Assembly (NCBI GenBank): GCA_947177135.1
Contig: CAMWTI010000003.1
Location: forward strand, 1-55,977
Length of the DNA stretch: 55,977 bases
DNA from: an uncultured Porphyromonadaceae bacterium
GTDB taxonomy: Bacteria; Bacteroidota; Bacteroidia; Bacteroidales; Muribaculaceae
Direction: 5' to 3'
The notes beneath the pieces are model-generated. The model did not search any database, was not told where the DNA came from, and worked only from the letters and a program-made list of their open reading frames with translations. A program made the translations under genes and the position numbers. Shown one piece after another: positions 1 through 55,977 of the stretch (positions are counted from its first letter, which is position 1; every line of letters starts with the position of its first letter).

Positions 1-70
1 CCCATTCGTCTATCGGTTAGGACGCAAGATTTTCATTCTTGAAAGAGGAGTTCGACTCTCCTATGGGCTA
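1..70 (+). tRNA. tRNA-Glu (UUC anticodon), 5' end truncated by about 2 nt at window edge
   Basis: Cloverleaf readable: cccat/atggg acceptor, TTTTCAT anticodon loop, GAGGAGTTCGACTCTCC T-arm; CCA not encoded. Confidence 0.93.
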
Positions 71-106
71 CACCGCATAAAATCAACATTCCCCAAGCAC
101 ACTAAA

Positions 107-149
107 GCGCATGAATCGTAGTCGATTACGATTCATGCGCGTTTTTTTT
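107..149 (+). terminator. Rho-independent terminator
   Basis: gcgcatgaatcgta-gtcga-ttacgattcatgcgc perfect stem followed by gTTTTTTTT. Confidence 0.9.
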
Positions 150-172
150 CGCACCGCGCAAACCGCGCGGTT

Positions 173-202
173 TTGCTTTTTGACGAAAAATGCGTAAATT
201 TG
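173..202 (+). promoter_or_regulatory. Bacteroidetes sigma-ABfr-type promoter for thi operon
   Basis: TTG (173-175), 19-nt spacer, TAAATTTG (195-202). Confidence 0.7.
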
Positions 203-212
203 CGGCAATGCA

Positions 213-310
213 ACACAAGGGGGTGCCCAGACCGCGGGCTGAGATCATACCCTATGAACCTGATGCGGATAATGCCGCCGAAGGGAGTTTGTGGGCCGCT
301 AATGGCGGCA
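213..310 (+). promoter_or_regulatory. TPP riboswitch (THI element)
   Basis: Conserved blocks gggGTGC, gCTGAGAtcatACCC, GAACCTGATgCGGATAATGCCGcCGaaGGGA directly upstream of thiG. Confidence 0.93.
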
Positions 311-361
311 GAACGGCACCCCGTGTAGTTGTTTTTGGATTATCATTAAAACAATTTTCAG

Positions 362-2864
<2,503 letters not shown>

Positions 2865-2875
2865 GAGGAAAGACA

Positions 2876-3991
2876 ATGTTTTCCGACGAACTTAAACAAT
2901 ACGACTGGGACGAAACCACGTCGCGGATTGCCGCCAAGACAGCCCGCGACGTGGAAGCGGCCCTCGGCAAAGAGACCGCGCTCAGCGTCGACGATTTCAT
3001 GGCGCTGATCTCGCCGGCCGCACGCCCCTATCTGGAGCAGATGGCACGCAAAAGCCGGCGCATCACCCGCGAACGCTTCGGCAAGACCATCTCGATGTAT
3101 ATCCCGCTCTATGTGAGCAACGCCTGCACCAACCACTGCGTCTACTGCGGCTTCAACCACTCCAACCCGTTGCAGCGCGTCACTCTGACCCAGGAGCAGG
3201 TCAAGGCCGAGTGCGAGGCCATACGCCGCCTCGGACCGTTTGAAAACCTGCTGATCGTGTCGGGCGAGTTTCCGGCCCTCAACGGGCCTGACTATCTCGA
3301 GCAGGTGCTGCACACTGCCCGCCCCTATTTCCACAACCTCACCGTCGAGGTGATGCCGCTCAAGCAGCGCGACTATGAGCGCCTGGCCGCATCGGGACTC
3401 AACGGAGTGGTGTGCTTTCAGGAAACCTACCACCGCGAAGCCTACAACCAATACCACCCGCGCGGCATGAAGTCGATCTTCGACTGGAGAGTCAACGGAT
3501 TCGACCGTATGGGCGCCGCCGGACTCCACAAGATCGGCATGGGTGTGCTCATCGGCCTGGAAGACTGGCGCACCGACGTGACCATGATGGCGCGCCATCT
3601 GCTATACCTGCGCAAACACTACTGGCGCACGCGTTTCAGCGTCAACTTCCCGCGCATGTGTCCGGCCGAGGGCGGCTATCAGCCCAAAGTCGTGATGACC
3701 GACGCCGAACTGGCGCAGCTCACATTTGCCTTCCGCCTGTTTGACAACGACGTTGACATCTCCTACTCCACCCGCGAAAGTCCCGCCTTCCGCGCCAACA
3801 TGATGCAACTTGGCGTCACGTCAATGAGCGCAGGCAGCAAAACCGAGCCTGGCGGCTATGTGTCGACACCCGACGCCCTCGAACAATTTGAAGTAACCGA
3901 TTCGCGCACTCCGCTGCAGGTGGCCGCCGAAATCGCCGCGCTCGGCTATGAACCGGTGTGGAAAGACTGGGACCGCCGATACGACGGATGA
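2876..3991 (+). CDS. thiH: 2-iminoacetate synthase ThiH (radical SAM)
   Basis: ORF 371 aa; CTNHCVYCGF radical SAM motif; follows thiC. Confidence 0.95.
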   Translation: MFSDELKQYDWDETTSRIAAKTARDVEAALGKETALSVDDFMALISPAARPYLEQMARKSRRITRERFGKTISMYIPLYVSNACTNHCVYCGFNHSNPLQRVTLTQEQVKAECEAIRRLGPFENLLIVSGEFPALNGPDYLEQVLHTARPYFHNLTVEVMPLKQRDYERLAASGLNGVVCFQETYHREAYNQYHPRGMKSIFDWRVNGFDRMGAAGLHKIGMGVLIGLEDWRTDVTMMARHLLYLRKHYWRTRFSVNFPRMCPAEGGYQPKVVMTDAELAQLTFAFRLFDNDVDISYSTRESPAFRANMMQLGVTSMSAGSKTEPGGYVSTPDALEQFEVTDSRTPLQVAAEIAALGYEPVWKDWDRRYDG

Positions 3992-4067
3992 ACCGCTGCC
4001 AGCCTCCACACGTTCAATCTCCGACAAAATAAACAACATATCCAATTATTCTCTATTCCTGAATGAA

Positions 4068-4754
4068 ATGAAAAACTATGTTTCCGCACTGCTGCTCGCC
4101 ATTTCAGTAGTGATTCTCGGCCTCTCGATCAAGGCCGGCATCGACAATTTCGCATTCCGCGACCGCACCGTCACAGTCCGCGGCCTGGCCGAACGTCAGG
4201 TCGAGGCAAACCTCGTGTCATGGCCCATGAGCTACGACATTGCCGGCAACGACCTTCAGGCGCTCTATGCCAAACTGCAAACCAACAACCGCATAATCAC
4301 CGACTTCCTGACCAAAAACGGCATCGACTCAACCGAAATCTTCGTGAACCCGCCGAGCGTCTACAACGCCGAAGGCAATGTGTATGGAGGCGACCGCGCA
4401 CGCTATCAATACAACTTCACGTCGACCGTCACAGTCAACACCACCAAGGTGCGCCTGGTGCGCCAGCTGCTCAACCGCATGCCCGAACTGCTGCGCCAGG
4501 GAGTGGCCGTCAACAACAACTACACCAACTATCAATACACCGACCTCAACTCCATCAAGCCGGAAATGATAGCCGAAGCCACCAAAAACGCACGCGAGGC
4601 CGCCGACCGCTTCGCCAGCGACTCACAGTCGAAAGTCGGCAAGATCAAAACCGCCACACAAGGCCAGTTCTCGATCGAATCGGTAGACAATTCCACCCCC
4701 TACCTGATGAACGTGCGCGTGGTGTCCAGCATCACATACTATCTTGAAGACTAA
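4068..4754 (+). CDS. SIMPL domain-containing (DUF541) membrane/periplasmic protein
   Basis: In-frame ATG at 4068 gives a signal anchor (MKNYVSALLLAISVVILGLSIKAG); TVTVRGLAERQVEANLVSW is SIMPL-like. Confidence 0.8.
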   Translation: MKNYVSALLLAISVVILGLSIKAGIDNFAFRDRTVTVRGLAERQVEANLVSWPMSYDIAGNDLQALYAKLQTNNRIITDFLTKNGIDSTEIFVNPPSVYNAEGNVYGGDRARYQYNFTSTVTVNTTKVRLVRQLLNRMPELLRQGVAVNNNYTNYQYTDLNSIKPEMIAEATKNAREAADRFASDSQSKVGKIKTATQGQFSIESVDNSTPYLMNVRVVSSITYYLED

Positions 4755-4781
4755 GCCGGCCTACGGCCAACCGAAAGCCTC

Positions 4782-4822
4782 AGCCCCGGACACGCCTTTG
4801 CCAAGGCATCCGGGGCTGCTTA
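4782..4822. terminator. Terminator hairpin between convergent genes
   Basis: AGCCCCGGA...TCCGGGGCT (4782-4790/4809-4817) with inner GCCTT/AAGGC stem. Confidence 0.75.
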
Positions 4823-4833
4823 CATTTTGAGAA

Positions 4834-5436
4834 TCATATCCACGGCCAGGTGGATATATAGGCACGCAGTTCGTCGGGCCACATGGCGCAGACTTTGCAA
4901 TATTCCCGTTTGGTGGCGAGCGCCAGCGCCATATCCTCCGACCTGCTGTTTATGCCTCGGGAGTGATACAGATGATAAATCACTCCGGGGATGATTACCG
5001 GATCACAGCCAAGTATGGTCAGCCGGTGATGACGTTCGGCATCTTCCGGCCCCCAGCCTGCAAAATACTCATTCTCCCAGCCGCAACGACGATAGCGTTC
5101 AATGTCCACAACGAAAAAGCCGCCCACCGAATTGAAACTGAACAGAGAGTTGCGCGGTGCCGTGAATTTTGTGAACAGCCTGATGTCGCCACGCCGGCAA
5201 AACACATCGGAATAATACTCATTGATGCTCCATGCTATTCCGTCATATGGTATGGCCATCACTTCTGTTTCAGAGTCATATACGGCATTATAAGCCGCCA
5301 GAATCTGCGCCCGTGGCACTATTATGTCCGTATCGGCCACAGCCGCCAGTCGTGTATCGGCCATGCGCAGCATTTCATTGATATAATGCGTGCGGTGAAA
5401 GATCGGTTTGCCGTCCGCCACAAAGCGATAAGTCAC
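4834..5436 (-). CDS. Galactosyltransferase/GT2-like protein, apparently lacking its N-terminal region (GTG start)
   Basis: HRTHYINEMLRMA, VGGFFVVDIERYRRCGWENEYFAGWGPEDAE (Glyco_transf_7C-like); begins mid-domain. Confidence 0.65.
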   Translation of the reverse strand: MTYRFVADGKPIFHRTHYINEMLRMADTRLAAVADTDIIVPRAQILAAYNAVYDSETEVMAIPYDGIAWSINEYYSDVFCRRGDIRLFTKFTAPRNSLFSFNSVGGFFVVDIERYRRCGWENEYFAGWGPEDAERHHRLTILGCDPVIIPGVIYHLYHSRGINSRSEDMALALATKREYCKVCAMWPDELRAYISTWPWI

Positions 5437-5536
5437 AGCGGCAAATCTGCACTCTGTAGCCGTCTTAACTGGATAAATATTTCTGAACGCAGTCTATACA
5501 TACAATTATAACAAACCGCACAGTCTTTATGCCTTG

Positions 5537-8526
5537 TTATTTTGTGATTTTTTTTGGCTTCTTATTGAACCGCCACTGCATATGGAATAAAATATACGAC
5601 GGTATGACATTTGACTCGACCTGACTGCGCTCCACAGAATTAACCGTATAAGTGATGTTGCTTAGCTGTCTGAGCAAATCATAACCATCAAGCACAAATA
5701 CCAGCGCGCCTTTGCAAACCGACTTGCTGACACGCGCATTCCACACAAAATCGGTAGTATTGGCCGACTTATAGGCATATCCGCGACGGGTATATGACGT
5801 AATATCTGTGCTTATGCTCCAATTGTAAGGAAGTGACACCGTGCCGTTGAATCCGCAATTCACTGTCCAGACATTATATGGTCTGACTCCGATATCCCTA
5901 CTGTCATAGCGGTTGAATCGGCCGTCGGCAAACACAGAGCCATTGAAGATTCCTTTCTGCCACCGTAGTTTCAGACGTTCTGTAACATTATGTTCCATCA
6001 CAGCGTGTGTAGGTGCATTCCCTGCAAAATCAGCATTTCCCGAATATGCCATGGAAACGCCTATGGATTTCTTGAATGCATAGTTTGTTTCCATAGAGAA
6101 ATGCCAGTTTCTGTTTTTCCCGAATGGCAGCGACAATCGATAATCGGCTCCAATTCGCCTGTCGCCATCGACATACGACGCCTTGATATATCTTTTCCGG
6201 AATCATAGTCATAAAAACTCGCCATACGCAAACCGTTGACACTGTATCTATACGACAAATGCAGATAATGCTGCCGTCCGTTGCTCCGCTGATAGAAATT
6301 TACAAAAGTCAGATATGAAGTAGAGTTTTTAATAGATTTCGTACCCAAAAAATGTTCCAGTCCCTCCGACGGACGATCAACCATCAGAGACAACGGAGTA
6401 TCATCTGTGCTGATTGTGCCGCCTAAATAAAAACTGATTCCATGAGCCTTCGGGCCTGATTGATCAAAGCGGAACATCAGCCATGCGTTAGGCAAAACCG
6501 ATGTGTTTTTTATCTGCTGAAGCCTGTTACCGGAGAAATAATCATATCTGCGCTCGGATATAATCATGGAGAAATTCGGACTAACCGTCAGGGTAAACGG
6601 AAATGAGCCAAGCGACATACCTAACATATTATACGGTTTCGTGCGGAAATAATGCCGACAGACGGTCTCCTTGCTCCGGAAACTCTGCTCAGGCTCGAAA
6701 ATCCCGTCAAGCAACTCTGCCCTTGGTATGAAATCAAGCTCCCTTCCGGTGTCATAGTCCGCCAGTTCATTCAACTGATAGGCCGAAGTTGTGTGACGGA
6801 TTCTCCAATACGTAAATTTATATTCCACAGGCAACTGCACGAGCATCCAATCAAAAAAATGCGTGAACTTGACTCCGGCGGAACATTCGGCCATATTGTC
6901 GGGATGATTCTTCTTGAACCGGTGTGACAGTTCAGACGACAATTCCGGATTGCCAAAAACATAGCGATAACGGTCAAACTGATTTTCGTGCTTCTGCTTA
7001 TAAATACCTTCGGCATAGAATGTGAGCATGGTCGGCTCAATTGCGCCTTCAAACAAGTTTATATTGGTTTCAGCCTTTAGCTTGGCATCGTTGGTGATTG
7101 CATCTGTCACGGAAGCATTGTCGCCAAAGTTGATCAGTGAGTCATTGTCAACTGGCCGTGTCTCCATCGATTCAAGCACATAAGTTTTCGATATGACAAC
7201 TGCCGGAGCGCGATATGATGCGGAAACGGTCGAGTGCCGGCGGTCCCTTTGTCCATGGGAAAACGACGGTTTTATCTCCAATATCGCTTTCTCTCCGAGT
7301 TTGGTAAAGAAAGTGTGGTCGGTCGAAACCGAAAATTTGCGATCCCGGTCGTCAAACCATTGATATTTCCACACATTGCCACCTACCTGATACAGTTCGG
7401 CGTCAGTCACAGTGCTTCTGTGCTCCCTGAGCCGCATTATATTCACGTTGCCCTTGACCTCCCATTTGTCGCGATAGCCTTTTGCCAGATAGTTGATGCC
7501 CCCTTTTTCGGTTGTGATCACCTTATCTGCCGAGTTGACACTCTGATCCAGCGTATTGTCATTTTCGCCAGGCGTATTGGTGTTTGACAGGTTATTGAGG
7601 TTGCCATATGCGTTCATTGACACAAAATCGGAAAACCACATACCGAACAGACGAGCCATATAGCGGTCATGAGTGCCATAACCCGCCTCGGCATTCACAC
7701 TGCCCCCGATGGAATATTCACGTTTGAGCCTGACGTCCATCGTGTATTCCATATCATCCGGAATATGGATGTTTACCAGCTCGGATATGCGGCCGCGCTT
7801 GTTATATACTGCTATATCCTTGACTGTATATGCGGCAATGTTTTCAAGCATCAGTTCATTATCATCGTTGAACAGATCGCGCCCATTGATGAGCAGCTTA
7901 TCAAGCCGCCGCCCGTTGCAATATATCACACCCTTCCCTTTCACCTCCACTCCGGGCAACTTTGAAATCAGCGCGTTAAGCATAGAACCCTCCGACAGCA
8001 CAAATGCATCGGCATTATAGACAAGCGTGTCGCCTTTATAATACATCATCACTTTTGTCGCCGTAAATGTGAACTCTTCCAGCTCCACATTTTTATTCCG
8101 CCGCATCAATACCGGAATAGTGTATGGATTCGGAGCGTCTTTCGGAATATCAAATTCCAAAATCTTCTGGTCGTATTTATCAGACTCTATTCCAGTTTTT
8201 TCGCCGACTCTGTATTCATATCGGTCAAGCACTTTCAAATATAGTTTATAGTGCCAGTTTTCACCGGTAGGTCTTTGTGTGAAATGATAAGTTATAGTCC
8301 CATTAGGCCCGCAGCTATCACGCCCCAGATTGACCCGGCGCACAAAACCATTTCTTAAACTATCATTTTGCCACTTTACAAGATGTGTCTTTGCCATAAG
8401 GGGCGTTTGACTGAGAGAATCCTTTATCTGAAACCGTAAATCAAATCCCTTATCAGCCCAACCTGACAACGAAACACAAAGGAGCATCAAGGCAAGCATG
8501 ACGCTGCGTCTAACCGTTGATAACAT
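5537..8526 (-). pseudogene. TonB-plug outer-membrane beta-barrel protein, split by one frameshift (ORFs 6061-8526 and 5537-6136)
   Basis: Two overlapping ORFs in different frames join to one barrel homologous to the upstream paralog 8677-11673; reading frame restored by one extra A at 6193-6196. Confidence 0.8.
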
Positions 8527-8676
8527 AATGAAGCTTTTAATTATTTTTTTGCATCATAACTCACTATTTCATGAACCATTTCTAACGCAATCAAAGAGCA
8601 ATATAGAACCGCCGAACTTTCAGCCGACAGAGAAAAGACCAGATACAGTCAACAATAACACAACGCCGAAAGCGGA

Positions 8677-11673
8677 TCAATGGGTAGTGAGGTCGATATA
8701 GTAGCGGACACGGAGCAGGACATAGCTGGGCAGGGTGTTAGTCCAATATTCAGTGCGCCCGCTGGAATTGGAATATGAGTAGACATTGCTGACCTGGCCA
8801 AGCAGATCGTAACCGTCGAGAATAAATGTGAGGTTCGGCTTCTTCCAGTACCATGAGGCGGCGATATTCCATACGAGGTTATTGTCGTCGAGTGTACTGT
8901 AACCACGGTTTGTTATCAGACTGACGTCGGTCGATATTCGAAAATCATGCGGAAGGATGAAATTGGCATCGAGCTTATATTGCATATCCACCGACGACGA
9001 CGGAACATAATTGGCCATATTGCTATAGTAATGCCTGTAACGCATTTTCCACCCAGCTTCTATGGTATGCCCCGCTTTGCCGAACTCAAACGTGAGCGAA
9101 GCCGACGGATTAAGATTATCAGTATATCTGAAATTAGAGGAGGTGACGCCTCCAAGTTCAGTAAACCTGATCGGATAGCGGTCGGTTCGCCATAAGAAGT
9201 CAACGGAATATCCGAGCCTCTTCGCCCAACTGCCTTTCCAATGTTTTATTGTGCCGTTGCCTGAGTAAGAAGCCCTCAGTGCGCGGGCGCCGTTCATATT
9301 GTACAGACTCGAAGTGCGGATTCCGGTAGTCGGATCATAGACAATGCCGCTAATAACAATATTAGGCCTCGTTTCATAACCAAAATTTATGTTATGTGAA
9401 TGAGCAAAACCTTTGGTCTTGCCATATCCGAAGCCAAGTACACAATTATGGAAGTAACTGTTTTTCAGATTGGGATTGCCACGAAACACGAAGAGCGGAT
9501 CTGTATCGTTGACCACATCGATCAAGTTGCTCATTGAAAAGAGTATTGGATATGAGGTCCAATACAACGTGGCCGAGTAACTATGCTGCCCCTTGCGCGC
9601 ATTATATCGCACCGAGATATTTCCCTGGGGCAATATCGCGTTGTTTATGGCGGTGGTGTCGTAAGCCACACGGGTATAGTCAAGGCGTCGGGACATGAAA
9701 CACACAGATGGTCTGGCATTTACTGTCAGGTAGCCTTTTGCGTCCTCTTTATCGAGATCCGATTCTCCGAAACCGAAGCTGCCGACAGCTGATATACGGT
9801 GTTCTTCCGTGGTGTTGAGATTGTGTCGGCTATTGACAGGATCAATCACCTGCTCCAACTCGCCCAACGGAGGTATCTGCCCGAATTTCAGGCTTTCAAG
9901 CGACGCATTGTCGAGATTGCTGAGTAGATAACGATCATAGATGTCGCGGTTGCGGTTGTATTTATATGAATACTGCAGCGACACGGTCTGCCGGCCATTG
10001 AAGTTCATCTCATACTTGGCTGAACCCTTGACGTCACCGTTCCACGACGGCGACGCGCGCACATAGGCATAGACATCCGACGCCGGCTTAGCATCTGCGC
10101 CATAGTTGATGGTGTAGCGGTCAAATCGGTTTTCACGCGAGTTACGATAATTGCCATCAGCACCAAAAGTCAGATTATGCCTTATTCGGTCAAAAGCCGG
10201 AAGCACAACGGCGGCCGATGCCGATAAACCGACATCAAAAACGCGCCCGCTCGACTTTTCGTGACGTATGTCACGGTTTATCACGTGGCGAAACAGCGTA
10301 TCGGCGTCGCCAGAATAGATGGCTTCGATATCAGCAGCCGTCAGCCGACCGAAATCTCTGTTGAAAACCGCGCCGACAGACCGGCCGATCTCATCATTGT
10401 GACTGTAGCTGAACGATGGCGACAGATCGACCCTGACCTTGCTGGACTGCAGATAGGCCTCATGATTGGTCGACACCTTAAACTCCTTTGAGCGATCGCG
10501 GTCAAACGACGACTGGAAGTTGTCGCCCGACGTCAGATATGTCACACCGTTTTCATTTTGCCGGCGTATCTTCCTGTTGGAGTCCACACCCACCGTTCCC
10601 CTCACCCCGCGTTTTTTGTCAGGGGAATCATACTGATATGACAGGCCACCGGACAAAAACGAGCTTTCGCTGCCGTCGGCTTTGCCCGGACTCCAATAGT
10701 CGCCGCGTGTCGGATTGTCGCCGGTCGACAGATTATTGCCGTTGAAAAACGCCGAAAAGGCTGTAGTTTTGGTGAATCCGAGAGCGAATATCCGGCCCAG
10801 ATAGCGGTTGGATGTACCGTAACCGGCGTCGAGATTCATCCATTTGCCGACTGAATACTGCTTTTTGAGCACAACGTCCATCACCAGCGGCTTAGTATCC
10901 ACATCGCTGTAGCCGAGGAATTTATCTATATCGGAAGTCTGTTCAAACACCTTGATTTTCTTGACAGTATATGCCCCGAGGTTTTCCATCAGGGTGCGCG
11001 GATTGCCGTCGAAAAGCGACTTGCCCTCAAGCATCAGGCTGTTGACCATCCGTCCGTTGCACATGATCTGCCCGTGTTTGTTGATGGTCACGCCGTCGAG
11101 CTTGCGCAGCAGATCGTCGAGCATCGAGCCTTCAGGCAACAGAAAAGCGTCGGCATTATATATCAGCGTGTCGCCCTGATAATACAATTTGATCTTCGTG
11201 GCCGTGACGGTGACCTCGTCGAGCTGGCGCGGCAGCCGCAACAGACCAACCTCGCCAAGATTTATTGTTTTAAAGTAACCCTGGCTTGGTATATATGTCT
11301 TGTCGACGTTGATCCTTATTCTCCGCGTGCAGTATCCCTCGGCGTCTATGACCACGTCAAACGCATCCTTATCCTGAGGCAGAGACACCATATATGACTT
11401 ACGTTCCATCATGCCGTCAACCGAGATGAGCGTACAGGCCCTTGTCGCCACGACGGAGTCGCCCGGCAGAAACGCCATGACTTCAGGATCGGCAACATAC
11501 ATCCTGGTTATGGAATCGACAACCGCAAAAGAATACGGCACCAACACCGGCTCTTTGACATATGCTCTCGTAATGGAGCCCACCACTTGAAACATATAGT
11601 CCATGCCCTGAACATGCGCCATGCCACCAAACAGCATAGCCATAAGAAACACCACATATCGCACACAACGCAT
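8677..11673 (-). CDS. TonB-dependent receptor-like outer-membrane beta-barrel protein
   Basis: ORF 998 aa; signal peptide; DEVTVTATKIKLYYQGDTLIYNADAF plug-like domain; C-terminal beta strands ending LPSYVLLRVRYYIDLTTH. Confidence 0.8.
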   Translation of the reverse strand: MRCVRYVVFLMAMLFGGMAHVQGMDYMFQVVGSITRAYVKEPVLVPYSFAVVDSITRMYVADPEVMAFLPGDSVVATRACTLISVDGMMERKSYMVSLPQDKDAFDVVIDAEGYCTRRIRINVDKTYIPSQGYFKTINLGEVGLLRLPRQLDEVTVTATKIKLYYQGDTLIYNADAFLLPEGSMLDDLLRKLDGVTINKHGQIMCNGRMVNSLMLEGKSLFDGNPRTLMENLGAYTVKKIKVFEQTSDIDKFLGYSDVDTKPLVMDVVLKKQYSVGKWMNLDAGYGTSNRYLGRIFALGFTKTTAFSAFFNGNNLSTGDNPTRGDYWSPGKADGSESSFLSGGLSYQYDSPDKKRGVRGTVGVDSNRKIRRQNENGVTYLTSGDNFQSSFDRDRSKEFKVSTNHEAYLQSSKVRVDLSPSFSYSHNDEIGRSVGAVFNRDFGRLTAADIEAIYSGDADTLFRHVINRDIRHEKSSGRVFDVGLSASAAVVLPAFDRIRHNLTFGADGNYRNSRENRFDRYTINYGADAKPASDVYAYVRASPSWNGDVKGSAKYEMNFNGRQTVSLQYSYKYNRNRDIYDRYLLSNLDNASLESLKFGQIPPLGELEQVIDPVNSRHNLNTTEEHRISAVGSFGFGESDLDKEDAKGYLTVNARPSVCFMSRRLDYTRVAYDTTAINNAILPQGNISVRYNARKGQHSYSATLYWTSYPILFSMSNLIDVVNDTDPLFVFRGNPNLKNSYFHNCVLGFGYGKTKGFAHSHNINFGYETRPNIVISGIVYDPTTGIRTSSLYNMNGARALRASYSGNGTIKHWKGSWAKRLGYSVDFLWRTDRYPIRFTELGGVTSSNFRYTDNLNPSASLTFEFGKAGHTIEAGWKMRYRHYYSNMANYVPSSSVDMQYKLDANFILPHDFRISTDVSLITNRGYSTLDDNNLVWNIAASWYWKKPNLTFILDGYDLLGQVSNVYSYSNSSGRTEYWTNTLPSYVLLRVRYYIDLTTH

Positions 11674-11731
11674 CTCTACTTTCGTTGAATTATATTGACG
11701 AATAGCCTGTCGGGCATGCAGTTAAAACATG

Positions 11732-12718
11732 TCATTTGACATGAGAGGATTCCTGCTCCATCAGATCAAGGACAGCGGGGAAGAAGGGCTGATTTGTTTG
11801 CTTTAACAGTGTGTCCTTGTCGGCGTCGGTCAGGCGATTGTCTTGCTGCCATCCGGCCATCTTCCTGAGCAGGGCGAAATCGGCAGGCAGCGAGGTGGTT
11901 GCGCCATAGTCAGCCCAATTGACCTGATTGCCTTTATAGTTGCCGGCATTCATGATGATCAGCTCAGGATTGCCGGTGTCAAACAGCGAACCGATGCGGC
12001 GCAGGCTGCTGTCGGTCAGTTCGGTGAATTTCGGGTAGCCATCAGGCGCGGGCAGATTGCGTACTCCGGCGCTCTCGGATATCCACCGGTCTGGATTTGC
12101 CGCACGGCCCATGGTCTTGCTCTGAAGAGTGAGCAACCCAAGGCGTTTGGCGTCGTCACTCCACGAGGCATTGGCCGCAATGGAGTCGGCGTGAGCCTTA
12201 TATCTGCTGACGATGAAGTCGGCATATTGAGCTTCGTCGCAGTCTATCGGCAGGTTAAACAAATCGTTGCCGATGAGCTGGTATATGGCCAGATAGTCAT
12301 CGCTCTGCTCTGTGGCGGTCGTGCCGGAATACATTCCGTCGGTGACAATGCGGGCAGTATTGTCGTCGGCCTTCGTTATACTCACATTGACAGTCTCTCC
12401 GGGTGCAAGCCATGTGGTGGCGCCAAGGTCGAAGTTGCCGCCATAAAACCACACCGGAGTGGTGCCGGCCACCGGAATCTTGATCAAGCCATTGCCGTCA
12501 CGGTCGGTAGTGAAGCTATACTGGCGCTGATAGCCTGTGGGATCTTCAAGCAGAAGGAGCCAATTGGCCGGCGGATTCGGCCCATGAAAGTTGATAACAG
12601 TGGTATCAACCTCCAGAACAGGGGTTGCTGTGAATTCAGCAGACTTAGGCAACTCAGGACTACAGGCTCCGACGGCCAGAACGACGGCGGCAGCAAGCAT
12701 AACAGGATTCGTTTTCAT
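11732..12718 (-). CDS. Hypothetical lipoprotein, possibly related to the N-terminal regions of thioredoxin-like proteins
   Basis: MKTNPVMLAAAVVLAVGACS lipobox. Confidence 0.6.
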   Translation of the reverse strand: MKTNPVMLAAAVVLAVGACSPELPKSAEFTATPVLEVDTTVINFHGPNPPANWLLLLEDPTGYQRQYSFTTDRDGNGLIKIPVAGTTPVWFYGGNFDLGATTWLAPGETVNVSITKADDNTARIVTDGMYSGTTATEQSDDYLAIYQLIGNDLFNLPIDCDEAQYADFIVSRYKAHADSIAANASWSDDAKRLGLLTLQSKTMGRAANPDRWISESAGVRNLPAPDGYPKFTELTDSSLRRIGSLFDTGNPELIIMNAGNYKGNQVNWADYGATTSLPADFALLRKMAGWQQDNRLTDADKDTLLKQTNQPFFPAVLDLMEQESSHVK

Positions 12719-12854
12719 TTATGTGCGTATTTATCGTTTTTAATTCGCTACAAAGATAATTATTTTTTAACATAACGACAAATTTATTTATTATTCCACA
12801 CCATCCGCAACTTAGATTTAAAGTCAACACCCGATTAACCGAACAATATAAAAT

Positions 12855-12896
12855 GACCCGCATCGCCCCATGAAAAACAGACAGGGAATGCGGGTC
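12855..12896 (-). terminator. Hairpin downstream of the phosphate transporter gene
   Basis: GACCCGCA (12855-12862)/TGCGGGTC (12889-12896). Confidence 0.5.
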
Positions 12897-12917
12897 AAAT
12901 ATCGTTTACGGACAGGA

Positions 12918-15191
12918 TCAGAGGCCGAGGGCCGGGCGGGTGCGGAATTCCGAATCGTGGAGCTTGGCGAAGGCCCGGAGATATTTGCGTATGGATGACA
13001 CCATTTCCTGAGTCTCCTGCAGCATGTTCACATAGACATAGAGCACGGCCACTGTCGAGGAGTCGCCATCGCGCAGATGGTCATGGGCGCGGTGATAGGT
13101 GGCCGAGATCGTGTCTTTCATCTCCTCACACTGCCGGCGCAACACGGAGACGGCCTGAAGATCGCCCTCCTGCATGACGCGGAGCGTTTCGGCAAACAGC
13201 GCGCCGACGCCGGCGACGATCCGGTCGTATTGCCCGGCATATTGCGGCGGCAGCGGCCGGAAGTTGTTTTCAACGTGCTCGCGACACACTTCGCTGATGC
13301 GTCGCAGATTGTAAAGCATGCCCATGCAGCAGTTGTTGCCGAGATAGAACCACGGGCTTTTCTCGATTGCCGTCTCGCGGGTGAGATATCGCAGACAGAG
13401 GGTTTCCTTGCGGCGCGCGTTCTTGAGAATCACCTTGCGCTTGGCCAGACTCGATTCGGCTTTTCGGAGCGCTCCGGCGTTTTCCGCGATAAACGCCGCG
13501 GCCACGTCGGCATACTTTTCGGCGGCATAGGCCATGAATTCACGCTGCTGCGAGGTGATATACTCCATCAGCAGAGGCCATGTAGCGGCCTTGTCTTTGG
13601 AGGTGACGATTTCCTGAAAGAGAGAGTCGCCGCTGTCGGCTTCGGGGCGTTGGCGGAAACGGCGTTCACTGCGTATGATGATGAAGACCGTGAGTGCGGC
13701 CAGCAGGAACATGACCCAGTGTCCGCCATAGTGCATCGCGGCGACGATCACTCCCGCGCCGATGAACGCGGCGCCGGCAGTGAGAAACCATCCGCCGATC
13801 ACCGAGATCACGCCGGTGATCCTGAACACGGCGCTTTCGCGTCCCCACGCCCTGTCGGCCAGCGATGTGCCCATTGCCACCATGAAGGTGACGAATGAGG
13901 TGGATAGAGGCAGTTTGAGCGAAGTGCCCAGAGCGATCAGCGCTCCGGCGAGAACCAGATTGACCGATCCGCGTATGAGGTCGAATGCGGCGCCGTTCTC
14001 CATAATTGTTTCGTCAGTATTGAACCGGCGGTCAAACCACCTGACCATACGCTCGGGCATGGCACCGCGCACGTAAGCCGCCAGCGACAGGGTCCATCTG
14101 ACCAGTCTGCGGGCAATGCGCGATGAGCCGAACATCTCGTCGCCGCCCTGCTGGCTGCCGAGTCCGATTTCAGTCTTTGTAACGTTGCGGGCCTTTTTCG
14201 ACGTGGCCAGAGCCACGACCATGATGGCGCCGGCGCCGACCAAGAAATAGACCGGAGTATCGGCCGGTCCGTTGAGAGATCCCATCATGAATCCGTGTAG
14301 GTCGCCGCTGCCGTTGGCCGCATAGTCCTGAAACGACGCGAGTCCGCTGAGCGGAACGCCGATAAAGTTGACCAGGTCATTGCCGGCAAACGCCATGGCG
14401 AGCGAAAACGTGCCCATCAGCACTATGACTTTAAGCACATTGACTTTGCAGAAGTGAAGCAGCTGCATCAGCGCGGTAAAGAACACTAACGAGCCGAGAA
14501 TGACCAGACCCGTGTTGTGGTTTATCCACTGCTTCACGCCGGGAGTCATGAATGTGAGATCTTTGGCACCCTTGATCAGGATAAAATAGATGATCGCCGT
14601 GGAGCAGATGCCGCCGAAAATGCCTATTTTCCACTTGAGGTGGCTTCGGTAATTGAAGGAGAAGATGGCGCGCGAGATGAACTGCACTATCATTCCGAAA
14701 AAGAAGGCGATGGCCACCGACAGGAATATGCCGATGATTACCGACAGGGCCTTCTCGGTGTTGAGCAAGTCGTTAAACCCGAGATCGACCCCACCGGCCA
14801 TTTTTATGAGCGCGACCACAAACGTGGCGCCAAGCAACTCGAAGACCATCGACACTGTGGTAGACGTGGGCATTCCCAGCGAGTTAAACACATCGAGCAG
14901 AATGATGTCGGCGACCATCACAGCCATGAATATGCAGATCAGATCATAGAACGAAAAGTTTTCTGGCCTGAAAATGCCGTGACGGGCAATGTCCATCATG
15001 CCGTTGCTCATTGCAGCTCCGATGAACACTCCGGCCGAGGCGACGATCAGCACGCGCTTGAACGACGCCGCCTTAGAGCCTATGGCTGAGTTGAGAAAAT
15101 TGACAGCGTCATTGCTGACTCCCACTGACAGGTCAAACACCGCAAGCAGGAAGAGAAAAATCACTAAGCAAAGAAAGATTGTTTCCATCAA
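12918..15191 (-). CDS. Inorganic phosphate transporter, PiT family, with C-terminal cytosolic PhoU-like region
   Basis: ORF 757 aa; SVGVSNDAVNFLNSAIGSKAA, LGMPTSTTVSMVFELLGA, LSTSFVTFMVAMGTSLADRAW. Confidence 0.92.
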   Translation of the reverse strand: MMETIFLCLVIFLFLLAVFDLSVGVSNDAVNFLNSAIGSKAASFKRVLIVASAGVFIGAAMSNGMMDIARHGIFRPENFSFYDLICIFMAVMVADIILLDVFNSLGMPTSTTVSMVFELLGATFVVALIKMAGGVDLGFNDLLNTEKALSVIIGIFLSVAIAFFFGMIVQFISRAIFSFNYRSHLKWKIGIFGGICSTAIIYFILIKGAKDLTFMTPGVKQWINHNTGLVILGSLVFFTALMQLLHFCKVNVLKVIVLMGTFSLAMAFAGNDLVNFIGVPLSGLASFQDYAANGSGDLHGFMMGSLNGPADTPVYFLVGAGAIMVVALATSKKARNVTKTEIGLGSQQGGDEMFGSSRIARRLVRWTLSLAAYVRGAMPERMVRWFDRRFNTDETIMENGAAFDLIRGSVNLVLAGALIALGTSLKLPLSTSFVTFMVAMGTSLADRAWGRESAVFRITGVISVIGGWFLTAGAAFIGAGVIVAAMHYGGHWVMFLLAALTVFIIIRSERRFRQRPEADSGDSLFQEIVTSKDKAATWPLLMEYITSQQREFMAYAAEKYADVAAAFIAENAGALRKAESSLAKRKVILKNARRKETLCLRYLTRETAIEKSPWFYLGNNCCMGMLYNLRRISEVCREHVENNFRPLPPQYAGQYDRIVAGVGALFAETLRVMQEGDLQAVSVLRRQCEEMKDTISATYHRAHDHLRDGDSSTVAVLYVYVNMLQETQEMVSSIRKYLRAFAKLHDSEFRTRPALGL

Positions 15192-15274
15192 ATATCGGTT
15201 TGTTGTTTAAGTGAAATTCCATGATCCACACTCTAAAAAACAAGGCTAAGCCCTGTTTTGATCAGTAAGCCGGT

Positions 15275-15913
15275 CTATTTTCGTCCGAAGTCGGCGGGAA
15301 TCTCGCCCCAGGAGTCGGTGTCCCACTTAAGCACCGGATTCAAGATCTGATGAGTGGCCACCCACCGGTCGGCACGTTCCAGCAGCTCGAACACCTTGGC
15401 GTTGCGCGCCGTCGGCTCGAGTTTTGTGTTTGAATGCCGGCGACGGAGCCAGCTCAGAGCGGTGCGGCTGTCGGAATATATCGGCGTGGTGTGATCACCC
15501 TGTTTGTCCAACAGGGCCAGAGCATGGACCAGCGCCAGATATTCTCCGATATTGTTTGTGCCTCCGTCAAGCGGACCGACATGAAACACCTGCTGTCCGG
15601 ATCCGACCATCACGCCGCGATACTCCATCGGTCCGGGATTGGAAGAACAGGCGCCGTCGACCGCGATGGCCTCGGAGCGGATGCGCGGATCGGATGGAGC
15701 GGCCGCAGGACTGCGTCGCGCCATGGCGATCAGAAGCGTGGCCTGATCTTCATATGATCCGCGGAATGCCGCGGTTGCCGACTCGATGTCGGGAAACGAC
15801 TTATAGCGCGCGCCGGCAAACCCTTCGACCTGCGCGCGGGCTTCTTCCCATGAATCGTAGATGCCGGGCGACAGGCCCTGCCACACCACATAGAATTTGC
15901 GTCTCGGAGCCAT
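15275..15913 (-). CDS. Ribonuclease H with N-terminal viroplasmin domain
   Basis: KFYVVWQGLSPGIYDSWEEARAQVEGFAGARYKSF; RNase H-like AIAVDGACSSNPG, NNIGEYLALVHAL, YSDSRTALSW. Confidence 0.92.
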   Translation of the reverse strand: MAPRRKFYVVWQGLSPGIYDSWEEARAQVEGFAGARYKSFPDIESATAAFRGSYEDQATLLIAMARRSPAAAPSDPRIRSEAIAVDGACSSNPGPMEYRGVMVGSGQQVFHVGPLDGGTNNIGEYLALVHALALLDKQGDHTTPIYSDSRTALSWLRRRHSNTKLEPTARNAKVFELLERADRWVATHQILNPVLKWDTDSWGEIPADFGRK

Positions 15914-15918
15914 GGCCG

Positions 15919-17121
15919 TCAGCTTAACGATGTGAACAGATTGGGATCAAGACACCTGACGCCGAGCTTTCCGGCCAGGGTCGGATCAACCGCCTTGCTG
16001 AACACCGTCATGGCCGCACAGCGTATGCCCGGCTGAAGCATCAGCGCGTTTTCGGGCGAATTACCTGCCACGGCGCCGAGAAGCCGCTGCGTCAGCGGCA
16101 ACAGCACGTTGCTGAGAGCCATCGCGGCCGTGCGCGGCACCTGACAACCCACGTTGATGCAACACATCCGCCCGTTTCCGGCGGCCTTTTCGCGCTCGGT
16201 GGTCTCGCCAAGATCGCAAAGCGGCAACGACGGGAACACGGTGCCGGGGCATGGATTCAGGTCAAACACAAGCACACGCGCTTTCATCATGCCGACCTGC
16301 TCCGAGGTGACGGCAAAACCGCTGTCGGCCATCGGAGTGGCAATGACCACGTCGGCCGACTTCAGCGCTCCTTCAAGCACATGAGGGTGCATGGCCGAGG
16401 CGATCACTTTATGGTCCAGCACACGGCTGGCTTGACGCAGGGAATAGAGATCGTCGTCAAACATCCTCACCACCGCCCCCATGCCAAGGGCACAATGAGC
16501 CGCGGCGACAGCCCCCATGCCCGAACCGAGCACGGTCACCTCACACGGCACTATGCCGGTGACTCCGCCCAGCAGAATCCCTTTGCCGTGCACCGGGTCG
16601 GTGAGCAGTGCCGAGGCTATGGCCAGCGACGCGCATCCGTCGATTTCATGGAGAATATCGGCTACACGCCGGTTGCCGCCTTCGTCTTCGACCCGCTCCA
16701 TGGCCAGAGTCAGAATGCCGCGGTCAAGCAGCGCCCTGGCCGAGCGCACCGGCCCATTGACCACCGGCGGAGCCAGAGTCATCAGCAGCGCGCCCCGACG
16801 CATGGTAGCAATCTCGGCGGCGGCAAGCGGTGCCAGCGATATCACGGCATCACACAGAAGAGTCTCGGCCCGCGAAGCCAGAGTGACCCCAGCCCGCGCA
16901 TAAGCCTCGTCGGAATAATGTATCGGCGCACCGGCGCCACGCTCCATCACCACGTCGATGCCACGCTCCACAAGCATGGCAGCGCCTTCCGGCGTCAGCG
17001 GAAACCGGCGTTCGCCGGAGGCAAGGCCGCACGGCAGCCCCGCCGATAGACGCCGCGGAGCAGTAGCCGCGGCCACCGGCATCTCCAGAGTGTCGGGAGC
17101 CGGCGAGTTCATGTCAGTCAT
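15919..17121 (-). CDS. Alanine dehydrogenase / NAD(P) transhydrogenase alpha-like protein
   Basis: ERRFPLTPEGAAMLVERGIDVVMERGAG and VTVLGSGMGAVAAAHCALGMGAVVRMFD Rossmann motif. Confidence 0.8.
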   Translation of the reverse strand: MTDMNSPAPDTLEMPVAAATAPRRLSAGLPCGLASGERRFPLTPEGAAMLVERGIDVVMERGAGAPIHYSDEAYARAGVTLASRAETLLCDAVISLAPLAAAEIATMRRGALLMTLAPPVVNGPVRSARALLDRGILTLAMERVEDEGGNRRVADILHEIDGCASLAIASALLTDPVHGKGILLGGVTGIVPCEVTVLGSGMGAVAAAHCALGMGAVVRMFDDDLYSLRQASRVLDHKVIASAMHPHVLEGALKSADVVIATPMADSGFAVTSEQVGMMKARVLVFDLNPCPGTVFPSLPLCDLGETTEREKAAGNGRMCCINVGCQVPRTAAMALSNVLLPLTQRLLGAVAGNSPENALMLQPGIRCAAMTVFSKAVDPTLAGKLGVRCLDPNLFTSLS

Positions 17122-17647
17122 TATTGATAAAACGTTTTATGAAATCAGTGGCGGTTGTCTGTATCTGCGCTCGGTCTTCAAGATAGTGGCCACTGAATCT
17201 GGCCGCGGCCTGACTATAGAACGGAGCGCGACGATCCATTGCATCGGCCACGAACTCACATAGTTCGGAGTCTGACTTTCCAGCCAGAAGCGGCCGCCGC
17301 GAACGATTGCGGAGCAGACGCTCGCAGATGCGCCCGCGATCAGTGTCGAGCCACACGGTCACGCCGCAGGAATTCATCAGCGACATATTGTCGAAAAAAC
17401 ATGGAGTGCCTCCGCCACAAGCGATCACAGTGTCTTCAAAAGCCGCCACCTCCTCAAGCATGGCGCGTTCAAGCCGCCGGAAACCATCCTCTCCGCGACT
17501 GGCGAACAACTCGCCGACAGTGGCATGAAAGCGGTTTTCGATATACGAGTCGAGATCGATGAAGTTCACACCGGCCATGCGGCCGACGGCCCGGCCAAGC
17601 GTGGTCTTGCCACAACCCATATATCCTATCAGAAAAATCGGAGTCAT
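17114..17647 (-). CDS. aroK: Shikimate kinase
   Basis: IFLIGYMGCGKTTLGRAVG P-loop, FIDLDSYIE, VIACGGGTPC. Confidence 0.95.
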   Translation of the reverse strand: MTPIFLIGYMGCGKTTLGRAVGRMAGVNFIDLDSYIENRFHATVGELFASRGEDGFRRLERAMLEEVAAFEDTVIACGGGTPCFFDNMSLMNSCGVTVWLDTDRGRICERLLRNRSRRPLLAGKSDSELCEFVADAMDRRAPFYSQAAARFSGHYLEDRAQIQTTATDFIKRFINND

Positions 17648-17927
17648 AACCCTATAAAAACATCGCCGGATGCTCGGCAGCGTTGTCCGTCAAAAGGGAG
17701 AATTTTATAGCAGGAAAATCCTCTCCGATAACTCTGATGTTTTTAAGCTTTAAATCAGCTATTCTCATTTTGGCGAAGGGCATAAAAGGCGTTTCATGTG
17801 CAAATTTACGATTATTATTTCAAATTTATCCCGACGGTGATGAAAAATATTAAGATTTATTTGAGATTTTTGGCTATCTTTGCGTGTTTCTTATAATAAG
17901 GCCAACCATTTAAACACTTTTACACAC

Positions 17928-18782
17928 ATGAAACTCATCAAAGCAGCCTTACCGACGGCGGTCATGCTCATCGCCTCGGCATCATGCACGCTCGACGAGC
18001 CGTCGTATCCTGACGGAGCAGCCTCGCAGATGCGCCTGTCATCAGTCTCAAGCTATGGAGTCACACTTATGAAGTGGGAGTACGACAAGCAAAACCGAGT
18101 AACGGAGATCAATGTCGGCCGTGATATGATTTACAGGTTCACTTACACCGGCAACTCCGAGATCCCATCCACAATCTCCGGAGAATCTTATGACTATTAT
18201 TATGATTATGAAACAGACAAAGACGTGCGCTATAAGAACGGAGAGTGGGAGTGGACTGAAATAAAGGCAGACTCACACGGACACATCACGCAATATAATT
18301 GCGATGAGACTGACTTCTCCATTGATCATGAACCCAGCAACACGGTCTCGGTCGTCAAATTCACATACGACTCCAACGGCCAACTGACGAGAATGGAGGA
18401 TACATATTATGACTACTTGCAAAACAGGGTGGTGACAGATGTCGACAACTATACCTGGAGCAACGGCCTGCTGCTGCAGCGCAAAGAAGTTTCCGATGAC
18501 AGTCATTTGCTGACAAACCTGTGTGAATACAGCGACCTTGACAACCCCAACCGCCAATGGGATCCCAACAATGCGATCTTAGGTCCTATGGGCACAACGG
18601 GATTCTTCGGCGTCGGACCTAAGAAGTTCCCATCACGCATACAGACCGACAACGGCAACTATTATACGGAAACCATCCAGTATGCTTACACCCTGCTGCC
18701 CAACGGGCTGATCAGAATGTCGAAAGTGAAGGATGGCGACGACATAACAGTTGTAATGACATACACATACGAAAAACTATGA
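17928..18782 (+). CDS. Hypothetical lipoprotein with Rhs/DUF4595-like YD segments
   Basis: MKLIKAALPTAVMLIASASC lipobox; repeated YDxxxRVTEI/YDSNGQLTRM; start moved to ATG 17928. Confidence 0.6.
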   Translation: MKLIKAALPTAVMLIASASCTLDEPSYPDGAASQMRLSSVSSYGVTLMKWEYDKQNRVTEINVGRDMIYRFTYTGNSEIPSTISGESYDYYYDYETDKDVRYKNGEWEWTEIKADSHGHITQYNCDETDFSIDHEPSNTVSVVKFTYDSNGQLTRMEDTYYDYLQNRVVTDVDNYTWSNGLLLQRKEVSDDSHLLTNLCEYSDLDNPNRQWDPNNAILGPMGTTGFFGVGPKKFPSRIQTDNGNYYTETIQYAYTLLPNGLIRMSKVKDGDDITVVMTYTYEKL

Positions 18783-19564
18783 AAAAATATCTGATCATTG
18801 CCGCCATGACCCTGTTGGGCATCGGCCAGACAAACGCACAAGATTATTCCGTCCAGTCCACAGAACTCGCGGTGCAGAAAGAGGATCTGTCATCAATCAA
18901 CAAACGCATCTGGGGCAAAGGACGCTTCCTGCGTCTTGGCTATTCAAAGACCGAAACAGGCTCACAGTTCGACCCCGTCGAAAAGAGCAAATATTCGTTC
19001 TTCATGACCAAAGGCACAACATATCGCTTCCCGAAAAAGGCGATCGGAGGCCTTGTGAAAATCGGCATCGACGCCGTGTGGTTCGACATCCAGTTCAGCA
19101 AATTCAAATCACCGTATTCCGACTTGGACTGGAGTTCGGATATCATCGAGACCGAGGATCCTGACGACGAACCCGAACTCGACATCAACATAGGCCGCAT
19201 GGCATTCAGCGCCGGCATGGGCATAGGACCCAACGTGTCGGTGGCACCGTTCGCCCTCACGTCAATCAAAGGGCTGCAGCCGCTCCGCGCGTCAATCTAT
19301 TTCCACTATGCCCCGACAATGCAGATCTATGCCAAAAGCCAGGGTGGCGACATAGAGCTGTCGACCGCATTCTGCAACATGATGAACTTCGGCGGCAACA
19401 TAAGCTACCGGGCCATAGCCCTCGGCATCGAAGGCCGATGGGGCAAAAGCAAATTCAAACCGCTGGACTTCGAGAGCATACTTGGAGACGGAGAAAGCCT
19501 CGGCTCTCAAAAATACACCCGCAAGTTCGCCAACACGCGCTTCTACATCCAATTCTCATTCTGA
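18779..19564 (+). CDS. Hypothetical exported protein, likely small outer-membrane beta-barrel
   Basis: Signal peptide MKKYLIIAAMTLLGIGQTNAQ; ends NTRFYIQFSF; overlaps previous stop (ATGA). Confidence 0.6.
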   Translation: MKKYLIIAAMTLLGIGQTNAQDYSVQSTELAVQKEDLSSINKRIWGKGRFLRLGYSKTETGSQFDPVEKSKYSFFMTKGTTYRFPKKAIGGLVKIGIDAVWFDIQFSKFKSPYSDLDWSSDIIETEDPDDEPELDINIGRMAFSAGMGIGPNVSVAPFALTSIKGLQPLRASIYFHYAPTMQIYAKSQGGDIELSTAFCNMMNFGGNISYRAIALGIEGRWGKSKFKPLDFESILGDGESLGSQKYTRKFANTRFYIQFSF

Positions 19565-20382
19565 TGCCCCGACAACTCACGCTACTGATCATATCGACCC
19601 TCTGCGCCATCTCCTCCTTGATGGCGCAGAGGGTCGACACTTTGCATGTGTTCTCCCCGTCAATGCAGAAAGACATCCCTAATCTGGTGATACTGCCCGA
19701 GAGCTATGACCGCACGCAACGCTATCCGGTGATATACCTGCTCCACGGCCACGGCGGCAACTACAACAGCTGGCTACGACAGGTCAAGCCCGAACTGCCC
19801 CACATAGCGTCCCTCCATAAAATAATAATGGTGTGTCCCGACGGCGCCACATCTTGGTATTGGGACAGCCCGGTTGATCCTTCGACCCGCTATGAGACAT
19901 ACGTGGCACGGGAACTGACCGGCGCCATCGACAGTCTCTACTCGACAGTGGCATCGCCTGCCGGACGCGCCATCACAGGATTCAGCATGGGAGGCCACGG
20001 CGCTCTCTGGCTCGGCCTGCGCCATCAAGACACATTCGGAGCATGCGGAGCCACAAGCGGCGGAGTCGACATCCGACCATTTCCCGACTCATGGAACATG
20101 AAACGCTCGCTCGGTGAATATCATAAGCACCCCGATGTCTGGGATTCCCACACCGTGATCAACCAGCTCCATCTCTATCGCCCGGGGCTGGCCATCATCG
20201 TGGACTGCGGCACCGAAGACTTTTTTTATCGCGTCAACGAGCGGCTTCACGCCGAGATGCTCTACCGCAACATCCCCCACGAATACATCACCCGTCCCGG
20301 TGCACACAACAGCGAATACTGGAGCAACTCCATCGACAATCAGATCACTTTTTTTACCAAATTCTTCAACCGCCAGAAATGA
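19564..20382 (+). CDS. Secreted alpha/beta-hydrolase esterase (esterase D / feruloyl esterase-like)
   Basis: YPVIYLLHGHGGNYNSW, ITGFSMGGHGALWLGLRH nucleophile elbow, RPGAHNSEYW His region; start set at ATG 19564. Confidence 0.85.
   Translation: MPRQLTLLIISTLCAISSLMAQRVDTLHVFSPSMQKDIPNLVILPESYDRTQRYPVIYLLHGHGGNYNSWLRQVKPELPHIASLHKIIMVCPDGATSWYWDSPVDPSTRYETYVARELTGAIDSLYSTVASPAGRAITGFSMGGHGALWLGLRHQDTFGACGATSGGVDIRPFPDSWNMKRSLGEYHKHPDVWDSHTVINQLHLYRPGLAIIVDCGTEDFFYRVNERLHAEMLYRNIPHEYITRPGAHNSEYWSNSIDNQITFFTKFFNRQK
19594..19637. repeat. Perfect 18-bp inverted repeat (8-nt loop) inside the esterase signal-peptide coding region
   Basis: TCGACCCTCTGCGCCATC - TCCTCCTT - GATGGCGCAGAGGGTCGA. Confidence 0.97.
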
Positions 20383-21431
20383 ACGCGATCCGGCAACTCC
20401 TGGCTGCCACAGCCATCGCCGCGGCAGCATCTTCTGCTTCGGCTTTCGAATATGACATCACCGCCACGCTGGCCGTACCCGACAGCACGACGATCTATCT
20501 CAACTGCGAGTCCGAGCAGCTTGACTCAACCCTTACCTACGGCGGCAAAGCCCGCTTCATCGGCTCATTCCCACGCCAGGCAATGGCCATCATCTTCGAG
20601 CCGAAATCGCGCAAAAGCCTCGCGTTGGTGCTCGACCAGACCCCGCTCCAGGCCAACATGCTCACAGGCGAGGTGACCGGCGAATCGGATCTCAACAAAA
20701 AACTGGCCGAACTCCAGGCCCTGCTCTCGAACTTCGAGAAGAACGCTCAGGAATATCAGGCGTCCAACCCCGGCCTGAGCCGCGAGCAGGTCTATGAAAC
20801 AGTGCGCCGACAGGTAATTTCGACGCTGCTCGCCACCATCAGGACCAACCCCGACAACGGCCTTGGCGAATATGCCTTAAAAACCTACCTTCCCGCCTGC
20901 CCCAACGCCGAATGGCCAGAATTATACCTCACCCTGAGCGACTATCAGCGCAACCTCGCCCCGGTCAAACTGAAACAGATGGAATTCGAAGCCACGGCCA
21001 ACACCGCTGTGGGCAAGAAATTCATCGACTTCGAGGCACGAAACCCCGACGGCACCTCCGCCAGGCTGAGCGACTATGTCGGCAAAGGCAAATACGTGCT
21101 GGCCGACTTCTGGGCATCATGGTGCGGACCATGCCGCCGCGAAGGCAAGGACACACTGATGCCGCTTTATGAGCGCATCAAAGACTCTGACAGCGTCACG
21201 ATTCTCGGCATCGCCGTGTGGGACAAGGCCGAAGCCTCCCTCAACGCCATCGGACAGAGCGGCTACAAATGGCCGCAACTGATCGATGTTTCAGCCGACG
21301 CCACCTCCCTCTATGGCATCAAGGGCATACCCCAGATCATGCTCTTCGGACCCGACGGCACCATCCTAGCCCGCGATCTCCGTGGAACGGCAATTGTCGA
21401 AGAACTCAAAAAATATAATATCCTGAAATAA
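20379..21431 (+). CDS. TlpA/thioredoxin-like disulfide oxidoreductase with N-terminal DUF4369-like domain
   Basis: VLADFWASWCGPCRREGKDTLMPLYERI, IPQIMLFGPDG. Confidence 0.88.
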   Translation: MNAIRQLLAATAIAAAASSASAFEYDITATLAVPDSTTIYLNCESEQLDSTLTYGGKARFIGSFPRQAMAIIFEPKSRKSLALVLDQTPLQANMLTGEVTGESDLNKKLAELQALLSNFEKNAQEYQASNPGLSREQVYETVRRQVISTLLATIRTNPDNGLGEYALKTYLPACPNAEWPELYLTLSDYQRNLAPVKLKQMEFEATANTAVGKKFIDFEARNPDGTSARLSDYVGKGKYVLADFWASWCGPCRREGKDTLMPLYERIKDSDSVTILGIAVWDKAEASLNAIGQSGYKWPQLIDVSADATSLYGIKGIPQIMLFGPDGTILARDLRGTAIVEELKKYNILK

Positions 21432-21449
21432 AAAAAATCGGACATCGCA

Positions 21450-21479
21450 TTGTCAATTCACGGAAAATCACTACCTTTG
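21450..21479 (+). promoter_or_regulatory. Promoter of rplM-rpsI
   Basis: TTG (21450-21452), 19-nt spacer, TACCTTTG (21472-21479). Confidence 0.8.
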
Positions 21480-21502
21480 CACACCGATTTTATCCAACAA
21501 AC

Positions 21503-21558
21503 GCATCGGGCCGCTGATGCAGGCTATCGTCTTTGGCCGGACAAAGCCCGCATGATGC
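21503..21558 (+). promoter_or_regulatory. Candidate structured 5' leader of the rplM operon
   Basis: GCATCGGGC (21503-21511) can pair with GCCCG(catg)ATGC (21546-21558), competing with local GCATC/GATGC hairpin (21503-21520). Confidence 0.45.
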
Positions 21559-21591
21559 CCAATTAATGAACTGAAAATTAATCGTTTAACC

Positions 21592-22071
21592 GTGGATTCT
21601 TTAAGCTACAAAACTCTCTCTCCCAATGCCCAGAGCATCGATCGCGAATGGATTCTCATCGATGCCACCGACCAGCACCTCGGACGCCTCTGCTCCAAGG
21701 TTGCAAAAATTCTGATGGGAAAATACAAGCCCTGCTACTCCCCTAACGTGGAGTGCGGCGACAACGTCATCATCATCAACGCCGACAAGATCATCCTGAC
21801 CGGCAAAAAGATGACCGATCGCGTATATCACACATTCTCCGGCTATCCCGGCGGTCAGAAAGAACTGTCGCCCGAAGTCCTGATGCGCAAGAGCCAGACC
21901 AAGCACTTCAAGGCTGGCATTCATCCCTTGTTCGTGCGCGTAATGAAAGGTATGCTCCCCAAAAATCACCTGGGTCGCAAACTCATCACCAACATGCACG
22001 TCTACAACGGCGCCGAGCATCCCCATGCCGCTCAGGAGCCCAAAGCAATCGATATCAACACCCTGAAATAA
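21592..22071 (+). CDS. rplM: 50S ribosomal protein L13 (GTG start)
   Basis: WILIDATDQHLGRLCSKVAKILMGK, HPLFVRVMKGMLPKNHLGR, HPHAAQEP. Confidence 0.97.
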   Translation: MDSLSYKTLSPNAQSIDREWILIDATDQHLGRLCSKVAKILMGKYKPCYSPNVECGDNVIIINADKIILTGKKMTDRVYHTFSGYPGGQKELSPEVLMRKSQTKHFKAGIHPLFVRVMKGMLPKNHLGRKLITNMHVYNGAEHPHAAQEPKAIDINTLK

Positions 22072-22085
22072 TCGCGAACTGAACA

Positions 22086-22476
<391 letters not shown>

Positions 22477-22592
22477 CTGAATCGGATCCGTTTAGCATCT
22501 AAATTCCGGGGACGGTCAGAACCATCCACCCTACCCCGGGATTGTTTTCAACACAAGAAGAACGTAAACAAACACAAAACAAAAAAATTACA

Positions 22593-23450
22593 ATGTCAAC
22601 TCCCTCTTTTGAGCAAATGCTCGAAGCCGGCTGTCACTTCGGCCACCTCAAGCGCAAATGGAATCCCGCCATGGCTCCTTATATTTTCATGGAGCGCAAC
22701 GGCATCCACATCATTGACCTCTACAAGACCCAGGCCAAGCTTGAAGAAGCGGCTGCCGCACTCAAAAGCATTGCCAAGGCAGGCAAGAAAGTGCTTTTTG
22801 TAGCTACAAAGAAACAAGCCAAGCAGGTAATCGCCGACAAAGCATCTGCAGTCGGAATGCCTTTCGTGGTTGAACGCTGGCCCGGCGGCATGCTGACCAA
22901 CTTCCCCACCATCCGCAAGGCTGTGAAGAAGATGACCGCCATTGATAAAATGACCAAAGACGGCACCTTCGACAACCTCTCGAAACGCGAAAAGCTCCAG
23001 ATCACCCGCCAGCGCGCCAAGCTCGAAAAGAACCTCGGTTCCATCGCCGACATGAGCCGTCTTCCTTCAGCTCTGTTTGTGGTTGACGTACACAAAGAGC
23101 ACATCGCAGTGGCAGAAGCCGTGCGCCTGGGCATCCCCGTGTTCGCCATGGTCGACACCAACTCCGATCCCTCGCAGGTTGACTTCGTGATCCCCGCCAA
23201 CGACGACGCATCAAAGTCGATCGAACTGGTTCTGGACACCGTTATCGCTGCCATGAACGAAGGCTTGGAAGAGCGCAAGGTTGAAAAGGCCGACAGCAAC
23301 GCCGCTGAAGCCGAAGCTGCCGAAGGCGCCGCCGAACCCCGCCGTCAGCGTCGCCGCACCGCACGTCCTGCAAACGCCGACAACGCCGAGCACGTAGCCA
23401 CAGCCGCTCCTGCCGAAGCTGCCGCTGAAGAAGCATCGGCCGCCGAATAA
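22593..23450 (+). CDS. rpsB: 30S ribosomal protein S2 with Ala/Glu/Arg-rich C-terminal extension
   Basis: FEQMLEAGCHFGHLKRKWNPAMAPYIF, RWPGGMLTNFPTI, VDTNSDPSQVDFVIPANDDA; ATG 22593. Confidence 0.97.
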   Translation: MSTPSFEQMLEAGCHFGHLKRKWNPAMAPYIFMERNGIHIIDLYKTQAKLEEAAAALKSIAKAGKKVLFVATKKQAKQVIADKASAVGMPFVVERWPGGMLTNFPTIRKAVKKMTAIDKMTKDGTFDNLSKREKLQITRQRAKLEKNLGSIADMSRLPSALFVVDVHKEHIAVAEAVRLGIPVFAMVDTNSDPSQVDFVIPANDDASKSIELVLDTVIAAMNEGLEERKVEKADSNAAEAEAAEGAAEPRRQRRRTARPANADNAEHVATAAPAEAAAEEASAAE

Positions 23451-23474
23451 GACTCCAAGGCCAAGATAAAATCC

Positions 23475-23523
23475 ATAGTCTGACTGGCCGACATCATACG
23501 CCGACCAATCAGACTATTTTTTA
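23475..23523 (+). terminator. Hairpin with T-tract between rpsB and tsf
   Basis: ATAGTCTGAcTGG...CCAaTCAGACTAT followed by TTTTTT. Confidence 0.8.
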
Positions 23524-23564
23524 ATTTCCCCAGTTAAAACAACTCTTAAACTCCCTTACACAAT

Positions 23565-24557
23565 ATGGCAGTTACAATGGCAGAAATCACCAAGCTGCGC
23601 CACCTCACCAGCGCCGGCCTGATGGACTGCAAGAAAGCCCTCGCCGAAACCAACGGCGACATCGAAGCAGCAGTAGAAATTCTCCGCAAAAAAGGTCAGG
23701 CTGTCGCCGCCAAACGCGAAGATCGCGAAGCAGCCGAAGGCTGCGTTCTCTCTAAGAACGAAGGCTCTTTCGCAGCTATACTCGCACTGAACTGCGAAAC
23801 CGACTTCGTGGCAAAGAACGCCGGATTTGTCGCCCTCACCAACCTCATTCTCGACAACGCCGTTGCCGCCAAAGCAAAGAACGTTGAAGAAGTCAAAGCC
23901 CTGGTAATCGACGGCCGCACCGTTGCTGATCTCATCGTGGAAGAAGTCGGCAAAACCGGCGAAAAGATGGAAATCGGCGCATATGAATGCCTTGAAGCTC
24001 CCTCGACCACTTCATACAACCACCTGGGCAACAAGCTTGCCACTATCGTCGGATTCAACCTCGAAGGAGTTGACTATCAGGTTGGCCGTGACGTGGCCAT
24101 GCAGGTTGCATCGATGAACCCTGTGGCTGTGGACCGCGACAGCGTGCCTGCCGCTATCGTTGAATCAGAACGCAACGTGGCTATCGAAAAGACCAAAGAA
24201 GAACTGGTGAAGAAAGCTGTCAACAACGCTCTCAGCAAAGCCGGTCTCAACCCCAACCACTTCGACACCGACGCTCACATCGACTCCAACCTCTCGAAAG
24301 GATGGATCAATGAGGAAGAAGCTGCAAAGGGCCGCCAGATCATTGCCGAAGCGTCTGAAGCCGCTGCCGCCTCGATCAAGGAGCAGATGGTCCAGAACAT
24401 CGCCACCGGCCGCGTCAACAAGTTCTTCAAGGAATCCTGCCTCACAGAACAGGAATTCATCAAAGAACCCAAAGAAACCGTGGCCCAGTATCTCAACGGC
24501 GCCATGAAAGGCCTGACCGTTTCTGCATTCAAGCGCGTCAACCTCAACCAGGACTGA
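23565..24557 (+). CDS. tsf: Translation elongation factor Ts
   Basis: AEITKLRHLTSAGLMDCKKALAETNGDIEAAVEILRKKG, NCETDFVAKN. Confidence 0.97.
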   Translation: MAVTMAEITKLRHLTSAGLMDCKKALAETNGDIEAAVEILRKKGQAVAAKREDREAAEGCVLSKNEGSFAAILALNCETDFVAKNAGFVALTNLILDNAVAAKAKNVEEVKALVIDGRTVADLIVEEVGKTGEKMEIGAYECLEAPSTTSYNHLGNKLATIVGFNLEGVDYQVGRDVAMQVASMNPVAVDRDSVPAAIVESERNVAIEKTKEELVKKAVNNALSKAGLNPNHFDTDAHIDSNLSKGWINEEEAAKGRQIIAEASEAAAASIKEQMVQNIATGRVNKFFKESCLTEQEFIKEPKETVAQYLNGAMKGLTVSAFKRVNLNQD

Positions 24558-24608
24558 TTGCCGCAACAACAGATTTTCCCGCATCAGACCGGGATAACAA
24601 GCATATCC

Positions 24609-24645
24609 GGAAGGTCGCGGTTTGCCGCGGCCTTCCTTTCATTTT
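24609..24645 (+). terminator. Terminator after tsf
   Basis: GGAAGGTCGCGG-tttg-CCGCGGCCTTCC then tttcattttt. Confidence 0.8.
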
Positions 24646-24683
24646 TCAGATACATATCATCCACTCTCTTCATTTCCGTCTTC

Positions 24684-26987
24684 ATGAAAAAATCAGCCAT
24701 TGCCATATTGTGTGCATGCGCCGCATCAACCATGTCGGCCCACGTGATAACACCAGCCGAAGCCCTGGGACGCGCGGCGGGAGCACGTGTCGCGGCACTC
24801 AGTCCCGACGCTGCCTCCGTGCCTGACCCGAGTGTCACTGTCAGCTGCTCCGACGGCCTTCCCGCCTTATATATTTTTGCCTCCGAAACTGGCGAAGGCT
24901 TCCTGATGCTCTCGGCCGACTCTGACGCGACGCCGGTTGTAGGTTACGCCGATTCCGGAACATTCCAACCAGACTGCATTCCCGACAATATGAAAGCGTG
25001 GTTAGAATTCTATGCCGCAGAAATCAAAGCGAGCCGCACAGTCAGCTCTCCTGCGCTCCGCGATATCGAGCGCCCTCAACGCCCGCCGATAGACCCGATC
25101 GTCACAAGCCGGTGGAACCAGAACGCTCCCTACAACCTTCTCTGCCCAGACGAATCAGCCACCGGGTGTGTGGCCACCGCCATGGCCCAGGTGATGCGGG
25201 TGATGGAATATCCTGACAAATGCTCTGGAGGCACATTCTCCTACACGTACACGGCACAAAATCTGAACCGGACGATATCGCTCAATTTCGACAACATATC
25301 GCTCGACTGGGCAAACATGACAGACAGCTACGGCGCAGAATCGACCGACGCCGAAAACCAGGCCATAGCCACACTGATGTATGCCATCGGCGTGTCCGCA
25401 CAGATGAACTATGGTCCGTCGTCAAGCGCCAGCGCCACTTCCTTGGCCGAGGGACTGATACGCAATTTCGGATTCTCCAGATCGCTGACCCCCGACAGAC
25501 GCGACTGGCACACGCTGATTGACTGGGAAGACATCATCTATGCCGAACTGGAAAAAGGAATGCCCGTATATTATGACGGAGGAAACGACAAGAGCGCCCA
25601 CGCTTTCGTTGTCGACGGATACAGCGACAACGGATTCTTCCACTTGAACTGGGGCTGGGGCGGATTGAGCGACGGGTATTTCCGGCTCTCGGCACTTGAC
25701 CCCGCAAACCAGGGCATCGGAGGATCGGCCTCGGGCTACAATTTTTATCAAAGCATACTTACCGGGCTGGAGCCGAAGGGCACGCCCGCTGAAGAGGAGG
25801 AGCTGAAACACAATCTGTTATTTTCAAGCGGCAATCCCGTTTCAATAAACACCGACACAGCCTATACAGGCGAAAACGTGACAATCCGCGGAGGGTCATT
25901 CAATGTATCGGCCATGGATGCCGAAAACGTGACCCTGACAATCAAATTCACTTCGGTCAGCGACGGATCCGTGACATATGCAAGCCAGGGATTATATTAT
26001 CCGCAGCTGCCGCCAAACACCGGCTTCAACGAATATCCCGTGACGCTTCCCGCTCTGGGAGATGGTGAATACATTGTCAGCCGCGCCGTCATAAACAAAT
26101 ACGGCAAAGCCTTCGACGTCCATTCTCCTGTCGGAAGCGGCACCCTGCATGCCTCCGTCGCCAATACCAGAGTCTCCTTCACCTCCACAGGCAGGCCAGA
26201 ATTGAAAATAACGCTGGATTCCGCTCCTGACGAAGCCTATTCCGGCAAGCTCTTCGCCATGGAGCTTTCGATCACAAACAATGACAAAGTCTATCACCAC
26301 GGCGGAGTCAGAATCTGCTTGTCGGAGAACGACAGCCAGTCCGACACACCGATCGCCTGCATGTGTCTGTTCCAGATCGATCTCGACCCAGGTGAAACAA
26401 CGGTTGTCAACGCCATCTGCGAAGTCCCGTCGGACATCACTCCGGGTGAATATTTCCTCACTGCCACCAACGAGGACTACAGCGCCATATATACCTCACA
26501 ACCCATCACCGTGAGCGACGCCGGCACCACCATCATGACATTCGGCACATTGCGTTGCACCGATCCCGCCCGCGACGGCATCCAATTCCGCTTTTCGGCC
26601 ACATGCGACGAAGGTTATTTCAGCGAGCGGATATACCTGTATCTGTTTGATCCCGATCTCAACCCAGGCACGGTGGCATCGACCGTCAGCGACCCATTGT
26701 TCATCGGCCGCGGAGAGACGGTCACAGTCGACATGAGCCTGTCATACGCGCAAGGGACTGTCGGCAAGCGATACATAGCTGCCATATACCGCCTCGTCAA
26801 CGGCGTTTTGGAGCAGGCCGCCAACGCCATTTATGTCACTTTGGGAGAATCGGGCCTCAAGCCAGTCGTGACACCCGGACCTGATGCAGCCGGCCACACG
26901 TTCGACGCGCTTGGACGCCCGATCGCCGACCCATTCCGGCCAGGCCTTCACATCGCCCCGACAGGCAAGACGCTACGCATGCGCTGA
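24684..26987 (+). CDS. Secreted C10 (streptopain/SpeB-like) cysteine peptidase
   Basis: WNQNAPYNLLCP...TGCVATAMAQVM (Cys), HAFVVDGYSDNGFFHLNWGWGG (His) motifs; signal peptide from ATG 24684. Confidence 0.92.
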   Translation: MKKSAIAILCACAASTMSAHVITPAEALGRAAGARVAALSPDAASVPDPSVTVSCSDGLPALYIFASETGEGFLMLSADSDATPVVGYADSGTFQPDCIPDNMKAWLEFYAAEIKASRTVSSPALRDIERPQRPPIDPIVTSRWNQNAPYNLLCPDESATGCVATAMAQVMRVMEYPDKCSGGTFSYTYTAQNLNRTISLNFDNISLDWANMTDSYGAESTDAENQAIATLMYAIGVSAQMNYGPSSSASATSLAEGLIRNFGFSRSLTPDRRDWHTLIDWEDIIYAELEKGMPVYYDGGNDKSAHAFVVDGYSDNGFFHLNWGWGGLSDGYFRLSALDPANQGIGGSASGYNFYQSILTGLEPKGTPAEEEELKHNLLFSSGNPVSINTDTAYTGENVTIRGGSFNVSAMDAENVTLTIKFTSVSDGSVTYASQGLYYPQLPPNTGFNEYPVTLPALGDGEYIVSRAVINKYGKAFDVHSPVGSGTLHASVANTRVSFTSTGRPELKITLDSAPDEAYSGKLFAMELSITNNDKVYHHGGVRICLSENDSQSDTPIACMCLFQIDLDPGETTVVNAICEVPSDITPGEYFLTATNEDYSAIYTSQPITVSDAGTTIMTFGTLRCTDPARDGIQFRFSATCDEGYFSERIYLYLFDPDLNPGTVASTVSDPLFIGRGETVTVDMSLSYAQGTVGKRYIAAIYRLVNGVLEQAANAIYVTLGESGLKPVVTPGPDAAGHTFDALGRPIADPFRPGLHIAPTGKTLRMR

Positions 26988-27036
26988 CTTCATGAAAAAT
27001 AGTCTGCGGAATTGTTCCTTTTACGCGAATTTTTAG

Positions 27037-27044
27037 TAATTTTG
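27037..27044 (+). promoter_or_regulatory. -7 element for the clostripain gene
   Basis: TAATTTTG 10 nt upstream of ATG 27055; upstream TTG at 27012. Confidence 0.55.
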
Positions 27045-27054
27045 CCATTGACAC

Positions 27055-28206
27055 ATGATTAGATACATAACTCTGGCTATTGCCACGGCGCTGACTCTGT
27101 CAGCCTGCCACAACGACAGATCCTCCGAGCCCGCCACAGCTCCGATGACAGTCGTGGTGTATATGGCCGCAGACAATTCGCTGGGACGTGACCGCAAGGA
27201 CATGGACGACATAAACGAAATGATTGCGGCCAAGCGTTCGGGAGCGTTGTCAGACGGCAGTCGTGTCATGGTCTATCGGGCCGAGTACAAGACGGGGCGC
27301 CAACGCCTTCTCGAGCTGAAGAATGATTCGCTCCACACAATCAGGGAATATGACCGCACGCTGGCATCGACCGATCCGGAACGCATGCGTCAGGTCCTCG
27401 CCGACGCACGCACCCTGGCTCCGGCTGCCGAATACGGCCTGGTGCTCTGGAGCCATGCGCTCGGATGGACAAACTCGACAGTTGATCCGGCGCCATATTC
27501 GGTCGCGCCCCGCAGCTTCGGCGACGATCTTTCGGCCAACCGAAAGATGACCGTCAGCGAACTTGGCGCGGCCCTTGACTCGGCTGCATGGAAATACATC
27601 TATTTCGATTGTTGCCTGATGGCCTCGGTCGAAGTGGCCTATGAACTGCGCCATGCCACAGAACTGATATATGCGTCGGTAACGGAGACACCGTATGACG
27701 GTTGTCCATACGACAAAGCGCTTGCCCTGCTTGCCGACGGATCGGAACAGGCGCTCCGCGCCATATCTCATGCCGTGGCCTCGCATTACGGACTTTCCAC
27801 TCGCGGCAGCTGTCCGGTATCGGCGTCTGTGATCTCTACTGCCGGACTTGACCGCCTGGCCGACGTGACGGCCCGTATCTACCGGTCAGGGCGTGAACTG
27901 CCGGATGACTTCGAGCCTCAGCAATATTATCACAGCTACCGCTACCCGTCATACCGCTACAATGATCTGGAACAATACATCGAAGCTGTTTGTTCTGAAG
28001 ATGCCCTGCTTGACGAATGGCGCGAGGCGCTTGCGGCCACGGTGCGCCACCAGCTCCACTCCGACTGGATATGGTCCGACATCGAGATCATGCGCCATTG
28101 CGGACTGAGCACGCGGATCATACGCACTCCCGAACAAATCTCGACTCTGGGATACGACCGCCTGCAATGGTGGACCGACGTGGCGTCTCATCTTGAAATT
28201 CAATAA
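27055..28206 (+). CDS. Clostripain-family (C11) cysteine peptidase lipoprotein
   Basis: MTVVVYMAADNSL, GLVLWSHALGW (His), YIYFDCCLMASVEVAYELR (Cys); lipobox LSAC. Confidence 0.92.
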   Translation: MIRYITLAIATALTLSACHNDRSSEPATAPMTVVVYMAADNSLGRDRKDMDDINEMIAAKRSGALSDGSRVMVYRAEYKTGRQRLLELKNDSLHTIREYDRTLASTDPERMRQVLADARTLAPAAEYGLVLWSHALGWTNSTVDPAPYSVAPRSFGDDLSANRKMTVSELGAALDSAAWKYIYFDCCLMASVEVAYELRHATELIYASVTETPYDGCPYDKALALLADGSEQALRAISHAVASHYGLSTRGSCPVSASVISTAGLDRLADVTARIYRSGRELPDDFEPQQYYHSYRYPSYRYNDLEQYIEAVCSEDALLDEWREALAATVRHQLHSDWIWSDIEIMRHCGLSTRIIRTPEQISTLGYDRLQWWTDVASHLEIQ

Positions 28207-28227
28207 CTGTTAACTCAAAAATCTCTG

Positions 28228-29067
28228 ATGGAAAAATTTATTTCGAGCGATGCGCTCAACGATTTCCTCCACACCATTATCAACTCATCGGTATCGTTTG
28301 TGATTCACCTGGCGATCGCTATCGTGGTCTTCTATGTCGGCCGCTGGATCATCAGCCGCCTCTATCGCTGGGTCCACAATATGCTCAACAAGCGCAAGGC
28401 CGACCAGTCGCTGACAACATTTCTGCTCTCCCTTGTCAGAATCACGCTGTATTTCCTGCTGATCGTTGTGGTCATAGGCATTCTCGGCATAGAGACCAGC
28501 TCGTTCATCGCGCTGTTTGCCTCGGCCGGAGTGGCAATCGGCATGGCTCTGAGCGGCACGCTCCAGAACTTTGCCGGAGGAGTGCTGATCCTGCTGCTCA
28601 AACCATACAAAGTCGGCGACTTCATTGAAGCGCAAGGCTTCACCGGCACCGTCAAAGAGATCCAGATCTTCTCGACCATTCTCACCACCGGCGACAACAA
28701 ATCGATCATCATCCCCAACGGTCCGCTTTCAACCGGTTCAATCAACAATTATTCGCGCGAAGAGAAGCGCCGTGTGGACTGGACTGTCAGCATCGCCTAT
28801 GGCTCGGACTATCAGAAAGCGGTTGAAACCGTGAAAGGGCTGCTTGCCTCCAATCCCGCCGTGATCACCGACGGATCTTCGCCAGAGCCTATGGTCGAGA
28901 TCGGAGCCCTTGCGGCAAGTTCGGTCGACCTCACCGTCAGAGCATGGGTCAAGAGCGCCGACTATTGGGACGTGTTCTTTGGAATGAACCGCGCCATGCT
29001 CACCGCTCTGCCCGCCGCCGGAGTGCAGTTCCCCTTCCCGCAACTCGACGTGCACATGGTCAAATAA
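28228..29067 (+). CDS. Small-conductance mechanosensitive channel (MscS family)
   Basis: FASAGVAIGMALSGTLQNFAGGVLILLLKPYKVGDFIEAQGFTGTVKEIQIFSTIL. Confidence 0.95.
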   Translation: MEKFISSDALNDFLHTIINSSVSFVIHLAIAIVVFYVGRWIISRLYRWVHNMLNKRKADQSLTTFLLSLVRITLYFLLIVVVIGILGIETSSFIALFASAGVAIGMALSGTLQNFAGGVLILLLKPYKVGDFIEAQGFTGTVKEIQIFSTILTTGDNKSIIIPNGPLSTGSINNYSREEKRRVDWTVSIAYGSDYQKAVETVKGLLASNPAVITDGSSPEPMVEIGALAASSVDLTVRAWVKSADYWDVFFGMNRAMLTALPAAGVQFPFPQLDVHMVK

Positions 29068-29090
29068 TAACGGCGATCACGCACTGAAAG

Positions 29091-30008
29091 ATGCAATTTA
29101 CCGTCAACGTGCTCGGATGCGGCTCCGCGGTGCCGACGCTGAGACATCAGCCGGCATCGCAGGTCATTGACCACCGCGATCGCCTTTTCATGGTGGACTG
29201 CGGTGAAGGCGCCCAGCTTCAGATGCGTCGTATGAAGCTGAAATTCAGCCGGGTCAACCACATATTCCTGTCGCATTTGCACGGTGACCACTTTCTTGGA
29301 CTGCCGGGGCTACTCTCAACCATGGCCCTGCATGAAAAAGGGTCGGCAGTCACGGTCTACACCTTCAAGGAGGGTGCCGAAATCATCGGATCGATGCTCC
29401 GGTTCATCTGCGGCGACACTCCGTTCGACCTCCGATTCCGCATTCTCGCTCCAGGCTCGCGCGAAGTGATCTATGAAGATCAGTCGCTCACAGTCAGCTG
29501 CTTTCCGCTCTATCACCGTGTGCCGGCGCTCGGCTTCATCTTCCGGGAGAAGCCGAAGCCGCTGACGGTGAACGGCGATATGGTTAAATTTCATCAAGTG
29601 CCGCACTACATGATCCCATCCGTCAGAGCCGGAGCGGACTTCGTGAAACCCGACGGATCGGTAGTGCCCAACAGCCATCTGACACTGCCGTCCCCGCCGG
29701 CCATGAGCTATGCCTACTGCTCGGACACAATGTTTGATCCGAGAGTGGCCGCCGATGTGGAAGGTACGGACACGATATACCATGAAGCCACTTATGGCGA
29801 ATCCGAGGCCCATCTGGCGCGGCCGAGAGGACATTCCACCGCCGCACAGGCCGGCATCATAGCCCGCATGGCCGGTGCCCGCCGACTGATTCTCGGACAC
29901 TTTTCAAAACGCTATTTTGACGAAGCTCCGCTGGTGGAGCAGGCGCGCGCCGAATTCAACGGCGATGTCATCGCTGCCAACGAGGGCATGAAAATCAACT
30001 TGCTATGA
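29091..30008 (+). CDS. rnz: Ribonuclease Z
   Basis: GCGSAVPT, FLSHLHGDHFLGLPGLL metallo-beta-lactamase motif, RLILGHFSKRY. Confidence 0.95.
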   Translation: MQFTVNVLGCGSAVPTLRHQPASQVIDHRDRLFMVDCGEGAQLQMRRMKLKFSRVNHIFLSHLHGDHFLGLPGLLSTMALHEKGSAVTVYTFKEGAEIIGSMLRFICGDTPFDLRFRILAPGSREVIYEDQSLTVSCFPLYHRVPALGFIFREKPKPLTVNGDMVKFHQVPHYMIPSVRAGADFVKPDGSVVPNSHLTLPSPPAMSYAYCSDTMFDPRVAADVEGTDTIYHEATYGESEAHLARPRGHSTAAQAGIIARMAGARRLILGHFSKRYFDEAPLVEQARAEFNGDVIAANEGMKINLL

Positions 30009-30472
30009 CTGAACTGACCCCTGCGATCGAAGCTGAAGACACGCGTATGATGATGCTTGCCCTGCGCGAGGCCCGTGCGGCCGGCGAAGCCGGCGAAGTG
30101 CCCATAGGCGCCGTAGTGGCATGCGGCGGCAGGATAGTCGGCCGCGGACACAATCTGACAGAAGCACTCACCGACGTGACTGCCCATGCCGAAATGCAGG
30201 CCATCACTGCCGCGGCCCAAACACTCGGCGGCAAGTATCTGCGCGACTGCACGCTGTATGTGACAGTGGAGCCCTGCCTGATGTGCGCCGGTGCGATCGG
30301 ATGGAGCCAGGTCGGACGTCTGGTCTATGGCGCCGAAGACCCCAGACGCGGCTACAAAGGACTGACACGAACCGACCGACCGGCTCTGCACCCGGCCACC
30401 GAAGTGCGCTCAGGAGTGCTGGCCGACGAGGCCCTGTCGTTGCTGCGCTCCTTTTTTGCCAAACGCCGCTGA
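30005..30472 (+). CDS. tadA: tRNA-specific adenosine deaminase-like (TadA family)
   Basis: HAEMQAI, TVEPCLMCAGAIGWSQVGRLVYGAEDPRRGY; ATGA overlap with rnz. Confidence 0.9.
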   Translation: MTELTPAIEAEDTRMMMLALREARAAGEAGEVPIGAVVACGGRIVGRGHNLTEALTDVTAHAEMQAITAAAQTLGGKYLRDCTLYVTVEPCLMCAGAIGWSQVGRLVYGAEDPRRGYKGLTRTDRPALHPATEVRSGVLADEALSLLRSFFAKRR

Positions 30473-30517
30473 TTGGCAAAAATTTCTTAAAAAGGATCTT
30501 TTCTACCCAGATTTTAG

Positions 30518-30525
30518 TATATTTG
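30518..30525 (+). promoter_or_regulatory. -7 element for AraC-type regulator
   Basis: TATATTTG. Confidence 0.5.
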
Positions 30526-30556
30526 CCCCATTAATTGGTAAATATAGGAAAAACTT

Positions 30557-31483
30557 ATGATTGAATCGGTATCCTTGCAAGAGATGCGGCGGCTGCATGA
30601 AATCGCCAACTATTCCGGGAAACGCTCGGAAATGGACTATGTATACGTCCATGTGACTCCCGGCGGAGATGTCGACGCGGCCAGAGAATTGCAGCGAGCC
30701 ATCCGGTTCAACGGCATGATCATCACTCTGGTAGTGGGCGGACAGATGAACCTCACCGTCAATATGGAATACTATAAACTGCGCCGCAACTCCATGTTTG
30801 TGGCCGGCCCGAATTCCATAATCAACGTCGACTATGAATCAATCAAGGATCTGGAAGCCTACGTGCTGTTTGTCTCTACTGACTTTCTCCGCGACCTCAA
30901 TTTCGAGATCGTGGTGCTCAATTCCATACCGCTGGGCATGAAGTCCGGACCATGCACCATGCTCACCGAGATGGAAGTAAAGATGCTTTCGTCATATCTG
31001 GACCTGCTTGACGCCAACGCGCGCCACAACGAAATCCAAGGCGACAAGCATCTGGTCAAGAGCATATCGCGCACACTTCTCACGGCAACCTTCTATCAGA
31101 TCATGGTCATCGGCATGAAACGTCGCTCCGAAGCCGAAGATGAAGCCGCCCATAAGCCTCGCAGCCGGCGAATGATCTATACCCATGAATTCGTGAGACT
31201 TGTGCGAAAACATTTCAGATATGAGCGCTCGGTGGCCTTCTATGCCGGAAAACTATGCATGTCGGCTAAATACCTGTCGCTGGTCGTAAAAGACTGCACC
31301 GGCCACTCGGCCGCAGAGATCATTGACGACCACGTGATTCTCGAAGCGAAGAATCTGCTCCGGTTTTCGGGCAAAAACATCCAGCAGGTGGCATATGAAC
31401 TTAATTTTTCCAACCAGTCGTCTTTTGGAAAATACTTCAAGCACCTGACCGGAATGTCGCCCAGCGAATTCCAGAACTCCTGA
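30557..31483 (+). CDS. AraC-family transcriptional regulator
   Basis: C-terminal RSVAFYAGKLCMSAKYLSLVVKDCTGHSAAEIIDDHVILEAKNLLRFSGKNIQQVAYELNFSNQSSFGKYFKHLTGMSPSEFQ. Confidence 0.93.
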   Translation: MIESVSLQEMRRLHEIANYSGKRSEMDYVYVHVTPGGDVDAARELQRAIRFNGMIITLVVGGQMNLTVNMEYYKLRRNSMFVAGPNSIINVDYESIKDLEAYVLFVSTDFLRDLNFEIVVLNSIPLGMKSGPCTMLTEMEVKMLSSYLDLLDANARHNEIQGDKHLVKSISRTLLTATFYQIMVIGMKRRSEAEDEAAHKPRSRRMIYTHEFVRLVRKHFRYERSVAFYAGKLCMSAKYLSLVVKDCTGHSAAEIIDDHVILEAKNLLRFSGKNIQQVAYELNFSNQSSFGKYFKHLTGMSPSEFQNS

Positions 31484-31620
31484 CCCCACAGCCCCCCAAA
31501 AAATATTTCATTAAATTAATGATGCTTATTTAGTGATTCGAGCAGATGCTTACCAGGGATATGCCGGCAGCGACATTCTAAGATAGTCTGGTCTGAGGGT
31601 GAAGGTAGTTGGTAATTGAT

Positions 31621-31651
31621 TTGTAATTTAAGAAAATAATTGCGACCTTTG
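31621..31651 (+). promoter_or_regulatory. Candidate promoter for a non-coding transcript/long leader
   Basis: TTG (31621-31623), 20-nt spacer, GACCTTTG (one mismatch to TAnnTTTG). Confidence 0.5.
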
Positions 31652-31654
31652 CAC

Positions 31655-31975
31655 TATCAGTAATTTTTGTTGTCTAAACAACGAGTTATTGATTGTTAAC
31701 ATATTAAAGCGTTTATCAGCGCTAATTCTTGTTCGCTTGAAATCTGGCAGTTTCATATTCTGAATCAAGAATGACGCAACGATGGATGCCTATGTGGATA
31801 TGCATATTATCCGATTCTAAAACCGCTCTGCATGTAAGGGAACGGTTCTGGAATCAGGTTGATATATCATATCGGCGTGGGGCCTCTGCGTTGCTCGTTC
31901 TATTCAGAAGGGTATTTGCCAGAGCCTCAAGCGTAGGAACGAGTGACCGATATAGACTTCCACGCTTTTTATTTT
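31655..31975 (+). ncRNA. Candidate structured RNA or long 5' leader of unknown class ending in a terminator-like stem
   Basis: GATTC/GAATC+AACCG/CGGTT (31813-31855), CTCGTTC/GAACGAG (31894-31900/31937-31943), GCGTGG/CCACGC + TTTTTATTTT (31875-31880/31960-31975); no convincing protein. Confidence 0.45.
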
Positions 31976-32022
31976 ATCCTTCGGCCTGATAGGGAGTACG
32001 GGCATTCGAGCTAATATATAGT

Positions 32023-32355
32023 ATGTCTAATGTCACCGATATACACATAGGAAAGGAAATACGTCGTGTCGTTGAAGAACGGGGCATCTCAATGAAGAAA
32101 TTTGCGGACTTACTATGCTGTGAGCGCAATTCATTATATTATATGTTTTCGCAGCCAAGCATCGATATAAAACGACTGCTAAGGATTTCAAATATTCTCC
32201 ATTATGATTTCTTATCGTTATATACCTATGAAAATCAGCTGCATTCCATCGAAAATGATTTCCTTGGCATTGTAAGATTGCCAATTTCGGCTAAAGCCGA
32301 TTTTATGACTCAATACCCGACTGCTACAATCGTAGACTTAACAGCCTGCAAATAA
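32023..32355 (+). CDS. Small helix-turn-helix (XRE-like) regulator
   Basis: GKEIRRVVEERGISMKKFADLLCCERNSLYYMFSQPSIDIKRLLRISNIL HTH. Confidence 0.8.
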   Translation: MSNVTDIHIGKEIRRVVEERGISMKKFADLLCCERNSLYYMFSQPSIDIKRLLRISNILHYDFLSLYTYENQLHSIENDFLGIVRLPISAKADFMTQYPTATIVDLTACK

Positions 32356-32380
32356 TTAGACGATTGCGTCTAATTATTTG
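32349..32380. repeat. Perfect 14-bp inverted repeat spanning the HTH stop codon
   Basis: CAAATAATTAGACG-attg-CGTCTAATTATTTG; terminator or operator. Confidence 0.9.
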
Positions 32381-32390
32381 GGCAAATCAA

Positions 32391-32423
32391 TTGAAATACC
32401 TGCGTAAAATACGCCTAAATTTG
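32391..32423 (+). promoter_or_regulatory. Promoter with dyad in spacer, upstream of lipoprotein gene
   Basis: TTG (32391), TAAATTTG (32416-32423), GCGTAaaaTACGC within spacer. Confidence 0.5.
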
Positions 32424-32474
32424 CAGTACAAAAAGTCAACCCAAACAAAAACGCAATTAACAAACTAACGCACA

Positions 32475-32918
32475 ATGGAAAAAGCAAAGCAAATCAGCCT
32501 GATGATGCTGATGTCTCTGATCGCATTATGCAGTTTTACTTCCTGCAGCGGAGATGATGATGATATCATCTCTGATCCCGCAAGTAAGATCACAGGCACA
32601 TATGTGGGCACCGGCTCACTGCTGTATCTCGGCATTCCGGTTGAATCGTATCTGGGCATGAAATTTGTCATTACCAAAAGTTCAAATGAATATGTATTAG
32701 TGACTCCACGGACTGCCGACGGAGAAGACTTCTTCGGACGTCCGAGTGTTTATCAGATCACGCAGACAGCCCGTGGCGGCTATTCACTTCGCAGTGACAA
32801 TTCTCCGAATATCACTCTTGAAATTTCAAAGGGCGGAAGTCTGACATATACCAATCCCAATGTCTCTGTCGGTGGTGATTCGGGATATACACTTACCTTC
32901 ACCGGAGATAAAGAATAA
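32475..32918 (+). CDS. Hypothetical small lipoprotein
   Basis: MEKAKQISLMMLMSLIALCSFTSCSGDDDD lipobox. Confidence 0.7.
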   Translation: MEKAKQISLMMLMSLIALCSFTSCSGDDDDIISDPASKITGTYVGTGSLLYLGIPVESYLGMKFVITKSSNEYVLVTPRTADGEDFFGRPSVYQITQTARGGYSLRSDNSPNITLEISKGGSLTYTNPNVSVGGDSGYTLTFTGDKE

Positions 32919-32939
32919 GAAACCTACAAACGACACAAC

Positions 32940-32976
32940 AAACAGGTAGACGACTAAATTTGTTGTCTACCTGTTT
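32940..32976. repeat. 15-bp stem hairpin (one G-U) 10 nt upstream of the M6 peptidase start
   Basis: AAACAGGTAGACGAC-taaattt-GTTGTCTACCTGTTT. Confidence 0.85.
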
Positions 32977-32986
32977 CAGCTATATT

Positions 32987-35752
32987 ATGAGAACGCTTTC
33001 TGTAATTTTCTCGATATTGGGATTGATTTGCGGCGTAAAAAACGCTGGAGCGGTAATCGCCATGCCCGAAATGTTGCAATATGCACAACCCGGAGTAAAG
33101 TCCGTTTCTGTCCGTTTGTTTGGTGATGAGAAATATCATTGGTACACGACTTCCGATGGATATCCACTTGTCCGAGATGGAGAATTCCTTTATTTTGCAA
33201 CAGAAGATAATCGCGGAAACATTGTTAAGTCAGAGTATTTGGCCTGCGACGAAATTGAAAGAACTGATGCCGTGTCAGCTTTTCTGTCAGCTCTGGACAA
33301 GGAGGCTCTTGCATCAAAACTTATAGAGCGTCAGGAAAAACTATATGAACGCAAGCGGAAAGCGACTCTGAAATCCGTTCATAACGACAACTTCGGATTG
33401 CTTGCGAATGCCACATATCCCCGATGGGGCAATCAGCGGGCGTTGGTGATCCTTGTCGAGTTCACGGATGTGAAATTTAAAGAAGGATACTATCCCTTGG
33501 ACTACTTCACTCGTTTATTGAATGAACCCGGTTTTTCCGATTCCGGGGCAACGGGGTCGGCTAAGGATTATTTTGTCGATAATTCCAACGGAGCTTTTGA
33601 TCCTGATTTCGATGTAGTCGGGCCGGTAACGGTGCCTCATAATATGGCCTATTATGGAGGTAACGACAAATACGGTAGTGACAGTCGTCCGGCCGAGATG
33701 ATAATCGACGCTTGTCGTCTTGTTGAAGACCAGGTTGATTTTACTGAATATGACCGTGATGAAGACGGTGTCATAGATAATATCTTTGTCTTTTATGCCG
33801 GACGAGGCGAAGCCTCTGGAGGAAGCGCTGACTCAATATGGCCTCATGCTTGGGACATCAGGGAATATGGCTCAGGTAATTACATATTTGACGGCAAACG
33901 TCTTGGCCACTATGCGTGCACGAATGAGCGCACGTCAGCCGGGATAGACGGCATAGGAACTTTTGTTCATGAATTTTCTCATGTGCTCGGATTGCCAGAC
34001 TTGTATTCGACAGAATATACGAAAGCATTTACACCGGGAGAATATTCTGTAATGGACAAGGGATCATATCTGAATAATAGCCGCACTCCACCGAATTATT
34101 CTGCCTTCGAAAGATATGCACTCGGATGGCTGTCGCCGGAAATAATAGGCGGCAAACAGTCAGTTGAACTTGGAGTGATATCAGAAAATGAGGCCAGAAT
34201 CATCAGGACAAATAACCCAGACGAAATATTCTTTATAGAGAACCGTCAGCCAAAAGACTGGGACAGGTATCTGCCTGGACATGGCATGCTTGTGTGGCAC
34301 GTGGAATATCTTGAGTCGCGATGGTCGAGCAATACCGTAAATACCAGCTTATTAAAACAGCATGTCGACATAGTGGAAGCTGATAACATACAGACAGAAC
34401 AGTCACGTTCGGGCGACACATTCCCTGGCACAGACAATGTGACACAGTTGTCAGAGGCATCGCACAAGACTATGACCCCCTACACCGGCCAGCATCTAAA
34501 TTTGCCGATTGTCGATATTAGGGAACAGGCCGGTGTGGTTTCTTTCATGGTAGCCCCGAACGGTATCGAGGTGTGCGCTCCTGACTCGGTCATGGTCAAG
34601 CAAAAGACAACCACGGGACTGACAATAACATGGAAAGGGAACAGTGCTAAATATCTGGTCACATTGAATAACCTATGTTATGAAGTATCGGACACGGTAT
34701 TTTCGATTGATGGATTGACTCCGGATAAAGAATATATCATCCGCGTTTATGGCATTGATGGCGATCAGCTCAGCACACCTTCGGCCTCACTTCAAATAAG
34801 AACCGGAGATGAATTCCATCCGGAAAAGTTCGGTCCTGTCGCAGTTGAATATTTAGGCCAGAATATATATCGATTAAGCTGGTGTGAGCTACCCGATGTA
34901 GACAATGTTATCGTGGACATTTATACAAAAGAATACGGAGAACCCTTAAAGACAGTTAACCACATGTCAGAGCAATCTCAATGGGAGAGTGAAGGATGGT
35001 CAGTAGAACCAGTGATACCATCTAAGTCAGACGGCTGTTTCGGCGAGTCAAGTCCATCGTTGATATTTTTTACCCTGGGTGGCCGGATTGAGTCTCCGAT
35101 ATTTTTTGATAAGATAAAAGCTGTTGAATATTGGTGCAAGGGAACGGTAAGCATAAATGCAGCACCTATTATCATGACCGAGGGACTGACCGATTCCGGC
35201 ACATGGGAAACTGTCGACAAAAGACAGATCAGACCCGACAGTATCGGCACGAATGTCGTCCTTGCGATGGACCGGAGCGACATAGTGGCAGTTCGTCTTA
35301 ACATTGAATGTCCGGAACGCAGCCGGTGTTATGTTGATGATGTGGCTGTACATCACGGACAACACATTGAAAATGTCTCGGTCGCGGGATTTCCCAAAGC
35401 AATAGGCCCTTCCGATTCATTTACATACACGGTCAATGATTCAAAAGACTATTATTGCCAGATATGGGGAGAAAAAGATGGTCTTGAAACCGAACGCACC
35501 GCTGAGCGACTTATAAACGATGCAGCTATCAGCATGACGGAATTGAAAAATGACCCGATCAACATAAGTATAGCTGATCAAGGCATCATTGTTACGTCAA
35601 GACAGCAAGAGGTCATTTCTATATATGATCTATCAGGTAAACAGATGGTCCGAAACGTTCAAAATGCTGGAAGCAAACTCTATTATCAGCTGCCTCATGG
35701 ACTGTATATAGTCGTTTCCCAAGGCTCTACGATGAAAATCCTTCTACAATAA
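32987..35752 (+). CDS. Secreted M6-family (immune inhibitor A-like) metalloprotease with fibronectin-type and C-terminal sorting-like regions
   Basis: HEFSHVLGLPDLYS zinc motif, GEYSVMDKGSY; C-terminal ISIYDLSGKQMVRN...LPHGLYIVVSQGSTMKILLQ; ATG 32987. Confidence 0.92.
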   Translation: MRTLSVIFSILGLICGVKNAGAVIAMPEMLQYAQPGVKSVSVRLFGDEKYHWYTTSDGYPLVRDGEFLYFATEDNRGNIVKSEYLACDEIERTDAVSAFLSALDKEALASKLIERQEKLYERKRKATLKSVHNDNFGLLANATYPRWGNQRALVILVEFTDVKFKEGYYPLDYFTRLLNEPGFSDSGATGSAKDYFVDNSNGAFDPDFDVVGPVTVPHNMAYYGGNDKYGSDSRPAEMIIDACRLVEDQVDFTEYDRDEDGVIDNIFVFYAGRGEASGGSADSIWPHAWDIREYGSGNYIFDGKRLGHYACTNERTSAGIDGIGTFVHEFSHVLGLPDLYSTEYTKAFTPGEYSVMDKGSYLNNSRTPPNYSAFERYALGWLSPEIIGGKQSVELGVISENEARIIRTNNPDEIFFIENRQPKDWDRYLPGHGMLVWHVEYLESRWSSNTVNTSLLKQHVDIVEADNIQTEQSRSGDTFPGTDNVTQLSEASHKTMTPYTGQHLNLPIVDIREQAGVVSFMVAPNGIEVCAPDSVMVKQKTTTGLTITWKGNSAKYLVTLNNLCYEVSDTVFSIDGLTPDKEYIIRVYGIDGDQLSTPSASLQIRTGDEFHPEKFGPVAVEYLGQNIYRLSWCELPDVDNVIVDIYTKEYGEPLKTVNHMSEQSQWESEGWSVEPVIPSKSDGCFGESSPSLIFFTLGGRIESPIFFDKIKAVEYWCKGTVSINAAPIIMTEGLTDSGTWETVDKRQIRPDSIGTNVVLAMDRSDIVAVRLNIECPERSRCYVDDVAVHHGQHIENVSVAGFPKAIGPSDSFTYTVNDSKDYYCQIWGEKDGLETERTAERLINDAAISMTELKNDPINISIADQGIIVTSRQQEVISIYDLSGKQMVRNVQNAGSKLYYQLPHGLYIVVSQGSTMKILLQ

Positions 35753-35820
35753 TGAATTGTCTTTGCTGCGGCAGTCTGCGGCAGTTGTCAATGTAAATAG
35801 GCAAGTTGTCCGCGAATTAT

Positions 35821-35851
35821 TTGCGTGGATTTGTGGGATGTTGTAACTTTG
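35821..35851 (+). promoter_or_regulatory. Promoter of DUF3078 gene
   Basis: TTG (35821-35823), 20-nt spacer, TAACTTTG (35844-35851). Confidence 0.65.
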
Positions 35852-35882
35852 CATAGAGTATTCATCACACAGTTGTTTAATT

Positions 35883-37202
35883 ATGAAGCGCAATATTTTT
35901 CTGGCTGCCGTGCTGATGTTGTCAGCCACACTGTATGGACAGGTCTATGAATTTGATAATGAAGAAGTAGATGAAGAGGTGGCAGAACCGGAATATGACA
36001 CAGCCGATCTTGACTCACTGGAGATTGACACAGCATTTGTCGCAGTGCCAGTCCCTAAATATTTTTATACCCCCCAAGTCTATATGCCCTATCAGACTGT
36101 CGATTCCGTCTCTCTGACCGGCAAAAGTTTCGCACGCAACACGGTTGGCGCTCAGGCCATGCAATGGATCGAGCGGGAGCGCACAATGAACAGAATGATG
36201 CTGTCAGCACGCCGCCGCCATGCCATGACCCATCCCGAAGACGTGCATTTTCTTTATTCCCAACTGCCCAAGGCTCCGGAAGCAGTGACAATGGTGGTCG
36301 ACGATCCAGCCAAAGCAAGCGTCAGCCTCGGCGAAATCAAGGCCGGAGAGGTCGTGGCGCAGGTCGAGCAGGTGACTGTGACCCGCCAATACTGGCAGAA
36401 CAAGCTCGGAATAAACTTCCAGTTCAGTCAGGCATATATCTCGCCAAACTGGTATCAGGGCGGAAACAGCTCATTGAATCTGATCGCGGATTTCACCTAT
36501 GCGTCGAATCTGAACACAAAGCATCATCCAAAGTTGCTGTTTGAAAATTTCTTTCAGTGGCGCACGGCGCTGACCAATGCTCCCGACGACCAATACCGCA
36601 ATTACAATATCACAGAAAACCGTCTGCAGATAAACACAAAATTCGGCTACAAAGCGAGCAGCAAATGGTACTATACGCTCACCGGCCTGTTCAAGACTCC
36701 GGTATTCAATTCCTATAAGCACAACACACAGGAGATGACAGCGTCATTTCTTTCGCCGGGAGAGCTGAACTTCGGTCTCGGTATGACGTTCAACACAGTC
36801 AACAAGAAAAAGACACTGACGTTCAACGCCACGATCGCTCCACTGTCTTACAATCTGAAGACAGTCATCAGCAAGAAGATGTTGCCCGAGTCACAGGGTC
36901 TTGAACCCGGACACCGCAGCAAAAGCTCCATCGGTTCCAATGTGGATGCCGTGCTGAACTGGCAGATGTGCTATAACGTCAGCTGGCGGTCGAGAGTGTT
37001 TTTCTTCACAAACTATGAATATTCGCAGGCCGACTGGCAGAATCAGTTCAATTTCGTCATCACCCGCTTTCTGACAGCGAATCTCAACGTGGACATGCGC
37101 TATGACACATCCATCACCAAGGGAAACCGCGACAAAGAGTGGGGCCTGCTCCAGATGCGCGAACTGATATCGCTCGGATTCACCTATAACATAACCCATT
37201 AA
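35883..37202 (+). CDS. DUF3078-like outer-membrane protein
   Basis: ORF 439 aa; signal peptide; YWQNKLGINFQFSQAYISPNWYQGGNSSLNLIADF. Confidence 0.75.
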   Translation: MKRNIFLAAVLMLSATLYGQVYEFDNEEVDEEVAEPEYDTADLDSLEIDTAFVAVPVPKYFYTPQVYMPYQTVDSVSLTGKSFARNTVGAQAMQWIERERTMNRMMLSARRRHAMTHPEDVHFLYSQLPKAPEAVTMVVDDPAKASVSLGEIKAGEVVAQVEQVTVTRQYWQNKLGINFQFSQAYISPNWYQGGNSSLNLIADFTYASNLNTKHHPKLLFENFFQWRTALTNAPDDQYRNYNITENRLQINTKFGYKASSKWYYTLTGLFKTPVFNSYKHNTQEMTASFLSPGELNFGLGMTFNTVNKKKTLTFNATIAPLSYNLKTVISKKMLPESQGLEPGHRSKSSIGSNVDAVLNWQMCYNVSWRSRVFFFTNYEYSQADWQNQFNFVITRFLTANLNVDMRYDTSITKGNRDKEWGLLQMRELISLGFTYNITH

Positions 37203-37213
37203 ACTAAATCATC

Positions 37214-38002
37214 ATGAAACTGAAAGCACTCCTGTTAGGACTGGCCACCGCACTGGCAATCTCGGCCACGGCATCTGCCGCAATCCGTTCCTACACCTGC
37301 GGAAACAAATTCTCGCGCATCAAGATCGAAACCGGAGTTCCGGTGGAGTACGCCGTAAGCTCAGGCCCCGTGTCTATCGAAGCCGAAGGATCCGACGAAT
37401 ATCTTCAGGACCTGAAAATTTCGGTGAAAAACGGCGAACTGTGGATACGCATGGAGCGCAAAGACGGTCGCAGCATCAACATCAACCAGAAGACACTCAT
37501 TCGCGTGTCGGTCAGCGGCCCCATGCTTGAAAACATCGAAGCGTCTAGCGGCGCCCGTTTCAAATCGCGCTCGGCGTTCGGCCTTGGCAATAAAAACTTC
37601 AAAGTCGACACTTCAAGCGGATCGAATGTGGAAATTGACGGATCCGTGACCTGCGGCAATCTGTCCGTGAGCACTTCGTCAGGTTCCAAAGTCGAGATCG
37701 AACGGTGTTCGGCCGCAAAATCAGTGAAGGTCGACGCTTCGTCAGGCTCAAAAGCCGAGCTTGAGTGCGTGACCGCGATGCTTGACATCAACGCATCGTC
37801 GGGCGCGTCGGTCAGCGCGGAAGGCACAGCCGGCACTGCATCTATCAATGCTTCGTCGGCAGCGAAAATCGACGCCACCGACATTATCGCCGAGAAGATG
37901 ACGGTCGACGCATCAAGCGGATCGTCCGTATGGCACTCCACCCCTAAAGCGGTCGAGAAGAAATCATCGGGCGCAACGATCAAATATTGCGGCCGCAAAT
38001 GA
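37214..38002 (+). CDS. DUF2807 (head GIN domain) auto-transporter adhesin-like protein
   Basis: Repeated xxSSGSxxE beta-helix motifs, FSRIKIETGVPVEYAVSSGPVSIEAEGSDEYLQDL. Confidence 0.85.
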   Translation: MKLKALLLGLATALAISATASAAIRSYTCGNKFSRIKIETGVPVEYAVSSGPVSIEAEGSDEYLQDLKISVKNGELWIRMERKDGRSININQKTLIRVSVSGPMLENIEASSGARFKSRSAFGLGNKNFKVDTSSGSNVEIDGSVTCGNLSVSTSSGSKVEIERCSAAKSVKVDASSGSKAELECVTAMLDINASSGASVSAEGTAGTASINASSAAKIDATDIIAEKMTVDASSGSSVWHSTPKAVEKKSSGATIKYCGRK

Positions 38003-38604
38003 AGATCGAACAGCTTGCCGAACCGCTGAGTCGCCATCTGATGTTTGACCTCGGCGGCGTGATCATGAATATCGACCGAAGCCGCTGCGTGGCCTATTTC
38101 GACGCACTTGGCATGGAAGACGCCGACGACTTCTTCGACGCCTACACTCAGAAAGGGCCGTTCCTGCAACTCGAAGCCGGACAGATCTCGCCCGACGAAT
38201 TCCGCGGAATGATGCGGCAGAAACTGCCCGCCGGAGTGACCGACAGCCAGATCGACCGTGGCCTGAGCCTGTTTCTGTGCGGCATCCCCGAGACACGCCT
38301 TGATCTGCTGCGGCGACTGCGCGCCGACGGACACCGGGTGTGGCTCCTGTCCAACACCAACCCGATCATGTGGCACAACGACATCCTGCCCGAATTCCGC
38401 AAGCAGGGTCTGGAGATCACCGACTATTTCGACGGCACTGTCACCTCGTTCGAAGCCAAAGTCTGCAAACCGGATCGCCACATTTATGAATACGCGCTTG
38501 CCAAATTCGGAATTCCGGCCAACGAGACCACGTTTTTCGACGATGGTCCGGCCAATGTCGACGCAGCTCTTGCCTGCGGCATGAAATCCATACTGATCGA
38601 CTGA
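37999..38604 (+). CDS. HAD-family hydrolase
   Basis: LMFDLGGVIMNID, WLLSNTNPIMW, KPDRHIYEYAL, TTFFDDGPANVDAALACGM; ATGA-like overlap with preceding CDS. Confidence 0.88.
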   Translation: MKIEQLAEPLSRHLMFDLGGVIMNIDRSRCVAYFDALGMEDADDFFDAYTQKGPFLQLEAGQISPDEFRGMMRQKLPAGVTDSQIDRGLSLFLCGIPETRLDLLRRLRADGHRVWLLSNTNPIMWHNDILPEFRKQGLEITDYFDGTVTSFEAKVCKPDRHIYEYALAKFGIPANETTFFDDGPANVDAALACGMKSILID

Positions 38605-39444
38605 ATGATAGCGACGGTAGGCACGTTTGACGGTGTGCACATAGGCCACCGCTATCTGCTGGAGCAGCTCTGTCGCGAAGGACGCGACCGCGGGCTGTCG
38701 CCTCTGGCCGTGACTTTCGATCGCCATCCGCTCAGTCTGGTGAATCCGGAATCAGCGCCTCCCGTCATCACAGACGTCGATGAACAATCCGATGCCATGC
38801 GCGCTCTTGGCGTGAAACTGCTTCGCGTCCCGTTCACTCCCGAACTGCGCGCCATGACCGGGCACGACTTTCTGTCAATGCTGCATGACCGCCACGGAGT
38901 GAAGGCACTGATGATCGGATTCAACAACCATCTCGGCTGCGACAGAGACCGGTCGCCAGAAGTGGACGGGGTGGAACTTGTGCATTGCGCCGAACTTCCC
39001 GAGCACTCCGGCGTCAGCTCCAGCATGATCCGCACGCTCATCGCCGGCGGCGCTGTAGACCAGGCCGCGTTGCTGCTCGGCCGACCGTTCACCATCAGCG
39101 GCACAGTGGTAAGCGGACGCCAGCTCGGACGCCGGCTTGGCTTTCCGACCGCCAATGTCGGCGTCGCCCCAGGCCACGTCATGCCGGCTCCAGGAGTCTA
39201 TGCCGCAACTGTCGGCGACTATCCCGCTGTGGTCAACGTAGGCCGACGCCCGACCGTCGACCATCCCGACGCCCCGCTTTCGGTGGAAGCTCATCTAATA
39301 GGCTTTTCCGGCAATCTTTACAACAGCTATATCCGCATAGAATTCATCAGCCGCCTGCGCGCCGAACGCCGCTTCAGCTCACTCGAAGAGTTGCGTGACG
39401 CCATAGCGGCCGACATCGACAATGCTCTGTCAGTTATCCGATAA
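38605..39444 (+). CDS. ribF: Bifunctional riboflavin kinase/FAD synthetase
   Basis: IATVGTFDGVHIGHRYLLEQL, SSSMIRTLI, GRRLGFPTANV, VYAATVG. Confidence 0.94.
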   Translation: MIATVGTFDGVHIGHRYLLEQLCREGRDRGLSPLAVTFDRHPLSLVNPESAPPVITDVDEQSDAMRALGVKLLRVPFTPELRAMTGHDFLSMLHDRHGVKALMIGFNNHLGCDRDRSPEVDGVELVHCAELPEHSGVSSSMIRTLIAGGAVDQAALLLGRPFTISGTVVSGRQLGRRLGFPTANVGVAPGHVMPAPGVYAATVGDYPAVVNVGRRPTVDHPDAPLSVEAHLIGFSGNLYNSYIRIEFISRLRAERRFSSLEELRDAIAADIDNALSVIR

Positions 39445-39465
39445 TCATAAACCCACACAACCGAC

Positions 39466-40821
39466 ATGGACCTTAACGCACTGCGTGATAAAATCAAAGG
39501 CTTTTTCGATCTAAGCGCCTATCTTATACCTCAGTCCGAAGCGGAAGAGAGCATCCGCGAGGGAGTAACGTTCCGAGGCATCAACATCTTCATCCTGATA
39601 GTGGCGATATTCATAGCCTCGCTCGGACTCAACACCAACTCAACAGCCGTGATCATCGGCGCCATGCTCATCTCCCCGCTGATGGGACCGATCATCGGCA
39701 TCGGCCTGGCCGTCGGAATCCATGATTTCGACCTGATGAAACGCAGTTTCCGCAATCTGATGATGGCAACGCTCTTTTCCGTGGCCACGGCCTGTCTGTA
39801 TTTCATGATCTCTCCGGTCAACGAAAGCCACAGCGAGCTGCTGGCACGAACATCGCCCACCATCTACGATGTCTTTATCGGATTCTTCGGCGGCGCGGCA
39901 GGAATACTGGCCATCGGTTCCAAAAACAAAGGCAATGTGATTCCCGGCGTGGCAATCGCCACCGCCCTCATGCCTCCGCTGTGCACCGTCGGCTATGGTC
40001 TGGCCACCCTCCAGTGGCAGTTCTTCCTGGGCGCGCTCTATCTCTTTTTCATCAACTCGGTATTTATCGCTCTGGCAACCTTTGCCGGTGTCAAACTGAT
40101 GAAATATCATCCGGCACAGATAGCCAATCCCGAGCGAGCGCGCAAGGTGCGCCGTCTGGTCTACACCATCGCCATTCTGACCATGATTCCGTCGGTATAT
40201 CTCACCTACACCATGTATCTGCAGAACACGTTCCAGAACAACGCTTCGCGATATGTGGAACAGGAATTCACATTTCCAGACACACAAGTGCTCAACTATC
40301 ACGCCGCCTACGACAAGCAAGGATCCTCGCTGACAGTCACCCTGATGGGACGGCAACTGCCGCAGGACTCGCTTCTGGCCGTGATGGACGCCCGCCTGCC
40401 GCAATACGGTCTCGCCGGCACATACCTGCGCATCATTCAAGGCTCCAACGTCGAGGTCGACGTCAACAAAGCGTCGTCAGCAATGCTCAAAGACATGTAT
40501 GCGGTGACACAGGCCACAATCTCGGCCCAGCAGACCACTATCGACTCGCTCCACAGAGTATGCGAGGCAGTGGCACGCACCGACTCCATGGGCATTGACA
40601 TCGCTCCGGAACTTAAAGTCCTGTTCCCCCAAGTCAAGGAAATAGCCATCAACAGGTCGATCGTATGCTCTGTCGACTCATCAGTCACCGACACTCTCAA
40701 TGTGGCTCTGGTAAGCTATGCCAAGTCGATGAATCACGCAGAAAAAGCCCGTTTCCGCGAATATCTTCAGGCCCGTCTGAGACGTTCACCGATAAAAATA
40801 GTAGATATTTCCACAGATTGA
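39466..40821 (+). CDS. DUF389 (TIGR00341-like) membrane protein
   Basis: NTNSTAVIIGAMLISPLMGPIIGIGLAVGIHDF, NVIPGVAIATALMPPLCTVGYGLA. Confidence 0.88.
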   Translation: MDLNALRDKIKGFFDLSAYLIPQSEAEESIREGVTFRGINIFILIVAIFIASLGLNTNSTAVIIGAMLISPLMGPIIGIGLAVGIHDFDLMKRSFRNLMMATLFSVATACLYFMISPVNESHSELLARTSPTIYDVFIGFFGGAAGILAIGSKNKGNVIPGVAIATALMPPLCTVGYGLATLQWQFFLGALYLFFINSVFIALATFAGVKLMKYHPAQIANPERARKVRRLVYTIAILTMIPSVYLTYTMYLQNTFQNNASRYVEQEFTFPDTQVLNYHAAYDKQGSSLTVTLMGRQLPQDSLLAVMDARLPQYGLAGTYLRIIQGSNVEVDVNKASSAMLKDMYAVTQATISAQQTTIDSLHRVCEAVARTDSMGIDIAPELKVLFPQVKEIAINRSIVCSVDSSVTDTLNVALVSYAKSMNHAEKARFREYLQARLRRSPIKIVDISTD

Positions 40822-40822
40822 C

Positions 40823-40854
40823 TTGTGATTATTGCAAATTAATATGTAACTTTG
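40823..40854 (+). promoter_or_regulatory. Promoter upstream of repeat-containing secreted protein
   Basis: TTG (40823-40825), 21-nt spacer, TAACTTTG (40847-40854). Confidence 0.55.
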
Positions 40855-40886
40855 TAGGAGCTAATCATATTAAATTAAGTGCGCTT

Positions 40887-42899
40887 ATGAAAAAACTGTT
40901 ACTCGCATTCATGTGTGCCGCGGCCGGTCTTTGCGCTTCCGCAGCAACATTTACCTACAGCCACACCTTTGCAAAAGGAGAAGTAGCCGCCGACGCTGCC
41001 TCTTATGAGCTCAGTGGTGTCAAATGGCAGACCACGGCAATGGAATATGTCGGCTTTGATACACAGAATTCCAAAGGCCTGCAAATCGGATCCAGCGGCA
41101 AACCGTCTACTGCATGGACAATTTCAACCGACGCATTCAGCGGCGTCACCGTAACCAAGGTAGAGGTTGAAGGCGCCACCGCAAGCGGTGGCAATGCCAC
41201 TATAGACCTGAAAGTGGGGGGAGCTGCATTCGGCAATTCCGCCGAGATCGCCAGAGATCTGTCAGCTTGCACATTCACAGGCTCGGCCAAAGGCAATCTG
41301 GCTGTCAATTTCACCAATGGCGCCCAGAAAGCCATGTATATAAAGAGCATTACCGTCACTTATGAAGGCAACAGCCAGATCGGCGAAGGCGGCAGCGGTG
41401 AGACTCCCGTTGACCCCGATCCCGTGGAAACAGTGGGCAAAGGCACCGCAGAAAGCCCCTACACTGTGGATGACGTAGTTCTGCTCAATAACCCCGGCAC
41501 AAAGGCCTGGGTCAAGGGCTACATCGTCGGCTCCGCGGCCGACAAGACCGCCGATTCCTTCACCACCGCAACCGGTGAGGAAGCTTCGGCAACCAACGTG
41601 TTCATCGCAGCATCAGCCTCCGAGACTGACTATACAAAATGTATCCCCGTTCAGCTCCCTGCCGGCGCAGTGCGTGAAGCGCTCAATCTCCAGGCCAACC
41701 CCGGAAACCTCGGCAAAGAGGTCACTCTCTATGGATCGCTTGAAAAATACTTCGGACAGAGCGGCGTCAAGACCGTGACCGAATACACCATTGACGGTGG
41801 CGGCAACACTCCCGTTGATCCCGATCCCGTGGAAACAGTGGGCAAAGGCACCGCAGAAAGCCCCTACACTGTGGATGACGTAGTTCTGCTCAATAACCCC
41901 GGCACAAAGGCCTGGGTCAAGGGCTACATCGTCGGCTCCGCGGCCGACAAGACCGCCGATTCCTTCACCACCGCAACCGGTGAGGAAGCTTCGGCAACCA
42001 ACGTGTTCATCGCAGCATCAGCCTCCGAGACTGACTATACAAAATGTATCCCCGTTCAGCTCCCTGCCGGTGAAATACGTGAAGCACTCAATCTCCAGGC
42101 CAATCCCGGCAACCTCGGCAAGAGCGTCACACTCTATGGCTCGCTTGAAAAATACTTCGGATTGAACGGCGTCAAGACCGTGACCGAATACACCCTTGAA
42201 GGTGCCGTGGCTCCCACATATCCCGAAGTGGCAGATATCGCATCGTTCCTCGACGAACAGCCCGAATCATTCACCTCAATCACATCGCCTGTAACTGTTG
42301 TTTATCAGAATGGTCTCGATCTTTTCGTGCAGGATGAAACCGGGTCGATGCTTGTGTACGGCAACCTCAATGACCGCACCTTCAAAAACGGCGATCAGCT
42401 CACCGGACTCACCGGCAAGTTCAACGTGTATCATGGCATGGTGCAGTGCGCTCCGGTTGTCAGCAACTTCCCTGAAGCAGTTGCCGGCTCGCCGGTAAAA
42501 CCCGCCGAAGTCACTCTGGCAGACGTGACAGTAGCCAATCTGGCCAAATACGTCACCATCAGCGGACTCACCGCCAATGCCGAAACTACCGGCGAGGGCG
42601 AGAGCGCGCGCACTGTCATCAGCGTGACCGACGGCACAACCAGCGTTGAAATCTACAACCGTTATGGCCTTGAAAATGTGGCAGCCGCCACTGACGTAGT
42701 CATCACCGGCTTCGTCTATGTCTATGACTCGAAGATGGAAATCGTGCCCGTTGAATTCAAGGGAGACAACTCCGGCATCAGCGACGTGACAGCCGACACT
42801 TTTGCAGCCGACGTCATCTATGACCTCCAGGGCCGTCGCGTGGCAAACCCCACCAGCGGACTCTACATCATCAACGGCCGCAAAGTCCTGATGAAATAA
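40887..42899 (+). CDS. Secreted multidomain protein with two DUF6359-like/OB-fold repeats and C-terminal T9SS-like tail
   Basis: Signal peptide from ATG 40887; duplicated VGKGTAESPYTVDDVVLLNNPGTKAWVKGYIVGSAADK; ends VIYDLQGRRVANPTSGLYIINGRKVLMK. Confidence 0.75.
   Translation: MKKLLLAFMCAAAGLCASAATFTYSHTFAKGEVAADAASYELSGVKWQTTAMEYVGFDTQNSKGLQIGSSGKPSTAWTISTDAFSGVTVTKVEVEGATASGGNATIDLKVGGAAFGNSAEIARDLSACTFTGSAKGNLAVNFTNGAQKAMYIKSITVTYEGNSQIGEGGSGETPVDPDPVETVGKGTAESPYTVDDVVLLNNPGTKAWVKGYIVGSAADKTADSFTTATGEEASATNVFIAASASETDYTKCIPVQLPAGAVREALNLQANPGNLGKEVTLYGSLEKYFGQSGVKTVTEYTIDGGGNTPVDPDPVETVGKGTAESPYTVDDVVLLNNPGTKAWVKGYIVGSAADKTADSFTTATGEEASATNVFIAASASETDYTKCIPVQLPAGEIREALNLQANPGNLGKSVTLYGSLEKYFGLNGVKTVTEYTLEGAVAPTYPEVADIASFLDEQPESFTSITSPVTVVYQNGLDLFVQDETGSMLVYGNLNDRTFKNGDQLTGLTGKFNVYHGMVQCAPVVSNFPEAVAGSPVKPAEVTLADVTVANLAKYVTISGLTANAETTGEGESARTVISVTDGTTSVEIYNRYGLENVAAATDVVITGFVYVYDSKMEIVPVEFKGDNSGISDVTADTFAADVIYDLQGRRVANPTSGLYIINGRKVLMK
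41403..42212 (+). repeat. Two tandem 405-bp (135-aa) repeats
   Basis: actcccgttga... at 41403 and 41808; near-identical for about the first 265 bp, diverged afterwards. Confidence 0.93.
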
Positions 42900-42931
42900 A
42901 GAACAACTACTAACTACATATTAGTATCTCC

Positions 42932-43030
42932 GACGGCCATTCTTCGTTGTGATAACGAGGGTGGCCGTCATTCATCCGGACGGACCTGACATATAAAATC
43001 GGCGAGGAGCGGCTTCACAGCTGCTCCTCG
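42932..43030 (+). terminator. Two tandem hairpins after the repeat-protein gene
   Basis: GACGGCCA/TGGCCGTC (42932-42939/42962-42969) and CGAGGAGC/GCTCCTCG (43003-43010/43023-43030). Confidence 0.5.
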
Positions 43031-43120
43031 TCAAATAATAACCAATCATTATCACACATTTCACATACGTAAAACACAAGTGAGAGGCGATTGGTTCACC
43101 GGATGGTGAAAAAACAATGA

Positions 43121-44923
43121 TTACTCGATCAGTATGGATGGTTGCTGCGGCAGTTCATTGTCTGTTACGGTGACGTTGCGACAACGCTGCAGCTTGAAAT
43201 TGAACTGGTTCGGATGAAAAGGAGGAAAATCGCCGTTAATCCTGACACGGTTGCCGCGGAAAGAGAGCCCGTCGGTTGATTTGGCATAGAGCAACGGAGC
43301 ATCGAAGGTGATGAAATCATTGTCTTCTATGAGTATTCCTGAGTGGAAATACTGACGCTGGCCAGACAGATCATGGATTTCGGGATATATGGAAATTATG
43401 GCTTCGGTAAACTGGAACATATTTGTCAGAGAATTGACGAAACGGTTCTGGCGAATGGTTACGTCGCGGCAGGCACCGGTCTCGAACCAGCCCATGCAGT
43501 CGCCACAGAGCAGTATGGCAGTGCCCGATGTGTGATCAAATAGATTGCGCTCGACCATGACGCGGCGGGGGGTGGAGAAGAGCGAACCGCGTGCGCGGTT
43601 GTTGCGGACCACGTTGTCGGCAAAATATACCTCCGGCGCCCACGACAGGTTCTCCATTCCGAAATGGCAATCGTCGGCGACTGCGTCAGGCAAGTCGGCA
43701 GTGAAGGTCACATCGAATTCACGTGCGCCATGCTCCTGCCGGCTGTCGGCAGGATTGATATTCTCGATAATCATCGGTTGTCCCACTGTTTCCATTGTTT
43801 CCGAACGGATGATCTGCACGGAATCACCAGGCAGGCCCCAGCGGAATCCCCAGCTTTGATCGTGCATGTAGCGTCCGCGCAGAGTGCGTTTTCCAGTGCG
43901 ACCGATCACCTTCAGATAGGTGCCGTGCACGTTGATGGCATCGTCCATCATTCCTTCATAAAGGCCTTCGGTCGAAGTGATCACACCCTTGCAGCCAGAA
44001 AAGTGTGTGGCGTCGGCCTGGGTAGTGAAGTAACGGGGATCGGAATCTCCGCGCAGACACACTCCGAACCGCGTCAGCGTTATTCCGTCGCAGAGTTGGG
44101 CAAGCAGCCCCATGCCTTCGGCATAGTGCACCTTCACGTCAGTGATGGATGTGGCGCTGTCGCCGCTAAGGAATATGCCGGGAGCCGGGCGTCCCCATCC
44201 GCGCAGCGCCACCACAGTGCCCGGAGTCAGACGGGCGTCGGTCCATTTCGGAGCGCGGTATGTGCCTTTGGGTTTGAGCGCTATGACGCTGTCGAGCGGA
44301 CACCACAGGTCGCTTGTGCGATACACGACATGGCGGGTCGTGGCATCAAAGGCAATGCCTGACCGGGGCGATATGGCCCAGTCTTCGCCGCGCGCGATAA
44401 AATTGCCGTTTTTATCGATTCCGGCGTTGACCCATGGAGCGGTCCTGAAAGTGATGCCGTCAGACGTATTGTCCAGGACGGTTACCTGGGTTATGTGTGG
44501 AGTCTCGAAGTCGATGCTCGCGCCTTTGAGCGAAAAGTTGCGGGAATCCACCACAGCAATCGGCAGCATCCGGCCGTGGAATATGAAGTCTGCACCGTCG
44601 GCATCTATCGTCAGGCTGTCCCAGTGCTCAATTGCGAAACCGACTGCCTTTGGATTGGCCTGATCGTGGTTCGATATGTAATATTCGCGTGAGGCGCTTC
44701 CCTTAGGATGGAAGTCATAGCGTCCTGGAGCGAAGCGCAGGCTCACAGCGCCGGAACCATAGCGTTTTTTGATGTCGGCAAGCGCCGAATTGAGTTTAGC
44801 CGACATATTTTTGCCGCTGCCTGGACGTATGCCATAGTCCGCGGCCATGTCTACAACTGTCTGGGAAAATGCGGCCATGCAGATCATGGCCGACAACACG
44901 GAGGTGATAATTCTATTTTTCAT
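43121..44923 (-). CDS. GH110-like alpha-1,3-galactosidase (right-handed beta-helix)
   Basis: Signal peptide from ATG at 44923; GLYEGMMDDAINVHGTYLKVI, RGSLFSTPRRVMVERNLFDHTSGTAILLCGDCMGWFETG. Confidence 0.82.
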   Translation of the reverse strand: MKNRIITSVLSAMICMAAFSQTVVDMAADYGIRPGSGKNMSAKLNSALADIKKRYGSGAVSLRFAPGRYDFHPKGSASREYYISNHDQANPKAVGFAIEHWDSLTIDADGADFIFHGRMLPIAVVDSRNFSLKGASIDFETPHITQVTVLDNTSDGITFRTAPWVNAGIDKNGNFIARGEDWAISPRSGIAFDATTRHVVYRTSDLWCPLDSVIALKPKGTYRAPKWTDARLTPGTVVALRGWGRPAPGIFLSGDSATSITDVKVHYAEGMGLLAQLCDGITLTRFGVCLRGDSDPRYFTTQADATHFSGCKGVITSTEGLYEGMMDDAINVHGTYLKVIGRTGKRTLRGRYMHDQSWGFRWGLPGDSVQIIRSETMETVGQPMIIENINPADSRQEHGAREFDVTFTADLPDAVADDCHFGMENLSWAPEVYFADNVVRNNRARGSLFSTPRRVMVERNLFDHTSGTAILLCGDCMGWFETGACRDVTIRQNRFVNSLTNMFQFTEAIISIYPEIHDLSGQRQYFHSGILIEDNDFITFDAPLLYAKSTDGLSFRGNRVRINGDFPPFHPNQFNFKLQRCRNVTVTDNELPQQPSILIE

Positions 44924-44975
44924 GATTTGCAAAATTATACAAAATTCAGGAAAAAAGCGTAATTTTGCGGCCATT

Positions 44976-45770
44976 ATGAATAGAGATATCGCAGAACTGC
45001 TGCTTGCGGAAGCACATCGCATAAATTCGCCTGAATTCATCGCCGACGACCCGGTGAGGTTTCCGCGCGAATTCATCAGTTCCAAAGCCGACGCCGAGAT
45101 TGCGGCGCTGCTGGCCGCACACCTGGCATGGGGAAACCGCAGAATGATCTGTCGTGACGCCGACCGTCTGATCTCAGGTCTGATGGAGTCGCGACCTCAT
45201 GCCTGGATGATGGACAAGGCCTATGAAGACGTCGACGATGACGTCAACATCCACCGCACTTTTTTCGGCCGCAATCTAAAGCATCTGATGCGCGGATTGC
45301 ACGCCATATATTCACGCTATGGCACTCTCGACGATTTTTGCCGCCGCTGCGGGGCCGCCGGGGCCGAACTGCCGGCCTGGCATCTGGCCGAGGCGGTCAA
45401 CAGCGTGCTCGCCGAAGCGAACGATGGCCGGACCGACAGCCGCTGTCTGCCACTGAACCTGCGCACGACCGCACTCAAGCGCCTCAACATGGCATTGAGG
45501 TGGCTCGTGAGGCGCGACGGGATTGTCGATCTTGGCCTGTGGGAATCATTGACACCTGCACAACTATACATTCCGGTGGATGTGCATGTGGGAAATGTGG
45601 CGCGTGAACTCGGGCTGATTTCGCGTGCGGCCAACGACCGCGTCACCGCCATTCTGATCACCGAGCAGATGCGCGCCATCAGTCCGGAGGATCCGGCTCT
45701 GCTCGATTTCGCCCTGTTCGGCATCGGAGTGACGTCAAAGAGTGTGTTGCGGAACGGGATCCCTCAGTAG
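44976..45770 (+). CDS. TIGR02757 (DUF2400) family protein
   Basis: DPVRFPREFISSKADAEIAALLAAHLAWGNR, NLRTTALKRLNMALRWLVRRDGIVDLGLW, PVDVHVGNVARELGL. Confidence 0.88.
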   Translation: MNRDIAELLLAEAHRINSPEFIADDPVRFPREFISSKADAEIAALLAAHLAWGNRRMICRDADRLISGLMESRPHAWMMDKAYEDVDDDVNIHRTFFGRNLKHLMRGLHAIYSRYGTLDDFCRRCGAAGAELPAWHLAEAVNSVLAEANDGRTDSRCLPLNLRTTALKRLNMALRWLVRRDGIVDLGLWESLTPAQLYIPVDVHVGNVARELGLISRAANDRVTAILITEQMRAISPEDPALLDFALFGIGVTSKSVLRNGIPQ

Positions 45771-45785
45771 GTATACCGGATGATT

Positions 45786-47360
45786 CTATGATCCCTCTGC
45801 CGGCTGGCTCGCAGCCGCCGGGCCGAAACTGAAGCCGCGGCTTTCAAAGAAAGGACGCAGTCGGTCTATATCGGCGCGCAGTTCATCGAATGAAATCTCT
45901 TTTCCAGTATGCCACATGATCTGGATTAAAGCGAAAATACGTGGAAACACGCGGCTGTCGATCATCCGTTCGGTGACTTCATAATCTGTCCACAAAGCGC
46001 AGGTAGCGCCTATGACGCGTGGATCAGCCTTGTCAAGGACAACAGACATCGGATTGCGGAGATAGGCGTCCTCAATGTCAAACGTGCGGTCCGGACCATA
46101 TCCGGCCCACGGTGTGACAGGGAAGTTCAGATAGTTATAGTAATTCGGGCTTAAAATAACCTCATGTCCGGCCTTCAGGGCATTGCGTACCGCAAGATCT
46201 CCATTCTTTCTGAAGTTCCACCATTGCACAACGCAATTGTCTGGAAGGATATAGCCCGGAGAATCCATCACATCTCCCCATAATATGGCCTTGCGTCCTA
46301 TGGATTTCAGATGAGCAGCCATTTGAGCAGCAAACCAGAGCTGAAGATCGTGAGAGTCGTTAAGCCCGACGTCCTTTATCCGCTTGATGCAATGGGGGCA
46401 TTTGTCCCAGTTGCCTTTTGGCGCCTCGTCACCGCCGATGTGTATGTATTCCGACGGAAATATGTCGCAGATCTCATTCAGTATGGTCTTCAGCATAACT
46501 ATGACAGTGTCTTTTCCCGCACAGAAAATGTTGTCGGAAAATCCGGTTTCAGGTATTTTTATATCTTTGCCTGCACATGATGCCCATGGATATGCTGCCA
46601 GAGCCGCTTCGGAATGTCCAGGCATATCAATCTCAGGAACAATCTGCACTGCTCTTTGTCTGGCATATTCCACAATTTCCATCATTTGTGTTCTGGTATA
46701 ATATCCCGTCTGGCCGGGCCTGGTTCCGACATTCGATCCGATGGATGTCAGATCGGGATATGCCATAATCTCAGGCCGCCATCCGAGACCTTCGGTGAGA
46801 TGCCAGTGAAAGCGGTTGAGTTTGAGCATTGAAGCCATATCAATGTATTTCTTGATGGATTCTATCGATTGCCACTGACGCCCTGAATCAAGCATAAAAG
46901 CCCGCCAGGCACATCTTGGAGAATCGCTGACAGTCATGCAGTCAACAGTCTTGTGTCCCGCAGTAAGCTGTGCCAATGTCTGCAAAGCATATATCAGTCC
47001 GGAATAGTCAGATGCGGTTATTTCGGCCCCGTCACCTGATATAGTCAGCCTGTAGGCCTCATTAGCCATGTTGACTGCTTGTTCGCAGCTTTTATGCCTT
47101 ATCTCGGCGTTTCTGCCGACAATGGCCTCGAGGACCGACTGTGACGGAACATGCAGGTCTGGAGAATGCACAAATGTGATGCAGACCGTATCTCTGAGAC
47201 TATACTCTCCCTCATGGCGGATTATTGACTGTGGCGTCGGCAAAACCCCGCATCCGTCATTCAGAGCGGCATTGGCATCAATGTTTCCGCCTGCAAATAT
47301 GACCAGGCATGCCAGAAGTCGTGATAATGCTTTATTTAAGATTTTCGTTGTGAAACGCAT
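45786..47360 (-). CDS. GH20 beta-N-acetylhexosaminidase
   Basis: MLKLNRFHWHLTEGLGWRPEI, VPEIDMPGHSEAALAAYPW, YIHIGGDEAPKGNWDKCPHC. Confidence 0.95.
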   Translation of the reverse strand: MRFTTKILNKALSRLLACLVIFAGGNIDANAALNDGCGVLPTPQSIIRHEGEYSLRDTVCITFVHSPDLHVPSQSVLEAIVGRNAEIRHKSCEQAVNMANEAYRLTISGDGAEITASDYSGLIYALQTLAQLTAGHKTVDCMTVSDSPRCAWRAFMLDSGRQWQSIESIKKYIDMASMLKLNRFHWHLTEGLGWRPEIMAYPDLTSIGSNVGTRPGQTGYYTRTQMMEIVEYARQRAVQIVPEIDMPGHSEAALAAYPWASCAGKDIKIPETGFSDNIFCAGKDTVIVMLKTILNEICDIFPSEYIHIGGDEAPKGNWDKCPHCIKRIKDVGLNDSHDLQLWFAAQMAAHLKSIGRKAILWGDVMDSPGYILPDNCVVQWWNFRKNGDLAVRNALKAGHEVILSPNYYNYLNFPVTPWAGYGPDRTFDIEDAYLRNPMSVVLDKADPRVIGATCALWTDYEVTERMIDSRVFPRIFALIQIMWHTGKEISFDELRADIDRLRPFFESRGFSFGPAAASQPAEGS

Positions 47361-47443
47361 TGTGTTATGTGGGAAATTACGGAACTGGCAAAAAATGTAT
47401 ATGTGACGGTGTTTTCAATTCTTCCGTGTTTTTGTCAGTAGCA

Positions 47444-47474
47444 CAAATTTACATACTTTTCGCAAGACTACCAA
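47444..47474 (-). promoter_or_regulatory. Promoter of the GH20 gene
   Basis: Minus-strand TTG (47474-47472), 20-nt spacer, TAAATTTG (47451-47444). Confidence 0.65.
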
Positions 47475-47625
47475 GAAAATCAGCCACTTGGTTTTGCCCC
47501 AAATGACTGATTGCGTTATTGTTGATTTAGGTTTTATATCGAACTCAATTTTCTGCCGGCCAGAATATCGAAAGCGGCCGCCACAGGGCATTCAGAGATA
47601 AAGCTCTACCCTGCGCGGAGGACGT

Positions 47626-49374
47626 CTACCAGCCCTCGTTCTGCGTCAGATTCCGATTGCGCTCCATTTCCACAAGCGGTATTGGCCACAGTTCATGCCG
47701 TGGCTGATATGTTCTTGTGTACATTAGATCGCCAAATATGTCAGTGGCATTTTTGACTGATTGGTCAAGCAGGCCCCAACGGCGCAGGTCCCAGTATCGC
47801 TGTCCCTCGCCGGCCAGCTCAAAGGCGCGCTCTCGGCGTATGCGTTCTGCCATGCTGTCTTTATCGTTGACAGCGAGCCACGGGGCACCGTCGTTCAATC
47901 CCGGCATTCCGACACGCGCTCGTATTTTATTGACTTCAACAACAGCTTTGTCAAGTTCTCCGGTTTCATTATATGCTTCGGCCAGCATAAGAATCACATC
48001 GCCAAGACGGATCAGCGGGAATTCATAGGGGGTACGGTTGTATTCTCCCCAGTATCCGTCAAGGTTCCCTGTCGGGATCCATTTTCGCCAGAAGTATGAA
48101 TTCCAACCTTCTGAATTCCGGATAAACGCCATAGCTTCCATCGGCGACCCACCTTTTGTCGGGTCAGCCAGCACAAACTGCTTGTCGGCGGGATTTGAGC
48201 CGGCATCAGTGCCGAGATAGTGTGAATATGGCGTGATCACGTTGAGGCAGAGACGCGGATCCCGCAGCCGGTAGGCGTCCATAACTTTAGTGGTGTCGCA
48301 GTCAAGCAGGTCGGTCACTGTCGTGCTCCCTTGGTCGATGGCGACAGTCATATATGCGCGCCGCACTTGAGAGTCTCCGTCGCTGAAGCCAGGGAATACG
48401 TCGTCCCAGTCAAAAGATGAGCCATCTCTGTTTTCATACATGTCGACAAGCGTTGTCGATGGCACTATGCAGTTGCTTGCGATAAGACGCATTGTGGATT
48501 TATTGCCGAAGTATCCGACGATGTTCAGCGCATAGCCGGCAGTGTTTCCGTCGATGGACTGTATGGAAAATATCATTTCCGGGCTGTGGGTTCCGTTATA
48601 CAGGCGAAACAATTCATTGTAGTCCGGGTGTAGCGAATAACCGTAGCTGTCGGTCTTGTCATATATTATCTCTTCAAAATCGGCTATCGCTTCATCCCAC
48701 TGTCGGTTAAACAGATATACTTTGCCTCGCAGTGCGTATGCCGCACCTTTTGTTGCGCGGCCAAGGTCGGCGTCGCCCCACCTGACAGGCAATTTCGCTA
48801 TTGCGTCGGTGAGATCGTCGATTACGTGCTTGCGTATTTCATCGGCCGGGCAGCGACTGGCATTCAGGCTGGCGAACTGCTCGTTGATGTTGCAGTTTTC
48901 ATCGTAATACGGCACTCCGCCCCAGCAATTAAGCATACGGAAATAGGCCATCGCCCTGAGGAATTTAGCCTCGCCTGTGACATTGTCGATGGTTTCCTGG
49001 CTTATCGGCATGTTTTTTACGTTGCGGATCACAGTGTTGGATCGATGCACCAGTTCATATAGATATTGCCAGTGATTCTGTACACCGGAGCTGTTGGATG
49101 CGAAGGAGGTGCCGCGAGAGATGTCGGCCCAAGGGGAGGTTCCGTCAGCAATGTCGCTGCACATGTCGAATGTGAATTCAAGCCCGAAACACCAGTCGGC
49201 CTTCATTGCCGCATACATGCCTACAGCAGCCTGACGCGCATGGTCTTCGGTTTGCCAGAATATCTGTCCAGACATCTGGTCACCCGGAATGTAGTCAAGG
49301 CTTTCGCAGCCGCTCATAATGGCCGTCGCGGCAAAAAATCCGGCCATAATATATGTTGTTGTGATTCTTTTCAT
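47626..49374 (-). CDS. susD: SusD/RagB-family nutrient-binding outer-membrane lipoprotein
   Basis: ATAIMSGCESLDY lipobox, FLRAMAYFRMLNCWGGVPYYDENCN, LAEAYNETGELDKAVVEVNKIRARVGMP, RRERAFELAGEGQRYWDLRRWG. Confidence 0.95.
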   Translation of the reverse strand: MKRITTTYIMAGFFAATAIMSGCESLDYIPGDQMSGQIFWQTEDHARQAAVGMYAAMKADWCFGLEFTFDMCSDIADGTSPWADISRGTSFASNSSGVQNHWQYLYELVHRSNTVIRNVKNMPISQETIDNVTGEAKFLRAMAYFRMLNCWGGVPYYDENCNINEQFASLNASRCPADEIRKHVIDDLTDAIAKLPVRWGDADLGRATKGAAYALRGKVYLFNRQWDEAIADFEEIIYDKTDSYGYSLHPDYNELFRLYNGTHSPEMIFSIQSIDGNTAGYALNIVGYFGNKSTMRLIASNCIVPSTTLVDMYENRDGSSFDWDDVFPGFSDGDSQVRRAYMTVAIDQGSTTVTDLLDCDTTKVMDAYRLRDPRLCLNVITPYSHYLGTDAGSNPADKQFVLADPTKGGSPMEAMAFIRNSEGWNSYFWRKWIPTGNLDGYWGEYNRTPYEFPLIRLGDVILMLAEAYNETGELDKAVVEVNKIRARVGMPGLNDGAPWLAVNDKDSMAERIRRERAFELAGEGQRYWDLRRWGLLDQSVKNATDIFGDLMYTRTYQPRHELWPIPLVEMERNRNLTQNEGW

Positions 49375-49377
49375 CGG

Positions 49378-52300
49378 TTAAAATGTGATGTTCAAGCCTA
49401 TGGAATATTGATGTACAGCCGGATAGCCAACGTTAGCACCCACTTCCGGATCAAGACCCGGGAATTGTGTGATTGTGAACAGATTGTCGATGCTTGTATA
49501 TATTTTCAGATTTTCCACGAAGAATTTCTTGGTAAGTTTTCTTGGCAGGGTGTAGCCCAGTTGTATATTTTTGCATCGGAGATATGCCGCGTTGTGCACG
49601 AACGCATCACTCGCTATATTATTCTTGCTGTTGGCATTGTTGCGCAATATGGGGTATTTGGAATTGTATGGGTTTTCTGGAGTCCAGGCGTTGTCGGTGA
49701 TATCTTTTATGAGAGACTGTCCCATCACGGTGACAAAGCGGAATGCCTGATTATTGTAATACACCTGATGGTTACCCACACCTTGGAACTGCACGCTGAA
49801 GTCTATTCCGCTCCACGACAGACCGAGCGATGCGCCATAGGTAAGTCTGGGGAGAGTTCCGTGGCCTATCTCCACCCGGTCGTCAGCGTCGAGTGATCCG
49901 TCGCCGTTTGCGTCGCGATAGAGGAAATCACCGAGTTCAGGGCGCTGATAGGTGGCGAAATAGTTCGGATTTTTGTCAACAAGCGACTGAACATAGTCCA
50001 GATCAGCCTGATCGCGCACGATCCTGTCAACGGTGATCACATACAGCTGGTTTATCGGTTTTCCTTCCTGGATCTTGTAAACACCGCTTATTGATGACAC
50101 GTCGCCCTGGAATTTTGTGACCGTATTATTGACAAAGCCGACGTTAAATCCGACACTATATGATACCTTGCCGATGCGGTCGCTCCAGTTCATGTCGATT
50201 TCAAAGCCTCTGTTGTTGACTTTGCCTGCATTCTGGTCGGGAACTATGCTTGTTCCGTGTTCCAAGGGAGCGGGCAATGATATCAGTATCCCTTTGGTGT
50301 CTTTGCTGTATATATCGACCGAACCACTCAGCCGGTTGTTGAAGAAAGCGAAATCGAGTCCTATGTTTGTCATGTATGTTTTCTCCCATGTGAGATTGGG
50401 GTTGGCCAGTACGGTCTGGGCCATGCCTCCGGCAATGTTGCCGTTCAAAACGTAATTGGCCGTTGCAAACAACGACTGATACATATAGTAGCTTGTGGAG
50501 GCATTGTTGCCGAGAGACCCGTATGAAGCCCTGAGTTTCAACAGTGTGAGCCATGACGCCGAAGGATTCATGAACCGTTCTTCTGAAATTCGCCATCCGG
50601 CGGATATTGACGGGAAGTAGCCCCATCGGCGGTCTGGCGCGAATTTTGACGATCCGTCGGCGCGCAGATTGGCTTCGAGAAGATATCGGTTGTTCCAGTT
50701 GAGATTGATGCGGCCGAAATATGACCGCATGGACCACTCTGTGTAGTTGCCGGTTATCGAGCCATTTGTCATGCCGGCGTCTATAGCACCTAGCGATGGG
50801 TCCACCAGGTCGTATTTGATATAATAATCCTGGTCATATTTATTATATTCCTGACTCATCCCGGCAAATATATCGACATCCAGCTTGCTGACATTGAACC
50901 GGTAGAGGGCTGTTAGGTCCGACGAACGGAAGGTGTTTTTGTAGTTGTAACGACGTATGTAGGTGCGTACCACTCCTTCGCGGATCAGTACCGGACCGTC
51001 CATTGTGAATCGGAACAGATCGCGGTCGGTCAGATGCTGTTCTTCATTCCGCTCCCAATGGTTGTAGGAGAATGAGCCTTGAACAGTCAGACCCTTGACC
51101 GGCGAAACCTTCGCAAACAGTTTTGTGACCGATCTTTTTGTTTTGGTCGGATAGTCGGTGTCATAGAACCACTGACGACGATATGGGTTGAAATTGCTGA
51201 CGTTTTCCTCTTCAGGGTTCTGTATGCCTCCATACAGTCCCGTGGCCGGATCATATAGCGTCATGCCCGGCACTGTGTTGAATGCGCCGGAGCCGAATAT
51301 CACGTCACCGCCGGCAGCGGCATTTTCCGACGACGGATTGTTTTTGTCGACGAACCCGAAGATATTGACGCCTGCCGACAGCCACGGCTTTATGTCGACC
51401 TCGATATTCGAACGCAACTGATAGCGCTGATAGTCGGTATAATATATCATGCCAGGGTTGTTGACGTATCCGATGGAAAGATTATATTTCACGGTTTTTG
51501 TACCGCCAGTCACCGCAATGTTGTGGCTCTGTACTACCGACGGATTGCGATAGATGTGGTCCTGCCAGTCGGTATTCGGATATACGGTCGGGTTTCGTCC
51601 GGCATCGTTGCGCCATTCGTCGATTTTTCCTTGCGAGAAACGCGGTGCCTGTCCGTTGGCGACCAGGCCGGCGTTCTGGATTTCCATGAAGTCGGCATAG
51701 TCGGTGACAAGGTTGAGTCTTTTTGCTACTGTCTCAAACGACACGTTGCCGCTATAAGTGATTCTGGGTGCACGTTCCGCGCCCTGCCGGGTCGTGACGA
51801 GAATGACTCCGTTGGCAGCGCGTGACCCATATATGGCACCGGATGCAGCGTCTTTCAATACGGATATATTCTCTATGTCCTGTGGGTTTATATCACTGAG
51901 AGCAATTCCGGTCATGCCGTCAACAACGACAAGAGGAGCGGCATTGTTCAGTGTGCCTATTCCTCTGACCAGTATGCTCTGAGACTCGAATCCCGGCGTA
52001 TTGCCACCGGAATTGGCGACAGTGAGTCCGGCAGCAAGTCCGGCCAGGGCGTTTGTGACATTAGTGACTGGACGATCTTCCAGTGCATCGATGTTAACCG
52101 ATGATACCGCTCCGGTCATGTCGACTTTTTTCTGGGTTGCATATCCGACCACAACGACTTCGTCAAATACAGAGTGGTTGCTCTGCATGACAATATGGTA
52201 ATTGCGCTTGCCAGGCGTTACTTTCACTTCCTGCAGTTCATATCCAATATATGATACCTGAAGAACGCATCTGTCTGGAATTCCGGAGAGACTGAATTTT

Positions 52301-52515
52301 CCATAAGCGTCAGTGACGGTGTTTTGTCCCGAATCGTTCATGACCGTCACCAGCGCGCCGATCAGATCTGCCCCCGCGTTGTCAGCGACCGTTCCAGTGA
52401 TTATAGAGTGCGTCGTGTCGCGAGTAGGCTCCGTCGGATGTTCAAGCTGCCGGGCAGGCATGTTGGCAGTTCCGACGGCAAATATTGTCAGCATTGTGAT
52501 TATTAAATGTTTCAT
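49378..52515 (-). CDS. susC: SusC/RagA-family TonB-linked outer-membrane protein
   Basis: FDEVVVVGYATQKKVDMTGAVSSV, IENISVLKDAASGAIYGSRAANGVILVTT; start at 52515 because the longer ORF start overlaps the -7 element. Confidence 0.96.
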   Translation of the reverse strand: MKHLIITMLTIFAVGTANMPARQLEHPTEPTRDTTHSIITGTVADNAGADLIGALVTVMNDSGQNTVTDAYGKFSLSGIPDRCVLQVSYIGYELQEVKVTPGKRNYHIVMQSNHSVFDEVVVVGYATQKKVDMTGAVSSVNIDALEDRPVTNVTNALAGLAAGLTVANSGGNTPGFESQSILVRGIGTLNNAAPLVVVDGMTGIALSDINPQDIENISVLKDAASGAIYGSRAANGVILVTTRQGAERAPRITYSGNVSFETVAKRLNLVTDYADFMEIQNAGLVANGQAPRFSQGKIDEWRNDAGRNPTVYPNTDWQDHIYRNPSVVQSHNIAVTGGTKTVKYNLSIGYVNNPGMIYYTDYQRYQLRSNIEVDIKPWLSAGVNIFGFVDKNNPSSENAAAGGDVIFGSGAFNTVPGMTLYDPATGLYGGIQNPEEENVSNFNPYRRQWFYDTDYPTKTKRSVTKLFAKVSPVKGLTVQGSFSYNHWERNEEQHLTDRDLFRFTMDGPVLIREGVVRTYIRRYNYKNTFRSSDLTALYRFNVSKLDVDIFAGMSQEYNKYDQDYYIKYDLVDPSLGAIDAGMTNGSITGNYTEWSMRSYFGRINLNWNNRYLLEANLRADGSSKFAPDRRWGYFPSISAGWRISEERFMNPSASWLTLLKLRASYGSLGNNASTSYYMYQSLFATANYVLNGNIAGGMAQTVLANPNLTWEKTYMTNIGLDFAFFNNRLSGSVDIYSKDTKGILISLPAPLEHGTSIVPDQNAGKVNNRGFEIDMNWSDRIGKVSYSVGFNVGFVNNTVTKFQGDVSSISGVYKIQEGKPINQLYVITVDRIVRDQADLDYVQSLVDKNPNYFATYQRPELGDFLYRDANGDGSLDADDRVEIGHGTLPRLTYGASLGLSWSGIDFSVQFQGVGNHQVYYNNQAFRFVTVMGQSLIKDITDNAWTPENPYNSKYPILRNNANSKNNIASDAFVHNAAYLRCKNIQLGYTLPRKLTKKFFVENLKIYTSIDNLFTITQFPGLDPEVGANVGYPAVHQYSIGLNITF

Positions 52516-52542
52516 ATGGGCTGGCATTGTAATGATTTTATG

Positions 52543-52550
52543 CAAAGGTA
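52543..52550 (-). promoter_or_regulatory. -7 element of susCD promoter
   Basis: Minus-strand TACCTTTG about 27 nt upstream of the SusC ATG. Confidence 0.55.
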
Positions 52551-52680
52551 TATTCCGGTCAACCCATCATGAAAGATCTGTAAATAAACATCGGGAATGT
52601 GGCAATAAGAGGACATCGAGAAGAGCGGCAATCCAACCGCTCCTCCCGACGTCTTTCATGGTACAGAGATATGGGGCGAA

Positions 52681-53544
52681 TCAGTCCTGTTGAATAACAA
52701 GATAGTTTGTCAGGCTCCAGAATTGATCCGGGTCTGTTATTTTTATGATTTTTTTGCCGTCAATTTCGGTCATTTCATACGATGTTTCCGGATGATTTGT
52801 CAGAATTCGTGCCTTGGATGTGTTCAATGGCAATGTTTCAAGCATGCGCTTATCACTTACCTCGAACACATTTTTATCAAAATCACCTTTCATCACTTTG
52901 GTCTGACGCAGGAATCCCGATTCGATTATATGGTGTTTTTTCAGGTCGGACTTTGTGGCTATGATATAGTAGCAAGTGTTAAGTTCGTTTTCAAATCTAA
53001 CCGATGTTTCCTGCGCCACATCGCGTTCGTCGGTGATGGTTGATACGGTGGAATTGAGAGAGTCAACGGCATCGTTCAGCTCTCCGATTTGTGCGTTGGC
53101 GGCAATGAGCTGTCGTTTCAGGGCTTCAATTTCATCAATCTGTGAGTCAATCTGAATGCGCAGAGCATGGATTGTTTCCTGCAGCACGTTATTATTGATT
53201 GTCGAATTCTTGAGCTTTGATTCCAGTTCCTGCAGCTGCACCTTTCGCTGTTGGATCTTCTTTTTAAGCTTTGCAATGTCAGCAAGAATACGGGTTTTCT
53301 GTCCGGCAAGTTCATTCGGGCTGGTGGCCGCGTTGGCCATGAAGTTTTCAAGCTGTCGGATTTGTTCCAGACCGACAGAAATCTCTTTGACCAGAGCCAG
53401 AAGTTGGTCGCGCTCACCCAGCGCGGTGGCCAGTTCCTGCTTGCTCACTTCCTCCAACGACTGCTGCTGTCTGTCCAGCGTCCCATTGCAGGAAGAGAGC
53501 ATTGACATGAGTGCCGCCGATATTATAATGCGGTTGAATTTCAT
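52681..53544 (-). CDS. Coiled-coil lipoprotein resembling the Cbp1 collagen-binding adhesin family
   Basis: Lipobox MLSSCN, long heptad-rich coiled coil, C-terminal LNTCYYIIATKSDLKKHHII...ILTNHPETSYEM...ITDPDQFWSLTNYLVI. Confidence 0.6.
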   Translation of the reverse strand: MKFNRIIISAALMSMLSSCNGTLDRQQQSLEEVSKQELATALGERDQLLALVKEISVGLEQIRQLENFMANAATSPNELAGQKTRILADIAKLKKKIQQRKVQLQELESKLKNSTINNNVLQETIHALRIQIDSQIDEIEALKRQLIAANAQIGELNDAVDSLNSTVSTITDERDVAQETSVRFENELNTCYYIIATKSDLKKHHIIESGFLRQTKVMKGDFDKNVFEVSDKRMLETLPLNTSKARILTNHPETSYEMTEIDGKKIIKITDPDQFWSLTNYLVIQQD

Positions 53545-53648
53545 CTTGTTGAATCTAATAATTATTCAAATATCGTAAAATACCGGCCATGGCAATAGTG
53601 TATGTAAATAGACGGCACAAAAGTGTCAATGAACGGATTTGACGGCAT

Positions 53649-53679
53649 TTGCCGTTTTTAGGAAGTTATATTAATTTTG
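53649..53679 (+). promoter_or_regulatory. Promoter of sensor kinase gene
   Basis: TTG (53649-53651) inside ACGGCATTTGCCGT dyad, 20-nt spacer, TAATTTTG (53672-53679). Confidence 0.6.
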
Positions 53680-53683
53680 CGGC

Positions 53684-54721
53684 ATGAAATCGTTAGAGCA
53701 AAAAACGAATCTGATTTTTGATCTTTTCTTCTGTGTTGTCATAATGCCGCTTCTGGTGTTTTTGGGCCCGGCACATTATTGGTGGACGATCTCTCCATTG
53801 TTTACTTGTCTGACGGTGTCATATCTCTATGGATGTTATTTCGTGACAAAAGCATTGTATCTGCCAAAGTTGATTCTGTCAAAGGCATATTATAAATTAA
53901 CGCTCATTATAGGCAGCCTTATAATTCTAACGTATTTTCTGACTTTGTATCCCCTGCCTGAAATGGATTTTGTGATACCCTCAATGAGCGAGTACCAGAC
54001 GCGGATGAGAAATTATAATATGGCAATCTCGGTCTGGTTCATGTTTTCGGTCATTCTCTGCTATTCGATAACTGTCGCATTCATAAAAGAGCTGTATAAC
54101 AGGCTATTGATGCAGAGCATCGTCGAAAACCAGCGCGACAAGGCTGAACTGGCGCTATATAAAGCGCAGATCAATCCGCATTTTCTGTTCAATACACTGA
54201 ATTCGCTATACAGCCTCGTGATCGGCACTTCTCAGAAAGCAGAGGACGCATTTATCAAGTTTACAGAATTGCTGAAATACACATACGTGACAGCTCAAAA
54301 TGACTGGGTTACGATCGGCGAGGAGATTGATTACATCAACAACTATATCGATCTGCAATTGATCAGGCTGGACAGCCATACAAATGTTATCCGCGATTGC
54401 GTTGTCGATGATGTCACGGCCAATATTCCTCCGATGATTTTTCTTACGTTTGTTGAAAACTCCTTTAAGTATGGAGCGTCGACAAGTCAGGATTGCGATA
54501 TTCTGATCAGATTACATCTGAATAATGGTGTGCTGGTTTTTGAAACGGAAAATAAAATAGTGAAACATTCCGACGAATTCCGTAAAGACATGCCTGTGGG
54601 CATCAATAACTGCCGCAGTCGGTTGTCGGGATTGTTTTTTGACCGATATGACCTACAAATCAAAGAAGAAGGCGGAGTTTTCCGGGTGTATCTTAAAATA
54701 AATCTTGCTGATCATGAGTAA
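53684..54721 (+). CDS. LytS/YehU-type sensor histidine kinase
   Basis: LALYKAQINPHFLFNTLNSLYSLV, IPPMIFLTFVENSFKYG. Confidence 0.93.
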   Translation: MKSLEQKTNLIFDLFFCVVIMPLLVFLGPAHYWWTISPLFTCLTVSYLYGCYFVTKALYLPKLILSKAYYKLTLIIGSLIILTYFLTLYPLPEMDFVIPSMSEYQTRMRNYNMAISVWFMFSVILCYSITVAFIKELYNRLLMQSIVENQRDKAELALYKAQINPHFLFNTLNSLYSLVIGTSQKAEDAFIKFTELLKYTYVTAQNDWVTIGEEIDYINNYIDLQLIRLDSHTNVIRDCVVDDVTANIPPMIFLTFVENSFKYGASTSQDCDILIRLHLNNGVLVFETENKIVKHSDEFRKDMPVGINNCRSRLSGLFFDRYDLQIKEEGGVFRVYLKINLADHE

Positions 54722-55409
54722 TCTGATAAAGTGTGTTGCCATTGATGATGAACCATTGGCACTGGATATAATCGAAAAATTCTGCCAACGGATCGGAAAC
54801 ATCGAACTGAAAAGATTTTCAGATCCCCGCCTTGGCCTTGAGGCTATCCAGCGGAATCGTCCAGACATTGTTTTTCTTGACATTGAGATGGATGCGGTCA
54901 GCGGACTGGACATCGCCTCCCGGCTGCCTGAGGGAACATGCTTTATATTCACAACCGCTTATCTGAGATATGCGCTTGAAGGTTTCGATCTAGATGCCGT
55001 GGATTATCTCCACAAACCGTTTGCCTTCAGTCGCTTTCAGACCGCATTTTCAAAAGCATTGAGGCGGATCGGCCGGCAGTCGATCAAGTCTACATCCCAA
55101 TGCATTGTCGTCAAGCAGGATTACAGCAACATAAGCATTCCGATAGACGACATACTTTATGTAGAGGCTGTGGAAGGGTATTCAAAGATATTTCGCACTT
55201 CGGGAGAATGCGTGATGTCAAGAATTCTGTTGAAGAATGTCTTTGCGATGCTGCCTCCAGAGTCTTTTATGCGGATACATAGATCGTTTGTTGTCTCTAT
55301 TTCAAAAATCAAATGTTTCAATAAGCAGGAAGTCGTGTTGGTTGATGGCGAAACGTTGCCGATCGGCAAACAATATTCATCGACTATCATGCAATTGGTC
55401 AAGGAGTGA
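54705..55409 (+). CDS. LytTR-family response regulator
   Basis: CVAIDDEPLALDIIEKF, DIVFLDIEMDAVSGLDIA; LytTR DILYVEAVEGYSKIF...FMRIHRSFVVSISKI. Confidence 0.95.
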   Translation: MLIMSNLIKCVAIDDEPLALDIIEKFCQRIGNIELKRFSDPRLGLEAIQRNRPDIVFLDIEMDAVSGLDIASRLPEGTCFIFTTAYLRYALEGFDLDAVDYLHKPFAFSRFQTAFSKALRRIGRQSIKSTSQCIVVKQDYSNISIPIDDILYVEAVEGYSKIFRTSGECVMSRILLKNVFAMLPPESFMRIHRSFVVSISKIKCFNKQEVVLVDGETLPIGKQYSSTIMQLVKE

Positions 55410-55530
55410 CTGGACCTTATTCTGACATGCGACAGTGAGTTGCCCAACTGCGGTTATGAGCACCACCATGACCGCATGATATGGCCTACTTCGAGGTGAA
55501 GTGCAGCCTTTTGGTGTGAGTTAAAAGTAT

Positions 55531-55755
55531 TCAAATACGCCAATTTACACTACTGAAATAGAAATACATCATTACCTCGCCGAACAGCAATAGTATTTCC
55601 GTCTGCCCATAAGTCAAGGTGTTACCCTCGATATGGTTGCTATTGTAGTTAAAATCAACAATAAAACGACGGATAAGCCTCTCGCGGTCCTTCTCGGACA
55701 AGGGCTGAATGTTGAGCCAAGCGGCAAGTGCTTTTTTGATATTGAGATACTTCAT
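55531..55755 (-). pseudogene. Truncated Fic/DOC-family protein (N-terminal fragment)
   Basis: LSEKDRERLIRRFIVDFNYNSNHIEGNTLTYGQTEILLLFGE then early stop; no HPFxxGNG motif. Confidence 0.7.
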
Positions 55756-55861
55756 ACAGAATTCGTGTTACATCCGTACAACGTTAATAATAAATTCCAG
55801 AAAAGGTTGTATATGTATAACCTTTTTCGTGTTTTGCAAGGCTCTTATCTGAATATTATGC

Positions 55862-55975
55862 TCAGTCCGTACTTTTTTGTTTCAGTTGAGTGAATAGAAT
55901 CGGGGTGATGTATAATAATGCAACTGTGCCGAAAATCATGCCGCCGATTACGCCGATAGCGAGTGATTTGGAACC
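55862..55975 (-). CDS. C-terminus of RND efflux transporter (AcrB/HAE1-like), partial at window edge
   Basis: Minus-strand read: GSKSLAIGVIGGMIFGTVALLYITPILFTQLKQKSTD*; absent from the ORF track because no start lies in the window. Confidence 0.75.
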   Translation of the reverse strand, partial: GSKSLAIGVIGGMIFGTVALLYITPILFTQLKQKSTD

Positions 55976-55977
55976 GT

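Follow-up and report, generated by a model that had tools for sequence, protein, structure and literature searches.

A structured leader upstream of a small HTH gene as a probable member of an uncatalogued family of cis-regulatory RNA switches in Bacteroidota

A long intergenic region rich in stems does not by itself reveal whether it works as RNA, and, if so, whether that RNA acts alone or on the gene behind it. Such a region is found in the window analyzed here, a 55,977-nt stretch of DNA from an uncultured Porphyromonadaceae bacterium, where it is flanked by an AraC-family gene (30557–31483) and a 110-amino-acid small HTH gene (32023–32355). A sequence-only reading had described it as a highly structured region upstream of an HTH gene that it could not assign to a known class, and had offered either a stand-alone RNA, possibly 6S-like, or a terminator/antiterminator leader. 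Is the structure real and conserved? Does it belong to the downstream gene? What could it do there? The region from 31652 to 31998 probably serves as the 5′ leader of the HTH message, and it probably belongs to a family of cis-regulatory RNA switches that spans the Bacteroidota and has not been catalogued; comparison supports its structure, position and exclusive pairings, while switching itself is inferred. The order of parts is promoter, a folded RNA of about 320 nt with a terminal U-run, a Shine-Dalgarno (SD) site and the HTH start codon at 32023 (Table 1).

The elements picked out by eye in the window are all present: the promoter-like TTG-N20-GACCTTTG, the two-part helix GATTCTAAAACCG/CGGTTCTGGAATC, CTCGTTC/GAACGAG, which lies within the longer GTTGCTCGTTC/GGAACGAGTGAC, and GCGTGG/CCACGC followed by TTTTTATTTT before the HTH start, the U-run being 47 nt 5′ of the HTH ATG. 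The folding energy of 31656–31976 is −121.4 kcal/mol against a mean of −78.7 for shuffled sequences (z −8.5; 0/100 shuffles), far beyond chance, as the description of the region as highly structured would have it. A conserved upstream ORF, the 72-codon frame at 31771–31989, is not supported, because homologues preserve base pairs rather than codons, with many short indels. The lack of a known class was also borne out: a cmscan of the window copy against all 4227 families of Rfam 15 gave no match that reached the gathering threshold; when E values as high as 10 were admitted, just two chance matches appeared, far below their cut-offs. Likewise, 20 long-form loci and 16 further, mostly compact, loci (see below) gave no Rfam match over the leader.

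Table 1. Features of the leader and its surroundings in the window (z values from the cognate-pairing test).
Feature	Position	Strand	Partner or remark
Bacteroidota-type promoter	31621–31651	+	−33 TTG (31621–31623), N20, −7 box GACCTTTG (31644–31651)
5′ hairpin ATCAGTAAT:GTTATTGAT	31656–31693	+	replaces P0 pseudoknot domain of most Muribaculaceae copies
P1 5′ strand AAAGCG	31706–31711	+	partner CGCTTT 31963–31968, using part of U-run
P2 5′ strand TATC	31714–31717	+	partner GATA 31949–31952; z −8.2
P4 hairpin TTCTTG (31726–31731):CAAGAA (31766–31771)	31726–31771	+	early-forming alternative to H3/H5
H3 5′ strand CGCTTG	31734–31739	+	partner CAAGCG 31928–31933
hp1 GAAATCTGGCAGTTTC	31739–31754	+	loop strand TCTGGCA (31743–31749) with TGCCAGA (31917–31923) forms H4
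H5 5′ strand TTCTGAAT	31758–31765	+	partner ATTCAGAA 31902–31909
Antiterminator 5′ strand GCAAC (31776–31780) + GATGCC (31785–31790)	31776–31790	+	partners GGCGTG (31874–31879), GTTGC (31890–31894)
Variable hairpin domain (GGATA/TATCC; GATTCTAAAACCG/CGGTTCTGGAATC, 31813–31825/31843–31855)	31796–31868	+	z −9.8
Terminator 5′ strand GCGTGGGG	31875–31882	+	stem GCGTGRG:CYCACGC; z −10.7 (Muribaculaceae)
P7 hairpin GTTGCTCGTTC (31890–31900):GGAACGAGTGAC (31936–31947)	31890–31947	+	encloses H5b, hp2 (31911–31926), H3b
Anti-SD/terminator 3′ strand GACTTCCACGC (31955–31965) + U-run TTTTTATTTT (31966–31975)	31955–31975	+	
SD-like GGGAGT	31992–31997	+	pairs across U-run with GACTTCC (31955–31961)
Presumed regulated gene, 110-aa small HTH protein	32023–32355	+	weak HTH_3 match

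The leader is not confined to this locus. Four copies, and one more cut by a contig end, are present in the window's own genome, and homologues were found by blastn in 29 of 61 genomes. A covariance model (R1) detected the RNA in 141 of 147 genomes of Muribaculaceae, the family of the window, covering all 26 genera, and in the wider order in 66 of 247; copy number ranged from 1 to 15 per genome in seven genomes that were searched more fully. Carriers revealed by an exact pattern scan include the isolates Paraprevotella clara YIT 11840 and Bacteroides mediterraneensis, and 56 of the 58 exact-pattern loci were confirmed by the covariance model. Weaker matches in other families represent a compact form, about 165 nt long, that lacks the 5′ domain. 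A second covariance model (R2), built from these compact-form loci, found it in 34 of 297 genomes of the phylum and 46 of 117 genomes of the order, with up to 22 matches in one order genome; over both forms, a genome holds from 1 to 22 or more copies. The window copy itself matches R2 (54.7 bits, E 1e-8). Compact-form matches also occur on plasmids, two of Chryseobacterium (Chryseobacterium shandongense) and one of Rhizosphaericola (Rhizosphaericola mali). Plasmids searched for the window copy gave no match, viral contigs scanned by exact pattern gave none, and blastn against phages gave a single partial match of 52 nt.

Conservation of the structure was examined in two ways. Covariation was evaluated by a self-written test that resembles R-scape but is not R-scape, in which Fitch-counted substitutions are re-thrown on a FastTree tree and pairs are scored by an APC-corrected G statistic. 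With the tree thus controlled, 143 long copies gave 9 pairs with E<0.05, in H3 and H4, and 89 compact copies gave 12 pairs on the model alignment and 13 on a sequence-only alignment; nearly all of these pairs are canonical, with as many as four pair types at one position; the extra pair of the sequence-only set (columns 96:148) is 76% canonical and was given no weight. The other test compares the cognate partners of each helix with permuted partners, keeping composition, without control of phylogeny and with control segments run alongside. In compact copies H3, H4, H5, P4, the outer and inner antiterminator, P7 and the terminator have z values from −8.5 to −38.7, compared with +0.1 and −1.0 for the control segments. 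In Muribaculaceae copies, cognate pairing supports H3, H4, H5, P1, P2, P4, P7, the terminator and the variable hairpin, the last of which is shrunken or missing in compact members.

H3 covaries significantly with all pair types (z −48.9 in Muribaculaceae), H5 reaches z −41.7 in Muribaculaceae and −35.3 in compact copies, and H4 has 4 pairs with E<0.05 in Muribaculaceae and 6 in compact copies, where it is canonical in 89/89. We read H4 as a kissing-loop helix, and the conserved core of H3, loop-loop H4 and H5 as a four-way junction H3/hp1/H5/hp2 with hp1 and hp2 as putative kissing arms. Around this core, cognate pairing is specific for P7 (z −17.2 in Muribaculaceae and −10.3 in compact copies), P4 (−16.1 and −14.7) and P1 (−10.4 and −3.4), and for the P0 pseudoknot domain (GACCG..CGGTC / TATCG..CGATA) in 134 copies (0/5000 permutations). 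Compensation can be seen directly in P2, where columns 78:298 are CG in 61 and TA in 53 copies, and in the terminator stem, where columns 229:308 are GC in 61 and AT in 61. The antiterminator is cognate-specific in compact copies (z −8.5 outer, −9.9 inner); in Muribaculaceae its strands are nearly invariant, so that covariation is uninformative there. Pairing of the anti-SD with the SD is also cognate-specific (z −5.5 in 80 copies and −10.4 in 89 compact copies; 0/5000 permutations each). Thus the main stems are kept and covary in relatives, with a sole exception: the crossing pair ATATCGG:CCGATAT, from which two exclusive folds or a pseudoknot had been envisaged, exists in this copy, yet over the 143 copies compared its cognate partners match no better than non-cognate ones (z +3.0). 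On the gene strand, 816 G-U pairs stand against 178 A-C mismatches, which is not expected of a DNA palindrome and indicates selection on the RNA of one strand.

How is the RNA placed relative to genes? The promoter motif TAnnTTTG lies 5′ of 129 of the 149 long copies, mostly at −16/−15 from the start of the RNA model, compared with 3.5% of control windows. An ORF starts 25–110 nt 3′ of 85% of long copies (12% on the reverse side, 27% at random) and of 63% of compact copies (5% and 23%), and the distance from the RNA to the start codon is near-fixed, with a median of 53 nt. The RNA thus holds a fixed position between promoter and start codon, as a cis leader would. The terminator 3′ strand pairs with the SD beyond the U-run, which a stand-alone RNA would have no cause to preserve, and therefore the RNA is a cis leader rather than a stand-alone 6S-like RNA. 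In two loci from another class of the phylum (L195 and L196), the next gene is a SusC/TonB-receptor-like ORF about 220 nt downstream, compared with roughly 50 nt in Bacteroidales. Divergent pairs of leaders 0.6–5 kb apart were also noticed: G031:C13 178501(−)/183697(+), G144:C51 3642(−)/8031(+) and G020:C11 1252721(−)/1253661(+).

The conserved helices of the leader fall into two folds. P7 with the terminator and the antiterminator are mutually exclusive because both need the same middle strand; conserved helices that exclude each other, one of them ending at the U-run as in an attenuator, are found in the compact form and partly in Muribaculaceae. In the nested fold, GCAAC..GATGCC captures GGCGTG..GTTGC as an antiterminator hairpin, and P1 joins AAAGCG to the first part of the U-run; GACTTCC, thereby freed, becomes available to the SD of the gene. 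In the alternative fold, P4 and P7 form, and the GCGTGG:CCACGC stem (GCGTGRG:CYCACGC-U7 in the family) stands immediately before the U-run. A nested energy model favors the antiterminator fold over the terminator fold by about 12 kcal/mol, and therefore any switch must be co-transcriptional or ligand-driven. The stable antiterminator fold allows read-through, but its anti-SD is unpaired and may mask the SD. Choice between the folds would lead to premature termination, to a change in SD access or to both, turning the downstream gene up or down, and may be set by a signal (metabolite, protein or physical) through stabilization or blocking of the H3/H4/H5 core. The main role of the terminator-like stem may be in translational control, by freeing the SD, more than in halting transcription.

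What genes would be controlled in this way? In a sample weighted to high-scoring copies, and by raw class counts, the first genes behind 142 leaders include 17 BspA-type LRR proteins, and a separate clustering divided 144 downstream proteins into 96 clusters, including ten LPP20-like lipoproteins (named by eye) and four small HTH proteins. Outer-membrane proteins also occur, and PADLOC models match DndC, SspB, type III Mod, an EcoRI-type methyltransferase, HKD-Snf2 helicases, a DrmD-like helicase and JukA behind leaders. Placement upstream of an HTH gene thus holds for the window, whose HTH protein belongs to a family shared with the genes behind three other leaders (L081, L085 and L118), but is not a family trait, HTH being one of about 96 gene kinds. 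A tie between the leader family and one gene family was considered and rejected for most families: in most of those tested, two leaders that precede the same kind of gene resemble each other no more than two that precede different kinds. BspA leaders are slightly more alike (0.678 vs 0.642) and those of three two-member gene families clearly so (0.83–0.85). Leader similarity is mostly independent of the gene family, and therefore the module appears swappable and re-used; the leader would be a portable control module redeployed ahead of many unrelated accessory genes. Several small products deserve mention. A 99-amino-acid Cys-rich protein behind one leader (L012:1155–1451, minus strand) has an RR motif and repeated Cys-rich units and resembles a ribosomal-peptide precursor. 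Tiny unannotated proteins of about 80–100 amino acids lie directly behind seven leaders (L027, L020, L050, L014, L068, L016 and L019); some pairs of them belong to the same family, and they are candidates for unknown accessory systems.

Do these observations fit other explanations equally well? An independent small RNA of about 320 nt, be it 6S-like or trans-acting, that ends at the U-run next to an incidental gene would account for the promoter, the U-run terminator and the strong fold. Nevertheless it is highly unlikely, as start codons follow at a near-fixed distance (85% vs 27% at random), cognate-specific pairing spans the U-run into the SD of the mRNA, many gene-oriented copies are found per genome, and neither a 6S nor any other Rfam model matches over the element. 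The same near-fixed distance and SD pairing, together with the conserved exclusive helices, speak for the other option of the sequence-only reading, the terminator/antiterminator leader. Function at the DNA level, as a MITE, a recombination or insertion site or a mobile promoter cassette whose folding is a by-product of palindromic DNA, is suggested by the resemblance of the AAAGCG..CGCTTT ends to terminal inverted repeats, by weak additional matches of the model to the opposite strand of a few copies, by the many copies at contig ends and by leader similarity that is mostly independent of the downstream gene family. This too is very unlikely: orientation and spacing to the gene are fixed rather than independent of strand, the ratio of G-U to A-C (816 to 178) is far from strand-symmetric pairing, four pair types occur in long-range internal helices, and the element has mutually exclusive helices and SD pairing. 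The module as a whole may nevertheless be mobile.

Two further explanations are sub-cases of the preferred reading, a cis-regulatory leader switch, and differ in the signal. If it is a small molecule, the leader would be a metabolite riboswitch with the H3/H4/H5 core as the putative ligand pocket, a possible but doubtful case: an elaborate core under strong conservation, its kissing loops, an expression platform and the narrow spacing of promoter, leader and gene would suit it, but H3 and H5 are conserved in pairing and not in sequence, and the regulated genes have no obvious common pathway, a diversity that argues against one metabolite. If it is a protein, the leader would be a recruitment site, like ops, EAR and put, for a processive antitermination factor of the NusG-paralogue/UpxY or LoaP type, which would help RNA polymerase and ribosomes to traverse accessory operons gained by horizontal transfer. 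Surface-protein and phage-defense genes (DndC, SspB, Mod, HKD-Snf2, JukA) are typical accessory cargo, and both terminator and antiterminator arms exist. However, many downstream units resemble small single genes, and the core greatly exceeds ops in size and includes an arm that sequesters the SD, so that we regard such a site as rather unlikely.

Compared with known systems, the leader shares with attenuators and riboswitch expression platforms the exclusive antiterminator and terminator helices before a U-run and gene start, and the promoter directly upstream; it differs in having no Rfam match, an anti-SD helix reaching the SD beyond the U-run, and unrelated accessory genes. The cobalamin riboswitch (RF00174) and other kissing-loop riboswitches are, like the leader, multi-copy in Bacteroidota, with a loop-loop junction and control of SD access; they differ in sequence, architecture and genes, and cmscan with all 4227 Rfam families gave no match over the leader. 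Like the leader, ops/JUMPstart (RF01707), EAR and put precede accessory surface operons, but no Rfam sequence or structure match connects them. DUF805 RNA (RF03081) is also a cis-element of Bacteroidota, but is a separate 68-nt motif that does not match the leader; in one compact-form locus (L180), two DUF805 RNAs occur at 880–945 and 1844–1912, the first 37 nt past the leader, forming tandem cis-elements. The character of a long imperfect hairpin is shared with 6S RNA and 6S-Flavo RNA (RF01685), a motif of Bacteroidetes (PMC2864571), whereas the leader matches neither model, is multi-copy and is linked in cis to genes. A large list of structured-RNA candidates from the human microbiome, including terminator-like motifs of Bacteroidetes of 27–219 bp, has been published (Fremin and Bhatt, 2021; PMC8040213), and fragments of the leader family may be among its candidates; its main text describes no such family. 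The literature searched on Muribaculaceae or Bacteroidales leaders yielded none of this kind.

A structured regulatory leader is thus a known kind of element, and it is the family, its phylum-wide reach and its mixed surface and defense cargo that appear new. We tentatively suggest, as a serious possibility, that it is a phylum-wide orphan riboregulator, a portable promoter-switch-SD module that places surface proteins, lipoproteins, small transcription factors and anti-phage defense under one shared signal. If so, a regulatory RNA that ranks among the more common ones in the gut phylum Bacteroidota has been absent from Rfam, and it would explain possible joint control of genes for BspA-type surface proteins, lipoproteins, outer-membrane proteins, DNA phosphorothioation, restriction and JukA. 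The defined core, the two exclusive folds and the SD-masking helix provide a testable handle, and the signal, once found, would reveal what these bacteria use to time the expression of surface and defense genes.

Other features of the window may be recorded here. A TPP riboswitch (RF00059, 67 bits) lies at 209–303 on the plus strand, just 3′ of a tRNA at 1–70. Behind the HTH gene, an unassigned ORF for a 147-amino-acid lipoprotein-like protein (32475–32918) precedes, two genes past HTH, the gene for a large Immune inhibitor A-type (M6) peptidase with an fn3 domain and a T9SS-like tail (32960–35752, plus strand).
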